From: Thermogemmatispora onikobensis
Lineage (GTDB): Bacteria; Chloroflexota; Ktedonobacteria; Ktedonobacterales; Ktedonobacteraceae
Direction: 5' to 3'
NCBI RefSeq assembly: GCF_001748285.1
Contig: NZ_BDGT01000034.1
Span: 1 to 64,000, forward strand
DNA: 64,000 nucleotides
The notes below the pieces were generated by a model. The model was not told the origin of the DNA, did not search any database, and was given only the letters and a program-made list of their open reading frames with translations. Position 1 is the first letter of the stretch. Each line of letters starts with the position of its first letter. The position numbers were made by a program, and so were the translations under genes. Below, in pieces: positions 1 through 64,000 of the stretch.

Positions 1-41
1 CCTTCCACATCCAACTTTTGCAAGCGTACCCGTTTCACCAT
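1..41 (-). CDS. start of a leftward gene, cut by the window edge
   Basis: Only the first 13 complete codons lie in the window. The ATG at 41-39 is preceded on the minus strand by AGGAG (53-49) with 7 nt spacing, and by a good promoter at 106-134. The peptide begins MVKRVRLQKLDVE, which is basic and too short to name. The combination of promoter, ribosome binding site and open frame makes a real gene likely; its function cannot be judged. Confidence 0.55.
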   Translation of the reverse strand, partial: MVKRVRLQKLDVE

Positions 42-105
42 AGCAATTCTCCTGACCTGCAACAGTGGGCTATGCTCTGTAGCACCAGCGTAGTTACGCG
101 ATGTA

Positions 106-134
106 ATTTTACCATCTTTCTATACGGACTGCAA
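106..134 (-). promoter_or_regulatory. sigma-70 type promoter for the leftward edge gene
   Basis: Read on the minus strand, a TTGCAG -35 box (134-129) is followed by 17 nt and a TAAAAT -10 box (111-106). The predicted transcript start is about 60 nt upstream of the ATG at 41. Confidence 0.55.
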
Positions 135-251
135 GCATACTTACAGTGATACGATGCTGTTAGATCGCATAGAGCTTCGGTCTAGGCAGGCCATACGAAA
201 GTGCGATATAGTGCTGCGTGCAAGAGACGGAATCAGCAGAGGAGAGACGCG

Positions 252-479
252 GTGTATCGGCTACGAGTCAAGGAGCACCTGGAGGCTCTGGGAAAAAGTC
301 AGCAATGGCTGGCGCTACAAGCGCGGGTGCCAGAGAGCCTCATTCGACGGATGGTCAAGGACCCTACGTATGCCCCGACATACATCACGCTGGCCAAGGT
401 GGCGAAAGCCTTGCGCGTCTCTGTCGATGCTCTGATCGAAGAGCTTCCTGACGAAGACGAAGACCATCGCCCAACCTAG
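252..479 (+). CDS. small XRE-family helix-turn-helix protein
   Basis: 75-residue protein consisting of little more than a Cro/C1-type helix-turn-helix. The helix-turn-helix is visible in the segment with SQQWLALQARVPESLIRRM (about residues 16-34), followed by a scaffold helix with ITLAKVAKALRVSVDALI; the tail is acidic. The GTG at 252 was chosen because AGGAG lies 6-7 nt upstream; an ATG at 201 in the same frame has no such site. Such proteins usually bind an operator near their own gene or act as the regulator of a small module; no partner gene is adjacent, so the target is unknown. Confidence 0.75.
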   Translation: MYRLRVKEHLEALGKSQQWLALQARVPESLIRRMVKDPTYAPTYITLAKVAKALRVSVDALIEELPDEDEDHRPT

Positions 480-537
480 CTAGCCAGCCAGTTAGCTCGG
501 CGACCTCACACCATGACCAACCTGCTCCACAACCCTC

Positions 538-567
538 TTGACAACCAGCAAAAACGGTGTGTACAAT
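538..567 (+). promoter_or_regulatory. promoter of tRNA-Phe
   Basis: TTGACA (538-543), 18 nt spacer, TACAAT (562-567). It lies about 80 nt upstream of the tRNA, which ends in a strong terminator, so the tRNA is probably a single-gene transcript. Confidence 0.7.
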
Positions 568-649
568 AACACCAGCATCGCAAGGTTACACACCAGTACC
601 TGTCACCTAAACAACATGCCATCGACCCGGGACTAAAGCGGGCCGAGAC

Positions 650-722
<73 letters not shown>

Positions 723-738
723 CCTCCCTTTAACCACA

Positions 739-793
739 AGACAGAGGCCAGCATGGGCAAGGGAATGTTCGCCATGCTGGCCTCTGTCTTTTC
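739..793 (+). terminator. intrinsic terminator after tRNA-Phe
   Basis: Perfect 18-bp stem (739-756 with 772-789), 15-nt loop, then TTTTCTCC. An unusually long perfect stem directly after a tRNA; it should isolate the tRNA from the methyltransferase gene downstream. Confidence 0.9.
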
Positions 794-1030
794 TCCTTTC
801 AGCCCAGCGTAGCAGGTTGGAACCTGGCCAGGCCCAGATCAGGGCGCTGTTGATTGACAGGTTGACCTGCCTGTGGCAGAATGGGGCTGCTCTCCTCGCC
901 CGCGGCAATCGTAGGGCCGTCGTCGCACCATTCCACCGATGGCGCTCTGGCTCCTCTCGCTCCGCAAGGACAACACAGCGAGGAGGAGAATTTCCGTCAG
1001 ACGCGAGGAGACTCAAGGTCGTTGAGCGGC

Positions 1031-2365
1031 ATGATGTACCAGAAATCGTCTCAGAGCCTCCTGGACGCGGCTATAGAGCAGAGTCTACCCAAGGATATCC
1101 TTTCGTCAAGCGCCAGGCTCCTCGAGCAGGCAACGTTCTTGCTGCAAAAAGGCCGGCGCACATCTGCAGGGCACCTCGACTTGCAGAGGAGGGAGCGCAC
1201 CAGCCTCTTTCCATGGCGCGGCCAGTTCTCTCCACAACTGGTCGAGCTGCTTTTGCAGCGTTATGCAGAGCAGAGAACTGTCGTCCTGGACCCCTTTGTG
1301 GGCAGCGGTACCACCCTTTTTGAAGCAGCCCGCCAGGGCCTGAGCTGCTACGCCGCAGACATCAATCCGGCAGCGGTGGCGTTGTCGCAGACAGTCTACT
1401 TTGTTCGCCTGACACCCTCTGAACGCCAAGATCTGATCCAGGAGGCGGAATCTCTTTTAAAGAAAGCGCTGCAGTCCGCCTTTATAGATCTTTTCTCCTT
1501 TAGTGATATTGAACCTAGGATTGATGACTATTCCCACCCCAAAGAAGAAATCATACTTTCTCTAAAAAAAGATACGAATAATCATCTTTTAAGAATTATA
1601 CTAGTCAACACACTAATGAAATATTTTGAAAACAAAAACAAAAAGGGAAATAACTGGTATACATCTTTCCATGAGCTGGCTGCGATTATCAGAAATCTAC
1701 CCTATAGTGTTGCCCAATATCATATCTTTCACAATGATGCCCGCTCCTTACCGTTGGCCAATACCAGCGTTCAGTTGATCGTGACCTCCCCACCCTACAT
1801 CAATGTCTTCAACTACCACCAAAACAATAGACCTCTCATGGAGAGATTAGGCTGGAATCTTCTTACCGTTGCTCAGTCCGAGATTGGAGCCAACCGCAAA
1901 CATCGTCAAAACAGATTTTTAACAGTGATTCGGTACGCTTTAGACATGCTAGCAGCCCTGCGAGAAATGCGTCGCCTGCTTGCCGAGGATGGGCATCTCA
2001 TCATTGTCATTGGTCGCGAGTCAACCATCCGTGGTGTGCGGCTTGGCAACAGCAGGCTGATCACCGCGCTCGCGCTAGGAGGGGCCGGTCTAGAGCTGGC
2101 CTCGGTCGAAGAACGGAAGTTTCTCAATAAGTTCGGGGAGGTGATCTACGAGGATGTGCTTCATCTGACACCGACCTCTCTTCCTCCTGCCTTCAACGAT
2201 GAACTTGCCCGTTCTTTAGCTCTTTGTCTCCTGAGAGATTCCTTCCAGCAAAATTATGAAGATGCACCTACGAACCAAGAGATCCTGGAAGCCATCAGCA
2301 AAGCCCGCTGCGTTGATCCATCGCCTCTTTTCAATCCCGAGCATGCCATCGGAGGGTTCCTGTGA
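1031..2365 (+). CDS. site-specific DNA methyltransferase (amino type, probably N4-cytosine)
   Basis: 444-residue SAM-dependent DNA methyltransferase. Visible motifs, numbered from 1031: a motif X-like segment (GQFSPQLV, about 64-71), motif I DPFVGSGTT (87-95) and motif IV TSPPY (252-256); TSPPY is typical of N4-cytosine enzymes. The stretch between motifs I and IV (about 1440-1740) is much richer in A and T than the surroundings and codes a Lys/Asn-rich insert, a sign of horizontal transfer and a likely specificity region. The start is uncertain: the ATG pair at 1031/1034 and a TTG at 1022 follow a GAGGAG near 1004, while an in-frame ATG at 881 would add a low-complexity N-terminus. The next short frame overlaps by 4 nt (GTGA), as in restriction-modification operons. 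Confidence 0.82.
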   Translation: MMYQKSSQSLLDAAIEQSLPKDILSSSARLLEQATFLLQKGRRTSAGHLDLQRRERTSLFPWRGQFSPQLVELLLQRYAEQRTVVLDPFVGSGTTLFEAARQGLSCYAADINPAAVALSQTVYFVRLTPSERQDLIQEAESLLKKALQSAFIDLFSFSDIEPRIDDYSHPKEEIILSLKKDTNNHLLRIILVNTLMKYFENKNKKGNNWYTSFHELAAIIRNLPYSVAQYHIFHNDARSLPLANTSVQLIVTSPPYINVFNYHQNNRPLMERLGWNLLTVAQSEIGANRKHRQNRFLTVIRYALDMLAALREMRRLLAEDGHLIIVIGRESTIRGVRLGNSRLITALALGGAGLELASVEERKFLNKFGEVIYEDVLHLTPTSLPPAFNDELARSLALCLLRDSFQQNYEDAPTNQEILEAISKARCVDPSPLFNPEHAIGGFL

Positions 2366-2487
2366 AATTTCCCACCCCTCATTTTGATAAGCTGACAGCG
2401 ACACTGCTTAATGAAAAGTTGCCTCATGATGATAAGCCGCTGGTTGAGAAAGCTCTGCAAGATTACCATATCTGGATCTCTGGATGA
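2362..2487 (+). CDS. severed partner of the methyltransferase, probably a restriction-enzyme remnant
   Basis: A 41-codon frame starts at GTG 2362, overlapping the methyltransferase stop as GTGA, the arrangement of translationally coupled genes. It reads like the N-terminus of a real protein (KFPTPHFDKL, then a charged helical segment ending DYHIWI) but stops at TGA 2485, and no continuation is seen in other frames before the next gene at 2654. The position suggests the 5' end of a cognate endonuclease gene that was deleted. The enzyme family cannot be named from 41 residues; a genuine small protein is the alternative. Confidence 0.45.
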   Translation: MKFPTPHFDKLTATLLNEKLPHDDKPLVEKALQDYHIWISG

Positions 2488-2653
2488 GGCAACGGTCCTT
2501 GATCAGGGTTACTTCTGATGCCCAGTTCGCCAGGCGAAGCGCAGATTACTGCCTCGCCCGTCCATAGCCAGGCGCTTGCACCTACGCCCTGGCATTCGCT
2601 AGAATGATCACAAAGCAAAGTGTAGATTGGATCGTACTCTCTACGAGCATTCT

Positions 2654-3274
2654 ATGTCACGCATCCCACCGGTTGAAGACAGCCAGTTCTGGCCCGAGGA
2701 CAAGGAGAACGACGCCAGCCAGGCTTTTGCCACCATGCGCGAGCTTTTCCGCGTCATGGCCCACCGGCCCGAGATAGCACGCCAGACCATGCAGCTACTG
2801 CAAACGGTCATGCGCAGCGGTGGCGTTGAGCCGCGCCTGAAAGAGCTGCTGGCCATCCGTGTCTCCCAGGTCAACTACTGCCACTATTGAATGGCCGCCC
2901 ACACTGCCCTGGCAGGGCAGCTAGGCGTCAGTGAGGAGCTGCTGGATGCGCTCTATCACATCGATACTCACCGCCATCTCTTTACGGCGCGTGAGCTGGT
3001 GGCTTTGCGCTTCGCCGAGATCATGACCACCTCGGCCCGCGACATCGACGAAGAGCTATGGGACGAGCTGCAAGCCCACTTTGACGACGGGGAGATCATC
3101 GAGCTGACAATGGTGATTGGCCTCTTTAATTGCTTCAACCGTTTCGCGGATGCTCTTCAGATTGAGCCACCCGCTCGCTCTCAGGGCAAAGGAGAGGCTC
3201 AACGGAGCAGCGGAGAGAAGAAGGATACAAACGCCTATGGCCACGAGCGAGGAGCAACTGAAGGCCCTGATTAA
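2654..3274 (+). CDS. probable selenoprotein of the AhpD/carboxymuconolactone-decarboxylase family (TGA 2888 read as Sec)
   Basis: One continuous frame interrupted only by TGA at 2888-2890. The first part ends in VSQVNYCHY and the second begins MAAHTALAGQLG, so the joined protein reads C76-H-Y-[TGA79]-M-A-A-H83. This is the CxxCxxxH redox motif of AhpD-like peroxidases with selenocysteine in place of the second (attacking) cysteine. The 88-odd residues upstream are the usual helical N-terminus (RLKELLAIRV just before the motif) and the residues after it give the rest of the CMD fold. The product is 206 residues from ATG 2654; a TTG at 2627 could add nine. A hairpin at 2896-2927 lies where bacterial SECIS elements lie. 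TGA is a normal stop elsewhere in the window, so general recoding is ruled out. Inferred role: thiol/selenol peroxidase or oxidoreductase. The last 38 nt overlap the next gene. Confidence 0.78.
2896..2927 (+). promoter_or_regulatory. SECIS-like hairpin directly after the in-frame TGA
   Basis: Lower stem CGCC/GGCG (2896-2899 with 2924-2927), a 4x3 internal loop, an upper stem of 7 bp (2904-2910 with 2914-2920) and the apical loop GGC (2911-2913). The first loop base, a G, is 21 nt after the TGA. Bacterial SECIS elements bound by SelB are hairpins within about 40 nt of the UGA with a G at the start of a small apical loop, so spacing and loop agree. The element lies inside the coding region, as is normal in bacteria. 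Confidence 0.65.
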
Positions 3275-3491
3275 GGACCTGTACGAGTTGTCACGCTACT
3301 TACACAGTCGCGGCGAGCGGTCTTTGAAGCTCGCTCGCCAGTTTGAGGAACATGCCAGGAGCGACCCCAGCAATCGCGAGTTTGATCTGACTCAGGCGCG
3401 GATGCTCGACTATCAGCATCACATCTGGCACGAGATCGGGAATCTGGTGGACCGCCTGCTGCGCCAGTATGATCGACCAGGCTCTGCTTGA
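3237..3491 (+). CDS. small helical protein of unknown function
   Basis: 84 residues starting at ATG 3237, with GAGAAGAAGG 12 nt upstream. It is rich in charged residues and predicted all-helical (EQLKALIKDLYELSRYLH, then RQFEEHARSDP and a final helix ending in LVDRLLRQYD). It overlaps the end of the putative selenoprotein by 38 nt in another frame, so the two are probably cotranscribed. No domain is recognised. An earlier in-frame ATG (3117) lies within the selenoprotein and lacks a ribosome binding site. Confidence 0.6.
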   Translation: MATSEEQLKALIKDLYELSRYLHSRGERSLKLARQFEEHARSDPSNREFDLTQARMLDYQHHIWHEIGNLVDRLLRQYDRPGSA

Positions 3492-3681
3492 AGCACGCCT
3501 GAGATGAGATAAGAAAGGAAACAGGCAGGCCCGCGCTGCCTCTGTGGCCAGTTCAGCTTGCTCGCGGCGCCTGCCTCCTCACGACTAAGCTACACTTGCA
3601 CGTGCCCAGGTTCGCCAGCGGGCCCCCCCCTACACTCTCACAGAAAAAGAGTCCAAGAGCGGCCCACAGGCTACAATGGCA

Positions 3682-3939
3682 CTAGAGCTGGCCGCTCTTG
3701 GCCTTGCTATAGCGCTCGCTGAGCTCGTCCTTGGTGCGCTCGTAGATCTCTCGCCCCTGGGATAGGGCTTCGTTCGCGCGCTGACGCAGCTCCTGACCCA
3801 GCCCGAGCGAGCGATCTCGCAGGAGTAGCCCCTGCTCCGTAAGCTGCGACCGCGTCGCCTCGCCCGACTGCGGCGCGAAGAGCAGACCGGCAGCAAAACC
3901 CAGCCCAAAACCTAGTAATAAGCCGGCAACAAACTTCAT
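3682..3939 (-). CDS. YtxH-domain membrane-associated protein
   Basis: 85 residues. It begins MKFVAGLLLGFGLGFAAGLL, a single transmembrane helix with small-residue spacing, followed by FAPQSGEATR, the YtxH signature, and then an amphipathic helical region rich in Arg, Glu and Gln. In Firmicutes YtxH-type proteins are linked to the general stress response; the biochemical role is unknown. It stands alone, divergent from the small helical protein and upstream of an orphan receiver gene on the same strand. Confidence 0.85.
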   Translation of the reverse strand: MKFVAGLLLGFGLGFAAGLLFAPQSGEATRSQLTEQGLLLRDRSLGLGQELRQRANEALSQGREIYERTKDELSERYSKAKSGQL

Positions 3940-4281
3940 AGGTCTCGTCCATCCTCTCTTTCTGTAGAAAGCACTCTCACTTATTGCTCGCTATTCAGGT
4001 CGCTTGTCTCAGTACACTACTGGCGGCCAAAGAAACGGCGCTGGAGAGGTAGAAGTGGCCTTAAAAAGACGATGGGCTGAATCCAGACAGGAGACGACCC
4101 GCATCTTCCTCTCCTGACGCCAGCTTGCCGCCGTAGCAGAGCGTTTCAACTCCTGAATATAGTACGCGCGGATGTGCCTGCCAGACTCTGGTGTGGACAA
4201 CCAGTACCACGACAGGAGGGGGAGAACAGGCATCGAGCGTCAGTCAGCAGGCGCTCCTCCTGCAAAGGAGAGCGAGCACGC
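3940..4281. other. intergenic stretch between YtxH gene and receiver gene
   Basis: 342 nt. A 74-codon minus-strand frame (4233-4009) exists but shows no recognisable domain and no ribosome binding site, so it is not called. No tRNA, terminator with a T-run or strong promoter was seen. Confidence 0.4.
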
Positions 4282-4695
4282 TCAATGCGCCGGCTCATTG
4301 AGGACCTGCTGGACAAGGGCCAGCAGATTGGTTAGCTCAAACGGCTTCTGCACCACATGCACCCCCTGGTAGTAGCTCGGTTGCTCTGCCACCAGCTTGC
4401 TCACCTGCTCCGCTTCTAACACAGCGGCAGTATAGACGATGACTGGGACCTCCCGCGTGAGAGGATCAGCACGCAGCTGCTTGAGAATCTCCTGTCCAGA
4501 GACATCACCCAGTCGCAGGTCGAGAATGAGCAGATCGGGCAGATCACGCTTGACACGCGCCAGCGTCTCACGCCCGTGCTGCAAAATAGAGACCTGGTAC
4601 TCTTCGTCTTCCAGGACTCGCCGCATCAGATGCAGCAGCTCGTTTTTGTCATCAACAACGAGTATATGCTTGGTCACGTTCTTTCGGCGCAGCAC
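4282..4695 (-). CDS. single-domain response regulator (CheY-like receiver)
   Basis: Up to 137 residues, all one receiver domain: acidic pair in ILVVDDKNE, phosphoacceptor Asp in LLILDLRLGD, Thr/Ser position in VIVYTAAV and the conserved Lys in VVQKPFE. There is no output domain, so it must act through protein contacts or in a phosphorelay. Both the GTG at 4695 and an in-frame GTG at 4677 are possible starts; neither has a clear ribosome binding site. No histidine kinase is adjacent, so it is an orphan here. Confidence 0.82.
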   Translation of the reverse strand: MLRRKNVTKHILVVDDKNELLHLMRRVLEDEEYQVSILQHGRETLARVKRDLPDLLILDLRLGDVSGQEILKQLRADPLTREVPVIVYTAAVLEAEQVSKLVAEQPSYYQGVHVVQKPFELTNLLALVQQVLNEPAH

Positions 4696-5462
4696 CCTGC
4701 TCTATCGCCTGGCCCCGTGTTGCTCTCCGCCTGGAGACGGGCCAGGATCACGAACAAGGATAGACGCCGCCTCCTGTTCATCGCCGCCTAGCTGTCCTTC
4801 CGGTACGCTTTCCTACTGTTCAACTGAGGAAAATGCAGGCCGCTGCTCACGGCTGCGTTTCCGCTTGCCACCTGGCCCGAGAGGAGAATGGCACCAGCGC
4901 TGACACGCTGGTCTACACCGTAGACCGCCTGCCTGTCATTAGATATCAGGTAATTGTGTGACTCGGATAGCTGCCCCGGCCCACTGCTGAGCTGGCTCGG
5001 GGCAGCCAGGGACCTGTCCCAGCGGATGAGAGCCCCTAGACCGACATGAGGATATACACAAACAGGGTCCTTGTCAAGAGAGCGCCGTTGGTCTCTTCGA
5101 GTGTCATCGGGACCTTGCCTTCCCCATTGGCACTTATCGGTAAGTGTACCACGCCCACCCTTGACAAGACAAGGCCGTCCGCAAGTCAAGGCCCTTTGGC
5201 AGCGGATGAGTGCGGCCTGGGCTGCCTACCACCGTGCTTCCTTCTTCCCCGTCCACCTCCCCTTCATTATACACGCTCCGCTTAAGCCATCGGCCTCACC
5301 CTTCCAGTGAGCCGAACCAGGAGCCCGGGCCGCGGTCCCAGCCTCAACAGGGACTCCCTTTAGTGACGCTCCTCTTCTTGACAGACATGATATCATTAGC
5401 CATGAGTCAGGGAGGAATGACTCTTCCTTCCCTTTTTGGTGGTGACCCTCCCTGCATGCAGC
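4696..5462. other. 767-nt gene-poor stretch before tRNA-Lys
   Basis: No convincing gene. Frames present have unnatural composition. An 11-nt sequence CAGCGGATGAG occurs twice (5017 and 5200 regions). A TATAAT-like box on the minus strand (near 5266) lacks a good -35. A TTGACA at 5378-5383 lies 80 nt before the tRNA but its 17-nt-spaced -10 (CATGAG) is poor; it may still serve the tRNA. Confidence 0.35.
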
Positions 5463-5534
5463 GACCGCGTAGCTCAGCGGTAGAGCAGGCGCCTTTTAAG
5501 CGTAAGGTCGTGGGTTCGAGTCCCACCGCGGTCA
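5463..5534 (+). tRNA. tRNA-Lys (TTT)
   Basis: 72 nt. Acceptor arms GACCGCG (5463-5469) and CGCGGTC (5527-5533) pair fully; discriminator A5534. The anticodon loop is CTTTTAA, the canonical tRNA-Lys loop with anticodon TTT, and the T arm has GGGTTCGAGTCCC. CCA is not encoded. The first pair of the anticodon stem is weak. Confidence 0.95.
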
Positions 5535-5587
5535 TTGTTTTCTTCTGGCGTCTCCCCTGCGGTATCCTGATGTGATGCAGTACCCAG

Positions 5588-5656
5588 CCGGACCGGCTGC
5601 GGCAGCACTGCGGTGCTGGTTTTTCTCTGGCCCGCAGCCGGTCCGGTTTCGCTTTT
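5588..5656 (+). terminator. nested double terminator after tRNA-Lys
   Basis: An outer perfect 15-bp stem (5588-5602 with 5632-5646) is followed by TTTCGCTTTT. Inside its loop is a second hairpin, CAGCAC/GTGCTG with a TGCG loop (5603-5618), itself followed by a run of five T. Either hairpin can act as an intrinsic terminator, and they are compatible in one structure. Confidence 0.8.
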
Positions 5657-5891
5657 CCGCCGCCTCTTGTCGCCACCAACACCTTCTTGCGGCCAGGCTG
5701 CGGCGGTAGGGAGCGAGGCGGCCAGCATGAGCATCCATCATCGCCAGCCCAGTCAAGGCGTCACCGTACTGACCTTCTGTCAGCCCAGTCACGCGGGAGC
5801 TGTCTCGCTAGCGCAGAGCGCTCCAGCCTGGCAGGCAGCCTGCGCTCAGCCGGACAGCCAGCCCAGCCAGCAAGAGAAAAGGATCGGACCT

Positions 5892-7502
5892 ATGGTGATT
5901 CAAGCGCAGGTCAGGCGACGTACCTACGTTGATTCGATCACGCTGATGCAGATCGCTACGGCCCTCAAAGGGCTGCCTGGCGTCGAGAATGCCGCCGCTG
6001 TGATGGCTACTGAAGCGAATCTTCAGCTACTCGCGGAGGCCGGTCTGCATCCTGGCGAGATAACCGCCGGTGCTGAAGACCTGCTGTTGGTGGTCAAAGC
6101 CGCGCTACCGGAGGCCGCCGGGCAGGCGCTGCAGGCGGCAGAGGAGCTGCTGACTACCCGCCAGCCAAAGAGCCTCTCTTTCCAAGACAGCAGCGGGTCC
6201 CCAGCCGCTGCTGCCACGCAGCCACCACATTCTCTGGAGGAGGCCGTCAGACGTCAGCCCGAGGCTCGCCTGGCCATGATCTCGGTTCCTGGTCCCTACG
6301 CAGCCCTGGAGGCCGAGCAGGCCCTGCGCGCCGGCCTGCATGTCTTTTTGTTCAGCGATAATGTGCCTCTGCAGGAAGAGATTGCCCTGAAGCAGCTGGC
6401 CCAGGAACGAGGTCTGCTGCTGATGGGCCCCGATTGCGGCACTGCCCTGCTCAATGGCATTGGGCTCGGCTTTGTTAATGTTGTGCCTCGCGGCCCTATC
6501 GGTATCGTCGGCGCTTCGGGTACTGGCATTCAGCAGGTGATGTCGCTAATCGCTCAGCAGGGGAGCGGCGTCTCTCAGGTCATCGGCAGCGGTGGGCGCG
6601 ATCTGAGCCGCGAGGTAGGAGCCATGACAACCCTGGCGGGCATCCGTCTCCTCTTGAGGGACGAGGAGACGCGGGTGATCGTCCTGGTCTCCAAGCCGCC
6701 CGCCCCAGAGGTAGCCGCTCGCGTGCTCGAGGAGGCGGCCAGCGGCTCGAAAGCGGTGGTGGCCTGCTTTCTGGGCGCTGACCACGAGGCCCTGGAGCAG
6801 GGCTACGGCAGCCGGGTGGCGGTGGCCCGTACTCTGACCGAGGCCGCTACCCTGGCCGTTCAGCTCGCTGCTACACCCACCTCCTACCATGCGGCTACTA
6901 CGCCCGCCAGTGCCATTGCTGCGCGTCTCGAACGGCTGAGGCAAACCTGTACTGTCTCCTCAGCCAGCGGGCATCTGGTTGGCCTTTTCGCCGGTGGAAC
7001 CCTCTGCGACGAGGCGATGCAGCTCTGGAGCGCCCTGCTGGGACCTATTTATTCAAATATCCCTTTAGAGCCGGCCTGGCGCCTGCGTGAAAGCAGCCTG
7101 ACAGCTCTCCCGGGTCACTGCGCCATCGACTTCGGAGCTGATGAATACACACGCGGGCGCCCCCATCCTATGATCGATCCCTCGCTGCGCCTGCAGGCCC
7201 TTGAGACCGTGGCCGACAATCCGGGCGTCTCCGTGGTTCTGCTCGACCTGGTGCTCGGCTACTGTGCCCATCCCGATCCGGCTGCCATCTATGCCCCCGT
7301 CATTGCCGGACTGCGTCGGCGCGGCCCTCGTCCAGCAATCGTAGTCTCGCTCTGCGGCACCGAGGGTGATCCGCAGCGTCTCTCGGCCCAGGCCGCACGC
7401 CTGCAAGAAGCCGGGGCCACCGTTCTTACGAGCAACGCCGAGGCAGCCCTGCACTGTGTCCAGTTACTCTACGAGCAGGAGGAAAGCGGTGGTCTCGCCT
7501 AG
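5892..7502 (+). CDS. fdrA: FdrA/AllF-family acyl-CoA synthetase-like protein
   Basis: 536-residue member of the FdrA family, related in fold to succinyl-CoA synthetase alpha/beta chains. Visible are an N-terminal region (TYVDSITLMQIATALKGLPG), a Rossmann-type CoA-binding segment with GPIGIVGASGTGIQQ, the RDLSREVGAMTT segment and a C-terminal ligase-like half. In E. coli the homologue is AllF of the AllFGH complex in allantoin/oxamate catabolism, reported to act as an oxamic transcarbamylase. ATG 5892 was chosen because AAAGGA lies 8 nt upstream; the frame is open further up but runs back into the tRNA-Lys terminator. The 3' end overlaps the next gene by 14 nt, so the two are coupled. Confidence 0.85.
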   Translation: MVIQAQVRRRTYVDSITLMQIATALKGLPGVENAAAVMATEANLQLLAEAGLHPGEITAGAEDLLLVVKAALPEAAGQALQAAEELLTTRQPKSLSFQDSSGSPAAAATQPPHSLEEAVRRQPEARLAMISVPGPYAALEAEQALRAGLHVFLFSDNVPLQEEIALKQLAQERGLLLMGPDCGTALLNGIGLGFVNVVPRGPIGIVGASGTGIQQVMSLIAQQGSGVSQVIGSGGRDLSREVGAMTTLAGIRLLLRDEETRVIVLVSKPPAPEVAARVLEEAASGSKAVVACFLGADHEALEQGYGSRVAVARTLTEAATLAVQLAATPTSYHAATTPASAIAARLERLRQTCTVSSASGHLVGLFAGGTLCDEAMQLWSALLGPIYSNIPLEPAWRLRESSLTALPGHCAIDFGADEYTRGRPHPMIDPSLRLQALETVADNPGVSVVLLDLVLGYCAHPDPAAIYAPVIAGLRRRGPRPAIVVSLCGTEGDPQRLSAQAARLQEAGATVLTSNAEAALHCVQLLYEQEESGGLA

Positions 7503-8916
7503 CACGCCAGAGCAACTCAGCCCTTCACCGTTCACCGTCATCAATGTGGGTGCCGAGCTTTTCGCCGAGGCCCTGCGCGCCCAGGGCGTTACTGTGACCA
7601 GCGTGGCCTGGCGCCCGCCCGCCGGCGATCCCGCAGCTTTAGCTCGCCTGCTGGCCGATCCGGCCATCGATCGCGCCAATGAGATCGCCGTGGGGCGCAT
7701 GCTGGCCGCCGAGCCTGTCCTGGTCGACGTCCAGCCCGCCCGGACCATCATCCCTCTCTTCCGCGAGACAGCAGGAGGCTATGCCTTGCTCCACGCCGGC
7801 CCGCCGATTACGTGGGAGCGCATGTGCGGACCCATGCGCGGCGCCATTATCGGGGCCTGTCTCTACGAGGGCTGGGTCCGCAGCGAGGAGGAGGCCGTGC
7901 GCCTGGCGGAGACCGGCAGGATTACCTTCGCTCCCTGTCACCATTATCATGCTGTTGGGCCAATGGCCGGCATCGTCTCGCCTTCTATGCCTCTGCTCAT
8001 CGTAGAGGATAGGGTGCATGGCAACCGCACCTTCGCCCCTCTGAATGAGGGATTGGGCAAGGTGCTCCGTTATGGGGCTTACGCTCCGGAGGTCATTGAG
8101 CGCCTGCGTTGGATGCAAGAGGTGCTCGGGCCGGCGCTGAGCCGGGCCTTGCGCCATGTCGGCGGCCTTGATCTGCGCTCGCTGCTGGCCCAGGCCCTGC
8201 AGATGGGCGATGAGGGCCATAACCGCAATAAAGCGGCTACCTCCCTCTTTCTGCGCCAGCTAGCCCCGGCTCTGGTCGAGACGGGAGCCTCCAGCGCGGA
8301 AACCGCCAGCGTGCTGCGCTTCATCGCCTCCAACGACCATTTTCATCTGAATCCTTCAATGGCAGCGGCCAAGGCCATGACGCTGGCGGGGGCGAACGTG
8401 CCCAATAGCAGCGTGGTGGTCACGATGGCACGCAATGGGGTCGATTTCGGTATCCGTGTGAGCGGGTTGGGCGAGCGCTGGTTTGTAGGGCCGGCCCAAG
8501 CGATTCAAGGCCTCTATTTTGCCGGCTTCGGTCCCGAGGATGCCAATCCTGATATTGGGGATAGCGCTATTACGGAGACCGCCGGGCTGGGCGCCTTCGC
8601 AATGGCTGGGGCCCCGGCCATCGTCCAGTTTATCGGCGGCACACCCGCTGACGCTTTGCGCTATACCCGTGAGATGTACTCTCTGACTGTGACCACGAAT
8701 CCTCAGTTCAGCCTGCCCAGCCTCAACTTCCAGGGAACCCCAACCGGCATCGATATCCGTCAGGTCTGTCGTCTGAATCTGCCACCGGTCATCAATACGG
8801 GCATTGCGCACCGTCTGCCCGGCATTGGTCAGGTTGGGGCCGGTATCGTCCATCCGCCGATGGAATGCTTCACCGCCGCTTTGCAGGCCCTGGCCGATAG
8901 CCGGCAGTCCGTGTGA
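7489..8916 (+). CDS. allG: DUF1116 protein, AllG (YlbE) family
   Basis: 475 residues from GTG 7489, which has a perfect AGGAGG (7477-7482) at 6 nt. The protein shows the DUF1116 pattern: ERMCGPMRGA near residue 110, HHYHAVGPMAGI near 150, and a long conserved C-terminal part with NPQFSLPSLNF and a final HPP. Its E. coli homologue AllG works with AllF and AllH. The 14-nt overlap with fdrA suggests a stoichiometric complex. The third partner (AllH, DUF2877) and the carbamate kinase of the E. coli operon are not downstream: the next gene is a convergent phosphoesterase. Substrate is therefore unproven. Confidence 0.85.
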   Translation: MVSPSTPEQLSPSPFTVINVGAELFAEALRAQGVTVTSVAWRPPAGDPAALARLLADPAIDRANEIAVGRMLAAEPVLVDVQPARTIIPLFRETAGGYALLHAGPPITWERMCGPMRGAIIGACLYEGWVRSEEEAVRLAETGRITFAPCHHYHAVGPMAGIVSPSMPLLIVEDRVHGNRTFAPLNEGLGKVLRYGAYAPEVIERLRWMQEVLGPALSRALRHVGGLDLRSLLAQALQMGDEGHNRNKAATSLFLRQLAPALVETGASSAETASVLRFIASNDHFHLNPSMAAAKAMTLAGANVPNSSVVVTMARNGVDFGIRVSGLGERWFVGPAQAIQGLYFAGFGPEDANPDIGDSAITETAGLGAFAMAGAPAIVQFIGGTPADALRYTREMYSLTVTTNPQFSLPSLNFQGTPTGIDIRQVCRLNLPPVINTGIAHRLPGIGQVGAGIVHPPMECFTAALQALADSRQSV

Positions 8917-9088
8917 GGTGGACTGGAAAGCAGGCCAGCCAGGCCGTTGCCCACCCAGCTCAATCGCCAGACTGGGACAGGAAGAGGAAAGAGGAGCCTG
9001 CTCCCCTCGGTCAGTCAAGGGCGCAGGCTCCTCGCCACCAGCATCCCAGCAAATGACGCGGGAAGGGAAGCGCTGACGGCCAGCCGCT

Positions 9089-9130
9089 CAGAAGGAGAGC
9101 GCGACCATTGGCCGTGCTCTCCTTCTGTTT
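9089..9130. terminator. hairpin between convergent genes
   Basis: 12-bp stem (9089-9100 with 9116-9127) and a 15-nt loop, followed on the plus strand by TTT. It lies between the stop of allG and the stop of the leftward phosphoesterase, where a shared terminator is expected. A second 11-bp hairpin without a T-run (8991-9001 with 9023-9033) precedes it. Confidence 0.55.
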
Positions 9131-10646
9131 AGCGCGGCGTGCCGCTCTGGGGATCGAGGAAGAGACGCGGTGCACGCGGGCCGGAGAAGTCGAACATCTG
9201 GGTCAGGGGACCGGCCAGCTCGTCAAAGGACTGATCGCCGATGCGACCTAGCTGCCAGTTATCTTCGATAAAGCGCAGGATCGAGGTCTGATCGGTCACC
9301 GTATGGTCGACGAAGTTGACCCGCGCGAAGGGCGAAATCACCAACAAGGGCAGACGAGGCCCATAGCCGCAGCGCCCAGAGTAGGCCCCTGGCTGTGGCG
9401 TTCCACACTGGCCCGCGCCAGTGAGCGTATCGTAGGTCGCGTCTGCTGAATGCATCACAATGGGCCCCATCACGTGGTCGTACCAGCCATCCGAATCGTC
9501 GTAGGCGATAACGATGGCCATGCTCTCCCAGTACGGCGAGCGCTCCAGGCGATTGATCGTGTCGACCAGGAACTGCTGTTCGTCGAGGGGGTCTGAGTAG
9601 CCAGCGTGTCCGTCCTGATAGGCGGCGGGTTTGAGGAAGCTAACCGCCGGTAGATGGCCAGCCTGCAGCGCGGCCCAGAAATCGCTGAGATCGTACTGAT
9701 GGTTAGCCTGGTCGCTACGCCCAATCATCTGCACCGAAGACGGCGGCAGATGATGTGGATTGGCCGTCGACTGATAATATTGGAATGGCTCATGATGGGG
9801 GATATAGTCGGTGACAGTGGCCCCACCAATGTTCTTGTGGGTCGCCCCACAGACTGCCTTGCCATTATTGACCGCCGTCGGGCGGAAACCACCCTGGAAC
9901 CAGCCCCAGGTGATGCCTTTGGCATTCAGGAGATCCCCTACGTTTTTGCCACTCAGCGAAGCTGTCGTCCCCACTGAGCAATCATCGAAAGCCGGACGAG
10001 CATCGCCGATCAAGGTGCCGTTGCTGATCAGGCCAGACACGTTGGCCGGCGTGGCACCATGCGTCTGACCAGAGACCAGATTGATGGCGCCCGGTGTCGA
10101 GGGGCCAAAGGTCGTGCCAAAGGAGTTATCGCTCATGGCAAAGTGCTGGGCATAGTTCCAGAGAGCGGTGACAGTGTTGCCATCGTAGTAGTCCAGCACA
10201 ATCGATTTATCGGTGCAGCTTGAGCCAGCCACCGACTGCACAAAGCGATCCATCAGGCCATGATCAAAAGCCTCTTGCTCATCATCATAATCATGATCCT
10301 GATCGCACGTCAGGGCCTGGGAGCGATCAAGCCGCTTCGGATTGGCGCTATTCGGGTTATGACTCAACAAGCTTGGCGTCAACCCGTTCACGGTGGGCGT
10401 GCCCGGTCGGGCATGGAAAGCAGGTTCTCCAGGAGGATTGAGCGCGACAGGATAGGTGGCGAAATAGTGGTCAAACGAGACGTTCTCGTCAAAGATAACC
10501 ACGAGATGTTGAATGGGAGTGGTCGTCGAGCGTCGTGCTGGCGTCGCTCCCATTTGAGACTGGGAAGGCGCAGCAGCCGCGGCCACCGTCCCCAACAGAA
10601 TGACCATTAGCAACATGGCCAGGCTAACTTTGAAGAGGCGCTTCAT
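9129..10646 (-). CDS. secreted phosphoesterase (phospholipase C / acid phosphatase type)
   Basis: 505-residue protein of the phosphoesterase family that includes bacterial phospholipases C. The N-terminus is a signal peptide (MKRLFKV, hydrophobic core LAMLLMVILLGTVAAAAA). The mature part begins with HLVVIFDENVSFDHYF, matching the family's ENxSFD metal-site motif, and further on shows GTTFGPSTPGAINLVSGQTHG, IVIAYDDSDGWYDH and PLLVISPFARVNFVDH. ATG 10646 was chosen over a frame extension to 10721 because GGAG lies 7 nt upstream and the signal peptide follows. It stands alone, convergent with allG. Lipid or phosphate-ester substrate cannot be told apart. Confidence 0.88.
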   Translation of the reverse strand: MKRLFKVSLAMLLMVILLGTVAAAAAPSQSQMGATPARRSTTTPIQHLVVIFDENVSFDHYFATYPVALNPPGEPAFHARPGTPTVNGLTPSLLSHNPNSANPKRLDRSQALTCDQDHDYDDEQEAFDHGLMDRFVQSVAGSSCTDKSIVLDYYDGNTVTALWNYAQHFAMSDNSFGTTFGPSTPGAINLVSGQTHGATPANVSGLISNGTLIGDARPAFDDCSVGTTASLSGKNVGDLLNAKGITWGWFQGGFRPTAVNNGKAVCGATHKNIGGATVTDYIPHHEPFQYYQSTANPHHLPPSSVQMIGRSDQANHQYDLSDFWAALQAGHLPAVSFLKPAAYQDGHAGYSDPLDEQQFLVDTINRLERSPYWESMAIVIAYDDSDGWYDHVMGPIVMHSADATYDTLTGAGQCGTPQPGAYSGRCGYGPRLPLLVISPFARVNFVDHTVTDQTSILRFIEDNWQLGRIGDQSFDELAGPLTQMFDFSGPRAPRLFLDPQSGTPR

Positions 10647-11256
10647 GGTTTGCTCCAACCTTTCCGCAAGCTCACGAGACCAGAAACTGGTCCTGCCTGG
10701 AATCGGTAAGCTCCTGATCATCCCGTATCGCGTCCGACAGCCGCCAGGAGTCCTCTGCCTGGCAGTGACTGTCTTCTCTGCAGCTCCGTGAGGAATCGTA
10801 TCACGCCTTCATTAAGCGGGCGCAAAGGTCAGGTTAAAGAATAGCGACTATGTTGAGTATAGCGAGAGCCGAAAAATTCATTCCTTCGAACCTATCGATA
10901 AATAAGCTAATATAACAGATCTATATATATTTTTAATCACCAAGAAGAAAGGTGATAACAAACCGAAGAAAGAGCAGACTGAGAGATAACGCCTGGCAGC
11001 CTGATGATCGAAGGGGTCAACTCAGCAACCCAGGCCGAGCTGTAGGGGATAGGAGAGGAGAGCAAAAAGCGCTGGCGGCTCTGAGCTGGCTCACTGGAGC
11101 AGGACCACCCGTCAACGAGCATCAGAGGGGCGAGCCTCCAGGAGAAGCCTCTCTGTCCGGCTTCCCGCTGGGCCCGCCCCCTTCTCAGACAGGGCGCAGT
11201 TGAGGGTATCAACGAAAGGATAGCAGGCTCGCCTGCTTTCTTTGCCAGACAGCTGC
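10647..11256. other. AT-rich intergenic region between phosphoesterase and exporter permease
   Basis: 610 nt. The part 10840-10950 is strikingly AT-rich for this genome. On the minus strand a CGC-TATACT box (10861-10856) could be the -10 of the phosphoesterase gene, but no good -35 is seen. A short inverted repeat AGCAGG/CCTGCT (11222-11237) lies just after the exporter operon's end; it lacks a clear T-run in the minus direction. No gene. Confidence 0.4.
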
Positions 11257-12594
11257 TTACTCGGTGCGCAAGGCCACAATTGGATCAAGACGGGCCGCGC
11301 GCTGCGCTGGATAGAAGCCAAAGACGACACCGACCAGGGCTGAGACACCGAAGGCCAGCAAGACTGAGAGCGGATCAAGCACAAAGGGCGTACTGGTAAA
11401 ATGTGTCAGCACCCAGGCCCCGATTGGGCCTAGCACGATACCGATCAGTCCGCCCAGGATGCTCAGCACCAGGGCCTCGATCAAAAACTGCGTCATCACA
11501 TCGCGCGGGCGTGCTCCGATAGCGATACGAATACCGATCTCGCGTGTACGCTCGGTCACCGAGACCAGCATGATATTCATGATCCCGATACCGCCGACCA
11601 CCAGCGAGACCGAGGCCACACTGACCAGGAGGATTGTCAGGGCCTGGTTGGTGCCCTGTACCGACTGCAGGACCTGGAGCTGATTGGCGATCTGGAAGTC
11701 ATCGAGCTGCGGGTTCGAAATGTTATGTCGTTGCTCCAGCAACTGCTCGACCTCATTCTGCACCAGGCCGACATCGGAGGTGCTATCGGCAGTCAGCACG
11801 ATCTGACCCAGGGAGCGCCCGCCGCTCAGACGCTGTCGGGCCGTTGTATAGGGTACATAGACAACGTCATCGGCATTGCGCCCGCCAGTGGTTCCCTTGG
11901 GAGCCAGCACCCCAATCACCGTAAAGGGAACGCCATTGATGCGCACACTCTGCCCCACGGGGTTGGCGCCTGGGCCAAAGAGGTTGTCGACGACTGTCTG
12001 GCCGAGCACAGCCACAGTATGGCCGCTATCCTCATCGTCCTGGGAGATGAAGCTGCCTTCCTGCAGCTGCCAGCCGCCGATCTGCTGATAAGGAGGGGCC
12101 ACCCCGACGACCGAAGTCGACCAGTTCTGGTCGCCGGCCACCAGCTGCCCCTGGGCATTAATCAGCGGGCTGACAGCGGTCACATGGGAGAGCTGAGCGA
12201 TCGCATTGGCATCGTCCAGCGTCAGCGACTGGGCAGACCCCAGGCCGCTGCTGACCCCGCCGGTGCCGCGGGCGCTACCAGGGAAGATCGTCAGCTGAGT
12301 CGGATTGAGGGCTGAGAGCCGCTGATTAATGGCAGCGGCGTTCCCCTCACTGATCGAGATCATCATAATCACAGCGCCGACGCCGATAATGATCCCCAGC
12401 GAAGTCAGCAGGGAACGCAGCGCATTGGCCCGCAAGGCTCGCAGCGCGCTGCGCGTCCCCCGATAGACAGCAGAGAAGCCGCGGGCCCGCCGATAGGCGT
12501 GAACGGGAGGCAGGAAAGCGCTACGGTCCAGCGGCGCCGGCTGTGGCAGCGTGGCATGCTGTGATGCACCAGTCTCGGGCCTCAGAAAGCTCAT
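11257..12594 (-). CDS. MacB/FtsX-type ABC exporter permease
   Basis: 445 residues. An N-terminal membrane helix with LRSLLTSLGIIIGVGAVI is followed by a large extracytoplasmic domain (about 100-310) and three C-terminal helices; the motif MLVSVTERTREIGIRIAIGA after the second helix is diagnostic of the MacB/FtsX permease family. The start ATG overlaps the ATPase stop (ATGA), so the two are translated together. With the ATPase and the HlyD-type adaptor it forms a MacAB-like complex, here in a probably single-membrane (monoderm) cell. The family moves macrolides, lipopeptides or signal peptides; the substrate is not evident. Confidence 0.92.
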   Translation of the reverse strand: MSFLRPETGASQHATLPQPAPLDRSAFLPPVHAYRRARGFSAVYRGTRSALRALRANALRSLLTSLGIIIGVGAVIMMISISEGNAAAINQRLSALNPTQLTIFPGSARGTGGVSSGLGSAQSLTLDDANAIAQLSHVTAVSPLINAQGQLVAGDQNWSTSVVGVAPPYQQIGGWQLQEGSFISQDDEDSGHTVAVLGQTVVDNLFGPGANPVGQSVRINGVPFTVIGVLAPKGTTGGRNADDVVYVPYTTARQRLSGGRSLGQIVLTADSTSDVGLVQNEVEQLLEQRHNISNPQLDDFQIANQLQVLQSVQGTNQALTILLVSVASVSLVVGGIGIMNIMLVSVTERTREIGIRIAIGARPRDVMTQFLIEALVLSILGGLIGIVLGPIGAWVLTHFTSTPFVLDPLSVLLAFGVSALVGVVFGFYPAQRAARLDPIVALRTE

Positions 12595-13400
12595 GAGGTC
12601 ACCTTCCTTCCCTCCTGTTCATGATCATGATCGTGATCGTGATCATGGGTCAGCTGCAGGCGGGCCTCCAGCGGCTCAGGATTGAGCGTGTCGCCCACAA
12701 CGCGCCCATCGCGGAAACGCACCTGGCGACGGCAATAGGCAGCGATATCGGCCTCATGCGTCACCAGAATAATGGTCAGGCCACGGCGATTCAGCTCCTG
12801 CAGAATGCCCATGATCTGAACACTGGTCTGGCTATCCAGATTCCCCGTTGGCTCGTCGGCCAGGAGCAGAGTCGGCGATGTTACCAGGGCGCGCGCAATA
12901 GCCACGCGCTGCTGCTGACCACCCGACAGCTCCGTGGGACGATGGTGAGCGCGCGTGCGCAGGCCCACCAGCGTCAGAGCCATCTCCGCTCGCCGCCTAC
13001 GCTCCTCGGCAGGCATCTGCATATAGGTCAGCGGCAGCTCGACGTTCTCCAGGGCAGTCATCCAGGGCAAGAGATTGAAATTCTGGAAGACGAAGCCGAT
13101 CGAGCGGTTGCGCACGTCGGCCAGCTCATTGGGGCTTAGCTCATCGACCGGCACCCCGTTGAGCAGATAACGGCCCGCCGTCGGCTGGTCCAGGCAGCCG
13201 AGCAGATTCATGAAGGTTGATTTGCCCGAGCCGGAGGGACCCATGAGAGCCACCAACTCGCCCGACCAGACATCGAGATCAACCCCCCGTAGAGCCGGCA
13301 CGACCGTATGACCCAGGTAATAGTTCTTGACAAGCTGACGGACTCGCACCAGGGGATAGGCGCGATGCCCATCAGCCTGCCGCTGCTCACGCTGCTCCAT
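12591..13400 (-). CDS. ABC exporter ATPase (MacB/LolD type) with His-Asp tail
   Basis: 269 residues. Walker A GPSGSGKST at 54-62, Q-loop in GFVFQNFNLLPWM, signature LSGGQQQR near 158, Walker B LLLADEPTGNLD and the H-loop in VTHEAD. The C-terminus is unusual: His and Asp alternate at residues 252-260, coded by a hexamer repeat, before EQEGRKVTS. The tail could bind divalent metal or simply result from repeat expansion. The start lies directly after the adaptor's stop, and the end overlaps the permease by 4 nt. Confidence 0.93.
   Translation of the reverse strand: MEQREQRQADGHRAYPLVRVRQLVKNYYLGHTVVPALRGVDLDVWSGELVALMGPSGSGKSTFMNLLGCLDQPTAGRYLLNGVPVDELSPNELADVRNRSIGFVFQNFNLLPWMTALENVELPLTYMQMPAEERRRRAEMALTLVGLRTRAHHRPTELSGGQQQRVAIARALVTSPTLLLADEPTGNLDSQTSVQIMGILQELNRRGLTIILVTHEADIAAYCRRQVRFRDGRVVGDTLNPEPLEARLQLTHDHDHDHDHEQEGRKVTS
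12621..12647 (-). repeat. hexamer tandem repeat in the ATPase gene
   Basis: Four to five units of ATGATC or GTGATC (plus-strand reading), in frame, coding the alternating His-Asp tail of the ATPase. Because the unit is 6 nt, changes in copy number would alter tail length without shifting the frame. Confidence 0.85.
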
Positions 13401-14816
13401 TTAGCGGCCACCTCCTCCTCCGCCAAAGAAGCGCGCCCCACCACCGCCGAAGCCGTTACCGCCCCCCAGGCCACTGCTACCACTGCCCGTGCTGGTCGTG
13501 GAGAGGTTAGAGAAGACGCCTCCCGTCGCACTGACCACCACCTGATCGCCGTCCTGCAGACCCGAGGTCACCTCGGTGTAGGTTCCATTGGTCAGGCCCG
13601 TCTGAATCACCACCGGGGTCAGCTGACCATTGCGCAACGTTAGTACCACGCGCGTGCTACTGCTGCTGCCTCCGTTGCCGCTGGTGCCAGAGGCACTGGT
13701 CCCGCCAGTGCTGTTGGCATTACCCTGGCCGAAGGAGATGCCGGCATTGCGATAGACCTGTGCCAGCGTCTGCCGGCTGATGGCGCCAACCTGCACAGCC
13801 TCATTGGTAAAGGTCAGGGCCTGGTTGGGCACCAGCAAGACCCCGATGCGCTGCTGGGTCGTGATATTGACGGTGGCCGTCATGCCCGGATAAATGTGAG
13901 CCCCGTTGAGGCTGCTCTGATCAACCGTCAGATCAACGGTATAGCTCACCACATTGGAAGAGCTTTGGCCAAGGATATCGACCGAGGAGACGGTCGCATG
14001 GAAGGTCCGGTTAGGATAGGCCGCCACCGTGAAGGAAGCCGGCTGACCCACCTGGACACTGGCAATATCGGCTTCATTGACAGCTGCGGCGATGGTCAGC
14101 GAGCTGGTATCTACAAGCACCATAAAGGCATTGCTCCCGCTGCTGCCGGAGGAGCCGGAGCTAGAGTTGGTTGTGCCAGGTGTCTGGCCGACCGTGCCAT
14201 TAATGGCCACGATCGTCCCATCGGAAGGAGCCGTCAGCACCGTCTGGGAAAGATTGTGCTGAGCTGCTGCCAGCTGATCCTCCGCGCTCTGGAGCTGACC
14301 CTGGAGCTGATCAAGCTGCGACTGCGCAGCCCCGCTGTTGACCGCATCATTGTAGGCCGTTTGGGCGTTGTTCACCGCCTGCTGGGCCTGCGTCACGGCG
14401 TCTTGCAGCGAGGGGGAATTGACCTTCGCCAGGACCTGGCCTTTGGTTACGTGCTGGCCCACTTGCACATCGATCTCGCTGATCTGGCCACCCACCGAGC
14501 TGGGAAAGTTCAGATTGTACTGGGCCCGCGGCATGACTGGCCCAGTGCCCGAGACGGTCACCGCGAGGTTGCCGGTGGTCACCGTCGCCTGCGTATACTG
14601 AGGCTGCTGCTGCGCCATCTGATGCATATAGGCCAGCGCACCGCCTGCAGCCAGCAGCAGAACGACCACCACCACAGTGGCAATCAACCACCCGCGCCGG
14701 CGCCGGCGACGCGGCGGCACAGTGAGTTTGGTGTCCAGACGCACCGCTTCCTCTGTAGCGATCTCACTCCCCTCGTCCTCCAGTAACGGCTGGAGATTCG
14801 TCTCGACATCAGACAT
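13401..14816 (-). CDS. HlyD/MacA-family adaptor protein of the exporter
   Basis: 471 residues. A cytoplasmic N-terminus with an Arg cluster (PPRRRRRRGW) precedes one transmembrane helix (VVVVLLLAAGGALAYM). Then come a lipoyl/barrel-sandwich half, a short coiled coil (about 125-180, rich in Ala and Gln), the second lipoyl half (LTAPSDGTIVAINGTVG), a beta-barrel domain and a membrane-proximal domain. The C-terminus is very rich in Gly and Ser, ending GGGARFFGGGGGGR. AAAGGAGAT lies 6 nt before the ATG. It should link permease and extracellular side; no TolC partner is seen. Confidence 0.9.
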   Translation of the reverse strand: MSDVETNLQPLLEDEGSEIATEEAVRLDTKLTVPPRRRRRRGWLIATVVVVVLLLAAGGALAYMHQMAQQQPQYTQATVTTGNLAVTVSGTGPVMPRAQYNLNFPSSVGGQISEIDVQVGQHVTKGQVLAKVNSPSLQDAVTQAQQAVNNAQTAYNDAVNSGAAQSQLDQLQGQLQSAEDQLAAAQHNLSQTVLTAPSDGTIVAINGTVGQTPGTTNSSSGSSGSSGSNAFMVLVDTSSLTIAAAVNEADIASVQVGQPASFTVAAYPNRTFHATVSSVDILGQSSSNVVSYTVDLTVDQSSLNGAHIYPGMTATVNITTQQRIGVLLVPNQALTFTNEAVQVGAISRQTLAQVYRNAGISFGQGNANSTGGTSASGTSGNGGSSSSTRVVLTLRNGQLTPVVIQTGLTNGTYTEVTSGLQDGDQVVVSATGGVFSNLSTTSTGSGSSGLGGGNGFGGGGARFFGGGGGGR

Positions 14817-14879
14817 GCTTACATCTCCTTTCAGAAGAAGGCTCCTTATTCGCTTCTGCTATCAACCGGCCTTCATTCC

Positions 14880-15662
14880 TTACCTCCCCTGCATCTGGGG
14901 GTTGATGATGACACTGGAGGCGGTTAGCTGACCCTGGCTGCCGTTGGAACCAACGACCAGCACCGTCACCCCGTTCTTGAGATCGCTCGCACTGGCAGCC
15001 CTGGTCTCAACGACGCGCGTGGCGCTGGTCAAGGTCAGCACAAAGTTGCTGCCGCTGCTATCGGTCACCGTCAGCCGATTACCGACGATCTGGGTGATGC
15101 TACCGCGCACGGCGCGCTCGCTTTGATTGCTGCCAGCGCCGTTAGCGCCGATGCTCCCTTGACCCTGGCGCCGGAAACAGGCCGTATTGACGTTGCCGCG
15201 ATTGCCGCCGAAGCCCTGACGTGAGCCCTGGCCACTCTGACCAGGGCCGCCGCCGTTACTCGCAAAGCCTGCCTGAACGCCTCCAGCGGCGATAGAGACG
15301 GCGGAGTAGGTACCGTCCGTGTCCTGGTTGACAAAGACCGTGACCTGCTCCCCATTCTTGAGGTCGCTCACCTTCTCTTGCACCTGTTGGGTGAAGCGCG
15401 TACTGCTGGTGTAGACCACCTGCTTGCTCTGACCCTGCCGGTCTCGCACCGTGAAGGAGCCAGTACTCACGCTTTGCACTGTCCCGCTCACGCTCTGAAA
15501 GCGTGGGGCAGGGGGACAGGTGGGGGTCGCAGAAGCAGAGGCGCCGACGCCCCCAGCGGTGCTGTTGGTGCCACAGGCCGCCAACAACAGGAGGGCCATC
15601 AGCGAGAGCAAGCCAGCGGCCCAGCGGAGCAGCTGACGCGCCGCTTGTCTGACAGTAGCCAT
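14880..15662 (-). CDS. DUF5666 lipoprotein with two repeats
   Basis: 260 residues. Lipoprotein signal peptide with lipobox LLLAAC (Cys about 30). Two DUF5666 modules follow (about 55-120 and 185-255), each with the pattern 'ItqIvGnrltV.d.sG....v..ts.Tr....a...dLk.G..V.V', seen here as SDLKNGEQVTVF and SDLKNGVTVLVV. They are separated by a Gly/Asn/Gln-rich linker. DUF5666 domains are OB-like beta modules of unknown function. The gene lies 63 nt upstream of the adaptor gene on the same strand, suggesting an exporter accessory or a surface sensor for the two-component system upstream. Confidence 0.82.
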   Translation of the reverse strand: MATVRQAARQLLRWAAGLLSLMALLLLAACGTNSTAGGVGASASATPTCPPAPRFQSVSGTVQSVSTGSFTVRDRQGQSKQVVYTSSTRFTQQVQEKVSDLKNGEQVTVFVNQDTDGTYSAVSIAAGGVQAGFASNGGGPGQSGQGSRQGFGGNRGNVNTACFRRQGQGSIGANGAGSNQSERAVRGSITQIVGNRLTVTDSSGSNFVLTLTSATRVVETRAASASDLKNGVTVLVVGSNGSQGQLTASSVIINPQMQGR

Positions 15663-15835
15663 CGTGCAGTGACTCCCTTCGCTTAAGCACTCTCTGGGTC
15701 TCGCTCATCACATCAGGGAATCTAGCTAACCGAGGATAAAATCGCTGTTAAGATCGCCTGGGGGGTGAGATTCTAGCTAGCTCCTCGCGAGAGGGAGTCG
15801 GCTTTGTGGATCATCCGACAGCGGCCACTGGCAGG

Positions 15836-17203
15836 TTAGCCTGCCCTCGCCACCACGGAAGCTAATTCCTGGCCGGTACTGAGGAGCGCTTCGGAGCCTG
15901 CACATCCAATAGACGATGGCAGGGAAGCAGGAGAGAGGTCAGACTGCTCAGCTTGAGCTAACGGCAGAGAGACAGTGAAGATGCTGCCACGGCCCGGCTC
16001 ACTCCAAAGACTGACTTGTCCGTGGTGCTGCTGCACGATGGCCGCGACGATAGAGAGGCCAAGGCCAGCCCCGCCGCTGTGACGCGAGCGCGAGCTGTCA
16101 ACGCGATAGAAGCGGTCAAAAATGCGTCCCTGCTCCTCGGGCGGAATGCCGATGCCGGTGTCAGCTACCGTGATGCACGCCTGTCCCTCGGACTCCAGAC
16201 CATTGACACGCACCTCACCGCCCGAGCGATTGTAGCAGATCGCATTTTCGATCAGATTGGAGAAGACGCGCGCCAGCAGCAGCTCGTCGCCGATTACCAC
16301 CAGATCGGGCAGATTCTCCAGCACAAGGCTGACCCCATGCTCCTGGGCCAGCGGCTGCAGTTCCTGGAGGACCTCCTCCAGCAGCGGCCCCAGACTGACC
16401 TCACTGCGGGTGTAGAGCGGCTGCTCACTCTTGACGAGCAGCAGCATGTTGGAAACAAGCGATTCCAGGCGAGTGAGGGCGCGCTCTTGAGCAGCAGCCA
16501 TTTCCTGATAATCCTCCAGCGTCGCCTGTGGATCACCAGTCACGACTTCCAGACTGGCGCGCATGGCCGCCAGAGGGGTGCGCAGCTCGTGGGCCACGTT
16601 GGCAACAAAGCGCCCCTGCTGAGCAAAGGTCTCGCCCAGCCGGGCGAGCATAGCGTCAAAGGCCTCGGCCAGCTCCTTAATCTCATCGCGGGGTCCTGTC
16701 AGCCCCAGACGGGTATCGAGCGTCTCGACACTGATGCGCCGCGCCGCATTACTCACCTGGCGCAGGGGACGCAGAGCGGTACCCGCCAGCCAGTAGGCCC
16801 CAAATCCACCCAGCACAGCGACCAGAGCCAGACCAATCAGAGAGATACTCTGCAACTCCAGCAAGAGGGCACGCTCAATAGGATTGAGGTGGCCGCGAGC
16901 GAAGCTCTCAGCCAGGCGCTCCGCCAGCGGGGCCGGCAAGGGCGGAAGCGCGTTTCTGAGACGAGCGCCATTCGGCGAGACCGCTGTGCGCGACCAGTCC
17001 AGTCCAGTGCTGTGAATGATGCGCGAGAAACTATTAATGGCAGCAATATTGATAAAGAAGAGCAGCGAGAAGCTAAGGACAAAAACCAGCGCAGCGGAGC
17101 CGATAGCAATCCGCAAGCGCAGTGGCAAAAAGCGCCTCCGCGCACGACGCAGGCGCGGGAGGCGCAGACCCAGGCGCGATAACGAGAAAGAGTATCGGCT
17201 CAT
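15836..17203 (-). CDS. membrane histidine kinase
   Basis: 455 residues from ATG 17203. Basic N-terminus, first membrane helix about 30-52, extracytoplasmic loop about 60-115, second helix with ISLIGLALVAVLGGFGAYW, HAMP linker, HisKA with the phosphorylated His in FVANVAHELRTPLA (about 205), and HATPase with N box NLIENAICYN, G1 DTGIGIP, FDRFYR and G2 GAGLGLSI. The start overlaps the regulator stop as ATGA with GGAGGAGAAAGC upstream, so it is translated with the regulator. Position directly ahead of the DUF5666 and exporter genes suggests that it controls them. Confidence 0.93.
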   Translation of the reverse strand: MSRYSFSLSRLGLRLPRLRRARRRFLPLRLRIAIGSAALVFVLSFSLLFFINIAAINSFSRIIHSTGLDWSRTAVSPNGARLRNALPPLPAPLAERLAESFARGHLNPIERALLLELQSISLIGLALVAVLGGFGAYWLAGTALRPLRQVSNAARRISVETLDTRLGLTGPRDEIKELAEAFDAMLARLGETFAQQGRFVANVAHELRTPLAAMRASLEVVTGDPQATLEDYQEMAAAQERALTRLESLVSNMLLLVKSEQPLYTRSEVSLGPLLEEVLQELQPLAQEHGVSLVLENLPDLVVIGDELLLARVFSNLIENAICYNRSGGEVRVNGLESEGQACITVADTGIGIPPEEQGRIFDRFYRVDSSRSRHSGGAGLGLSIVAAIVQQHHGQVSLWSEPGRGSIFTVSLPLAQAEQSDLSPASLPSSIGCAGSEALLSTGQELASVVARAG

Positions 17204-17898
17204 GCTTTCTCCTCCAATGGGGCAGAGAGCGGACCGAGACGGTAGCCCTGGCCAACAACCGTTTCGATATAGCGCGGCGCCTCGGCGACGTCTCCCAGCT
17301 TGCGCCGCAGCGAATTGATATGCACACGCACCGTGTTGGTGAACGGATTGGCCTGCGAATCCCAAACGTGCTCAAGGAGCGTTTCTTGACTGACCACCTC
17401 ACCCTGGTGGCGCATCAAATATTCCAAAATGCCGAACTCTTTGCCGGTCAGCGAGAGGCGCTGATTGCCACGCCAGACCACGCGCGCTACCGGATCAAGC
17501 TTCAGGTCGGCGTAGCAGAGAAGCGGCTCGCGCCCGCGGAGATCGCGACGCAGCAAGGCGCCGATGCGGGCCACCAGTTCAGCGAAGTAGAAGGGCTTGA
17601 CCAGATAATCATCAGCCCCCAGCTCCAGACCGGCCACCCGTTCGTCCGGCTTGCTGCGAGCGGTTAACATGAGGATGAGCAAAGCAGGGCGAAGCGCCCG
17701 GAGGCGGCGACAAACTTCCAGGCCATCGAGGCCGGGCAAATTGAGATCGAGGACAACCAGGTCGTAGTCATTGACTTCGGCCAGCATACAACCGCGCTCC
17801 CCATCGTAGGCAACATCGACAGCATAGCCACGCTGGCGCAATCCCTTCGCGAGCGCATGCGCAATATCAGGCTCGTCTTCAATGACCAGCAATCTCAT
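17200..17898 (-). CDS. OmpR/PhoB-family response regulator
   Basis: 232 residues. Receiver with MRLLVIEDEPD, phosphoacceptor Asp in LVVLDLNLPG (about 51), Thr in MLTAR and Lys in LVKPF; C-terminal winged helix with LTGKEFGILEYLMR, HVWDSQANPFTNTVRVHINSLRRKLG and GQGYRL. First gene of the six-gene leftward block regulator-kinase-DUF5666-adaptor-ATPase-permease. No strong promoter was recognised upstream. Confidence 0.94.
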   Translation of the reverse strand: MRLLVIEDEPDIAHALAKGLRQRGYAVDVAYDGERGCMLAEVNDYDLVVLDLNLPGLDGLEVCRRLRALRPALLILMLTARSKPDERVAGLELGADDYLVKPFYFAELVARIGALLRRDLRGREPLLCYADLKLDPVARVVWRGNQRLSLTGKEFGILEYLMRHQGEVVSQETLLEHVWDSQANPFTNTVRVHINSLRRKLGDVAEAPRYIETVVGQGYRLGPLSAPLEEKA

Positions 17899-18513
17899 AT
17901 GCTCAGCTCTGGCCTCTCCTCACAAGGCGCGACACTTGACCCAGCCGGTCCACCTTGCCGCTGTCCACTCTTTGCGTCCCTGCGTCTCAGCAACCCGGCC
18001 TTGTCTGTATCTGTACGCGAGGCTACGGCCTGGTGGATCTACTAGATCATCATAATGAGATGGAGCCAGCAAAGCAACGGTTGGTATAGCAGCAAGCCCT
18101 TCCCTCTGAGCCAGCCCGAGTGAGACGCTCGACCATTGTGTCTCACGCCGCGAGCAGCCGTATTGCCGCAGTAGGGAGGGATGGCCTGCCGCCATGCAAG
18201 AACCACCGGTGGCAGGAGATTCGGCAGACCACCCCACCATCCCTACTGGAGGATACCCGGTCGCTGCTCAAGTATACAGAGAAGAGTTCAGAAAAGTATG
18301 ACGGATCTGTAAAGAAACTTTAAAGTAGTATGTCATGCCTCCTATCAGCTGCCCGCCAGGTCCAGCCTGGCCAGGCCGCATTACGCCCCCTTCCTCCCCC
18401 TCTCTTGCAATCTCAGCCCCATTGTGCTATAGTAGAAAGCACAGAAGAAAGAAAGGAAGCAGAGAGTACCTCAGCGAGCACAGTAGACAGCGATCAAGCG
18501 AGTGAGAAGAGAG
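17899..18513. other. intergenic region upstream of the regulator operon and tRNA-Thr
   Basis: 615 nt without a gene. It must hold the promoter of the leftward regulator operon, which was not identified with confidence, and holds the rightward tRNA promoter at 18405-18433. The part 18255-18330 is AT-rich. Confidence 0.4.
18405..18433 (+). promoter_or_regulatory. promoter of tRNA-Thr
   Basis: TTGCAA (18405-18410), 17 nt, TATAGT (18428-18433), with TGC just before the -10 (extended -10). Transcription would start about 75 nt before the tRNA. Confidence 0.7.
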
Positions 18514-18586
18514 GCCGATGTAGCTCAGCTGGTAGAGCACTCGCCTTGTAAGCGAGTCGTCGTCGGTTCGAGTCCGACCATCGGCT
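18514..18586 (+). tRNA. tRNA-Thr (TGT)
   Basis: 73 nt. Acceptor arms GCCGATG (18514-18520) and CATCGGC (18579-18585) pair fully; discriminator T18586. Anticodon stem TCGC/GCGA region encloses CTTGTAA, anticodon TGT. CCA is not encoded. An 8-bp GC hairpin (18592-18599 with 18611-18618) follows and may help termination. Confidence 0.96.
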
Positions 18587-19272
18587 CCGCTGCCCCGGCA
18601 GTTGTGGAACGCCGGGGCTTGCCGTATTGTGCAGGGCGTGACGCGACGCCCAGAGCGCAACAGTAAGGACACTGGTGCAGCTCGGCTGCCTTGCGTGTTG
18701 GTGCGTGCAGTTGGTTCAGCAGCAGCGTAGCCATGATGGCCGGTCCGCTCAGGCGCCGGCTTGAGGATCATGGCGCCCGGCTTGCACTCAGCAGCAAGCA
18801 CGTCAGCCAGATGCCCGCGACCCTGCGGTTACTCACTTGTCCCGTCGTCCGCCGGCCTGTCAGTCTCTCTCTGCCCTCTGGTACACAGCTCGCTGCCTGC
18901 ACAGAACAGAATGGATGGCTCGTTAGCGCTAGGCAGAGCGTTCTGAACGGAGCAAGCCTGGCACTCATCTTGCCTCGCTCCGTTCCTCATGCGGCAGCCG
19001 CTCATGGCACCTGGTGGCAGGACTGCTATAATGATGAAAAGACCGGCAGAGGTTACCTGTCTGTCCGTGGCAGACAATGCAGTGGCGCTCAGCCTGTCCG
19101 GCAGACCACGCCTTGCCCGCCGCTTTACCCTGGTCCGCTCGCCTTTCTCTGCCCAGTCTGCGCCAGCCAGTGCCAGCTAGCAACAGTCAGGGCGTTCGTT
19201 CGCTGGCTCCGGCTCCTTCCTGTAAGATCCAGCGGTGGCGAGCTGGAACCAGTAGCAGAACAGGAGCTAGCA
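18587..19272. other. long leader region upstream of the acyl-CoA dehydrogenase gene
   Basis: 686 nt. The reading frame of the dehydrogenase is open through this stretch, but its translation is low-complexity and unlike the family. An extended -10 box TGC-TATAAT lies at 19024-19032, 240 nt before the start codon, without a good -35. Nothing else recognised. Confidence 0.4.
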
Positions 19273-20418
19273 GTGCAGTTCGATCTCGACGAGGAGCAAC
19301 GAGCGATTCGCGACACCGTCCGTCGCTTTACAGAACAGGAGATTGTGCCCCACGCCTCTACGTGGGACGAACAGGAGTATTTCCCACGCGAAGTCTACCT
19401 GAAGATGGCGCCCTTGGGCCTGTTGGGCATGACGATCCCCGAGACCTACGGGGGCAGTGCTCTGAGCCGGACCGTGGCCGCCCTGGTCTATGAAGAACTG
19501 GCCCGGGGAGATATGGCTACCGCGGTCGGCCTCTCGGTCCACAACATGGTAGCAGGCTCCATCGCTCGCTTCGGCCACGAGGAGCAGCGCGAGCGCTGGG
19601 TCCGACGCCTGGCCCAGGGCGAGCTGCTCGGAGCCTTCGCTCTCAGTGAGGCCGGCGCCGGCTCGGATGCAGCCAGCCTTCAGTGTCGCGCCGAGCGTCG
19701 CGGCGATACCTATGTGCTCAATGGCACTAAGATGTGGGTCACCAACGGAGGCGAGGCCGATCTCTACCTGGTGATGGCCCGCACGAGCCCAGTCCGTGGC
19801 TCACAAGGAATCAGCTGCTTTGTAGTTGAGAAGGAGACTCCTGGCTTCCGCTTCGGGAAAACCGAGCGCAAGATGGGCCTGCATTCCTCCCCCACCCGGG
19901 AGTTAATCTTTGAGCAGTGCACTATTCCGCTCGGTCAGCGCCTGGGTGAGGAAGGCCAGGGCTTCAAAATCGCGCTCTCGTCGCTGGACGGCGGACGCAT
20001 CAATATCGGCGCCATCGCCGTGGGAGTGGCCCAGGCCGCTTTCGAGGTCGCTCGCTCCTACGCTTGCCAGCGGACACAGTTCGGCCAGCCGATCGGCGCT
20101 TTCCAGGCCGTACAGTTTATGCTGGCCGATATGGCCATGAAGATTGAAGCTGCCCGCCTGCTGGTCTACGAGGCCGCCTATAAGCTGGACCACGAGCAGA
20201 ATGCCAGTATGTACGCCTCAATGGCCAAGTGCTTCGCCACCGATGTGGCAATGGAGGTCACCACGAACGCGGTCCAGGTTCTGGGCGGCGCCGGCTACGT
20301 GCGGGATTACCCGGTCGAGCGCTATATGCGCGATGTGAAGGTGGCCCAGATCTTCGAGGGCACTAACCAGATTCAGCGCATGGTGATCGCCCGGGCCTTG
20401 CTGGGGAATATCCGTTGA
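19273..20418 (+). CDS. acyl-CoA dehydrogenase
   Basis: 381-residue FAD enzyme, the usual family length. Visible are the N-terminal helical domain (FDLDEEQRAIRDTVRRF), the FAD/substrate-binding signature GAFALSEAGAGSDAAS, VLNGTKMWVTNG, the RTQFGQPIGAFQAVQ segment and the catalytic base E362 in IFEGTNQIQ. It oxidises an acyl-CoA to the 2,3-enoyl-CoA and passes electrons to ETF; short/branched-chain specificity is likely but unproven. GTG 19273 was chosen because AGGAG lies 7-8 nt upstream and the protein then starts where the family starts. It stands alone, without ETF or thiolase genes. Confidence 0.94.
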   Translation: MQFDLDEEQRAIRDTVRRFTEQEIVPHASTWDEQEYFPREVYLKMAPLGLLGMTIPETYGGSALSRTVAALVYEELARGDMATAVGLSVHNMVAGSIARFGHEEQRERWVRRLAQGELLGAFALSEAGAGSDAASLQCRAERRGDTYVLNGTKMWVTNGGEADLYLVMARTSPVRGSQGISCFVVEKETPGFRFGKTERKMGLHSSPTRELIFEQCTIPLGQRLGEEGQGFKIALSSLDGGRINIGAIAVGVAQAAFEVARSYACQRTQFGQPIGAFQAVQFMLADMAMKIEAARLLVYEAAYKLDHEQNASMYASMAKCFATDVAMEVTTNAVQVLGGAGYVRDYPVERYMRDVKVAQIFEGTNQIQRMVIARALLGNIR

Positions 20419-20905
20419 TAGACAGGTGTTCTAGTTTGCAGAAAAAGAAGAAAGTGGCCGATAGAAGATTGTAGGGACGGGTTGGCTCAGTGGCTGGCTA
20501 CCTCCGCTGATCGGGTTGGCAGGCAGGCCAGAGCAGTGGCAGATACCTGCTAGGATCACCGCAACCAGGCCCCTCCAGCCTGACCCAACTCGACTTGACC
20601 CAGCCTGACCTACTCCTGACGGAGCCTGGCACAGGATAGCAGCGATGGCGGCCAGGGCAAGAGATGGCTGCGATGCGTCGGTCGCCAGCGCAGTGCTCTT
20701 CCTTGTTTTTTCGCATCGCCTATGCTAGACTTTTAATGGAATAATAGATCCGAATAGTGTGTATTTTTGATAGTTCAACGTTGCGTAGACTTTTCTGTAT
20801 TTGGCTATAACTCCTGTTGGCGGAGACAGGAGTCGACATATATCTCATCAAAAGCAAAGAGTGGGCATACTCATGCTTGAGTGTGGTTAGGAGGTTTTTG
20901 TTACC
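20419..20905. other. intergenic region with the leader of the RNase J gene
   Basis: 487 nt. The last 200 nt are AT-rich. A possible promoter is TTGCGT (20781-20786), 19-nt spacer, GGC-TATAAC (20806-20811). An 8-bp inverted repeat (20810-20817 with 20826-20833, loop TGGCGGAG) follows and would lie at or just after the transcript start. AGGAGG at 20889-20894 serves the start codon. No gene. Confidence 0.45.
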
Positions 20906-22567
20906 TTGACAATGGAAAAAATTCGACTTATCCCCCTGGGTGGGCTTGGGGAAGTCGGAAAGAACATGATGGTGATCGAGTATGGTGAGGACATCATCAT
21001 CGTTGACGCGGGGCTGATGTTTCCTGACGATGAGATGTTCGGGGTTGACCTGGTGATCCCGGACACCACCTATCTGCAGGACAAAAAGCAGCGTATTCGG
21101 GCGATTCTGGTCACCCACGGCCACGAGGACCACATTGGTGGTCTCCCCTATGTTCTCCCCGCGCTCGACTTCCCCCCCGTCTACGCTACCCGTCTGACCC
21201 AGGGGTTGATCCAGGTGAAGCTCAAGGAGCATAAGCTGCAGGATCGTGCTGTCATTAAGATGGTCGCTCCTGGCGATAAGGTCAAACTGGGCAAGTGCAC
21301 TGCGGAATTCTTCCACGTCAATCACAGCATTCCTGACGCGGTCGGTATTGTGATTCACACGCCCGTGGGTACCGTGGTGCACACCGGTGACTATAAATTC
21401 GACCATACGCCGGTTGATGGGCAGCCGGCAGATTTTGGCACACTGGCGCGCATTGGTACGGAAGGCGTTCTGGTGCTACTGGGCGACAGCACGCGCGTGG
21501 AGTCGCCTGGCTATACCCCCTCGGAGCGCGTGGTCAGCGACTCGCTTGACAAGATCTTCGCCAATGCTCCCGGGCGCATCTTGATCGCTACCTTCGCTTC
21601 GCTGATCTCGCGTGTGCAGCAGGTAGTCGACACAGCGGTGCGCTATGGGCGTCAGGTTGCTCTGGTCGGGCGCAGTATGGTGAGCAATGTCCAGATGGCC
21701 ATCGATCTGGGTTATCTGAGCATCCCCAAGCATACCCTGATCCGCGCTGAGGATATCAATAAGCTGCCGCCTGAGCGCATTGTGATCATCTGTACTGGCA
21801 GCCAGGGCGAGCCGACTTCGGCGCTAACGCGCATCGCCAACCAGGACCATCGTCTCGTGCGCATTCAGCCGGGTGACACCGTCATTCTTTCCGCGACGCC
21901 GGTGCCAGGCAACGAGAAGATGGTCAATCGCACGATCAATAATCTCTTCCGCCAGGGGGCGGAAGTCTTCTATCAGGGCGTCTCGCCGGTGCACGTCTCT
22001 GGCCACGCCGCTCAGGAAGAGCTGAAGCTGATGCTGAGCATGATCCGACCGAAGTTCTTCGTGCCGATTCACGGCGAGTACCGTCAGCTGATGCTCCATG
22101 CAAAGCTGGCTGCCTCGCTGGGCATCCCCGCAGATCACATTGTGATCGCCGAGGATGGCGACGTGATCGAGGTGACGAAGAACTCGATCCATGCTGCTGG
22201 CCATATCTCCTGTGGCAATGTCTATGTCGATGGCTTGGGCGTGGGCGATGTCGGTCAGATCGTACTGCGCGATCGCCAGGTGCTGGCCCAGGATGGTATC
22301 CTGATGGCCGTTCTGACGGTCGATAAGGAAACGGGGCGCCCTCTGGCTGGACCGGACATCATTTCGCGCGGCTTCGTCTATATGCGCGATGCCGAGGAAC
22401 TGCTGGCGAGCGCGCGCGAGCGAGTGCTGGAGTCCTTCGTTGGTCTCAACGGCCACGCCTCCGATTGGTCCTTTGTAAAGGACAAGATTAAGCACACGCT
22501 CAGCGAGTTCCTTTACGAGAAGACCCATCGTCGGCCTATGGTCCTGCCGGTAGTTATGGAGGTCTAA
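20906..22567 (+). CDS. rnj: ribonuclease J
   Basis: 553 residues. Metallo-beta-lactamase domain with the zinc-binding motif THGHEDHIGG (His71-His76), the beta-CASP insert with GRSMVSNVQMA and TGSQGEP, and the C-terminal SGHA and PIHGEYRQL segments that complete the RNase J active site. RNase J combines 5'-3' exonuclease and endonuclease activity in mRNA decay and rRNA maturation, in the cytoplasm. The start is either TTG 20906 (11 nt after AGGAGG) or ATG 20912 (17 nt); spacing favours TTG, which would give Met-Thr-Met. Confidence 0.96.
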   Translation: MTMEKIRLIPLGGLGEVGKNMMVIEYGEDIIIVDAGLMFPDDEMFGVDLVIPDTTYLQDKKQRIRAILVTHGHEDHIGGLPYVLPALDFPPVYATRLTQGLIQVKLKEHKLQDRAVIKMVAPGDKVKLGKCTAEFFHVNHSIPDAVGIVIHTPVGTVVHTGDYKFDHTPVDGQPADFGTLARIGTEGVLVLLGDSTRVESPGYTPSERVVSDSLDKIFANAPGRILIATFASLISRVQQVVDTAVRYGRQVALVGRSMVSNVQMAIDLGYLSIPKHTLIRAEDINKLPPERIVIICTGSQGEPTSALTRIANQDHRLVRIQPGDTVILSATPVPGNEKMVNRTINNLFRQGAEVFYQGVSPVHVSGHAAQEELKLMLSMIRPKFFVPIHGEYRQLMLHAKLAASLGIPADHIVIAEDGDVIEVTKNSIHAAGHISCGNVYVDGLGVGDVGQIVLRDRQVLAQDGILMAVLTVDKETGRPLAGPDIISRGFVYMRDAEELLASARERVLESFVGLNGHASDWSFVKDKIKHTLSEFLYEKTHRRPMVLPVVMEV

Positions 22568-23260
22568 GCTGGAACCAGCCTGGCGCGGGGTGAGCGAGAG
22601 CCGCCGCATGATCCGCCCCGCCGCTCGTCGGCCTTGTCTCTCGCCTCTCCCCGCCGCCAATTCCTGGTTCCTCCGCCCTCCGAAGGTCTCTCTGGTTCCG
22701 CGGCAAGCAGCAGCACTTTCTCTTTCTCCTCTCTCCCTTCCTTCTTTGTGACAATTCTGCGACAGATCACTGATGTGCCTGCGACAGGTTCTGCTTATGC
22801 TTTAGGCAGAGAGCGCACTACGAGGAGTCTCGTCAGCATTGGCATAGAGAGAATAGAGTCGATCCCTTCTCTGCTCTGTGTTTTTTTCCTGTCCTTGTCT
22901 GCGCTCTCTTTTTTTTGCGGTCCTCCTGGCCGTCCGCAATCCTGGCCGTTGCCTGCTGCCTGCTGCCTGCGCCAGACTGGACTGGACCAGACCATAGGCC
23001 CCAGAGAGAGGCTCGGGGACTGGCGTTCTTCTTGCTCGCGGGCGCCAGTCAGAGCGCGCTAAGCCCGCGCTAAGCCGCGATTTCCCCACTTGCGCCCTTG
23101 GAACATCTGCGCTATCATACTGGTGTTGCTTATAGAACTCTGGCACGCGCTATCCCAGCAGAAGCGCTGCTGGAGAGGAAGAAGAGCGCTCCTCTTTTTT
23201 AGCGAATGCCACGGGAGAGGATCGCCTGCATAGCTCACAGGAGGAGCAGACGGAGCGGGA
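22568..23260. other. intergenic region before ftsK
   Basis: 693 nt without a gene; pyrimidine-rich on the plus strand (several runs of T and CT, for example near 22880-22915), with the short direct repeat CGCGCTAAGCC near 23055-23080. The ftsK promoter at 23090-23118 lies at its end. Confidence 0.45.
23090..23118 (+). promoter_or_regulatory. promoter of the ftsK gene
   Basis: TTGCGC (23090-23095), 17 nt, TATCAT (23113-23118). About 140 nt upstream of the start codon. Confidence 0.6.
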
Positions 23261-26200
23261 ATGGCAGCCAGCGATCAGAAGAATCAGCGTAAGGAGCGCA
23301 TTGTCCCGGGCGTAGAGGCGAAGCGGACGGCGCGGGCGAGCGCTGCCGCAGGCGCCGTCGGGTCCAGCCGCGCCCGCGTTGAGCAACGGACTCCCGGACC
23401 TGCTCATGCCCGGCAGGCACCAAAGCGCGCCTCGGCGGGTTCCCGGTCATCGGGGCGTAAAGCCTCTTCAGCCCCGTCTTCCCCCCCCGCTGACCAGACG
23501 GGGGACGAGCGCTTTATTCACTGGCTCCGCGCGCAGTGGCAACGCCTTGAACCCCATCAGCAGCAGCAGTTTTACAGCTTAATCCTGCTCTTGCTCTCCC
23601 TGGTCCTGCTCGGTGCACTGACGATTTTCCGTCAGGCTTTCTTTCTGAAAGAGATCCGTGCCATCTCTACGGCTCTCCTTGGCTGGTCGGTCTACGTGCT
23701 GGCTCTCAGTTTGCTGGCGTTGGCCGGGATCTTGCTGATCGAGGGCCTGCTCCAGCGCAATCTGCTGCGCAGGTCACTGGTAGGCGGGTTGGCCCTGCTC
23801 TGGCTGCTGGTCCTGGCTGAAAGCCAGCTCCTTTTCGGTGGTGAGACCGGCGGCTTCCTTGGCGCTCTCCTGATTTTGCCTCTCCACAACTGGCCAGCTG
23901 CTGTCGGTCACATTCTGATCCTGGGCCTGATGGTCCTGGTCAGCATTGTCACCTTCCGCATCACCTTCGGGCATATTCTGGCCGCCGCCCGCTTCGTGCG
24001 CCAGCTCTTCGCCGACCACGTGGAGCGTCCCGCGCACACCGGCAGTGGTGAAGGTGCCCGCGGCCCTTCGCCTTTTCTTGGCCAGCGTCCCCGCTACAGC
24101 CGCTATGGCGGTCAGGCTCAGGCCGGAGCCAGCTCTGGAGACGATGAAGGGACCGCTCAGGGAACACGCGCCGGGATGGTCCGCTCGTCAGTCAGCCCCG
24201 CAGAGCCAACGATGAGCGAGGAAGATGAGGATATCATCGAGTTCGAGCCAGATTTCGAGAGTGACGATGACCGCCAGGATGGCAGAGACAGAGCGTTCCA
24301 CCGGCACCAGCCTGGCTCTCTTCTCCGCGGTCCGTATCCGCCGCCCAAGCCGCTGAATCGCCAGGAGTATCAGGCCGCCACACGAGGAGCGCAGCAGCAG
24401 CCGCTGCCCTTCGACGGCGAGCACCCGCCTCAGCAGCCGCTGCACATCTCCGCGCACAACGTTGTCCCCAATCTGCCAGAGATGGAGCCGCTGACGCCCA
24501 ATCCTCTGAAGCGTCAGTCAGCTGCGGAGGTCAGTAGAGGGTCGCAGCCTCGCAGTGGAGGTCAGCCCTCGTCTCCGTGGAAGTTACCGGACTTGGGCCT
24601 GCTCAATCGGCCCGAGGACATGAAGCTGCAGATGTTGGGCGAAGATACGGTCGCCCTGGCCAAGCTCATTCAGGATACGCTGCGCAGCTTCCGCGTCGAG
24701 GCCGAGGTGCGGCCTGAAGACATCAGCATCGGCCCCACGGTGATCCGGTTTGGCATCCGCCCGACAGGCAAGCCGGCCATGCAGCCTGACGAGAAAGGGC
24801 GCCTGGTTCCTGTGCGCGACGCCTCCGGCAATATTGTCTATGAGTCGCGCACACGAGTGAGCCGCATTATGGCCCTACAGAACGATCTGGCCCTGGTATT
24901 AGAGGCGCGCTCAATCCGCATGGAGGCCCCGGTGCCAGGCCGACCCTACGTCGGCGTCGAGATCCCTAATAAAAATAGCCGCCTGGTGACGCTGCGGGAG
25001 ATCCTGGAGAGCAAGGAGTATCAGAGCGCGCGGGCCAAGTCCAGACTGGCGGTGGCCCTGGGCAAGGATGTCGCCGGCGCGGTTCGCGTTGGCGATCTGG
25101 CGCGCATGCCCCACCTGTTGATCGCCGGGGCCACGGGCGCCGGCAAAAGCGTCTGCATCAATGCGATGATTGCCACCTTCCTGATGCAGGCCACTCCCGA
25201 CGACCTGCGCCTGCTGCTCGTCGACCCCAAGATGGTCGAGCTGACGCACTACAATGGCATTCCTCACCTGTTGATGCCAGTGGTGACAGAAGTTGACACG
25301 GTGGTGGGCCTGCTCAAAAACGCGATTCACGAGATGGAGCGCCGCTATCGTCTCTTCTCCCGCCTGGGTGTGCGCAACCTGGACAGCTATCGCAAGCTGC
25401 GCAACGAGCGACTGGCCCGCGGAGACAACTCGCTCCAGAACTTGCCCGCCATCGTCATCATTATCGACGAGCTGGCCGATCTGATGATGACGGCGCCCGA
25501 GGAGGTAGAGGGGCTGATCTGCCGCCTGGCTCAGCTTGCCCGAGCCACAGGCATCCACCTCGTGGTAGCAACGCAGCGCCCCTCAGTCGATGTAATCACC
25601 GGCCTGATTAAGGCCAACATTCCAACGCGCATCTCCTTCATGGTCAGCTCAGCCATTGACTCGCGGACCATCATCGACATGGGTGGAGCGGAACGCCTGC
25701 TTGGACGCGGTGACATGCTCTACCTGCCCGCCGATGCCGGCAAGCCGGAGCGCATCCAGGGAGCCTTTGTCGCCGATGAAGAGATTGAGCGCCTGGTCAC
25801 CTACTGGAAAGAGCAGGCTTCCCAGCATCGCCCAGGAGGCAGCCCGGAGATCGAACCCGGCTGGGAGGTTCACGAGCAGGAGGCCGAAGAGTCTACACTG
25901 GACGACGAGCTGCTGGAGCAGGCCGAACAGGTAGTACGCGAGTATGGCCGGGCTTCCATCTCTCTCTTGCAGCGGCGCTTGCGTGTCGGCTATGCCCGAG
26001 CAGCCCGCCTGATCGACCTGCTAGAGGCCCACGGCATCATTGGTCCCCAGGAGAGCGGCGGGCGAGCGCGCGAGGTGCTGGAGAGCCGCCCGAGCTTCGG
26101 CGGAAGCCGCCACGAGGGCGAGGGCCGCACGATGGCCGACGAGGTCGAAGAGATTATTGCCGAGGAGCGGGCCCGGCAAGAAGCCCTCCGACGCCAGCAA

Positions 26201-26266
26201 GAGCGCCAGCTACGCGAGCCGCGCCCAGCTGCCAACGACAACGATCAGCCCGCCGCCGAAGAGTGA
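23261..26266 (+). CDS. ftsK: DNA translocase FtsK/SpoIIIE
   Basis: 1001 residues. A basic disordered N-terminus (1-75) precedes four to five membrane helices (about 100-245), an acidic linker rich in Gln and Pro (250-440), then the alpha/beta motor: Walker A GATGAGKS (623-630), LLVDPKMVELT, Walker B-like IVIIIDELADLM and VVATQRPSVDVITG. The last 130 residues contain the gamma winged helix (SLLQRRLRVGYARAARLIDLLE) that reads KOPS/SRS sequences, followed by a charged tail. It pumps chromosomal DNA through the division septum. Start ATG 23261 has GGAG nearby. Confidence 0.96.
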   Translation: MAASDQKNQRKERIVPGVEAKRTARASAAAGAVGSSRARVEQRTPGPAHARQAPKRASAGSRSSGRKASSAPSSPPADQTGDERFIHWLRAQWQRLEPHQQQQFYSLILLLLSLVLLGALTIFRQAFFLKEIRAISTALLGWSVYVLALSLLALAGILLIEGLLQRNLLRRSLVGGLALLWLLVLAESQLLFGGETGGFLGALLILPLHNWPAAVGHILILGLMVLVSIVTFRITFGHILAAARFVRQLFADHVERPAHTGSGEGARGPSPFLGQRPRYSRYGGQAQAGASSGDDEGTAQGTRAGMVRSSVSPAEPTMSEEDEDIIEFEPDFESDDDRQDGRDRAFHRHQPGSLLRGPYPPPKPLNRQEYQAATRGAQQQPLPFDGEHPPQQPLHISAHNVVPNLPEMEPLTPNPLKRQSAAEVSRGSQPRSGGQPSSPWKLPDLGLLNRPEDMKLQMLGEDTVALAKLIQDTLRSFRVEAEVRPEDISIGPTVIRFGIRPTGKPAMQPDEKGRLVPVRDASGNIVYESRTRVSRIMALQNDLALVLEARSIRMEAPVPGRPYVGVEIPNKNSRLVTLREILESKEYQSARAKSRLAVALGKDVAGAVRVGDLARMPHLLIAGATGAGKSVCINAMIATFLMQATPDDLRLLLVDPKMVELTHYNGIPHLLMPVVTEVDTVVGLLKNAIHEMERRYRLFSRLGVRNLDSYRKLRNERLARGDNSLQNLPAIVIIIDELADLMMTAPEEVEGLICRLAQLARATGIHLVVATQRPSVDVITGLIKANIPTRISFMVSSAIDSRTIIDMGGAERLLGRGDMLYLPADAGKPERIQGAFVADEEIERLVTYWKEQASQHRPGGSPEIEPGWEVHEQEAEESTLDDELLEQAEQVVREYGRASISLLQRRLRVGYARAARLIDLLEAHGIIGPQESGGRAREVLESRPSFGGSRHEGEGRTMADEVEEIIAEERARQEALRRQQERQLREPRPAANDNDQPAAEE

Positions 26267-26326
26267 GCAGCCGTACTGCCTTCTACCAGACCAGATCGGC
26301 CAGGGCTGACCCAGGACAGGTGCAAC

Positions 26327-27055
26327 TTACCAGCCTTCAGTCTCCAGCTCCTTGAGGAGCTTCTGATCTTCTTTGCTGCTGAGATCAAGCCTGGCAAAGA
26401 GATCGGGGCGCCGGCGCTTCGTGCGGCGCAGGGCTTCCTTCCGCCGCCAGCGCGCGATCTGCGCATGATTGCCGGAGAACAAGATCTCGGGCACTCGCCA
26501 GCCACGGAACTCCGGCGGACGGGTGTACTGGGGATACTCCAGCAGAGAGTCGCTGTGCGACTCTTCGTGCGTTGAGGCCTCGTCGCCCAGGACGCCGGGA
26601 ATGAGGCGGGCCACAGCATCGACGACGACCATCGCAGGCAGCTCGCCGCCAGTGAGCACATAATCGCCGATCGAAAGCTCGTCGGTTGCCAGATGCTCAG
26701 CCACGCGCTCATCGACCCCCTCATAGTGGCCACAGATCAGAGAAAGGCGCGGCTCGCGGGCCAGCTCGCGTGCGATCTGCTGATGAAAGAGGCGACCCTG
26801 GGGCGTCAGCAGAATGATAGGCCCGCCCTGATAGACGGCCTCGACCGCGGCGAAAATCGGCTCGGGTTTCATGACCATACCGACGCCACCACCATAAGGA
26901 TAATCGTCGACAACGTGATGCTTATCAGTCGTAAAATCTCGAATGTTGTGCAAGGCTATCGAGAGCAGACCTCGCTCGCGTGCACGCTTGAGGATGCTTT
27001 CAGAAAACGGCCCCTCAAACATGGCCGGGAAGAGCGTGAAGATGTCGATGTGCAT
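26327..27055 (-). CDS. trmD: tRNA (guanine37-N1)-methyltransferase TrmD
   Basis: 242 residues, the usual length. It begins [17 protein letters not shown] and shows the SPOUT knot motifs [22 protein letters not shown] and [17 protein letters not shown], then the C-terminal DNA/tRNA-binding helix with [13 protein letters not shown]. It methylates G37 next to the anticodon and prevents frameshifting. The usual neighbours (rimM, rpsP, rplS) are absent; the gene is convergent with ftsK and has its own promoter. Confidence 0.96.
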
Positions 27056-27082
27056 CTCTGTCCTACCTGAAGGCTTTGTGTT

Positions 27083-27111
27083 AAAATAGCACTGGCACCG
27101 AACGTTGACAA
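27083..27111 (-). promoter_or_regulatory. promoter of trmD
   Basis: Minus strand: TTGTCA (27111-27106), 17 nt, TATTTT (27088-27083) preceded by TGC. The start codon is 28 nt downstream. Confidence 0.55.
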
Positions 27112-27201
27112 TCCCCGGCGGGGAGCTGTGCCAACCTGCCCCTGCCGGCCCCGCTCTGTACCCAGATACATGCCTTGTCTCTGTCTTTGTCGGAGCCTGC
27201 C

Positions 27202-28860
27202 ATGTCCCGATCCCTGACGCAGCACTTCAAGGACTTGCATGGCCAACTCGTGATTCTCATCGGGAGTGCCATCCGCCTCCTGGGTGGAGAGGCTGGCCTC
27301 TTTGTGGTGGCCAACGAAGCCTTCGACCCCCAGAGCAGCGAAGAATACACGGCCTACCAGATCAACGAGACAGCGGTCGCGAGCCTGCTGGCCCACATCC
27401 AACGTGGATCGCTGCCCACACCAGCCCGGCCTTTTGTCGTTGAGCGCCTGCCGTCCTCGCTCCTGGATGAGCTGGATCTCTTTGCCGATTTCATCGGTCC
27501 TGATCCTCAACCTGAGAGCGCCCCCTCCCAGGCCCAGGCCCGTAGCAGCCAGAAGCGTGACAGCTCCGACCCGGGCAGCAGCCGCCAGATCCAGGCGTAT
27601 GAGCGCTGCTCGCTGATTCTCCACGATCAGAGCGGCCTGGTGGGAATGCTGCACTACCTCCGCCCCGCCGGCAGCAGCTCCTGCCTGGAGAACGATGCGA
27701 TTCGCTTCGCCCTCTTCCGGGCTCAGCTGGCCGCCAGCATGCGCTTCGCCCTCAAAGCGCAGTCGCTGGTACGCGAGCAGGAGCGCCTGGCGGCCATCTT
27801 CCAGTACAGCACCGATGGCATCCTCACCGTTGACCACGCCTTTCGCATCATCGATTTCAATCCAGCAATGGAGCGACTGACGGGCTGGCGCGAAAGCGAG
27901 GTGCTGGGCCGCTTTTATTACGATGTGCTGCGCCCCAAGGATCGGCAAGGGAACGATCTGGGCCTGGAGAATTCACCGATCCTCCAGGCCTTTGCGGGTA
28001 AGCCCGTCGTCAATCGCGAGATTCAGATCACGGCGCGCGACGGCCAGCGCTTCAGCGTCAGCGTCTCAGCCTCCTGCGTCCATTCAGCACGCGGCGAGCC
28101 GATGAACGGTATCTTGACCGTGCGCGACATCACGCGCGAGCGCGAACAAGAAGAGCAGCGTTCCATGTTCATCTCCGTCATCTCCCACGAGCTGCAGACG
28201 CCGATCGCCATCATCAAAGGCTACGCCTCAACGCTGGCCCGTACCGACGCCACCTTTGACCGCGAGGCACTGCGCGCGCGCCTCCTGGCCATCGAAGAGG
28301 AGGCCGATCGCCTCAATAAGTTGGTCGGGAACCTGCTCTACGCCTCGCGCATCGAAGCGGGCGGCCTGCATATGGAGATTGCCCCCCTGGATCTGGAGCC
28401 ACTGATTCAGGGCGTCGTGCGACGCTTCCAGGCCAGAAGCCCCGATGTCGACATCAAGGTGCAGCTCCCGCCCAACCTGCCGCTGGTCATGGCCGACCGC
28501 GACCGCATCGAGGAGGTGCTGGAGAACCTGCTGGACAACGCCATGAAATACTCGCCGCGGCAGCGCACAGTCACGGTGAGCTGCTCCACGGTGGGCGATG
28601 AGGTGATCGTCAGCGTCAGCGATCAGGGCATGGGCATCTCGCTGCGCGACCAGGAGCGGCTTTTCCAGCGCTTCCAGCGTCTCAATCACCCATCGACGTC
28701 CGGACGCCCAGGCGCCGGTCTTGGCCTCTATATCTGCCGCGCTATCATTGAGGCCCACGGAGGAAGGATCTGGGTGGAAAGTGCGCTACATCAAGGCTCA
28801 ACGTTCTCGTTTAGCCTGCCTCGCAAGGAGAAGGCGCAATTGCCTATGGTGGTGTTTTAA
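27202..28860 (+). CDS. cytoplasmic PAS histidine kinase
   Basis: 552 residues from ATG 27202 (GGAG 6 nt upstream). No membrane segment is visible. About 1-185 looks like a GAF-type sensor with a variable loop, 190-310 is a PAS domain ([23 protein letters not shown]...), then HisKA with the phosphorylated His in [17 protein letters not shown] (about 330), and HATPase with [23 protein letters not shown] and GAGLGLYI. It ends 2 nt before the regulator gene, so kinase and regulator are an operon. The PAS and GAF regions suggest a cytosolic redox or small-molecule signal. Confidence 0.93.
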
Positions 28861-28862
28861 AG

Positions 28863-29582
28863 ATGGAGAAGGAAAATTTCGATCACCGTGATATCACCAT
28901 TCTCATTGTTGATGATGAACCGCGTATCCGTGATCTTGTGCGTATGAATCTAGAGTTAGAGCACTATCATGTACTGGAGGCAAGTAGTGGAGAGGAGGCC
29001 CTGGAGCAACTGCGCGAAAACTTGCCCGATCTCATTGTCCTTGATGTCATGATGCCAGACATGGATGGCTTTGAGACCCTGCGCCAGATCCGTGAGGTCT
29101 CGACCGTTCCGGTGATCATGCTGACGGTGCGCCAGGACGAACACGACCGCATTCGCGGCCTGGACCTGGGAGCCGATGACTATATTGCCAAGCCCTTCAG
29201 TCCACGTGAGCTACTCTCGCGCATCCGGGCCTTGCTGCGCCGGGCTTTCATGCCGCCGCCGGCGCGCAAGACCGAGATTGTTGTCGACAAGGACCTCAAG
29301 ATCGACTTCGCCAGGCGAGAGGTCATTGTCCGCGGCCAGAAGGTCACCTTGCGTCCCACTGAATACCGTCTGCTTTACCATCTCGTCAACAATGCCGGGC
29401 GGCTTCTCACCCACGAGACGCTACTCTCCAAGGTCTGGGGACGGGAATATCGAGACGAGGCCCATTATCTGCGGCTGTACATTACCTATCTGCGGCAGAA
29501 GATTGAGAAAGATCCTGCTCACCCCCAATACATCCTGACAGAGCGGGGCGTAGGCTATCGCTTCAAGGAACTGGAGGGCTAA
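28863..29582 (+). CDS. OmpR-family response regulator
   Basis: 239 residues. Receiver with ILIVDDEPR, Asp in [10 protein letters not shown] (about 60), Thr in MLTVR and Lys in IAKPFSP; winged helix with [25 protein letters not shown] and ERGVGYRF. It follows the kinase after 2 nt and precedes the metalloprotease gene by 6 nt, so the three form one transcription unit and the protease may be a constitutive companion or a target. Confidence 0.94.
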
Positions 29583-29588
29583 GCGACT

Positions 29589-31598
29589 ATGAGCACACGG
29601 GCTCGGGGTAGGCTCTCGCTCCTTCGCGAATGGTTGGGCTTACTGACTCTGCTGCTTACACTCGTGGTCACAGGGGGCGCCTGCTCCCCCTTTGGCAATA
29701 CCGCCTCTCTCAAGACGCCGACGTCCGGCGACGTCACCGTTGGCCCGAAGCTGTCGCCAACGCCCCAGAACCTGCCAGCGCTCCTGCAGGCCGAGCGCTT
29801 GCTCACAACCGCGGCCCATCCGCCACGCGATCTCTACAGCCTGGCCCAGCGCCTCAAGCTGCACGACCCGCAGCCGCCGCCACAGCGGGGGCGCAGCACG
29901 CCGCTCAACGCTCATCCTGGCCAGGAAGACCAGTTCTGGCTACTCAACCTCGATACCCACCGCTATGAGCGCATTCGTGCCAGGCTGGTCTACGTCACCC
30001 CCCACGTCTACATGTACGTCGAGGACGGCCAGAGCGCCAGCCTGACTGCCCTTAAAAGCTCCGCCGACCTCTTTGAAGAGCGCATCTATCCCGGCGAGCA
30101 CGCCATCTTTGGCAGCGAGTGGCAGCCAGGCATCGACGACGATGTACACCTGACCATCCTGAACGCCGCGAGCCTGGGCAACGGCGTCGGCGGCTACTTT
30201 TCTTCCGCCGACGAGTACCCGACCGCCATCAATCCCTACAGCAATGAGCGCGAGATGATCTACATCGACCTCGACACCATGCTGCCGGGGACAGCCGATT
30301 ACAACAGCACTCTGGCTCACGAATTTCAGCATATGATTCACTGGCATCTTCATCCCAACGATCCCGAGTGGATCAATGAAGGGATGTCCCTGCTGGCTCA
30401 GCACCTCAACGGCTTCTCTGTGGGCGGCGCCGACCGCGCCTTCCTCTCTCATCCCAACACGCAGCTCACCGACTGGAGCGACGACATGCCAGCGGCCTTA
30501 GACCACTACGGGGCCGCCTATCTCTTCCTGGCCTACTTCGCTGAGCACTATGGTGGCTACCCCATTCTCAAAGAGCTGCTGAGTGATCCCGCCGATCCTC
30601 CCCTCAGCTTCGACCATGTTCTGGCCCATCATGGTTATAAGGATCGTTTTGATGACGTAGTAAATAAGTGGTACCTTGCCAATGTCATCCAGGACGATAG
30701 CATCGACAAGGGAGACTACGGCTATGCCACCATCCAGGTCGGGGTTCCTGTGCCGTCGCAGTCAGTCACAGGCTATCCTTTTACCATGCTCAACAGCATC
30801 CATCAATACGCGGCAGAGTACTACACCTTTGAGCCGGCAGGGCAGGCGGGCAACCTGACCCTGACCTTCAACGGCACGCCTACCACACCCATCATCGCGA
30901 ACACGCCCTACCATTCGCACTATGAATGGTGGAGCAATCGATATGATAATATGGATAGTACCCTGACTCGCTCCTTTGACCTGAGCAGGCTCAAAGGCCA
31001 GCATGTCACCCTGCAATTCGCCGCCTGGTTTGATCTGGAACGCGACTACGACTATGCGTTTGTAGAAGCCTCGACCGATGGGATCAACTGGACAACGCTG
31101 CCCGGACGCTACACAACGGCCAGCAATCCCAATGGGGGGAACTGGGGTTATGGCTACACCGGAACCAGCGGCGGGAGCAGTCCGCAATGGGTCGAGGAGC
31201 AGATCGACCTGACCCCCTACGCTGGCCAGCGCATCCAGTTGCGCTTCGAGGAGGTCACCGATGATGCAGTGAATCACCAGGGCTTTGCCCTGGCCTGGAT
31301 ACGCATTCCAGAGCTGCATTTCGAGGATACCCTGGCCAGCGACAACGGCTGGGTCAGCCACGGCTTTATCCGCTCAGCGAACGTGCTGCCGGAACACTAT
31401 AATGTGCAGGCCCTGGTCTATGAGGGCCAGGATTTCAGTGTTCGCCACTTCCTTGTCAACCTGGCCAGCGGCCAGGCCAGCGTGACCATCCCGGATTTTG
31501 GCAGGAAGGTCAGCCGGGTCACCCTCGTCATCTCCGCCTGGGCAGTTGCCACCTCGCTCCCGGTCCGCTACCAGCTGACGGCCCGGCTGGGGCTGTAA
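29589..31598 (+). CDS. secreted zinc metalloprotease, probable lipoprotein
   Basis: 669 residues. Signal peptide (LLTLLLTLVVTGGAC) with Cys32 as possible lipidation site, although the lipobox is weak at its first position. The catalytic helix is HEFQHMIHWH (His244-Glu245, His248) and Glu264 in INEG is a likely third ligand, the gluzincin pattern. The C-terminal 300 residues are beta-rich with Trp/Tyr-rich modules resembling the immune-inhibitor-A/MAM-like domains (HSHYEWWSNRYDNMDSTL, then SFDLSRLKGQ). It should be cell-surface anchored or released and degrade proteins. Exact peptidase family (M6-like or M30-like) is not settled. Confidence 0.82.
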   Translation: MSTRARGRLSLLREWLGLLTLLLTLVVTGGACSPFGNTASLKTPTSGDVTVGPKLSPTPQNLPALLQAERLLTTAAHPPRDLYSLAQRLKLHDPQPPPQRGRSTPLNAHPGQEDQFWLLNLDTHRYERIRARLVYVTPHVYMYVEDGQSASLTALKSSADLFEERIYPGEHAIFGSEWQPGIDDDVHLTILNAASLGNGVGGYFSSADEYPTAINPYSNEREMIYIDLDTMLPGTADYNSTLAHEFQHMIHWHLHPNDPEWINEGMSLLAQHLNGFSVGGADRAFLSHPNTQLTDWSDDMPAALDHYGAAYLFLAYFAEHYGGYPILKELLSDPADPPLSFDHVLAHHGYKDRFDDVVNKWYLANVIQDDSIDKGDYGYATIQVGVPVPSQSVTGYPFTMLNSIHQYAAEYYTFEPAGQAGNLTLTFNGTPTTPIIANTPYHSHYEWWSNRYDNMDSTLTRSFDLSRLKGQHVTLQFAAWFDLERDYDYAFVEASTDGINWTTLPGRYTTASNPNGGNWGYGYTGTSGGSSPQWVEEQIDLTPYAGQRIQLRFEEVTDDAVNHQGFALAWIRIPELHFEDTLASDNGWVSHGFIRSANVLPEHYNVQALVYEGQDFSVRHFLVNLASGQASVTIPDFGRKVSRVTLVISAWAVATSLPVRYQLTARLGL

Positions 31599-31998
31599 GC
31601 CAGCAGCGTGGCCGCGGTGCCGCATCCACCGTTGCACCATGCTGGTGGAGAAGACAGAGAGGGAGTCTGAAAGGCAGGATGCGCATGTACTACCCACCCA
31701 CCCACCTGGCGATGGCGATCCAACCAACGCAGCCCCTGGTCAGGCAAGGTCAGCGGGGAGCCAGGCGCGCTACAGAGCGAAGCGCCAGCGACCGGCTCCC
31801 CGCTGGCAGCGCGCTGCCCAGCCAGCAAGCGCGTCCTTCCCCCACAGCAGACCCCGCCCGGCAGGGGCCCGGATCACCCTGTGCCTGTGCACCGCACCTC
31901 GCTCTGCAGCGGAACGAATGGGAGGCCCAGACGCCGCTGTCTACCAGGGCTGTCAGGAAGCATCGTTTCTATCCAGTTAGTGATCTTGTCTAGAGGGG
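31599..31998. other. intergenic region with a long hairpin
   Basis: 400 nt. At 31751-31805 a perfect 12-bp stem (31751-31762 with 31794-31805) encloses a second 5-bp stem (31764-31768 with 31782-31786). There is no T-run after it on either strand, so it is not a classic terminator. No gene recognised; small plus-strand frames have unnatural composition. Confidence 0.45.
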
Positions 31999-33000
31999 AT
32001 GGGAAAGACCTTGAATAAAAAGGAACGTGTTGACGCCGCTTTGCGCGGTAAACCGGTCGATCGTGTACCAGTGAGCATGTGGGGGCACGACTACGAGCGC
32101 GAATGGAACATGCAAACGTTCGTCGAGGCCATGATCGAGAACTTCACGCGCTATGACTGGGACTTCCTGAAGGTCAATCCGCGTGCCTCCTATCATGTCG
32201 AGGGCTGGAAGGTCCGTGTGCGCCCCTCCGGCGACAAATATAAGCCGCCGATCTTCGAGGATACTCCCATCAAGAGCACAGCGGACTGGAAGCGGCTGCG
32301 CCCGCTGGAGCCGACACAGGGAGCCCTGGCCGAACAGCTACGGGCCTTGCAGCTCATCAAGTACCATCTCGGGAACGACGCCTACTTTGTCCAGACGATT
32401 TTCTGCCCGCTGGGCGTGGCCAGGTACCTGGCTGGCAACAGCACAGAGGCGGTGCTACATAGCATCCGCGAAGATCGCAAGGCCCTCCATACGGGCCTGC
32501 GCACGATCCTGGAAACCTTTATCACTTTCGCCATCGCTTGCATGGAAGAGGGAGCCAGCGGCATCTTCTATGCAACCAACGGCTGGGCCCGCGAGGGTCT
32601 GCTCACCCAGGATCAGTACCGCGAGTTTGGTGAACAGTATGACCTGGAGTTCCTGGACGCTATCAAGGGACGCAGCAAGTTCACCATCCTGCATAACTGT
32701 GGCCCCCGCATCTACTTTGACCTGCTGGCCAACTACCCCGTCCACGCTCTGAGCTGGGCCGCTACCCTGGAGGGAAATCCCGATCTGCGCGAAGGGAAGC
32801 GCCGCTCAGGGAAAGCGGTCATGGGCGGCATCAGCGAAAAAACCGTGCTGCGCACCGGTACCCCGGATCAGGTGCAAGAGGAGGTGCAGAGGGCTTTAGA
32901 GCTGACCAACGGCGAGCACTTTATCCTGGCCCCAGGCTGCGCCGTCCCCCCCGATGTGCCTCCCAAAAATCTGGAGGCAGTCCGACAGATGCTGTCTTGA
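31999..33000 (+). CDS. uroporphyrinogen-decarboxylase (URO-D) family protein, not HemE
   Basis: 333 residues with the URO-D fold: N-terminal ALRGKPVDRVPVSMWGHD, a central FCPLGVARYLAG, IFYATNGWAREGLL, and the C-terminal HNCGPRIYFDLLANYPVHALSW followed by GGISEKTVLRTG. The HemE signature MRQAGR is missing from the N-terminus, so the protein belongs to the methyltransferase-like or uncharacterised branch. TTG 32011 is an alternative start. The last bases carry the -35 box of the next operon. Confidence 0.85.
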   Translation: MGKTLNKKERVDAALRGKPVDRVPVSMWGHDYEREWNMQTFVEAMIENFTRYDWDFLKVNPRASYHVEGWKVRVRPSGDKYKPPIFEDTPIKSTADWKRLRPLEPTQGALAEQLRALQLIKYHLGNDAYFVQTIFCPLGVARYLAGNSTEAVLHSIREDRKALHTGLRTILETFITFAIACMEEGASGIFYATNGWAREGLLTQDQYREFGEQYDLEFLDAIKGRSKFTILHNCGPRIYFDLLANYPVHALSWAATLEGNPDLREGKRRSGKAVMGGISEKTVLRTGTPDQVQEEVQRALELTNGEHFILAPGCAVPPDVPPKNLEAVRQMLS

Positions 33001-33025
33001 CACATGTCAAGGCATTCGCTATACT
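32997..33025 (+). promoter_or_regulatory. promoter of the NUDIX operon with an overlapping inverted repeat
   Basis: TTGACA (32997-33002), 17 nt, TATACT (33020-33025): near-consensus. The -35 box is the left half of an inverted repeat TTGACA-CA-TGTCAA (32997-33010), a possible operator. The box also overlaps the TGA stop of the URO-D gene. Confidence 0.75.
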
Positions 33026-33166
33026 GCCACGATAAGGAGCGGCGCAACCTGTTCCCCCTTATCAGGAAGAGGTTTCGCGCTGCGTCAACGCTCTGGCAGG
33101 TATCAGTACGCGGCGCGACTCTCTCAGGTCGCGCCCAATTCTTTTGTTGTTGACTGACTGGCGAGA

Positions 33167-33850
33167 ATGCGCATGCGACGGTCAGCAGCAGTATTCGCAG
33201 TAAGGAGGAGTGGGGCGAAGTTGCGATGGCATAGAGAGGAAACAGCTCGGGGCTGGGACCGCTATCAGCACTATCGTACGCTGCGCGCGTACTCAGCCGG
33301 CGGCGTCGTCTTCCGCCTGGTTCCTGCCTCAGCCCCGCTAGCTCAAAGGCAGCAGCAGTTACAGTGGCAACAACAGCACTACGCCAGACAGCGATCCTTT
33401 CAGGGGAAAGCGGTACGCAATTTCAGGGGGCTGATTGGCAGCGAAGGGATGAGCATCGAGGTGGCTCTGGTCGGTCGGAGCCACCCGGGGATCTGGGTGC
33501 TGCCGAAGGGGACGCCGCATGCCGGTGAGACGATCGAGCAGGTGGCCTTGCGCGAGGTGCAGGAAGAGACGGGCCTGCAAGTGCGCCTGATCGCCTACAT
33601 TGGCACGATCTCCTATCGCTTCGTGCGCGACCATATTCGCTATCACAAGCAGGTGCGCCATTTCCTGCTGGAGGCCATTGGCGGCGATATCACGCTACAC
33701 GACCAGGAGTATGACCGCGTTGGCTGGTTCTCTCTGGGCGAAGCCTGTCGCCTCCTGACATATCAGAACGAGGTCAATATTCTCTACCAGGCGGAGGCCA
33801 TTTTGCAACGCTGGCTACAACAGCGGCACCGGCAGGAAGGATCTTGTTAG
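33167..33850 (+). CDS. NUDIX hydrolase
   Basis: 227 residues from ATG 33167. The NUDIX box is complete at residues 115-137 (G-x5-E-x7-REVQEETGL), and the domain starts with AYSAGGVVFR near 41. A Gln-rich insertion (about 56-85) separates the first strands, an unusual feature. The family hydrolyses nucleoside diphosphates linked to another group; the substrate is unknown. TTG 33221, 12 nt after a perfect AGGAGG, may be the true start, which would remove 18 basic residues. First gene of a three-gene operon. Confidence 0.88.
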   Translation: MRMRRSAAVFAVRRSGAKLRWHREETARGWDRYQHYRTLRAYSAGGVVFRLVPASAPLAQRQQQLQWQQQHYARQRSFQGKAVRNFRGLIGSEGMSIEVALVGRSHPGIWVLPKGTPHAGETIEQVALREVQEETGLQVRLIAYIGTISYRFVRDHIRYHKQVRHFLLEAIGGDITLHDQEYDRVGWFSLGEACRLLTYQNEVNILYQAEAILQRWLQQRHRQEGSC

Positions 33851-33854
33851 CCCT

Positions 33855-34226
33855 ATGCAACAGCGACAAGAGCATGCGCGCTATTCCCTGTTTCGGCGGA
33901 TTTTCTTCCCCTACAGCGGCGGAGAGGCGCTGACGACCAGACAGAGCCTGCGCATCATCATCGCCTGGACACTGGTTGTCCCCGTGTCCATGACGCTGCT
34001 GACGCTCGTCCTGTCCCTGCTCCTCGGTCTCTCTCCGCAGCGCATCGTTCTACTGGTACTCATTACGTTCTTATCAGGTGTGATGGTCTTCGGTCTCTTA
34101 AGCCTGGTCGTCATCGCCACCAACAATCGAGCCGTGCGGCTTCGCCAGGAGCGGCAGGCGCGTTTCAGCCAGGGAGGCCAGGCAGCAGAAGGAGGAGAAG
34201 ACCGTGGAGGTAGGTATGGATCTTAG
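33855..34226 (+). CDS. small two-helix membrane protein
   Basis: 123 residues, 4 nt after the NUDIX gene. Two hydrophobic helices (IIIAWTLVVPVSMTLLTLVL, about 35-55, and IVLLVLITFLSGVMVFGLL, about 64-85) lie between a basic N-terminus and a polar Arg/Gln/Gly tail. No family recognised. Its end overlaps the start of the MEDS gene by 11 nt. Confidence 0.7.
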   Translation: MQQRQEHARYSLFRRIFFPYSGGEALTTRQSLRIIIAWTLVVPVSMTLLTLVLSLLLGLSPQRIVLLVLITFLSGVMVFGLLSLVVIATNNRAVRLRQERQARFSQGGQAAEGGEDRGGRYGS

Positions 34227-34869
34227 TGTCGAGGGCAAATCTGAGCGCATTCCTCCTGGCTCCCACATTTGCCAGCTTTACAGCAAAGTGTCAGAGATTC
34301 CAGGCGTGACGGCGCGCCTCCTCCGAGTCGGTCTGACAGCCTCGGAAAAGTGCCTCTTTGCCGCCGCTCCCGCCCAGGTTCAGGAGCTGCGAGAGGAATT
34401 AGCCAAGCTAAACGTCGACGTCAATGCCACACTCGCCAGCGGACAGCTGGTCTTGCACGAGGAGCGGGAGAGCTTCCTTGCTCATGGCTCCCGCTTTGAT
34501 CCCTATTTCCTGCTCTCCTCCCATCAGACGTTCATCGCCCAGGCGCTGCGCGAAGGCTGGAAGGCCGTGCGCATCTCCATCGACATGAGCTGGCTCACCA
34601 GCGACGTGGCGACTCCGGAGCAGATCCTCAAGTATGAAGCGGCCTCTGATGCCGTTTTCACTTTCCAGAATGCGCCCATCATCGCCCTGATGCACTATGA
34701 CCATAGCAAGCTGATGCCCGGCCTGGTGGCTGAGTTGCTCAAGCTGCATCCTATCTCCGTGGTCGGGAAATATATCAAACGCAACCCTTACTACCTGAAC
34801 TCGGAGCAGTACATGCTCAAGGTACTGCGGATGAGTCGCGACAAAGACCAGGGACGAGCAAGCTCTTAG
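34216..34869 (+). CDS. MEDS-domain (DcmR-like sensory) protein
   Basis: 217 residues, one MEDS domain: HICQLYSKVSE near residue 19, ATLASGQLVLHEERESFL, and the acidic/hydrophobic core IRISIDMSWLTS, with YEAASDAVF and ALMHYDHSKL further on. MEDS domains, first noted in the dichloromethane regulator DcmR, resemble RecA/KaiC folds without a full Walker motif and sense small organic molecules or act in signalling. ATG 34216 follows GGAGG at 5 nt and is preferred over GTG 34204. No DNA-binding domain is fused, so it probably acts on a partner protein. Confidence 0.82.
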   Translation: MDLSVEGKSERIPPGSHICQLYSKVSEIPGVTARLLRVGLTASEKCLFAAAPAQVQELREELAKLNVDVNATLASGQLVLHEERESFLAHGSRFDPYFLLSSHQTFIAQALREGWKAVRISIDMSWLTSDVATPEQILKYEAASDAVFTFQNAPIIALMHYDHSKLMPGLVAELLKLHPISVVGKYIKRNPYYLNSEQYMLKVLRMSRDKDQGRASS

Positions 34870-35122
34870 TCCCACCATCTTTCACCTATCCACCCAGAGA
34901 TAGGAACGCCCCCCCCACAGCCAGAAGGCAGAGACCGGCCCAAAGCGGCTCTGAGCCGATGAGACAGGAGGGAGCCGGGCCAGAGAGCAGAGAGGGTCTC
35001 AGCGACAATCGGGGGACAGCCACAACCGCTATCGCTCCACTTACTCAGCCTCGCCTCCCCCCGCTCGCTGGTGCGCTGCTCTTTGGTCCGGCTCCCATGT
35101 CCTTTCTTCAGCCTGGATCAGT

Positions 35123-36106
35123 TCAGCTGAAGAGGCTGCCCAGACCGCCAAAGTTGCTGGTGCCTCCGGCCTGGGGAGCGCCCTCATTCTCTGGCGGATG
35201 GTACGTCATGGACTGGATACCCACCCGGCCCGGTCCAATGAAGCGATTCAGCGTGATCGAGGCACCTGCCACAAAACCACCGATGGCGCCCAGAATGCCA
35301 CCACCGCGCTGCGAGCCGGCCACGGTCGTCACGGTCATTTGGACCGAGGGATCTTTCCAGAGCCAGGCCCCCGGCTCGATGTCCAGCGCCTCGCCCGGCG
35401 CAAGCATCTTCTCAAAGACATTGCCATACCCATGCAGCAAGACGATGCCTTCGCTGCCAATAGCGGTAAAGCGGTCGATAAAGAAACCTGTGCGGCTAAA
35501 CAGAATATTGGCGATTCCCTGAACAAAGGTAAAGTCGTACTCAATATTGCCGGTAGCTACCAGAAACTGATGCTCACGCACCTCAACAGTCTGACCAGGC
35601 TGGAGGCGGAGCGCCACAATCTGACCCACCGAGTCCCGTGAGAAAGCAATATTGCCCGGTCCGTAAGCCTCGGTCAGGAAAATCTGTAGTCCAGCAAAGA
35701 AGCGACGGGCCGCCCCTTTGAGAGACTTAAAGCCAATTTGCACACCAGGATGCTTCCAGAGCAGAATATGGTGTTCGAAGTAGATGGGCATCTGGTTGCC
35801 GAGCATGATGTCGACAACCGGAACCAGCTCGCCCTCGATGGAAATGGTCATGTCAGCTACCTGCAGAGGGCCACGCGGATTGTGCAACTCGGACCGAGGC
35901 ACAGCATTTCCAAAGGGACTGCTGCTATACTCCTCGTACTGGTTGGGGGGCACATATCCCCCTTGAGGAGCGCTGTAGGGATCAGCCGGCGGTACCGAAG
36001 ACGCGGGCGGCACGGGTGTTCTCCCCGCCGGCTGCAGCGGCATCCCACAGGTACCACAGAAACGGACCCCATCGGCGACTTGACTTTGACAACGGGGACA
36101 AATCAT
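35123..36106 (-). CDS. AIM24-family protein with N-terminal zinc ribbon
   Basis: 327 residues. The N-terminus has Cys3-x2-Cys6 and Cys17-x2-Cys20, a zinc ribbon; a Pro/Gln/Tyr-rich linker (25-75) follows, then a double beta-barrel AIM24 domain (about 90-275) and a Gly-rich tail. AIM24 proteins (yeast mitochondrial AIM24, bacterial YcgN/TIGR00266-type) have no settled function. ATG 36106 has GGAGGT 8 nt upstream and starts at the zinc ribbon; the frame continues to 36166 without a site. Stand-alone gene. Confidence 0.85.
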   Translation of the reverse strand: MICPRCQSQVADGVRFCGTCGMPLQPAGRTPVPPASSVPPADPYSAPQGGYVPPNQYEEYSSSPFGNAVPRSELHNPRGPLQVADMTISIEGELVPVVDIMLGNQMPIYFEHHILLWKHPGVQIGFKSLKGAARRFFAGLQIFLTEAYGPGNIAFSRDSVGQIVALRLQPGQTVEVREHQFLVATGNIEYDFTFVQGIANILFSRTGFFIDRFTAIGSEGIVLLHGYGNVFEKMLAPGEALDIEPGAWLWKDPSVQMTVTTVAGSQRGGGILGAIGGFVAGASITLNRFIGPGRVGIQSMTYHPPENEGAPQAGGTSNFGGLGSLFS

Positions 36107-37332
36107 CACCAAAACCTCCCTGGTTGGTAGGTTCAAACAGGTCAGGCGAGGTCTAACACCAGCCAACTTAGCTCAGCGTAAGGGAGCACATTGCTCATCC
36201 CTGCCCGGCCTCTCATAACTCTCAAAACAGCATCGCAGCCACTGCCATCGTTGCCTTGCTCCCTTGCTCTCTCAGGTTCGGCTCTCTGCTCTCTCTGGCC
36301 ATCCGCTTCCCGCCATGCTGTTGCATAACCCCGGCCTCGGCCACAATGCCAGGCTCAGGCATTGGACGACAGACGAGCAGATTACTGAGAGTGGGCCTCT
36401 CATCCTAGGGTTGGTTGGGTGCTTTTCCCTTTCCTTGATGTCGCGATGCCGCGCTCATCCACCGCACCGGGTCCATCCTTAGAGAAGCCGCCAAAGCAAA
36501 CAAGACCAGGAAAGCAGAGAGCGCCACGAAGCCAAAAAATGGCAAGCCCTCCTCTGAGAAATATAAACGTTGAGAAAGTCCTGGACTCAAGGGCGAGTTG
36601 CCGGGCCTGGGCCTGCCCTGCCCTATCCTGTCGTGGCCGCAACCGAGCGGTCGCCTGGAGGTCTCACCAGCGTCATCCTGATTGGGCGCAGGAGGAGGAG
36701 GGAGGAGAGAGAAGCAGGCCGGGCCAAGCGTGAGAAGGAGCGGTCAAGGACAGGAAGAGAAGGGGATGGAGGAGGTTGGAGGAGGAGAGATCGCGCCGGC
36801 CTCACGGGCAAGAGATCCCCTCCTTCTCCAGCTTGTCTGCCATCAGAACAGAGCTGAGTCAGAGCCGCACACAATGCCAGAGCGTAGCAGAGCAGGAAGC
36901 AGCCAGACGAGAGCCGACTTTCTCCAGCCTGGGGCCTGGCGTCGTCCATAGACCACAGACCAGGAGCGCCAGCTGAGGCGATGCCGGCCAGGCCAAACAA
37001 GGCAAAGAGACCCCCAACCGCGGGCCAGTGCAACGTGGGACAAGACAGACCACTGACCCGGAGACAGAGCCATGAGAAGCGCTGAGGGTCTCCGCCAACA
37101 ACCGCATCCTCAGCAGCGATCATCAGTACAGTACAGTACAGCGCAGCGCACAGCGGCGAGCCCGAGCGGGCGACAGCCCGGCGATCTGACCAGCAGCCAG
37201 GCAGCGCGCGCCGTGCTCTCTTCTGACCGTTAGCCACCAGCTCACGAGCGCAGGGCCAGGTGCTCAGCGGGCTTCTTCGCTGACCAGGCAACCAGCTGAT
37301 CAGGGAAGCCAGGCTGGCATGAACCGGGCGAG
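36107..37332. other. 1.2-kb gene-free region
   Basis: No convincing coding sequence: the frames are Ser/Leu/Pro-rich or Arg-rich shadows with no domain or ribosome binding site. A short tandem repeat CAGTA x3 lies at 37124-37139. No RNase P, tmRNA or SRP RNA signature was recognised on either strand. It may hold an unknown RNA or be spacer. Confidence 0.4.
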
Positions 37333-37713
37333 CTAGAGAACGAAGCTATCAGCGAGCGGGCTGCGGTTGTTCCCATTCTCCCGCTTCTCACTCAAATTGA
37401 CCGATTGCTGGCTACCAGTTTGGCGCATAGGCTGAGAGGGGTAACTGGCACTTTGAGCTGTAGCCGGCGTTACTGGAGCGCTTTGGAGATTCTGCAAGCT
37501 CTGCAGAGCGGCCTGGGACTGAGCCATTGGCTGATCAGTAGCCAGCTGAATTGTTTTTCCTTCGATCACCACAGCGATCCCGATGCCGCGGCGCAAATCG
37601 GCGAGCTGGCGGCGCAGCTCGCGGTTCTCGGCCTCCAGGGCCTCCATCAACTTCTTCTGCTCCAGCAGCAGCTGAGCGATGCCTTCGAAACCAGCACTAG
37701 CACTGCGTTCCAT
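37333..37713 (-). CDS. coiled-coil protein of unknown function
   Basis: 126 residues from ATG 37713, which has AGGAGGAG 7 nt upstream. The N-terminal half is a coiled coil (LLLEQKKLMEALEAENRELR), then GIAVVIEGKTIQLAT, a short beta segment, and a Ser/Gln/Pro-rich disordered tail. It lies 79 nt downstream of coaBC in the same direction and is probably cotranscribed. No family recognised. Confidence 0.7.
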   Translation of the reverse strand: MERSASAGFEGIAQLLLEQKKLMEALEAENRELRRQLADLRRGIGIAVVIEGKTIQLATDQPMAQSQAALQSLQNLQSAPVTPATAQSASYPSQPMRQTGSQQSVNLSEKRENGNNRSPLADSFVL

Positions 37714-37792
37714 AGCAGACTCCTCCTGCGTACTCCGTGTACCCAACAATTCTAAGAGAAAAGCACCCATCACAAAGCCACGTCCTCCCAAC

Positions 37793-39181
37793 TTAGTTCG
37801 TCCCCAGCAAAGGGACGATCCGATCCCAGATGGCAGCCGCGACCTCCTCCTTCGGCATGACTGGCAGATCTTCCAGGCCGCCAGCGGCGTGGAAGATATA
37901 GACCTTATTGGTATCGGAGCCGAAGCCACTATCGGGGCGAGTCACATCGTTGGCGACCAGGAGATCCAGACTCTTCTGAGCCAGCTTCTGCTGGGCATAG
38001 GAGAGCACATCATGGGTCTCGGCGGCGAAGCCAACGCGGATCAGGCGGCGTGGGCGAGCAGGTGTATCCGACGAGTGCGAGGGCGACGCCCCAGGCGCCT
38101 CTGCCGGTGACGCTGGCGCAGGGAGAGCCGCAGCAGCGGTATCTGGCTGTGCGGCAGGCAGGTGTGCGAGTTCCTGCAAAATATCGGGATTGCGCACCAG
38201 GCGCAGCGTCAGCTCCTCTTCGGTCTCAGACCGGGCAGCGGCGTGCGCGCCCTCGCCGGCCCTAAGCTCCTCCTTCTTGATCTTGCGCGGCGCTGGGGCA
38301 GCGGGACGGAAATCGGCCACTGCCGCATTCATCACCAGGACATCAGCGGTCGCGACGGCCCGGCGGACGGCCTCCAGCATCTGAAGGGTGGTCTCCACCT
38401 CCTCAAACTCTGCTCCATAGGGAGGAGTCAGCGCCGTGGGGGCGGAGATCAGCCGCACCTGAGCGCCCCGGGCCAGGGCTTCAGCGGCCAGAGCGAAGCC
38501 CATCTTGCCGGAAGAGCGATTCCCCAGGAAGCGGACCGGATCAAGTGGCTCACGGGTGCCGCCAGCAGTAACAACGACGCGCCGACCCGCCAGGTCGCCA
38601 CTGCGGCCCAGCAGCCAGCGCACAGCCCCCAGCAGGGCCGGCGTCTCTGGCAGGCGTCCAGGGCCGATCGCCCCAGAAGCCAGATGCCCTACCTCGGGTG
38701 GGACCACATGGGCCCCACGCTCACGCAGCAGGGTCAGATTCGCCTGCGTCGCCGGATGCTCATACATTTCGGCATCCATCGCCGGGGCTAGCAAGAGCGG
38801 AGCCCGTGTTGCCAGGGCTACCGCTGTTAGCAAATTATCGGTGATTCCGTGAGCCAGCTTGGCAATCGTATTGGCCGTCGCCGGCACCACCGCCAGTAGC
38901 TCGGCAGCGCGCGCCAGCTCAATGTGCAACTCGGCGGCATGCTCTGCCGCCTGCCACAGATCGCTATAGACGGGCCGATGACTGAGAGCAGCGAACGTCA
39001 ACGGACGCACAAACTCCTCGGCGCGCTCCGTCATGATCACATCAACGAGCGCCCCCGCCTGCTGCAACTTACTCACCAGGTCAGCAGCCTTATAGCAGGC
39101 GATTCCCCCGCAAATGCCGACGATAATACGCCTGTTGACTAGCACTTTCCCTGTTGCCCGTCCGCTCGCTCGCTCACTCAT
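37793..39181 (-). CDS. coaBC: bifunctional phosphopantothenoylcysteine synthetase/decarboxylase
   Basis: 462 residues, CoaC then CoaB. CoaC: FMN-binding flavoprotein with VGICGGIACYKAADL, active-site ALSHRPVYSD region, substrate clamp PAMDAEMY. CoaB begins near 195 with RRVVVTAGGTREPLDPVRFLGNRSSG and shows MNAAVADFRP and a C-terminal VGFAAET...LVANDV. It converts 4'-phosphopantothenate plus cysteine to 4'-phosphopantetheine for coenzyme A. Between the last two CoaB blocks is an Ala/Pro/Ser-rich insertion (about residues 350-385) not found in the usual enzyme. No strong ribosome binding site at ATG 39181. Confidence 0.95.
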   Translation of the reverse strand: MSERASGRATGKVLVNRRIIVGICGGIACYKAADLVSKLQQAGALVDVIMTERAEEFVRPLTFAALSHRPVYSDLWQAAEHAAELHIELARAAELLAVVPATANTIAKLAHGITDNLLTAVALATRAPLLLAPAMDAEMYEHPATQANLTLLRERGAHVVPPEVGHLASGAIGPGRLPETPALLGAVRWLLGRSGDLAGRRVVVTAGGTREPLDPVRFLGNRSSGKMGFALAAEALARGAQVRLISAPTALTPPYGAEFEEVETTLQMLEAVRRAVATADVLVMNAAVADFRPAAPAPRKIKKEELRAGEGAHAAARSETEEELTLRLVRNPDILQELAHLPAAQPDTAAAALPAPASPAEAPGASPSHSSDTPARPRRLIRVGFAAETHDVLSYAQQKLAQKSLDLLVANDVTRPDSGFGSDTNKVYIFHAAGGLEDLPVMPKEEVAAAIWDRIVPLLGTN

Positions 39182-39463
39182 TGTTCCCAGAACTGGCCCG
39201 GGTGTACCCGGATAAGAACATTGTTACAATAACATAAGGTGAAAAGTGCGATCAAGCAAGATGCCAAGAAGTACCATGCGCCCCTCTTCGCCTTTATGCC
39301 CGATATCCTATCGTCGTTTCTCGCTGTTCCTTGCTATGCCTTCACTCTCCAATCTGGTAGGCGAGGCGAGGAGGGTGAGGGAGGCGGCGCGGTCTGTCTA
39401 TCCGCGCCGCGTGCCCGCCTGTCTGGTCTGGGTTCGTCCCCGAGGCAGCCGCTGCCAGTGCAG

Positions 39464-42400
39464 CTAGCGCCGCACATCTTTGCGCTTCAGGAAGTAGGCG
39501 ATCAGCAGGGCAAGGATGACGCTCATCAGGGCCAGGGCAAACCAGGTCAGGAGCAGATGGAAGGCCGCCTCCGCCTGACTATGGCCGTTGTAGGTCGGGA
39601 AGAGCGTCCCATGATAGGAGAAGTCGTCGGCACCCAGCTTATCGCCATGCAGCCCAATTGAGGAGCCGAGGGCGGCCATCGCCCAGCGAGCTGCAAAGAA
39701 GGAGCCCAGGAATTGCATGAGCGGCCCCTTGAGGGCGAAGATGATGCCCGAGAAAATGACTTGGGGAATGAGCACAATGGGGACAAAGCTCATGGCCCGG
39801 TCATTATTGGGAGCGATCGCCGAGATGGTCAGTCCCAGCATGAGGCCCGCCAGCGAGGTGAGGGCCATTGTAATGTAGATCTCCAGGCCGACAGGCAGGA
39901 AGATCCCCTGATGGAAGGGAGCCTTCAGAGCGACCATCACCACCAGCACCAGGCTCTGCAGCAGACAGAGCAAGCCCAACACGGCGATCTTCGAGAACAT
40001 GTACGGAATGATGCCCAGGTTCACTGCCCGTTCGCGTCGATAGATGGGCGCTTCTTTGACGATCTCGCGCGCGCCATTGATACACCCAAACATGACAGCG
40101 GCGAAAGCCATGATGAAGAGGATCTTCTGAGCATCGCCGCCCGAGCCAGGGGTAATATAGTAGTTCAACGCCTGATCTTCGGTCAGCCCTTTTTGAGCGA
40201 GCAGTGCCTGCCCCTGGGCGGTATGTAGAGCATTCACGACGTTCTGACAGTCATATCTGTTGCCATTGGGAACCGTGATCGGGATGGCTGGCAGGCCCGA
40301 CGGCGGTGGATTCGTTTGACAGCTGGCGATGCTGCTCGAATCAAAGGTGCCATGCCCGGCCAGGAAGAAGAGGATCAGCCCAATCACTGGCGCCTGCAAG
40401 AGCAGAATGAGCAGGTTTCCAACGTCGTTCTTGAGCAACTCCAGATAACGGAAGGAGAGCAGCCAGAACTGCCGCCAGGGATTGCCACGCTTCGGAGGCT
40501 TGACGGTGGCAGTCTGGGCAACCGGCTGATTGAGACGGCCCGCCGGCCCCGTGTTCAGCGGCATAGTCACATATTTCTGGTAATCGGCTGATTGCTGGAA
40601 ACGCTCCGCCGCCTGTTGGGGGACATTGGGGTTGTCATCGCTCGGTTCCAGAAGGCTGTAGATCTCCGCGAAGTCGCTGCGCCCAAAAAACTGTTTGGCC
40701 TCCTCGGGTGGCCCAAAGTAGGCCAGGTAGCCCCCTGGGGCCAGAAAACAGATATAGTCGCAGACATTGATATTGGTCGTGGCATGCGTCACCAGAATAA
40801 TGGTGTGGCCCTTGTCGGCCAGGCGACGCAGCAGCAGCATCATCTTGCGGTCCAGTCCGGGATCTAGCCCCGAAGTCGGCTCATCCAGGAAGAAGACGCT
40901 GGGATTCGCCAGGAGCTCCATCGCGATTGAGACGCGCTTGCGCTGGCCTCCGGAGAGCTTGCTCACCAGGAGGTGGCGCCGATGGGTCATTTCGACGTCT
41001 TCCAGCACCTCTTCAATGCGCTTCTGAATCTGCTCGTGGGTGAAATCTTCGGGCAGGCGCAGCTTGGCAGCATAGTAGAGCACGCGCTCCACCGTCAGGT
41101 CGCGATGGACGATGTCATCCTGGGGGACATAGCCCAACTGCGTGCTGAAAGCAGCCAGATTCTTGTAGTAGTCCTGGCCGTTGTAGAGGACCAGCCCCTC
41201 CTGGGCCGGTCGCAGCCCATTGAGAGCATCCATCAGCGTCGATTTCCCGGCCCCCGAGCCGCCGACGACGGCCACGAATTTGCGCGGCGGGATCACGAGC
41301 GAAATGTCTTGCAGTAGCAGCATGTGATGCGTGCCGTAGCGCTTTAGATGCAAGGCGTCGATACGAATGCTGCGGCTCTCGTCGTGCTGCGTCAGTTCCG
41401 TGCCAGTATAGACCAGCTTGAAAGGGCCGATGCGAATCTCGTCACCGGGCATCAGGAGGCGCTGGCTTACGCGCTGGCCGTTGACGTAGACATGGTTGGT
41501 GCTGCCGAGATCGACGATGCGATAGCTGCCATCGGCCAGGCGCTCCAGACGAGCATGATGGCCCGAGACCTGGGGATGGCTGAGGACAAGCATGTTATCA
41601 CGATGACGCCCGATCGTGATGACTGGCGCTCCCAGAGGCACCGGGTGGATCTCGGGCAGCATCTCCTGTACCTGGCCACTGCCATCGTTGTAGGCCAGGG
41701 TGACCAGGGAACCATGCTCGTCGCCGATGCGGAAAATATCGCCTCGCTCTAGCGGCTTGCGAAACTGCTCGTCGCCACGAATACGCTGGCCACGGTAGAG
41801 CAGGCCATTGAGCGTTCGCCCGCGCGCGGGATGCGGATGCACAATATAGGGCTGGTTGCCATCAAAGACGATCTGGGCATGGAAGGCCGAGATGATAGGC
41901 TCTGGAATGACAATATCGTTGGAGGGATCGCGTCCAATGCTGATGACCGGCTTATTGAGCGGGTAAACCAGCTTTTCCCGCCGCACATTGCTGCTGATCT
42001 CCAGGGACGGCACGCCCGGGGATGCCTGGGCCCCCCCTGCACCCGCGCTGACCATCCCCGCCAGCTGGGCCTTGAAAAGCTCGGAATCAACCCGCTCAGT
42101 CCGTCCTTCGCCTGCCACCGGTACCGCTCCGGCAGGCAACGGACTCGGACCCGGCCCCGAGATTGGCGCTATCCCCGGCTGCGAGCTGGGAACTGGCGTC
42201 GGCGTCACCACCGGCTGCGGCTGCCCGGCATCGCTCTTGACTACTCCCCCTCCGCTAGCAGGCAGCGAGACCCCCCCAACGCCTCCCCCACTGCCACCAC
42301 TATTCCCAGCTTGCCCAGCCGTTACCAGAAAGAGAAAGGTCGTTCCCGGGCCAAGCCCGATCGTGTCTCGATCATGAATGGTCTCCCGCTGCACCTGTCG

Positions 42401-42634
42401 CTGGTTGACGGTCAGCGTATTCTGAGAACTCAGCTTTTCGATGACCCAGATCCCGTTTTCACAGAGCAGACGAGCATGCTGGCGCGAAACCGTCGGGTCA
42501 GAAATCACAATATCGTTGCTCGGCTCGCGCCCAAGGGTAGTGACCGCTTTGACGATTTGCACCGTCGTCCCCGCCAACGGGCCGGTCAGAAAACGCAGGC
42601 TGGCCAGGCCCGGAGAACTGTTGACAGCATCCAT
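39464..42634 (-). CDS. ABC transporter with three FHA domains (ABCG-like)
   Basis: 1056 residues in one chain. FHA domains at about 30-85 (LGREPSNDIVISDPTVSRQHA), 225-285 (IGRDPSNDIVIPEPIISAFHA) and 335-395 (IGRHRDNMLVLSHPQVSGHHA), each with the R..S..H phosphothreonine-binding pattern; a Pro/Gly-rich linker joins the first two. The ABC domain (about 430-690) has Walker A GGSGAGKST, LSGGQRKRVSI and FFLDEPTSGLDPG, and the C-terminal third is an ABC2-type permease with six helices and an extracytoplasmic loop. The ATPase-before-permease order is that of ABCG half-transporters. The FHA domains should let a Ser/Thr kinase control or localise it; no kinase is in the window. Confidence 0.92.
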   Translation of the reverse strand: MDAVNSSPGLASLRFLTGPLAGTTVQIVKAVTTLGREPSNDIVISDPTVSRQHARLLCENGIWVIEKLSSQNTLTVNQRQVQRETIHDRDTIGLGPGTTFLFLVTAGQAGNSGGSGGGVGGVSLPASGGGVVKSDAGQPQPVVTPTPVPSSQPGIAPISGPGPSPLPAGAVPVAGEGRTERVDSELFKAQLAGMVSAGAGGAQASPGVPSLEISSNVRREKLVYPLNKPVISIGRDPSNDIVIPEPIISAFHAQIVFDGNQPYIVHPHPARGRTLNGLLYRGQRIRGDEQFRKPLERGDIFRIGDEHGSLVTLAYNDGSGQVQEMLPEIHPVPLGAPVITIGRHRDNMLVLSHPQVSGHHARLERLADGSYRIVDLGSTNHVYVNGQRVSQRLLMPGDEIRIGPFKLVYTGTELTQHDESRSIRIDALHLKRYGTHHMLLLQDISLVIPPRKFVAVVGGSGAGKSTLMDALNGLRPAQEGLVLYNGQDYYKNLAAFSTQLGYVPQDDIVHRDLTVERVLYYAAKLRLPEDFTHEQIQKRIEEVLEDVEMTHRRHLLVSKLSGGQRKRVSIAMELLANPSVFFLDEPTSGLDPGLDRKMMLLLRRLADKGHTIILVTHATTNINVCDYICFLAPGGYLAYFGPPEEAKQFFGRSDFAEIYSLLEPSDDNPNVPQQAAERFQQSADYQKYVTMPLNTGPAGRLNQPVAQTATVKPPKRGNPWRQFWLLSFRYLELLKNDVGNLLILLLQAPVIGLILFFLAGHGTFDSSSIASCQTNPPPSGLPAIPITVPNGNRYDCQNVVNALHTAQGQALLAQKGLTEDQALNYYITPGSGGDAQKILFIMAFAAVMFGCINGAREIVKEAPIYRRERAVNLGIIPYMFSKIAVLGLLCLLQSLVLVVMVALKAPFHQGIFLPVGLEIYITMALTSLAGLMLGLTISAIAPNNDRAMSFVPIVLIPQVIFSGIIFALKGPLMQFLGSFFAARWAMAALGSSIGLHGDKLGADDFSYHGTLFPTYNGHSQAEAAFHLLLTWFALALMSVILALLIAYFLKRKDVRR

Positions 42635-43078
42635 GATCTTCCCCGGCTCCTTCTCTTGAGACTGCTTGATCTCGCTGCAAGCTCTTGTTCATTCCTCGGT
42701 TAACACTCGCCTGCCATTATAGCGGAGCAGACAAAGCATAGCAATTGGCTTCTTCATGAAGGGGCTTCACTCACGCCAGAGCCGGCGATGGCAATCAGGA
42801 CGCCAGGAAGTCAAGACAGCCAAGGCGCATCACATCATTTGCACCTTTGCCAGGTCCCTTGCTGACCGTTGCCCTGACGCTCCGCAGCCAGTCCCGGCGA
42901 GAGCAGGAACCCATCTACCTATAGAGCTTAACGCGGCACTAAGGACATTCTGGAGGAGAATCTGCGAAGTGATGGGGAAGGAGAGGAGGCCCAGGCATGA
43001 CCAGCCTGGAGCAATCGCTAACGCTGACCCCAGAACTCCGGACCTACGATCGAACGGTAGGAGCGCAAGACACCCGAC
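42635..43078. other. intergenic region between ilvA and the FHA-ABC gene
   Basis: 444 nt. The promoter of the FHA-ABC gene lies at 42716-42744. A 5-bp hairpin CCTAC/GTAGG (43043-43061) follows the end of ilvA but lacks a T-run. No gene. Confidence 0.4.
42716..42744 (-). promoter_or_regulatory. promoter of the FHA-ABC transporter gene
   Basis: Minus strand: TTGCTA (42744-42739), 17 nt, TATAAT (42721-42716), preceded by CGC. The start codon is about 80 nt downstream. Confidence 0.7.
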
Positions 43079-44413
43079 CTAATCCAGCGACTGCGCCTCC
43101 TCCACAACGTAGCCAGCAGCACGCAGACGCTCGAGCAGCTGCTCACACTGGGTCCGATCACGTGTCTCCAGCGTCAGCGTCTCCTCTCGCTGCATAATTG
43201 GCAGGTGACTTGATATACGCTGATGGCGCACATCGATCACATTGATACGCATATCGGCGATGATACCTAAGAAGCGCATTAACTCACCGGGGCGATCTTC
43301 CAGGCGGGTATGGATCACAAAATAGCGACCGGCGGCGGCCAGGCCGTGTTCAATGAAGCGGCCTACCAGGTTGATGTCGATATTGCCCCCCGTAAGGGGA
43401 ACCAGCACCTTTTTGCCCGGCAGCTTGACAGTACCGCTCAGCAACGCGGCCACACCGGCAGCACCCGCTCCCTCGACCAGCATCTTGCAGCGCTCCATCA
43501 AGAAGAGCACCGCGCTGATAATCGCCTCATCGTCAACCAGGACCACATCATCGACCAGGCGCTGGATGAGAGAGAAGGTCAACTCGCCAGGGCGCTTGAC
43601 CGCGATACCATCGGCGACCGTCGTAATGGCCGGCAGCTCCAGCAGCCTGCCAGCATCGAGGGAACTACGACAGCTAGGGGCGCCGGCAGCCTGCACGCCG
43701 ATAATCGTGATGTTGGGGCGCAAAGCACGGGCGGCGATAGCAATACCAGCGATCAAGCCGCCTCCACCGATGGGAACCAGGATAGCATCGGCATCAGGAA
43801 GGTCGCTGAGCATCTCCAGGCCAAGTGTCCCCTGGCCGGCGATGATATCAGGATCATCAAAAGCATGGATAAAGGTGGCTCCTGTTTGCTCCCGCAACTC
43901 CAGGCAACGCTGATAGGCATCATCGTAAGTAAAGCCATGCAGCACCACCTCGGCCCCATAGCCCTGGGTTGCCATCACCTTTGCCAGGGGGGCCGTCTCC
44001 GGCATCACAATCGTACAGGGGATCTTATGCTGGGCCGCGGCAATGGCCACGCCCTGGGCATGGTTGCCGGCGGAAGCCGCAATCACGCCGCGCTGATAAT
44101 CCTGCTCGCTCAGACGTGAGAGCTTAAAGCTCGCCCCACGAACCTTAAACGAGCCAGAGCGCTGCATATTCTCAGCCTTCAAATAGACCTCCGCGCCGGT
44201 CATCTCCCGGAGCGTGCGCGAGGGAGTTAACGGAGTATGGTGCAGCAGCGGTTTCAGAAGCTTGTACGCCTCCCAGATATCGGCGATCGTCACGGGGAAA
44301 GTCGCAGAGGACGACAGGATAGCGGCAGGAGTGACCGAAGGCGTTCCTCCCCTATCTACGGGCTCGCCGGTACCAGTGGCATGATCATCGTTCATAACGC
44401 GCATAGGTGGCAT
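43079..44413 (-). CDS. ilvA: threonine ammonia-lyase with ACT domain
   Basis: 444 residues from ATG 44413 (AAAGGA 5 nt upstream). PLP fold with the Schiff-base lysine K90 in SGSFKVRGA, ASAGNHAQGVA, the phosphate cup GGGGLIAG and SLDAGRLLELPAI; a single C-terminal ACT domain (VIHTRLEDRPGELMRFLG) follows. It deaminates threonine to 2-oxobutyrate for isoleucine synthesis; a single ACT domain on a TdcB-like core is common in actinobacteria and Chloroflexota. The ACT domain suggests amino-acid feedback. The transcript has a 260-nt leader. Confidence 0.93.
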   Translation of the reverse strand: MPPMRVMNDDHATGTGEPVDRGGTPSVTPAAILSSSATFPVTIADIWEAYKLLKPLLHHTPLTPSRTLREMTGAEVYLKAENMQRSGSFKVRGASFKLSRLSEQDYQRGVIAASAGNHAQGVAIAAAQHKIPCTIVMPETAPLAKVMATQGYGAEVVLHGFTYDDAYQRCLELREQTGATFIHAFDDPDIIAGQGTLGLEMLSDLPDADAILVPIGGGGLIAGIAIAARALRPNITIIGVQAAGAPSCRSSLDAGRLLELPAITTVADGIAVKRPGELTFSLIQRLVDDVVLVDDEAIISAVLFLMERCKMLVEGAGAAGVAALLSGTVKLPGKKVLVPLTGGNIDINLVGRFIEHGLAAAGRYFVIHTRLEDRPGELMRFLGIIADMRINVIDVRHQRISSHLPIMQREETLTLETRDRTQCEQLLERLRAAGYVVEEAQSLD

Positions 44414-44895
44414 AGTTCCTTTCGCAGAATGTTGGACCTGACCACAACAGTGTGGCTGGCGCCTTCCTTCTCTCCCTGGCCTCTCCTCTTCACTCCCGCT
44501 CACTCCTCTGCCCTCAGCGCGGCGCTGCGCTGGGGTGCGGGCAATGGATGCTCTTCTTTCCCTTCCACGGAACCATCCTCAGCCTTGCCAGATTGACCGG
44601 TCTGCCTGCTTCCTGTCAGCCATTGACGAGTCAGGCTCGCATGCCACTCATTCGCCTCCTCCGAATTGGGGCTATTATAGCGCAGCGTTAGTCTGAAGCG
44701 CAAGAGGACGAGGGAGGAGAGAGGGGGGACCTGCCCCCGGGCCCGGCGGCAGCGAGGCAGACGGACAGAGGGAGGCGCGGCAGCGGGCAGCTCATCCTTC
44801 ACTCACCGTCCTACGCCTGCAGCTGGTCGTATCGGCGAGCCGATGAATGAGCGGAACGAGTGGACCCGTGCCGCGCCGTCGTCGAGCATGATCCT
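44414..44895. other. ilvA leader and intergenic region
   Basis: 482 nt, including the 260-nt leader between the promoter at 44674-44703 and the ilvA start. The T-box core was looked for and not seen, and no obvious leader peptide rich in Ile, Leu, Val or Thr was found. No gene. Confidence 0.4.
44674..44703 (-). promoter_or_regulatory. promoter of ilvA
   Basis: Minus strand: TTGCGC (44703-44698), 18 nt, TATAAT (44679-44674), preceded by CGC. The same -35 hexamer is used at the ftsK promoter. Confidence 0.65.
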
Positions 44896-46773
44896 TTAAC
44901 TGCGGAAGATCTTCACGCGCCGATTCGGCTCCTTGCCCCGACTACGCGAGAACAAGTTATAGCGGCTGGCGAGCTGATGCTGTAGCCGGCGCACATAGGC
45001 ATTAGCCGGGGCCAGTTCGGCGGCGGTCAGCCCATGATTCAGGAGGCGATGAATAGCGTCCTCCGCTTCCAGAAGAGCGCGCCGGGTCTCTTCATCCTGA
45101 GCCAGGCCGGCTAACGAGCCAGGGGAGCCGGAGCCTCCCTCGTCGTCCTCCTCCTCGGGGAGGGCGAAGATGCGCGCCAGAGCATGCTGCATCTGGGCCA
45201 CCGTATTATTCTTCAGAATAATAATCGTCTTTTGATCATCGGCGGCCTGCTGCAAGCGTTCGGGCTGGCGGCGATAGTAATTCTTGAGCGTGATAATGGC
45301 ATTGGCCTCATTCTCGTTCTTTGTGATGATCACTGGCACCCCGAGCTGGCGGGCGGCCTGTTCCAGGCGATCACGATTGACCCCGAAGGGATAGATACGG
45401 ATCGGCCTGGGAGGAGAGAGGGTGAGAGCCTGCTGAGAGTCCTCCTCGGTGGTGAGAGCCTCCTCCGAGGTTGAGGCCAGAGCAGGAGCGGTACTGCTCA
45501 GGGTTACCAGGTTGGAGCTAGAGGGCGAGCGGCGCAGATTGGCAGCCAGGCCACTAGGCGCGAGTGCTGGCAATGGTGACTGTCCATTGCGGCGCAGCGG
45601 CTCAGCCGTGGCGACGTCGCGCCAGGTCACCTGGCCGAGTTGGCGCAGATTGTTCCAGCCGCCCGCCGAGCGTTCGAAAGGGAGATAGCCCCCCTGGCGT
45701 CCGGCGAGCGAGCCGGAGCCGCTGCCCCAGGCAGGCAGCTCCATCCCACCGATCGTCACACGGCGCACCGAGACCCGTCCTGTCTCCTCATCGCGCGTTC
45801 GCACCTCAGCGATCACCGGCTGGCCGCGCAAGAGATTGTCCACCGTCTCGGCCACATCGCGGTGGACGATCAGCTCCTGCCAGCTCTGCTGCTCCACCAC
45901 GACATCGAAGGTAGGCGGAGCTTTACGCTCCAGGATGCTCTTCTGTGTATGGCGTCGACGAGCCTCCTCATCGCCGAGTGTCACCGTCTGGATACCGCCC
46001 ACCAGGTCGGAGAGCGTGGGGTTAACCAGCAAGTTACTCAACGAATTGCCGTGCGCCGTGGCAATCAGCTGGACGCCACGTTCTGCGATCGTTCGCGCCG
46101 CCTGCGCTTCCAGCTCCGTCCCGATCTCGTCGATCACGATCACCTGGGGCATATGGTTCTCCACAGCCTCGATCATGACCGCATGCTGCATCGAGGTATG
46201 AGCCACCTGCATACGGCGCGCGCGCCCGATGCCGGGGTGAGGGATATCGCCATCGCCGGCAATCTCGTTGGAGGTATCCACCACCACCACCCGCTTATTG
46301 GCCTCGTCGGCCAGCACGCGCGCGATCTCGCGCAGCAGCGTCGTCTTGCCTACGCCCGGGCGACCGAGGATAAGAATCGACTGGCCCTGCTCGACGATGT
46401 CGCGGATCAGGGCAATGCTACCCAGCACCGCGCGGCCAATGCGGCAGGTCAGGCCGACTACGCGCCCCTTCCGATTGCGCAAAGCGCTAATGCGGTGAAG
46501 CGTGCGCTCGATGCCGGCCCGATTATCATCGCCGAACTCGCCGATGTGCTCAACGACATATTCAAGATCGGCATAGGTGATGGGCTGGTCGCTCAGGATC
46601 ACCTCTCCATCCGGGAAGCGGGCCTCGGGCAGACGCCCCAGGTCCATTACGATCTCTAGCAGCTCACCGCGGTTTTCCAGGCGGTCGACCGCTTCGTGGA
46701 TGCTGGGGGGCAGAGCCTCCAGCAGAGCCTCCAGATCGTCAGTGATCGCATTGTGCATAGACAGTTTAATCAC
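44896..46773 (-). CDS. AAA ATPase with C-terminal R3H domain (SpoIIIAA/Ycf45-like)
   Basis: 625 residues. A helical N-terminal region, then a RecA-like ATPase: Walker [10 protein letters not shown] (137-145), [14 protein letters not shown], Walker B VIVIDEIG and [11 protein letters not shown], resembling SpoIIIAA. A long Ser/Gly-rich linker (about 350-450) leads to a winged/RecA-like part ([34 protein letters not shown]) and an R3H motif (RRLQH in [14 protein letters not shown]) that binds single-stranded nucleic acid. The GTG start at 46773 overlaps the stop of the GNAT gene as GTGA. Probably an RNA or DNA remodelling factor; function unproven. Confidence 0.88.
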
Positions 46774-47906
46774 CTCATAGTCTGGCGTGAGTTGGCCGTA
46801 CCCAGACCCTTCACGCCATAGATTACTCGTTGTTCTAATGCAGGAACGACGCGCTGTCTCACAGCCAGATAGGCCATGTGGCGCACAAGCAAGACCCTGG
46901 TGGTTTTTGGCGCGAAGCCGCTGGCGCGCAGAGCATTGATGACGGCGCCCTCATACTCGCGCACCTGACAATAGATCGGACGCTTGTCGCTCTCCAGCAG
47001 GCGCTGACAGGCGAAGCGAACGAGCGGCTCAGCCAGATCAGCATACTCTGGGTGAACAATCAGCGAGAGCTGATGTGGCCTGGTACCACGTCCCCGGCGC
47101 AACTGCAGCCAGGCGCCCAGGCGCACCCCCATGTCACAGACGTAGGTCTCGCACTTGCGTCCAAGGGGCAGGAGTCCTGAACGCTGCGAGCCGACGAGCA
47201 GGCGGGCATACTCTTCGCTATTCTCCAGCAACTCGGCCATCTGCACGCGCTGGGGAGTAACGGCGCGATAGAGCTGGTGCAGGCCCCAGACATGATGACG
47301 GCTCCAGCGCTGCAGTGAGGCCAGCTCCTGCAGGCACTCGGCTGGAGTCGAGCTGAGTACGAGCCCGGGGGAGGGCGGCCTGGTTTTGGGCGAGGTGCTG
47401 ACGACCTCCGCTTCGCCGGGTCCGGCGGCCTCGTTCTCATCTTCCCAGCCAAAGACATAGGTGAATTCGCGCGTATAGCGCTGGAAGCCGCTGCGAGCGA
47501 ACAGCTCCAATTCCGGCAGCGCCTCCTCGACCCTGGCGAAGACGCGCAGCACGCCGTGGGAGGCGGCCATCTCCAGGACATAGTCAAGCAGGGCTGTGAG
47601 GACATCTTCGCCGGAGAAGGCGCTTTGGAGCATTGAGGCCAGATAGGTCAGCTCCCACATCGTTCCCGATGGGCGCTCGCGTACCTGGGCAAATCCTAAG
47701 ATGCGCCAGCGATCTTCACACAGCCAGGTACGTGCAACCGGATCGAGAGGAAAGATATTGCGCAGGAGAGGAGGCCATGAAGCACGGTGCTCCACCGGTT
47801 CCAGCCAGCACACGAAGTTCGCCAGTGCGCGCTGTCGCATGCGAGCGCGCTGATCTAATGCGTAGATGATTCCCGGTAGGTCAACATAGGGTACCGGTCG
47901 TATCAT
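46770..47906 (-). CDS. double GNAT-like acetyltransferase
   Basis: 378 residues. Two GNAT-like halves: the first (about 5-165) has [12 protein letters not shown] and [17 protein letters not shown], the second (about 190-365) has [27 protein letters not shown] and [10 protein letters not shown], the last being the helix-alpha4 analogue. The classic acetyl-CoA loop RxxGxG/A is not clear in either half, so it may bind CoA poorly or serve another role. GGAG lies 5 nt before the ATG. Coupled by a 4-nt overlap to the AAA-R3H gene, with which it presumably works. Confidence 0.72.
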
Positions 47907-48125
47907 CAGTGCTCCTGCGCCAAGCAGAGGCAGATCTTTCTACTTCGTCCACGCTCAGTGGCGCGTGCCAGGCCCCGCGCGCCCGCTTCTTCGGTTCCTG
48001 TGCTCCCGCTCCGCCGTTGAGTGACCCTGCGTCTCTCTGTCGTTGTCATTGTCGCTATTGTCGTCGTCTTCTGGCACGGAGCGGATAGCGAGCGGGGCCT
48101 ACCGCCTGGTCGCGTCGCCACGCCT

Positions 48126-48737
48126 CTACTTCCGAACGCTCTGTACTAGGCGGAGAAAGTAATGATGGAAGCGCGGATCTCTGGAAACCTCCGGGTGAAA
48201 AGCGGTACCCAGCCGGTTGCCTTCGCGGACAGCGACGATGGTTCCATCATCGAGCGTTGCCAGCACCTCTACACCCGGGTCTACCTCCATAATGGCTGGC
48301 CCGCGGATGAAGAAGGCATGAAATGGTGCTTCACCCAGCACGGGTATCGACAGATCAGTTTCAAAACTTTCCCGCTGACTACCGAACGCATTGCGACGGA
48401 CAGCGATGTTCATCACAGCCAGTAGCGGCTGGCCTTCCAGAGCGTTGTCCGTCTTTTTGGCCAGCAGAATCAAGCCGGCACAGGTTCCCCAGACGGGGAG
48501 TCCCTGCTCAATCAAGGTTTTCAGCGGCCTATCGAGGCCATACTCAACCATCAGCTTGCCGATAGTGGTGCTCTCCCCACCGGGTATTATTATACCATCT
48601 AAATCGGTCAGATGCTCAGGGAGTTTTACGGCGCGTGTTGCCACACCCAGCTTGGAAAGCGCCTTCAGATGCGCCTCGAAATCCCCCTGGAGAGCCAGCA
48701 CACCGATCAGCGGTCGTTCCTGTCCATTGTGGATCAT
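48126..48737 (-). CDS. pdxT: pyridoxal 5'-phosphate synthase glutaminase subunit
   Basis: 203 residues. Class I glutamine amidotransferase with LALQGDFEAHLKAL, IPGGESTTIGKL, the catalytic Cys86 in VWGTCAGLI and the C-terminal FHPEVS. It releases ammonia from glutamine and channels it to PdxS. It lies 294 nt downstream of pdxS on the same strand, but a strong terminator lies between (48864-48922), so part or all of its expression probably comes from a separate promoter within the spacer, which was not identified. Confidence 0.96.
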   Translation of the reverse strand: MIHNGQERPLIGVLALQGDFEAHLKALSKLGVATRAVKLPEHLTDLDGIIIPGGESTTIGKLMVEYGLDRPLKTLIEQGLPVWGTCAGLILLAKKTDNALEGQPLLAVMNIAVRRNAFGSQRESFETDLSIPVLGEAPFHAFFIRGPAIMEVDPGVEVLATLDDGTIVAVREGNRLGTAFHPEVSRDPRFHHYFLRLVQSVRK

Positions 48738-48863
48738 CGTCTACTTGCGCGGTGCCCGGTTTGCCCACGCTGCCGTTGCACCGCCCCCTCCTTCCTTGGT
48801 TGTGCTGCACAGACTCTCTGTTGAGAGAGAACGCCCATGACCGTCGCTTTTCATCCCGCTTTC

Positions 48864-48922
48864 AAAAAAGAGGCTCCGCCGGCTCACCTCGCTCTGGGAA
48901 TGAGGCGCTGAGCCGGCGGAGC
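48864..48922 (-). terminator. intrinsic terminator after pdxS
   Basis: Minus strand: perfect 14-bp GC-rich stem (48922-48909 with 48886-48873), 22-nt loop, then CTC and six T (48869-48864). Confidence 0.85.
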
Positions 48923-49031
48923 GGACGGGACTGCGCTCCCGCAGCCTGGTGGCTCCTCTGCTCTCTGACTATTGCCTTGCGCTCCGCCGGCGAGCCAGTC
49001 CAGACTCAGGTCGCTCTCCCCTCATCAACGG

Positions 49032-49922
49032 CTACCAGCCACGGCGGGCCATCAGCTCCTGCTCAGGCAGCGTGTCGAGGTTGATGCCCACCATTGGCTC
49101 GCCCAGATCGCGCGAGACCTCAGCCAGGATCTGGGGATTATCGAAATGGGTGGTCGCCCGAACAATGGCCCGGGCCCGCTTGAGTGGATCGCCGGACTTG
49201 AAGATACCGGAGCCGACAAAGATGCCTTCCGCCCCCAGACGCATCATGAGCGCGGCATCCGCCGGTGTGGCAATGCCCCCCGCCGAGAAGTTGACGACGG
49301 GCAGCTTGCCGGTGCGAGCGACCTGACAAACGAGCTCGTAGGGGGCCCCCAGGCGCTTGGCCTCGGTCATCAGCTCTTCCTCGGGAAGCATCTGCAGGCG
49401 CCGGATGCCATCCTGGATGGCGCGCATATGACGCACCGCCTCCACCACATTGCCGGTGCCGGCCTCGCCTTTGGTGCGGATCATGGCCGCCCCCTCGCCG
49501 ATGCGACGCAGGGCCTCGCCCAGGTCGCGCGCCCCACAGACAAAGGGTACCGAGAACAAATGCTTATTGACATGGAACTGCTCGTCGGCAGGCGTGAGCA
49601 CTTCCGATTCATCAATGCAGTCAACGCCAATGGCCTGCAGGATCTCCGCCTCGACGAAGTGGCCGATGCGGCACTTGGCCATGACGGGAATAGTGACCGC
49701 TTCTTTGATGCGAATGATCCGTTCGGGATCAGTCATACGCGCGACGCCGCCCTGAGCGCGAATATCGGCGGGTACCCGCTCCAGAGCCATGACCGCCACA
49801 GCCCCAGCCTCCTCGGCGATCTTGGCTTGCTCTGGATTGACAACGTCGCAGATGACACCGCCCTTGAGCATCTCGGGGAAGCTGCGCTTCACATCAACCG
49901 TTCCGACCGTTCTCTGCTGCAT
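49032..49922 (-). CDS. pdxS: pyridoxal 5'-phosphate synthase subunit PdxS
   Basis: 296 residues, a (beta/alpha)8 barrel. [62 protein letters not shown] and the GTGNVVEAV segment are near-invariant in the family; the C-terminus shows [19 protein letters not shown]. With PdxT it makes PLP from ribose 5-phosphate, glyceraldehyde 3-phosphate and ammonia. It supplies the cofactor used by the threonine ammonia-lyase encoded nearby. Confidence 0.97.
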
Positions 49923-49964
49923 AGGTGATCATCTCCTGCGGTCTTGCCTGAACATCTGGTCTTC

Positions 49965-49973
49965 ATTGTAGCA
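49965..49973 (-). promoter_or_regulatory. extended -10 promoter of pdxS
   Basis: Minus strand: TGC-TACAAT (49973-49965), an extended -10 box about 45 nt upstream of the start codon. No good -35 at 17-18 nt. Confidence 0.5.
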
Positions 49974-50177
49974 CATTGGCGGTTGGCCCACACCAGCCAA
50001 TCCAGACAAAGGAGATCAGCCAGAGGGAAGGGGTCCAAAGAGGCACGAATGCCACCAGGGCCTGCACCAGGAGAGCATAGAGCAACACCGACGTTGTGCC
50101 GCTCTTGTGGGTTGTGAGGGCTTCCTCTGCCCAGGGGCCAAGGGTCGAGGACCTGGGCCACTCTCCTCCCCAGTTGC

Positions 50178-50603
50178 TCAGGAGAGGAGATCAAGGCTAA
50201 TTTTGAGCGCCATGTCGACGCGCGCGAGTTCCTCCCTGGTGATGCTCCCACGCTTACGGATCAGGCGCGACTTCTCGATGGTCATGATCTGCTCACACTT
50301 CACATCGGTGAAGTCGGTCAGTCCGTTTTCAGGCGTTGGCGCGATGCGCACGTGCAGGGGCAGTTCACGCTCCGTACGGCTCATCGAGGCAACAATCGTC
50401 AACGGATAAGTGGGGGAGGCGTTACCTCGATCATTTTGGATGATTAAGGCAGGGCGGACACCCTGCTGCTCCGCGCCGCGCCCGGGAGACCAATTGACAT
50501 CCCAGATCTCGCCGCGCCTGGGACTGGGCATTTCGCGTATTCGGTTGGTAGAATCCTCGCTATGGCTGGGGCTGGGCGATGCTTGCCTGGCCTCATTACT
50601 CAT
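50178..50603 (-). CDS. MazF/PemK-family toxin
   Basis: 141 residues. The family core starts at residue 26 with PSPRRGEIWDVNWSPGRG and continues with RPALIIQND, IVASMSRT and a C-terminal DVKCEQIMTIEKSRLI; these match ribosome-independent mRNA endoribonucleases. The first 24 residues are a polar extension upstream of the usual start; the ATG at 50603 is preferred because it overlaps the antitoxin stop as ATGA and has GAAGG upstream, while the internal ATG at 50531 has no site. Confidence 0.88.
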   Translation of the reverse strand: MSNEARQASPSPSHSEDSTNRIREMPSPRRGEIWDVNWSPGRGAEQQGVRPALIIQNDRGNASPTYPLTIVASMSRTERELPLHVRIAPTPENGLTDFTDVKCEQIMTIEKSRLIRKRGSITREELARVDMALKISLDLLS

Positions 50604-50926
50604 GCAACGATACCTTCACGCCCGGCCTCAAAATAAAATCGGGCTTCTTCGAGAGTTTCAGGGAGAGATCCTAGATAAGCATACGCTTCGTCGAGGGAGT
50701 GAGTCAAGGAGGAAAGTGCCTGTTCGCGTTTCTGGAGGATTGCCTGACGCAGTTGCTGGTAGTTATCCCGGCGCATTAGTTCCATAATTGTCTCCACAAC
50801 ATCCCCGAGGGAAGAGTCCAGTTCCATCGCCAGCGCTTTTAGCTCCTGGTGCTGGGTCAACGGAATTTGAATTGACTTGCGGACGAGGTGCTCATGACGA
50901 TAGAAGTCGGGATGCACAACTGCCAT
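50600..50926 (-). CDS. antitoxin of the MazF-type module
   Basis: 108 residues immediately upstream of the toxin with a 4-nt overlap. The N-terminal RKSIQIPLTQHQELKALAMELDSSLGDVVE looks like a ribbon-helix-helix DNA-binding domain; the C-terminal half is helical and acidic, as needed to wrap a toxin. GGAGG precedes the ATG. Likely represses its own promoter at 50971-50999. Confidence 0.78.
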   Translation of the reverse strand: MAVVHPDFYRHEHLVRKSIQIPLTQHQELKALAMELDSSLGDVVETIMELMRRDNYQQLRQAILQKREQALSSLTHSLDEAYAYLGSLPETLEEARFYFEAGREGIVA

Positions 50927-50970
50927 GAATCTGCCTCCTGCTGATTACGTGAGCCGTCTCTATCAATACC

Positions 50971-50999
50971 ATTGTAATGAGTCCCCTCTCACTTGTCAA
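50971..50999 (-). promoter_or_regulatory. promoter of the toxin-antitoxin operon
   Basis: Minus strand: TTGACA (50999-50994), 17 nt, TACAAT (50976-50971). It is a near-consensus promoter 45 nt upstream of the antitoxin start. Confidence 0.78.
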
Positions 51000-51292
51000 T
51001 CAATGTGCAGCGCTCTTAAGAGTTTTTTAAGGCCGCTACCATTAAACAGGATAAGACAATGAGAAATACTTTGCCAAAACGCAAGACACTTCCGTTCTTT
51101 TGCTGAAACTCTTCTATCGCCTTTCTCGTGGGAGGGATAGGTGAAAAACCTACGGTGGCGGCCAAAGCTGCTGAGCTTGAGCGGACCATCGGCGCCGGGT
51201 CCACTGGAGCCACCCTTGCTGGCACATGCCTTGCACTCCTGCTGTCTGGTAACTATAATGAAAATTGAATCCTACCCAGAAGGATGCAAGCC
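51000..51292. other. intergenic region between divergent operons
   Basis: The whole gene-free gap is 50927-51292. It carries the leftward toxin-antitoxin promoter (50971-50999) and the rightward regulator promoter (51231-51259). The first part is AT-rich. No gene recognised. Confidence 0.45.
51231..51259 (+). promoter_or_regulatory. promoter of the response regulator/kinase operon
   Basis: TTGCAC (51231-51236), 17 nt, TATAAT (51254-51259), 34 nt upstream of the chosen start codon. Confidence 0.75.
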
Positions 51293-52051
51293 ATGCCGCA
51301 AGTGGTTCACGAACGCACCGATCAGGAGAAACGGCCCCTCAAGGCGCTGGTGATCGACGACGAGCAGCCGATTATCGAGTTCATTAAGCTGGGTCTCCAC
51401 TACGAGGGCTTCGAGGTGGTATCGGCCCCCGACGGCGAGCAGGGAGTGACGGCGGCACAGCGCTGTGATCCCGATATTGTTATTCTGGACCTGATGCTGC
51501 CGGATATGGATGGTCTGGAGGTTTGCCGTCGCTTGCGCGAGAATCCAGTGACAAGCGATGTGCCCATCTTGATGCTGACGGCCAGAGACGATGTGCGCGA
51601 TCGGGTGCTGGGTCTCGATAGTGGCGCCGACGACTATCTGACGAAGCCTTTCAGCTTCGAGGAGCTGGTCGCACGCATACGCGCGATCCTCCGCCGCCTG
51701 CGCCGCAGCGGACACGGTGAGCACCCTGGCTCTCCCGACTCTGCGCATATTCTGCAGTTCGAGGACCTCTGGATGAATACGGCTACGCGCGAGGTTCGTC
51801 GCGGCAATCGCTCTATCGAGTTGACGGCAACAGAATATAATCTGTTGCACCTGTTTATGACTCATCCACGCCAGGTGCTGGATCGGCAGACGATCCTCAA
51901 TCGTGTCTGGGGATACGATTTCCTGGGGGAGACGAATATTATTGAGGTGTATGTGCGCTATCTGCGCGAGAAGATTGAAGATACCCCCAGCTCCCCCCGG
52001 CTGATTCAGACGGTGCGCGGGGTCGGCTATATTCTGAAAGGCCAGGGATAG
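51293..52051 (+). CDS. OmpR/PhoP-family response regulator
   Basis: 252 residues from ATG 51293, which has AGAAGG 9 nt upstream (an ATG at 51284 is too close to it). Receiver with ALVIDDEQP, Asp in IVILDLMLPD (about 65), Thr in MLTARD and Lys in LTKPFS; winged helix with LTATEYNLLHLFM, RVWGYDFLGETNIIEVYVRYLR and VRGVGYIL. First gene of a two-gene operon with the kinase 5 nt downstream. Confidence 0.94.
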   Translation: MPQVVHERTDQEKRPLKALVIDDEQPIIEFIKLGLHYEGFEVVSAPDGEQGVTAAQRCDPDIVILDLMLPDMDGLEVCRRLRENPVTSDVPILMLTARDDVRDRVLGLDSGADDYLTKPFSFEELVARIRAILRRLRRSGHGEHPGSPDSAHILQFEDLWMNTATREVRRGNRSIELTATEYNLLHLFMTHPRQVLDRQTILNRVWGYDFLGETNIIEVYVRYLREKIEDTPSSPRLIQTVRGVGYILKGQG

Positions 52052-52056
52052 CTGCT

Positions 52057-53409
52057 ATGCCAGCCGAGCGAGGGACGGTAAGGATACGCACGGAAGGAGC
52101 TCCCGATGGGTCCCCAGATCACAAGAAGATGATGAAGGAGCCATTAGCGGAAGGAAAGATGGCTCAGGAAGGGCAGACCAGTGAGCAGACCAATGGTCAG
52201 GCTGAGGCGCGGGCTTTGGCCGCTCTCCAGCGGCCTTCCCTGACCAGCGGTCCCCTATTGGCTACTTCTGTTCGCCTGCCGCTTGATCGTTTGGGTCTGC
52301 GCCTGGCTCTCCTGCAGCTCGCGATTCTGGCCCTGGGTCTGGCGTTGATGGCTCTGCTGCTGTTCTTGCTCGTTCATGTGAGGTCGCTGAATACGCCGCT
52401 CGCCTTCGTGTGCAGCTACGGGCTGCTGGTGCTGCTGCTCGGAGGCTTGAGTACGCTGGCAACGGCCCTGCTGCTGCGCCCTTTGCAGGAGCTGGCTCAG
52501 GTCGCTCAGGCCCTGGCCAGGGGGGATTTCAGCCAGCGTGCGTTGCTGCCCTCTTCCTCTGCGCCTCCAGCTTCCGATGAGCTGACTCGTCTGGGTCAGA
52601 GCCTCGATGCGCTCGCTGGCCAGGTGGAGCTGGCCACGGCTCACCAGCGCGAGAGCGAGGCTCGCGTCCAGCGTCTCCTCAGTAGCGCTTCTCACGAGCT
52701 GCGCACTCCTTTGACATCGATTCGTGGCCTCTCGGAGGTGCTGCTGCGCGGCCCGATGGAGAACCCCGAGCTGCTGCAGCGTGTTCTGCGCTTGATTAAG
52801 AATGAGTCCGAGCGCATGACCCGCCTGATCAACGATATGCTGACCCTGGTTCGCCTTGAGGAGGGTCGCCCTCTCCAGCTACGCACAGTGGATCTGGTGG
52901 AGCTGGCCATTGAGAGCGTTGAGCAGGCTCGTCTCTTCGCCGGTGAGCAGGGCCCTCGGATTCAGCTGGAGCTGGCCACTCAGGAGCGGCTGGTTGTCCA
53001 CGGCGATATGGATCGTCTGAAGCAGGCTCTGGCAGCCTTGCTGGACAATGCTGTGAAGTATGGGCGCCCTTTCCCCGAGGGCCAGGTGATCGTCCGCCTG
53101 GATCGTCACGCCGACGTCGGTGAGGTCCAGGTGATCGACAATGGGCCGGGCATTGCTTCCGAAGATCTGCCTTATATTTTTGAGCGCTTTTATCGCGGTC
53201 GCCATATTCCGCCGAGTCGCGCGGACGGTAGCGCGATCCCGGGGGCTGGCCTGGGATTGGCCATTGCGAGGGCGATCGCCCGCGCTCATCAGGGCGAGGT
53301 GAACGTGCACAGCGAGCAGGATCAAGGGTCGGTCTTCACGCTGACTTTGCCTTGCCTGTCCGGTTCGCCAACCCGACCGCTGCCGTCGACGAATGGAACG
53401 GAGCCGTAA
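52057..53409 (+). CDS. membrane histidine kinase
   Basis: 450 residues. A long polar N-terminus (1-75) is followed by two membrane helices (about 85-107 and 118-140) with a very short extracytoplasmic loop, HAMP (LLRPLQELAQVAQALARGD), HisKA with the His in SSASHELRTPLTSIRGL (about 213), and HATPase with LLDNAVKYG, DNGPGI, FERFYR and GAGLGLAI. The near absence of an outside domain suggests sensing in the membrane or through the N-terminus. Confidence 0.93.
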   Translation: MPAERGTVRIRTEGAPDGSPDHKKMMKEPLAEGKMAQEGQTSEQTNGQAEARALAALQRPSLTSGPLLATSVRLPLDRLGLRLALLQLAILALGLALMALLLFLLVHVRSLNTPLAFVCSYGLLVLLLGGLSTLATALLLRPLQELAQVAQALARGDFSQRALLPSSSAPPASDELTRLGQSLDALAGQVELATAHQRESEARVQRLLSSASHELRTPLTSIRGLSEVLLRGPMENPELLQRVLRLIKNESERMTRLINDMLTLVRLEEGRPLQLRTVDLVELAIESVEQARLFAGEQGPRIQLELATQERLVVHGDMDRLKQALAALLDNAVKYGRPFPEGQVIVRLDRHADVGEVQVIDNGPGIASEDLPYIFERFYRGRHIPPSRADGSAIPGAGLGLAIARAIARAHQGEVNVHSEQDQGSVFTLTLPCLSGSPTRPLPSTNGTEP

Positions 53410-53789
53410 CAAGCATCCCTTCGGCCTCAGCATGATGCTGGCTCTCGTTACTTCCGCTTTGCCTTGCTTCTGTCCCCTCGCTCATCCCCAACTCCCTTTT
53501 GATTGGCGCCGGCAGAGAGCGATAGCTCTACTATAGGCCGGGCCCGGGTGTCACCGCCGTTGCCAGCTACCAGCCGGTCGACTTCTGGCCCCCTGCTCTC
53601 CTGGCGAGGCTGACGATCTCAAGAGCATTGACCGCGCATTGCGCACATGGTACACTGCCTTCGATCGCTGCAACGCTGCTTATGAGGATGGGCTGCCGCT
53701 CAGGGAGTGCAGAGAAGCAAGCAGGTAATCGATGAGCGAAAATCTGAGCGGCCATGTGAGCTGAGCATGCGCGGTGGAGGGCTACCGCT
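53410..53789. other. intergenic region before the MDR dehydrogenase
   Basis: 380 nt. A small inverted repeat CAGCAT/ATGCTG follows the kinase gene but lacks a T-run. No gene or strong promoter recognised. Confidence 0.35.
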
Positions 53790-55304
53790 ATGTGGATGTC
53801 AACCCTGGATCTTGACCCCAAACGGGCCATCGTGACTTCGCTGCTGGGGCGCTTCTGGCGGGGAGCGTATTTTTCATCGTTTGCTCCTCTGCAGGTCCGA
53901 AATCTGCCTCGCCGCCCCTTGCCGGCTCCCGACTGGGTGCGAGTGCGCAACCGCCTGGCAGGGATCAGCGGCAGCGATCTGGCTCTGATTGCTGCCGATG
54001 TTGATCCGCGAGTGGCGGCGGCTTTGGCCGGTCAGCAGTTCTATCCGGGCCATGAGGTGGTGGGTGAGGTGATCGAGGTGGGCGATGCGGTTCAAACCTT
54101 GCAGGTGGGCAATACGGTAGTGCTGCAGTATGCCCCTCACTGCCTGACTTCGGGCGCGCAGCCTCCCTGCCGGGCCTGCGCCGCCGGGGACTATAACCTG
54201 TGCGAGCGAGCCTATCAGCCCGGACCGGCACAAATTGGCTCGGGTTGGAGCGAGGAGATGCTGGTTCATGAGCGCCAGCTTTTCCCTCTCCCTGAGTCGC
54301 CCGAGAAACCAGGGGAACCCTTGCTGAGCGACGAGCAGGCAGTGATGTTAGAGCCAACGGCGGTAGCCCTGCATGCTGTGCTGCGCTGCCCGCCGCAGCC
54401 CGAGGAGCGGGTGCTCATTATTGGAGCAGGCACGATCGGTCTGTTGACGCTTCAGGTGGTGCGGGCCCTGGCACCCCAGGCAGTCGTGGGGGTGATGGCC
54501 CGCCACGCCTTCCAGGTGGAGCGAGCCACTCGTTTGGGCGCGAGCCATATTATCTATCCCCAGGACCGCTATCGGGAGGTGGCACGCATCACGGGCGCCG
54601 AGCTGGTCAGCGGTCCCCTTGGTCAGCCGATCGTACTGGGCGGCTACGATGTGATCTACGATACGGTGGGCCATAGTCAGACTATTCAAGATGCCCTGCG
54701 CTGGACACGCGCCGGCGGCACCGTGGTCCTGGTCGGGCGCAGTCTTCACCGCCTGCACCTGGACTTGACCCCGGTCTGGTCACGCGAGGTGAATCTGCTT
54801 GGCTCGCTGACGCACGGGCAGGAGTATTGGCCCCCAGAGCAGCCAGGCCGCCGCTCAACTTTTGCTGTCGCCTGCGAGTTCATTGCTCAGGGCTTGCTGG
54901 CTCCCGAGCAGTTGATTACCCACCGCTTCGCCCTGACTGACTATCGCCACGCTCTGAGTACAGCCATGCGGCGAGCCCAGACGCGCGCGATTAAGGTGAT
55001 CTTTGACTACGCGCTGCAACCGGCTCTGGTAGTGCCTAATGTGCGCGCATCCCGCATGCGCCGCCGCCAGGCCCCTCCAGCTCCACTGCACCTGCCTCGC
55101 GCCACTGCGACGACAGGCTCGCTGCCCCCACAGGAGAGCGACAACGAGACCGAGGCCTTCGGTCCACCCGCTGTCTCACGCCACACCCCTTCCTCTTCCC
55201 ACGATGTAACAAATCCTCCTTCCCGCGCGTTAGAACTAGAGAGAGAGGAGCAGGAATCAGCTCCAGGTCCTTTTTCCGAACGCGCTGATGATGCTCGATT
55301 TTAA
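53790..55304 (+). CDS. MDR-family zinc dehydrogenase lacking a catalytic cysteine
   Basis: 504 residues, about 130 longer than usual. The medium-chain dehydrogenase core shows GHE in FYPGHEVVGEV, four cysteines of the structural zinc lobe (Cys-x9-Cys-x2-Cys-x7-Cys in the HCLTSG...NLCE stretch) and the Rossmann motif IIGAGTIGLLTLQ. The usual catalytic-zinc ligand in GxCGxD is Ser here (AGISGSDLAL), so zinc binding or the reaction may be altered. After the core (about 385) comes a disordered tail rich in Pro, Ser, Arg and Glu. GGAGGG precedes the start. Substrate unknown; no pathway neighbour. Confidence 0.83.
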   Translation: MWMSTLDLDPKRAIVTSLLGRFWRGAYFSSFAPLQVRNLPRRPLPAPDWVRVRNRLAGISGSDLALIAADVDPRVAAALAGQQFYPGHEVVGEVIEVGDAVQTLQVGNTVVLQYAPHCLTSGAQPPCRACAAGDYNLCERAYQPGPAQIGSGWSEEMLVHERQLFPLPESPEKPGEPLLSDEQAVMLEPTAVALHAVLRCPPQPEERVLIIGAGTIGLLTLQVVRALAPQAVVGVMARHAFQVERATRLGASHIIYPQDRYREVARITGAELVSGPLGQPIVLGGYDVIYDTVGHSQTIQDALRWTRAGGTVVLVGRSLHRLHLDLTPVWSREVNLLGSLTHGQEYWPPEQPGRRSTFAVACEFIAQGLLAPEQLITHRFALTDYRHALSTAMRRAQTRAIKVIFDYALQPALVVPNVRASRMRRRQAPPAPLHLPRATATTGSLPPQESDNETEAFGPPAVSRHTPSSSHDVTNPPSRALELEREEQESAPGPFSERADDARF

Positions 55305-55324
55305 ACATTTGTTGATAACGTTTT

Positions 55325-55330
55325 TATAAT
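55325..55330 (+). promoter_or_regulatory. -10 box upstream of the first GH3 gene
   Basis: TATAAT in an AT-rich stretch 34 nt before the start codon. The -35 at 17-18 nt (TTAAAC) is weak. Confidence 0.4.
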
Positions 55331-55363
55331 AGATACGCAGCATGGTTTCTATTGGGAGTCTTT

Positions 55364-56770
55364 ATGTCTTTGTTCTCGAAAAAGTCTGTCAGAAGTTCTC
55401 CCTTTTTAGCAGACGCGCCAGCCGCGCTGCCCAGGAAGAGCGAGGTGCCAGGCAACCAGGCACGCGCTCAACGCCAACGGCGCCCTGCTCGTCTACGACT
55501 CTTTCTCGGCATTGGCATGCTTGTGCTGGCCAGTATCATAGCCGGCGGTGCGCTTTTTGCCTATTTTAACGCGGCCTATCTCTTCCCGGGATCGCTCCCC
55601 TCCTCTGCGGGGTCCGGCCCTTTCGCCAGCGACCCCTCCGGACCGTTCATCGCTTCTCCCTATAGCCCGGCTCAGATCAACGCCTTGCGCCATCTGAGTG
55701 ACCGGATGTCCTACAAGCAGCTCGCGAGCCTCTACGTGTCGCGGATGTCCCTGGACGAGAAGCTAGGCCAGCTGATCATGGTGGAATACGCCGACGATTA
55801 CTACTCAGCTGACCTGGACAATATGATCACAAACTTGCATGCCGGGGGCGTCATCCTCTATGAGTTTCAAATGCAGAGCTTTGCGCAGACCAAGCATGAT
55901 ATTGCCCTGATGCAACAGCATGCTAAAATTCCTCTGCTGATCTCTACCGACGAAGAGGGCGGCCCTTACGTTCATCGCCTCTCGCACATCTATGGTTCAC
56001 GTCCCTCAGCCTGGGACATCTACCAGTCGGGGAGCGTGGCCTATGCCTCCCAGCAGGGTCATAAGATGGCTCACGATCTGCTGGCACTTGGCATCAACGT
56101 CGACCTGGCCCCAGACGTGGATGTGATGCTTGTGCCAGGCTATGACACGGTGACCCGAACCTTCGGTACAACTGCCCAGGATGTGATCAAGTACGCTGGT
56201 CCTTTTATGGCCGCTATGCAGCAGGACGGCCTGATAGCCTGCATCAAACACTATCCCGGCGGCCTGGGCAATACGACAGAGGACGCCCACAAGACCTTGC
56301 CTTCCGATAACCGCAGCGTCAGCCAGATCTACTCGACCGAGCTGGCCCCTTATAAGTATTTTGCCAACGCCTCTAATCCGTACATGCGTCCGGGGATGAT
56401 CATGTCAACCGATGTGCTGATGCCCGCGATTGATCCGAAGTGGCCCGGCGAGCTGTCGTATCGCTTTATGACCCAGATCCTGCGCCAGGAGTTCGGCTAC
56501 GACGGCGTGGTGATCACCGATGCTCTCTATATGGAGGGCATCGCCCAGCAATGGGATATGCCCCAGGCCGCTGTGCTGGCCCTCAATGCCGGTAATGATA
56601 TGCTCCTTGGCCCCACAGGTAGCGCGCAAACGCTGGCCATGATTAATGGCCTCAAGGCGGCGCTCCAGGATGGACGGCTCTCGATCCTGCGGGTCAATGA
56701 GGCAGTGACCCGCATCTTGGCCCTGAAGATGCAGTATCATCTGATGCCCGCGGTTCCTCCTACGGCCTAG
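55364..56770 (+). CDS. membrane-anchored GH3 family glycosidase (beta-N-acetylhexosaminidase type)
   Basis: 468 residues from ATG 55364 (GGGAG 6 nt upstream). One N-terminal membrane helix (LGIGMLVLASIIAGGALFA) anchors a GH3 domain outside the cell. The segment IACIKHYPGGLGNTTEDAH holds the catalytic His of NagZ-type enzymes (D-A-H), and GYDGVVITDALYMEGI holds the nucleophile Asp. NagZ-type enzymes release N-acetylglucosamine from peptidoglycan fragments. The enzyme lacks a C-terminal fibronectin-like domain. It is the first of two tandem paralogues. Confidence 0.86.
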   Translation: MSLFSKKSVRSSPFLADAPAALPRKSEVPGNQARAQRQRRPARLRLFLGIGMLVLASIIAGGALFAYFNAAYLFPGSLPSSAGSGPFASDPSGPFIASPYSPAQINALRHLSDRMSYKQLASLYVSRMSLDEKLGQLIMVEYADDYYSADLDNMITNLHAGGVILYEFQMQSFAQTKHDIALMQQHAKIPLLISTDEEGGPYVHRLSHIYGSRPSAWDIYQSGSVAYASQQGHKMAHDLLALGINVDLAPDVDVMLVPGYDTVTRTFGTTAQDVIKYAGPFMAAMQQDGLIACIKHYPGGLGNTTEDAHKTLPSDNRSVSQIYSTELAPYKYFANASNPYMRPGMIMSTDVLMPAIDPKWPGELSYRFMTQILRQEFGYDGVVITDALYMEGIAQQWDMPQAAVLALNAGNDMLLGPTGSAQTLAMINGLKAALQDGRLSILRVNEAVTRILALKMQYHLMPAVPPTA

Positions 56771-56917
56771 GAATCGCCCTGCTGATGTGCTCCATGCTTC
56801 ACTCTGGCTTGCTCGTTCGCTCGTGCAGCGCCACGATGAGTTACTGATGACTTTTATCGCTTGTTGTATTCACTAAAATAAGAAAAAATGCCAAGCTAAT
56901 GCGGGAGTCTCCTGGCA

Positions 56918-58282
56918 ATGTTCACAGACAGTCCACCCCCGATTGTGGCCTCTCACCCACAAGAGCGCCAAGAAGCCGCAGCCAGGGCTGCGTCTCCTCT
57001 TCGACCGCAGCCTCGTCGCCGTCGGCGCCTGTTGTCTATCCTGCGCCTTCTGCTGGCGAGCGGCGGAGCACTGCTTCTGCTGGCCACGGCTCTGTTGGGC
57101 AAGGGAGACACGCCGTGGCTGCCGCGGCAGGTCAGCCAGCTTCAGGAGACGCTGCTGGCCGGCCCATTCATTAGCAATCCGCTGACTCCCGCGCAGGTTG
57201 AGGCCCTGCGCCATCGCGAGGCCTCTATGAACGAGCAGGCTCTGGCCCGTCTGTACCTGACCCATATGACGCTTGATCAGAAGCTCGGCCAGCTCTTCAT
57301 GGTCCAGTATTACGGGACAACCTACTCGGCGGACCTGGAGACAATGATTCACGATCTCTACGCCGGTGGCGTGATCATGTACGCCGCTCAGATGCGCACC
57401 TTCCAGCAGACGCGCGCTGATATCCAGCGTATGCAGGCCCGGGCCTGGATGCCGCTCTTCATTTCGGCGGACGAGGAGGGTGGCTTTGTCGAGCGGATCA
57501 ACAATATCTATGGCCATCGGCCCGGCGCCCTGGAAGTCTACCAGACGGGCAAGGTCAGCAATGCTGCGGCCCTCGGTCATGGAATTGCCCACGATTTAAA
57601 GGCCCTGGGGTTGAACACCGACCTGGCTCCTGATGTTGATGTGCCAGTTGTCAATGGTCCTGATCAGTATCTGCGCACGTGGGGCTACACGCCACAGTCA
57701 GTAATCGACTACGGTGGGGCTTACCTGCGCGCCGTCCAGGGGGATGGAGTCATCGCCTGCCTCAAGCATTTCCCGGGCCTGGGCGCCGCCCAAAGCGATG
57801 CGCACACCGACCTGCCAGTGATCAAGCGTAGTCGCGAGCAGATCTACAGTACCGAGCTGGTGCCCTTCAAACACTTCATCCAGTCATCTCAGTCGCTGGA
57901 CCATCCGGGCATGATCATGACAACCGACCTGTTGATGCCGGCACTCGATCCTGTCTGGCCTGCGGAGCTGTCGCCAACCATTGTGACAGGCATTCTGCGC
58001 CATGAGCTGGGCTATGACGGTGTGGTGATCACCGACGCCCTTTATATGGAAGGCATCGCCAAGAAATGGAACCTGCCAGAGGCCGTGGTCTTAGCTCTGG
58101 CGGCGGGCAACGATATGATCCTGGGCGTGCGCAGCTCCTACGATCTGCGCAGCGCGGTGGCCGCCCTTAAGGAGGCCCTGGCCAGCGGACGGCTCTCCCA
58201 GAGCACCATCGACGCCTCCGTCACACGCATCATTGCCTTGAAGATTCACTACCATCTCTGGCCCGTTCCTCGCTTCGCTTAG
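56918..58282 (+). CDS. membrane-anchored GH3 family glycosidase, tandem paralogue
   Basis: 454 residues, aligned with the preceding gene along nearly its full length (for example SNPLTPAQVEALRH against the first copy's SPYSPAQINALRH). One N-terminal membrane helix follows a basic stretch. Catalytic elements are KHFPGLGAAQSDAH and GYDGVVITDALYMEGI. The two copies differ most at the N-terminus and in surface loops, suggesting diverged substrates after duplication. 147 nt separates the genes; one transcript is possible. Confidence 0.87.
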   Translation: MFTDSPPPIVASHPQERQEAAARAASPLRPQPRRRRRLLSILRLLLASGGALLLLATALLGKGDTPWLPRQVSQLQETLLAGPFISNPLTPAQVEALRHREASMNEQALARLYLTHMTLDQKLGQLFMVQYYGTTYSADLETMIHDLYAGGVIMYAAQMRTFQQTRADIQRMQARAWMPLFISADEEGGFVERINNIYGHRPGALEVYQTGKVSNAAALGHGIAHDLKALGLNTDLAPDVDVPVVNGPDQYLRTWGYTPQSVIDYGGAYLRAVQGDGVIACLKHFPGLGAAQSDAHTDLPVIKRSREQIYSTELVPFKHFIQSSQSLDHPGMIMTTDLLMPALDPVWPAELSPTIVTGILRHELGYDGVVITDALYMEGIAKKWNLPEAVVLALAAGNDMILGVRSSYDLRSAVAALKEALASGRLSQSTIDASVTRIIALKIHYHLWPVPRFA

Positions 58283-58660
58283 AGCCAGGAGAAGCGAGCA
58301 GCTCAGCAAGCTTAAGGAGATCGAGACCTTGCAGCAAGCCGATCGGTCCCCGCTGCCTGTCCAGGCGGAGGAGCCAGCAGACAGGTCAGTAGACCAGGAA
58401 GGCAGGAAGGAAGGCCAGGACCTCCCCACCGGCCCACCCCTCTGGTCCTAGGGACCGGCCCCGCGCGTTGTCGGCCTTGGGGGACTATGCTATACTGGAC
58501 TGGCACTAGCCGATTGTGCCAGGATACTCAGCTCAGCTCAACTCAGCAAAGAACAGGTCTAGCACGTTTCTCCTGCCCGCCACGCCCTATCTCCCCGGAG
58601 CGTTAGCGCGCTCAGCAGCAGGCGTGGCGCGCACCAGTCTATCCCAGGAGTGAGAAGACG
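58283..58660. other. intergenic region before the cell-wall GNAT/FemABX genes
   Basis: 378 nt without a gene; it holds the promoter at 58469-58497 and a 160-nt leader. Confidence 0.45.
58469..58497 (+). promoter_or_regulatory. promoter of the GNAT-FemABX operon
   Basis: TTGTCG (58469-58474), 17 nt, TATACT (58492-58497), with TGC before the -10. Confidence 0.65.
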
Positions 58661-59245
58661 ATGGCTGAAGAGACTGCCCAGCTCCAGAATCCCTTTCTCG
58701 TCGGCGAGCGCGTCTACTTGCGCCCGCTGGAACCCGGCCAGGACAATCATCTCTACGCGACCTGGCTCAATGATGAGGAGATTCGCCGTTATTTTTCCGT
58801 CTATCCGACCAGCGATGCTCGGGCTAAGGAGCGCCTGGAGCAGCTGTATAGAGATGGCAAACATATTATCTTTGGAGTAGCGCTTAAAAGCAACAACCGC
58901 CTGATTGGTCTTGTTGGTTTAAAGGACATTAATTATATTAACCAGACAGCCGAGTTCTATATTATCATTGGCGACCGCGCGGTCTGGGGCCAGGGCTACG
59001 GCACCGAGGCGACCAAACTGATGATCCGCTATGGCTTCATGGAATTGAACCTGAATCGTATTCAGACGCAGGACATGGAGGAGAATATCGGTGGCTGGCG
59101 GGCAGACGAGAAGGCTGGCTTTAAATACGAAGGAACCCTCCGTCAGGCGATTCTGCGCTTCGGCAAATATCACGATGTTCGTGTCTACAGTCTACTCAGA
59201 AGCGAATATCTTGAAAGACAGCAGCAGGAGAACAAGGGAAGTTGA
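58661..59245 (+). CDS. GNAT-family N-acetyltransferase (RimJ/RimL-like)
   Basis: 194 residues. It starts the domain with VYLRPLEPGQDNHLYATWLNDEEIRRYF, and has VALKSNNRLIGLVGL, the acetyl-CoA loop in VWGQGYGTEATKLMIRYGF and a C-terminal RQAILRFGKYHDVRVYSLL. This pattern is that of RimL-like enzymes acting on proteins or amino sugars. AGGAG precedes the ATG. It is followed by the first FemABX gene after 27 nt, so it may acetylate a cell-wall amine. Confidence 0.88.
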   Translation: MAEETAQLQNPFLVGERVYLRPLEPGQDNHLYATWLNDEEIRRYFSVYPTSDARAKERLEQLYRDGKHIIFGVALKSNNRLIGLVGLKDINYINQTAEFYIIIGDRAVWGQGYGTEATKLMIRYGFMELNLNRIQTQDMEENIGGWRADEKAGFKYEGTLRQAILRFGKYHDVRVYSLLRSEYLERQQQENKGS

Positions 59246-59272
59246 AGTTCGTGAGAGGACAGGCTTTTTGCT

Positions 59273-60496
59273 ATGACAGTTGTTGTGCAAGAAATCACAG
59301 ATCGTGAGCAATGGAACGCCTTTCTGAGGTCCCAGCCAGGGGGGCATCTGCTCCAGTCATATGAGTGGGGCGAGCTCAATAAGTATCTCGGTGGGCGCAT
59401 TTACCGGTTAGGCGCGTTGGAGGGAGGCCGTTTGAGCGGGGCCATGATGGTTTCGGTCGCGCCGGTGCCGCTTCCCGTGCGTCTGCCCGGCCTCCAGCTC
59501 AACTGGCTCTACAGCTGCCGCGGTCCCACAGTCGAGGCACCAGACTCGCCAGCCCTCCCCGCGCTGATCGCCGAGGCTCACGCGATTGCTCGCCGCGAAG
59601 GTAGTGTGGTGCTGCGCCTCGAACCCAACATCGCCGACGATGATCCGCGTCTAGAGCAATGGCAGAGCGCCTACCGCGCGCTCGGCTTTCGTGTTTACCC
59701 CTACGCTGTCCACCCACGGCGCAGTTGGGTGTTGGACATTCGCCCCCCTTTAGAGACGCTCTTTGCCAATTTTAAGATGACCTGGCGGCAGAACGTGCGT
59801 GTGGCCGGGCGCAAGGGGGTCACCGTACGGGAAGTCAGCAGCGATGCCGATTTCGATGCCTACTATGCCTTACTGAAAATCACGAGTGAGCGTGACGCTT
59901 TTTTTATTCACAGCAAAGACTATCATCGCGAGATTCTGCGCCAGTTCGCCGCGCGCGGCGACGCCGTTCTGTTCCTGGCTGAACACGAAGGTGAGGCCCT
60001 GGCAGCCAAAATGTTGATTCGCTTCGGAAACTGGTGCTGGGATATGTTTGGGGCCACCGCAAACCATAAGCGCAATCTGAAGGCTGCCTACCTGCTCCAG
60101 TATCGCTGCATCCAGTGGGCTAAGGAGCAAGGCTGCACCCACTTCGACTTCCGTGCCATTCCAGAGGTGCTGGAGCCTGGAGAAGAAATGTGGGGTGTCT
60201 ACGAATACAAGCAAGGCTTTGGCGGCTACTCGCGCCTCAATATGCCCACCCAGGACTACGTCTATCGCCCCCTGATCTATCGCCTCTGGAGCAAGCTGGT
60301 AGAGATTCGGCGCGAGCGGCGGCGAGCCGAGCGGCGGCGGGTTGAGCTAGAGCGAGCGGCGCGGGGCAGGCAGGGAGGCAAACCCACCTCTGCCGGTCAA
60401 CCCGATCAATCCGACTCCTCCATGCAGGGTGACGGCAAAAAGGAGAAAGGCGCACGACCAGCGGAGCCAGCCTCGTCCTCCGGTGCCAGCCAGTGA
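59273..60496 (+). CDS. FemABX-family peptidyltransferase-like protein
   Basis: 407 residues. Two GNAT-like halves typical of FemABX: the first has QPGGHLLQSYEWGEL, the second NFKMTWRQNVRVAGRKGVTV, ITSERDAFFIHSKDYH and a final LLQYRCIQWAKEQGCTHFDFRAIPE, then GVYEYKQGFGGY. The C-terminal 60 residues are a basic helix and a disordered tail. FemABX enzymes add amino acids from aminoacyl-tRNA to the peptidoglycan stem peptide or act on other peptide substrates. First of two tandem paralogues. Confidence 0.87.
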   Translation: MTVVVQEITDREQWNAFLRSQPGGHLLQSYEWGELNKYLGGRIYRLGALEGGRLSGAMMVSVAPVPLPVRLPGLQLNWLYSCRGPTVEAPDSPALPALIAEAHAIARREGSVVLRLEPNIADDDPRLEQWQSAYRALGFRVYPYAVHPRRSWVLDIRPPLETLFANFKMTWRQNVRVAGRKGVTVREVSSDADFDAYYALLKITSERDAFFIHSKDYHREILRQFAARGDAVLFLAEHEGEALAAKMLIRFGNWCWDMFGATANHKRNLKAAYLLQYRCIQWAKEQGCTHFDFRAIPEVLEPGEEMWGVYEYKQGFGGYSRLNMPTQDYVYRPLIYRLWSKLVEIRRERRRAERRRVELERAARGRQGGKPTSAGQPDQSDSSMQGDGKKEKGARPAEPASSSGASQ

Positions 60497-60766
60497 CTGC
60501 TGCCCTCCCTGCTCCGGCTAACGGGGTTTTACAGCCTGCCCTGCCCTGCGCCAGCAGCGATAACGGAGAGAGAGCTTCCGCTTTGTCCACCAGGCATCTG
60601 GCTGCTTCCAGCCAACCAGACGCGAGGTCAGTTGCTGGTCAGCGTCCTGAGCCGGGGCAGGGAACGAGAAACAGCCTCTTCTGTGAGTCCTGATCTGCCA
60701 TCTATTCTGTATTGATCAAGCAAGAGATAGTGAACGTTGCACCTGTCCATCTCTGAGGGAAAGTTT

Positions 60767-61930
60767 ATGGAAGCGCGCATTATCAGTGACCGGCAGCAGT
60801 GGAATGACTTTGTCGCTGCCTCGGTTTGCTGCAACATTACCCAGTCCTATGAATGGGGGCAGCTGGCCCCGCACCTTGGTGCCGAAGCCCTCTACACTGG
60901 CGTTGTCGATGATCAGGGGCAGCTCTGTGCCGCCATGCTTGTTCTCGTCTCGCGCCTGCCGGTGCTGGGAACCTACTTTTACGCGCCGCGTGGGCCAGTT
61001 ATTGATGATCCCAGCTCGCCCGCGCTGGGTCAGCTTCTGGATTTCGTGCGCCAGGAAGCCCGGCGGCGCGGCGCCTTTATGCTCAAAGTAGAGCCGAGCG
61101 TGCCCGATGGTGATGAGCGCTGGCTGGCCGCCTTGCGCAGTCACGGCTTCCGCCGCACGCCCTACGCCATGCACATCCGACACGAGTGGGTGCTGGACAT
61201 CCGGCCCGACGAGCAGGCCCTTCTGGCCAACATGAAAGAGAAGTGGCGCTACAACATTCGCCTGGCGGCGCGCAAAGGTGTCAGCGTACGACGGGGCGAA
61301 GGGCCAGCAGACCTTGATACCTTTTACCGTCTCTACCGCATCACCAGCGAGCGCGATCGCTTCTTCATCCACGAGAAGCCCCACTACGAGGACATCTTGC
61401 GCCTCTACAGCGAAGGCGACCGCGCTGCACTCTTTCTCGCCGAATATGAAGGGCAGGCCATTGCCGGTCTCATCGCCTTGCGCTTCGGTCGCTGGAGCTG
61501 GTATATGTACGGCGCCTCCTCCAACGAGCACCGCAATCGGATGCCCAACCACCTGCTCCAATGGACTGCCATCCGCTGGGCCAAAGAGCACGGCTGCTGG
61601 TACTACAACTTCCGCGGCATTCCCGATATTCTGGAGGAAGGGCAAGAGCTGTGGGGGGTCTACGTCTTCAAGCAAGGCTTCGGTGGCTATCCCTTGCGCT
61701 TCCTGGAGACCCACGACCTTGCCTACAAGCCGCTCGTCTATCAGACCTACCGTCGCCTGCTGGATCTGAAGCGCTGGCGCGATCAGCAGCAGCGGAGCCG
61801 CTTAGAGCGTCAGCAGCAGACTCAGCCGACGGCCAGCGCGCGCGAGCAGTCAGCCCGGGAGCAGCGTTCAGCCGGAGCTGGCGCCAAACAGGAGGAAGTA
61901 GCCCTGCCCGGCCTCTCCCAGCAGGGCTAG
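60767..61930 (+). CDS. FemABX-family peptidyltransferase-like protein, second copy
   Basis: 387 residues from ATG 60767 (GAGG upstream; an in-frame TTG at 60737 is less likely). Same architecture as the first copy: ITQSYEWGQLAPHLG, NMKEKWRYNIRLAARKGVSV, ITSERDRFFIHEKPHY, LLQWTAIRWAKEHGCWYYNFRGIPD and VFKQGFGGYPLR, with a Gln/Arg/Ser-rich tail. The 270-nt gap upstream has no strong promoter. Two diverged copies suggest successive additions to a cell-wall bridge, as FemA and FemB do in staphylococci; this is inference. Confidence 0.87.
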   Translation: MEARIISDRQQWNDFVAASVCCNITQSYEWGQLAPHLGAEALYTGVVDDQGQLCAAMLVLVSRLPVLGTYFYAPRGPVIDDPSSPALGQLLDFVRQEARRRGAFMLKVEPSVPDGDERWLAALRSHGFRRTPYAMHIRHEWVLDIRPDEQALLANMKEKWRYNIRLAARKGVSVRRGEGPADLDTFYRLYRITSERDRFFIHEKPHYEDILRLYSEGDRAALFLAEYEGQAIAGLIALRFGRWSWYMYGASSNEHRNRMPNHLLQWTAIRWAKEHGCWYYNFRGIPDILEEGQELWGVYVFKQGFGGYPLRFLETHDLAYKPLVYQTYRRLLDLKRWRDQQQRSRLERQQQTQPTASAREQSAREQRSAGAGAKQEEVALPGLSQQG

Positions 61931-61982
61931 AGAGCGTCCCACCCGCCCAGCAGGCATCTTGAGCCTGGCCCACACAAACAAG

Positions 61983-62031
61983 AGGGGGGATCGGCTCCAC
62001 AGTTCTGCGATTCTGCCGATCCCCCCTTTTT
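61983..62031 (+). terminator. intrinsic terminator after the second FemABX gene
   Basis: 12-bp stem GGGGGGATCGGC/GCCGATCCCCCC (61984-61995 with 62015-62026), extended by an A-T pair, 19-nt loop and five T. Confidence 0.9.
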
Positions 62032-62201
62032 GAGCGCTGCCGTCATGCGGCAGGCCAGGCTGGCCTGTCTCCAACTTCATCAGAGGAGAGGTCAGCTTTA
62101 GCATCTTGATCTCCCCCACGCGATCCGAGAGCGTCGGAGTGGGTCGCCCCGGATTCTCCAGACGAGGCGAGCCACAGCAGCGCGAGCCAGGCAGGCGCAG
62201 G

Positions 62202-63992
62202 CTACTGACCAGAGCGCAGCGCCTGCAAAGCGGCCAGACGCTCGCGCGCAATGGTGCTATCGGGTTTCACGCGAGCCAGGTTCTTATACACGCGGCTCGC
62301 CTGCTCATACTCCCCGACCGACTGATAGGTCTGCCCGAGCATATCGTAGGCTTCGTAGTTATGGCGATCGATCGCAATCAACTGCTGCAGGGCAGCCACG
62401 GCCTCCTTGACCTGATGGGTTTCGAAGTAGTAGCGAGCCACCACCGTCTGATACTCGGTGGCCTCGCGCGTGCGACCGATGCGCCAGCAGAAAGCCACGA
62501 CCTCGCGCAAGAGGCTCATATCGTTAGGAGCGAGGTCGACAGCGCGGCGATAACAAGAGAGAGCCTCCTCATTATTGCCCATCTCGGCATAGATATCGGC
62601 GATACGGCGCATCGCCTCAGAGGCTTCACCGCGCTGATTGCGGCGTTCGTAGATATCGGCCAACAGGCGCAGCTCAGCAATGCCCTCTTCGAGCTGGCCA
62701 CGATTAATATAGATCTCAGCCAGCTCGGCATGAGCGCGTGGGTCCTGGGGAGCCAGGCGTACCATCTCATTGAGCACATTGAGAGCGTTATCGCCCTGGC
62801 GCTTGCTGAGATAATAGCGAGCCAGCTCAGCATATTCCTGGAGGGCGCTGTCGATATCGCCCTGCCGCGCCGAGATCTCGGCCAGAGCCGAGGCCACCTC
62901 GTCCTGATAGGTGGTCACCTGTTTAATGCGGCGGAGCACGGCCTGCATCTGTTCCTCTTTGCCGGCGCGGCGGTAGGCTTTGGCCAGCAAGAGGGAGATC
63001 TCCACCTCGGGGGCCTGATGCTCCTCGTCGTCCTCGCGCGGGCGGGCCGCCCAGATAGTTGGGTCCATGGCAGCCGGCGAACGGCGCACCAGTTGCAGGG
63101 CCTGCTCCAGTTGCTGGATAGCCTCCTCGGGCTTCCCCTGGGAGAGCAAGCAATGGGCCATACTCACGCGGGCCAGCACCTCCACCGCGCTATCGCGTGT
63201 GGCCTGCTGGTAGGAAGCCACGGCGCGATCGAAGTAGCCGGCCTGCTGATGGATCTGACCCAGGGAGAAATGGAGATCGGCGTTATTGGGCTGCAGTTCG
63301 AGGGACTGTGTATATTCGCGCGCAACCACCTCATAATGGCGCTGGCCCTGACCCCGCAACTGCCAGCGGATGCGAGTCAATAGCTCCAGAGCAGAAGCGC
63401 GGCCAGCGGGAGCGGCCCCGGTAATCATCAGGAGATGCCAGCGCACCAGCGCCACGATGTTGCGCGGGTCGACCTGCAGCACGCGCTGGTACTCAGCGGC
63501 GGCCTGCTGAGAACGACCGAGCTTTTGCAGAGCCAGAGCATAATTCAGGCGAGTGGGCACGCTTGTTGGACTTTCCTGCAGGGCCTGCTCTAACTCGCTA
63601 AGGGCGCGATCCATGTAGCCCAGGCGAAGATAAGCCTCAGCGGCTTGAGTACGCTCACGCAACAGGTCCTCTTTATTGCCATGAGAGGAGAGCAGATTAA
63701 TCAGACGCATGCGGTACGTCAGATTATTCGGCTCCAGTTGCAGGATACGCCGATAGGTAGCGATTGCGTCGTCGATGCGCCCATTGGCGATATAGGTATC
63801 GACCAGGATGGCGTACTTTGTGATCGCCTGCTCGATGCGGCCCTGGCGTACATAGATCTCGCAGAGCACCTGATGGACATCCAGATACTGGGGAGCGATC
63901 TCGATGACCTTCAAGCACTCATCGATGGCCGAATTCAGCAAGCCATGCTCGATGTAGCGCTGGATGTCTTGCATCGAGCGCACCACCTGCAT
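62202..63992 (-). CDS. large tetratricopeptide-repeat protein, possibly cut at its start
   Basis: 596 residues from ATG 63992, nearly all TPR units (about 14), with typical pairs such as YLDVHQVLCEIYVRQGRIEQAI, NNADLHFSLGQIHQQAGYFDRAVASY and YEAYDMLGQTYQSVGEYEQASRVY. No enzyme domain, signal peptide or membrane helix is visible. The frame stays open to the window edge and no ribosome binding site can be checked, so the real start may lie outside. Such proteins are scaffolds for protein complexes; the partner is unknown. Confidence 0.85.
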   Translation of the reverse strand: MQVVRSMQDIQRYIEHGLLNSAIDECLKVIEIAPQYLDVHQVLCEIYVRQGRIEQAITKYAILVDTYIANGRIDDAIATYRRILQLEPNNLTYRMRLINLLSSHGNKEDLLRERTQAAEAYLRLGYMDRALSELEQALQESPTSVPTRLNYALALQKLGRSQQAAAEYQRVLQVDPRNIVALVRWHLLMITGAAPAGRASALELLTRIRWQLRGQGQRHYEVVAREYTQSLELQPNNADLHFSLGQIHQQAGYFDRAVASYQQATRDSAVEVLARVSMAHCLLSQGKPEEAIQQLEQALQLVRRSPAAMDPTIWAARPREDDEEHQAPEVEISLLLAKAYRRAGKEEQMQAVLRRIKQVTTYQDEVASALAEISARQGDIDSALQEYAELARYYLSKRQGDNALNVLNEMVRLAPQDPRAHAELAEIYINRGQLEEGIAELRLLADIYERRNQRGEASEAMRRIADIYAEMGNNEEALSCYRRAVDLAPNDMSLLREVVAFCWRIGRTREATEYQTVVARYYFETHQVKEAVAALQQLIAIDRHNYEAYDMLGQTYQSVGEYEQASRVYKNLARVKPDSTIARERLAALQALRSGQ

Positions 63993-64000
63993 ACGGATGC

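What the first reader, a model, noticed from the sequence alone, without database searches (positions are those of the whole stretch)
2627..3274. Probable selenoprotein: AhpD-like CxxU active site with SECIS-like hairpin
Seen: two frames in the same phase are separated by one TGA exactly where the second Cys of the AhpD/CMD motif CxxCxxxH belongs (C-H-Y-TGA-M-A-A-H). A hairpin with a GGC loop begins within 6 nt after the TGA and places a G 21 nt downstream, fitting bacterial SECIS geometry. Known: Sec replaces catalytic Cys in several thioredoxin-like and AhpD-like families. Inference: this is one selenoprotein that automatic annotation would split or call a pseudogene, and the genome should carry selA, selB, selC and selD. 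Selenoproteins are little described in Ktedonobacteria.
Basis: partly seen in the sequence, partly recalled or inferred. Interest (0 to 1): 0.88.

Follow-up and report, generated by a model that had tools for sequence, protein, structure and literature searches.

The report
Selenium-containing AhpD-like enzyme in Ktedonobacteria
A gene that looks broken by a stop codon almost certainly makes one intact protein that carries selenium in its active site; most genomes of its bacterial class that we examined keep it in this form, although selenium enzymes of this general type were already known.

Summary
Window 2654-3274 (+) is one AhpD-like gene with an in-frame UGA (2888-2890) at the second Cys of CxxC (C-H-Y-U-M-A-A-H). 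The genome has selA, selB, selD and tRNA-Sec(UCA). Of 47 class genomes searched, 43 hold a close homologue: 42 with UGA at the site (the window's own included), one with TGC. The three genomes with no match at E 1e-10 also show no selA and no tRNA-Sec. A 7-bp hairpin with a GGC loop, 20 nt after the UGA, shows double compensatory changes at three pairs. At the two most variable pairs complementarity holds in 43 of 43 sequences, so the ninth residue after Sec (R, K, G or E) goes with the codons on the other strand of the stem. The 13 Cys-coding versions that we fetched keep only 1-4 of the 7 pairs. Corrections: the start is probably ATG 2654, not TTG 2627, and single-sequence folding energy is not significant; covariation is the evidence. 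AhpD-like selenoproteins have been in print since 2005, so this is a new member of a known kind. Points of interest are the class-wide retention and a conserved small helical neighbour gene, 3237-3491. Selenium insertion itself is unproven.

The parts
2654..3274 (+). AhpD-like (CMD-domain) selenoprotein gene, 206 residues with Sec inferred at residue 79; probable start ATG 2654, stop TAA 3272-3274
   Evidence: Pfam CMD 57.1 bits when read through; the same UGA in 42 of the 43 genomes with a close homologue, the window's own included; conserved N-terminus
2888..2890 (+). in-frame UGA, inferred to encode selenocysteine (last residue of the CxxU motif)
   Evidence: aligned with Cys in 13 fetched Cys-coding homologues and paralogues and in PDB relatives such as 2o4d / PA0269
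2904..2920 (+). apical stem-loop of the bacterial SECIS element: 7 bp, loop GGC at 2911-2913, 20 nt between UGA and loop
   Evidence: 99.6% of 273 cells paired and 3 pairs with double compensatory changes in 39 distinct sequences; fits the published bSECIS constraints that were seen
2896..2927 (+). possible lower stem (2896-2899 with 2924-2927) in one predicted fold of the window sequence; not claimed as part of the element
   Evidence: absent from the consensus structure
3237..3491 (+). 84-residue neighbour gene, overlapping the selenoprotein tail by 38 nt in another frame; predicted two-helix hairpin, no Pfam family over its cut-off, function unknown
   Evidence: found in 40 of 47 genomes, adjacent to the AhpD-like gene in 35 of the 43 that have that gene (coordinates); model pLDDT 93.9

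Best explanation
This is one intact gene for an AhpD-like thiol/selenol oxidoreductase. The UGA at 2888 is decoded as selenocysteine by SelB and tRNA-Sec, which the hairpin at 2904-2920 recruits. (Shown: the UGA, its conservation, the hairpin covariation and the sel genes. Inferred: actual Sec insertion.) In the folded protein Sec79 takes the place of the second active-site Cys of AhpD, next to Cys76. It probably attacks a peroxide or disulfide substrate and then forms a selenenylsulfide with Cys76, which a cellular dithiol reduces. Glu64, Tyr78 and His83 would be the proton relay, as proposed for PA0269 and, with His for Tyr, for M. tuberculosis AhpD. (Inferred from homology; substrate and reductant unknown.) The 84-residue helical protein encoded directly downstream may work with it, as binding partner or regulator. 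(Inferred from gene neighbourhood and co-occurrence only.) The stated confidence is for the selenoprotein claim; for the thiol-peroxidase-type chemistry it would be about 0.6, and for the role of the neighbour about 0.5.
For: Machinery: tRNA-Sec 69.3 bits with tca anticodon, selB 351 bits, selA 579 bits, selD 383 bits, each over its cut-off. selD itself and a formate-dehydrogenase-like gene (below that family's cut-off, matched in pieces) also hold an in-frame TGA; that these are their usual Sec positions is recalled.

Site: 43 of 47 class genomes have a close homologue (118 bits or more); 42 have TGA and one (G018) TGC.

Co-occurrence: the 3 genomes without a match at E 1e-10 (G003, G006, G007) have no selA match and no RF01852 match of 60 bits or more. 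The best one among them, 48.2 bits in G006, is over Rfam's cut-off of 47 but ARAGORN calls it tRNA-Leu. Each of the 42 UGA genomes has selA over cut-off, or a tRNA-Sec match of 60 bits or more, or both.

Hairpin: covariation score 0.313 against 0.156 in shuffles, 0 of 500 as high; cells paired fall from 99.6% to 29-56% when the partner is slid by 1-3 columns. Both most variable pairs are Watson-Crick in 43 of 43. The 13 fetched Cys-coding rows keep 1-4 of 7 pairs in this register.

Selection: dN/dS within the genus is 0.05-0.08 downstream and 0.03-0.10 upstream of the UGA, five comparisons.

Fold: model pLDDT 83.2, folded with Cys at residue 79; the top Foldseek hits in the PDB are AhpD-like proteins, among them 2gmy, 2o4d and 7xw1.
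Against: No protein-level evidence. The hairpin of a single sequence is not clearly more stable than shuffles. Some controls are not in favour: sliding by +1 still gives a covariation score of 0.257, and the number of pairs with a double change (3) is reached by 155 of 500 shuffles. One pair is broken in one homologue, L046. G018 has selA and tRNA-Sec but Cys at the site, and other Cys-coding genomes have selA too, so Sec is not indispensable for this fold. Three incomplete UGA genomes have no selA match (G008, G016, G045; 76-84% complete) and four have no tRNA-Sec match of 60 bits or more (G001, G009, G010, G044). In family f3 the relay Glu and His are replaced (Ala and Gln in L076-L078), so the chemistry may not be uniform.
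Confidence: 0.95

Rival explanations
1. Pseudogene or sequencing error: the TGA is a real stop or a miscalled TGC/TGT.
For: An in-frame stop inside a conserved domain is the usual sign of either.
Against: The same TGA stands in 42 genomes of the class. Downstream dN/dS within the genus is 0.05-0.08. Compensatory hairpin changes are not expected in a decaying gene.
Confidence: 0.01
2. UGA is decoded by another route (general read-through, or a tRNA that inserts Trp or Cys) rather than as Sec; or the cell inserts Cys by way of tRNA-Sec when selenium is short.
For: There is sequence evidence only; charging of tRNA-Sec was not observed in any call.
Against: The position is Cys, never Trp, in the 13 fetched rows without UGA. 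The full sel set is present and the downstream element meets the bSECIS constraints that were seen.
Confidence: 0.03
3. Two separate proteins: termination at UGA and re-initiation at the ATG that follows it directly (TGAATG).
For: TGA is followed directly by ATG in 29 of 43 sequences.
Against: 14 of 43 have AAG, GAG, AGG, CTG or ATC there. The CMD domain is cut in half by the UGA. The covarying hairpin would be unexplained.
Confidence: 0.01

Closest known systems
AhpD-like selenoproteins (COG2128; AhpD-like 1 of the ocean survey; TIGR01926 in the 2026 review table)
   Same: AhpD-like protein with CxxU, Sec at the last position of the motif, SECIS after the UGA, Cys homologues common (PMC1088965, PMC2398784, PMC9312934, PMC13188914: passages only; CxxU is stated for this family in the last three)
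   Different: The window protein falls just under the TIGR01926 cut-off (81.4 against 81.8 bits). Its lineage is kept in most of the Ktedonobacteria genomes searched and usually has its own neighbour gene. COG2128 was not tested.
NF053654, YciW-related (seleno)protein (NCBIfam)
   Same: best NCBIfam match by E-value (94.6 bits, residues 33-170), a model named for Sec or Cys members
   Different: far below the equivalog cut-off of 310 bits: not that protein
PA0269 of Pseudomonas aeruginosa (2o4d, 2ijc) and M. tuberculosis AhpD (1gu9)
   Same: active-site layout: Glu36-Cys48-Tyr50-Cys51-His55 of PA0269 corresponds to Glu64-Cys76-Tyr78-Sec79-His83 here (residues of PA0269 from passages of PMC3141380); PA0269 is among the top Foldseek hits
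   Different: both have Cys where this protein is inferred to have Sec; 1gu9 is only a weak Foldseek match (E 0.45) and has His132 where this protein has Tyr
NF041238, alkylhydroperoxidase-related (seleno)protein (hypothetical protein 1 of the Sargasso Sea)
   Same: AhpD-related, CxxU
   Different: a 357-position model; match 47.2 bits against a cut-off of 175

Membership tests
Bacterial selenoproteins | in-frame UGA at a position that is Cys in homologues | tested here: met
   TGA in 42 of 43 genomes with a close homologue, TGC in one; Cys at this column in 13 fetched rows, 8 nearer homologues and 5 distant ones
Bacterial selenoproteins | bSECIS: loop of 3-9 nt, upper stem of 4-16 bp, G in the first two loop positions, 16-37 nt from UGA to loop | tested here: met
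   loop 3 nt (GGC), stem 7 bp, spacing 20 nt, covarying; constraints from a passage of PMC13188914, whose last constraint, on energy, was cut off and not applied
Bacterial selenoproteins | selA, selB, selC, selD in the genome | tested here: met
Bacterial selenoproteins | selenium present in the purified protein | not testable with these tools
   needs 75Se labelling or mass spectrometry
CMD / AhpD-like superfamily (PF02627) | match over the Pfam gathering score | tested here: met
   57.1 bits against 23
CMD / AhpD-like superfamily (PF02627) | Glu, CxxC (or CxxU) and His relay residues, all-helical fold | tested here: met
   E64, C76, Y78, U79, H83; all-helical model with Foldseek hits to 2gmy and 2o4d
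TIGR01926 peroxidase-related subfamily | curated score cut-off of 81.8 bits | tested here: not met
   81.4 bits for the window protein (81.2 from the longer start); short by 0.4 bit, so not filed there
NF053654 YciW-related (seleno)protein | equivalog cut-off of 310 bits | tested here: not met
   94.6 bits
AhpD-like thiol peroxidase (activity) | peroxide reduction | not testable with these tools
   the weak activity of PA0269 is from a passage of PMC3141380; nothing was measured here

The most novel reading that the evidence does not exclude
A class-wide two-gene selenoenzyme module of Ktedonobacteria: a Sec-containing AhpD-like enzyme that works together with an unclassified two-helix partner protein, and whose coding sequence is partly shaped by its SECIS hairpin (the ninth residue after Sec follows RNA pairing, not protein need).
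Probability: 0.45. Interest if true: 0.55.

Novelty: new member of a known kind. Interest (0 to 1): 0.42.

Why it matters
Read by the standard code this gene would be split or called a pseudogene (inferred; the public annotation was not seen). Of the six NCBIfam models that match it, only the general AhpD domain model TIGR00778 was over its cut-off. The set of 43 UGA sequences and 13 Cys-coding ones is a natural experiment: where UGA is replaced by a Cys codon, the hairpin is absent. It also shows an amino-acid position that follows RNA pairing across unlike residues, which makes a conflict between coding and RNA structure directly testable.

Tried and rejected
Single-sequence folding energy as evidence: not significant, so not used. 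Lower stem: not in the consensus fold, so not claimed. Loss of sel genes as the reason for Cys versions: not supported, since 15 of 15 genomes tested, 11 with Cys and 4 with TGA at the site, have selA over cut-off. Direction of Sec/Cys change: both trees force at least two changes, but the 53-row tree is poorly resolved with bootstraps not settled, and the place of G018 is open in the 24-row tree; no direction is claimed. Pfam for the neighbour gene: nothing over a cut-off (one search was run at E 0.1 and gave only weak, mixed matches). PDB folds for the neighbour: no match at E 0.001; the top ones include helical proteins such as ESCRT-III CHMP1B and arfaptin. Plasmid records: 615 with a match, all under 60% identity. 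Papers searched without finding this gene in a title; PMC12013277 holds none of the terms AhpD, Chloroflex, Ktedono or CMD in its main text.

Dropped rows: L081 and L083 gave no tblastn hit and were not analysed. Many weak matches (under 75 bits) were not fetched, so the 13 Cys rows are a part of what exists. L074 was left out of the trees.

Full report
Observation. The window holds two same-phase frames separated by one TGA at 2888-2890. Read through, they give a single CMD-domain protein: Pfam PF02627 scores 57.1 bits for the whole, 30.2 for the first half and nothing at E 0.001 for the second half. The TGA falls on the second Cys of C-x-x-C, in C-H-Y-[TGA]-M-A-A-H. Most homologues begin M-x-R-[IVLM] at the place of ATG 2654, so that is the likely start rather than TTG 2627. 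The C-terminal tail overlaps the next gene, which starts at ATG 3237, by 38 nt.

Sec machinery. The window belongs to a genome (G000) of 5.56 Mb in 112 contigs. It holds tRNA-Sec (69.3 bits, cut-off 47; ARAGORN tRNA-SeC, anticodon tca), selB (351 bits, cut-off 242), selA (579 bits, cut-off 268) and selD (383 bits, cut-off 125). The other RF01852 match over cut-off in this genome, 51.8 bits, is a tRNA-Leu by ARAGORN. selD has an in-frame TGA in S-C-A-G-[TGA]-A-A-K-M, and a formate-dehydrogenase-like gene (the piece with the TGA scores 176.5 bits, family cut-off 666) has one in Q-A-R-I-[TGA]-H-S-S-T-V. That these are the usual Sec positions of SelD and FdhA is recalled, not tested.

Homologues. 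A search of the 47 class genomes held gave matches in 44 at E 1e-10 or less. In 43 the best match is a close homologue (118 bits or more); the 44th, G017 (58% complete), has only a distant match of 55.6 bits. Codon read-out gives TGA in 42 genomes, the window's own included (43 sequences, as G015 has two contigs), and TGC in G018. Thirteen loci from genome contigs, with titles of Thermogemmatispora, Ktedonobacteraceae, Ktedonobacter, Ktedonobacterales, Thermosporothrix and Chloroflexi, all have a stop at this column (which printed the codon, TGA, for five). Their contig lengths equal those of 13 contigs in the whole-genome set, so they give names, not further evidence.

Co-occurrence. The three genomes without a match (G003, G006, G007) have no selA match and no RF01852 match of 60 bits or more. 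That call shows a gap: 40 genomes have a match of 60.2 bits or more, and the next matches listed are at 52.2 and below. G006's best, 48.2 bits, is over Rfam's cut-off, but ARAGORN calls it tRNA-Leu, as it does the 48.1- and 47.3-bit matches of G009 and G010. Of the 42 UGA genomes, three lack a selA match (G008, G016, G045; 76-84% complete) but have tRNA-Sec matches of 63 bits or more; four lack a 60-bit tRNA-Sec match (G001, G009, G010, G044) but have selA over cut-off. G017 has both selA and tRNA-Sec without a close homologue.

Wider search. In 400 genomes drawn from the phylum, 57 match at E 1e-18 or less. Seven genomes of family f24 carry Cys (TGC or TGT) and G311 carries TGA. Fifteen genomes were then tested for selA and 15 have it over cut-off, so Cys versions are not explained by loss of the machinery. 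On a 24-row tree well-supported branches force at least two Sec/Cys changes; direction is not resolved.

SECIS. In 43 sequences (39 distinct) aligned without gaps from the UGA, the consensus fold is a 7-bp stem with a GGC loop, 20 nt after the UGA. 99.6% of 273 cells form a standard pair. Three pairs show changes on both sides (UA to CG in 4, CG to UA in 16, UA to CG in 11 distinct sequences). The covariation score is 0.313 against 0.156 for shuffles, 0 of 500 as high; cells with a double change are 31 against 9.9, 0 of 500 as high. Cells paired fall to 29-56% when the partner is slid by 1 to 3 columns. Not in favour: the number of pairs with double changes (3) is reached by 155 of 500 shuffles, further pair types are fewer than in shuffles (3 against 5.3), a slide of +1 still scores 0.257, slides of -1, +2 and +3 have one or two pairs with double changes, and L046 breaks one pair. 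Related sequences can exceed shuffles without structure, as the tool warns. The element fits the published constraints of loop 3-9 nt, stem 4-16 bp, G in the first two loop positions and 16-37 nt spacing (PMC13188914, passage). A perfect 7-bp stem with a 3-nt loop occurred at 36 of 14,400 offsets in 24 of these genes, the true sites among them.

Pairing fixes a residue. The variable pairs link the third base of an Ala codon and the first base of a Leu codon to a later codon. CT goes with AGG (Arg) 17 times, TT with AAG (Lys) 14, CC with GGG (Gly) 9 and TC with GAG (Glu) 3; both pairs are Watson-Crick in 43 of 43. The ninth residue after Sec thus follows RNA pairing across chemically unlike amino acids. 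In the 13 fetched Cys-coding rows (8 nearer homologues, 5 distant) 1 to 4 of 7 pairs remain in this register; with equal base frequencies 2.6 would be expected (own estimate). Of the 50 TGA rows, paralogues included, 47 keep 7 of 7 and the others 6, 5 and 3.

Selection. Against five genomes of the genus, dN/dS is 0.03-0.10 over the 56 codons before the UGA and 0.05-0.08 over the 92 codons after it; of three more distant comparisons two were saturated on at least one side.

Protein. AlphaFold, with Cys at residue 79, gives an all-helical model (pLDDT 83.2, pTM 0.76). Top Foldseek hits in the PDB include 2gmy, the debrominase Bmp8 (6ohj), 2o4d and 7xw1, and phmmer finds PA0269. The proton-relay residues of PA0269, Glu36-Cys48-Tyr50-Cys51-His55 (PMC3141380, passages), correspond to Glu64-Cys76-Tyr78-Sec79-His83. 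In family f3 the Glu and His are replaced while C-x-Y-U stays (L076-L078). PA0269 has only weak peroxidase activity and Bmp8 is a debrominase by its PDB title, so substrate and rate here are open.

Neighbour gene. The ORF at 3237-3491 has no Pfam family over its cut-off. A profile built from 27 adjacent copies matches 40 of 47 class genomes. All 40 also hold the AhpD-like gene; by coordinates the two are adjacent in 35 (G018 with Cys among them) and apart in 5 (G008, G012, G013, G037, and G019, where both lie at contig ends). Three genomes with the enzyme show no such gene (G002, G029, G030). It is predicted as a two-helix hairpin (pLDDT 93.9) without close PDB matches, and no Cys is among its conserved columns.

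What is known. AhpD-like selenoproteins were reported from the Sargasso Sea in 2005 (PMC1088965, passages), in the 2006 genome survey (PMC1794560, passages), in the ocean sampling data of 2008 with motif CxxU (PMC2398784, passages) and in two reviews (PMC9312934, PMC13188914, passages). Searches for selenoprotein with Ktedonobacter, Ktedonobacteria with selenocysteine and Thermogemmatispora with seleno listed 2, 1 and 3 papers, none with a title that concerns this gene. Of these only PMC5330540 was opened, for passages: it names Ktedonobacter racemifer in the legend of an AhpC alignment. The library covers open-access papers only, so absence elsewhere is not shown.

Verdict. A real selenoprotein gene as far as sequence can show; a new member of a known kind, with class-wide retention, a pairing-driven residue and an uncharacterised neighbour gene as the points of interest.

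Noticed in passing
L084 (G011:C96:700-2400) and L085 (G016:C606:900-2500): A distant AhpD-like paralogue with an in-frame TGA in C-E-Y-[TGA]-G; 7 of 7 pairs fit the same hairpin register, but the L085 fold is no better than shuffles (192 of 200 as good) and L084 has no Pfam match at E 0.001.
   Followed up: partly
L079 (G002:C230:41300-43000): Another UGA-bearing AhpD-like paralogue (C-G-Y-[TGA]-G) whose predicted hairpin has the same GGC loop.
   Followed up: partly
G000:C37:36858-37796 (L018) and G000:C4:37049-39913 (L132): selD and a formate-dehydrogenase-like gene of the same genome each hold an in-frame TGA, so the genome probably has at least three selenoprotein genes.
   Followed up: partly
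L076, L077, L078 (family f3): The UGA and hairpin are kept while the relay Glu and His of the AhpD active site are replaced by Ala and Gln: possibly a changed function.
   Followed up: no
window 5613-8916 (+): Two overlapping ORFs matching CoA-ligase domains (PF00549, PF02629) and AllG, oxamate carbamoyltransferase subunit (PF06545, 328.8 bits); perhaps a purine-degradation operon (recalled).
   Followed up: no
window 881-2365 (+): DNA methyltransferase-like gene (PF01555, PF02086) upstream of the selenoprotein gene; among the loci held, many with short upstream flanks, it was found only in those of the same genus.
   Followed up: partly
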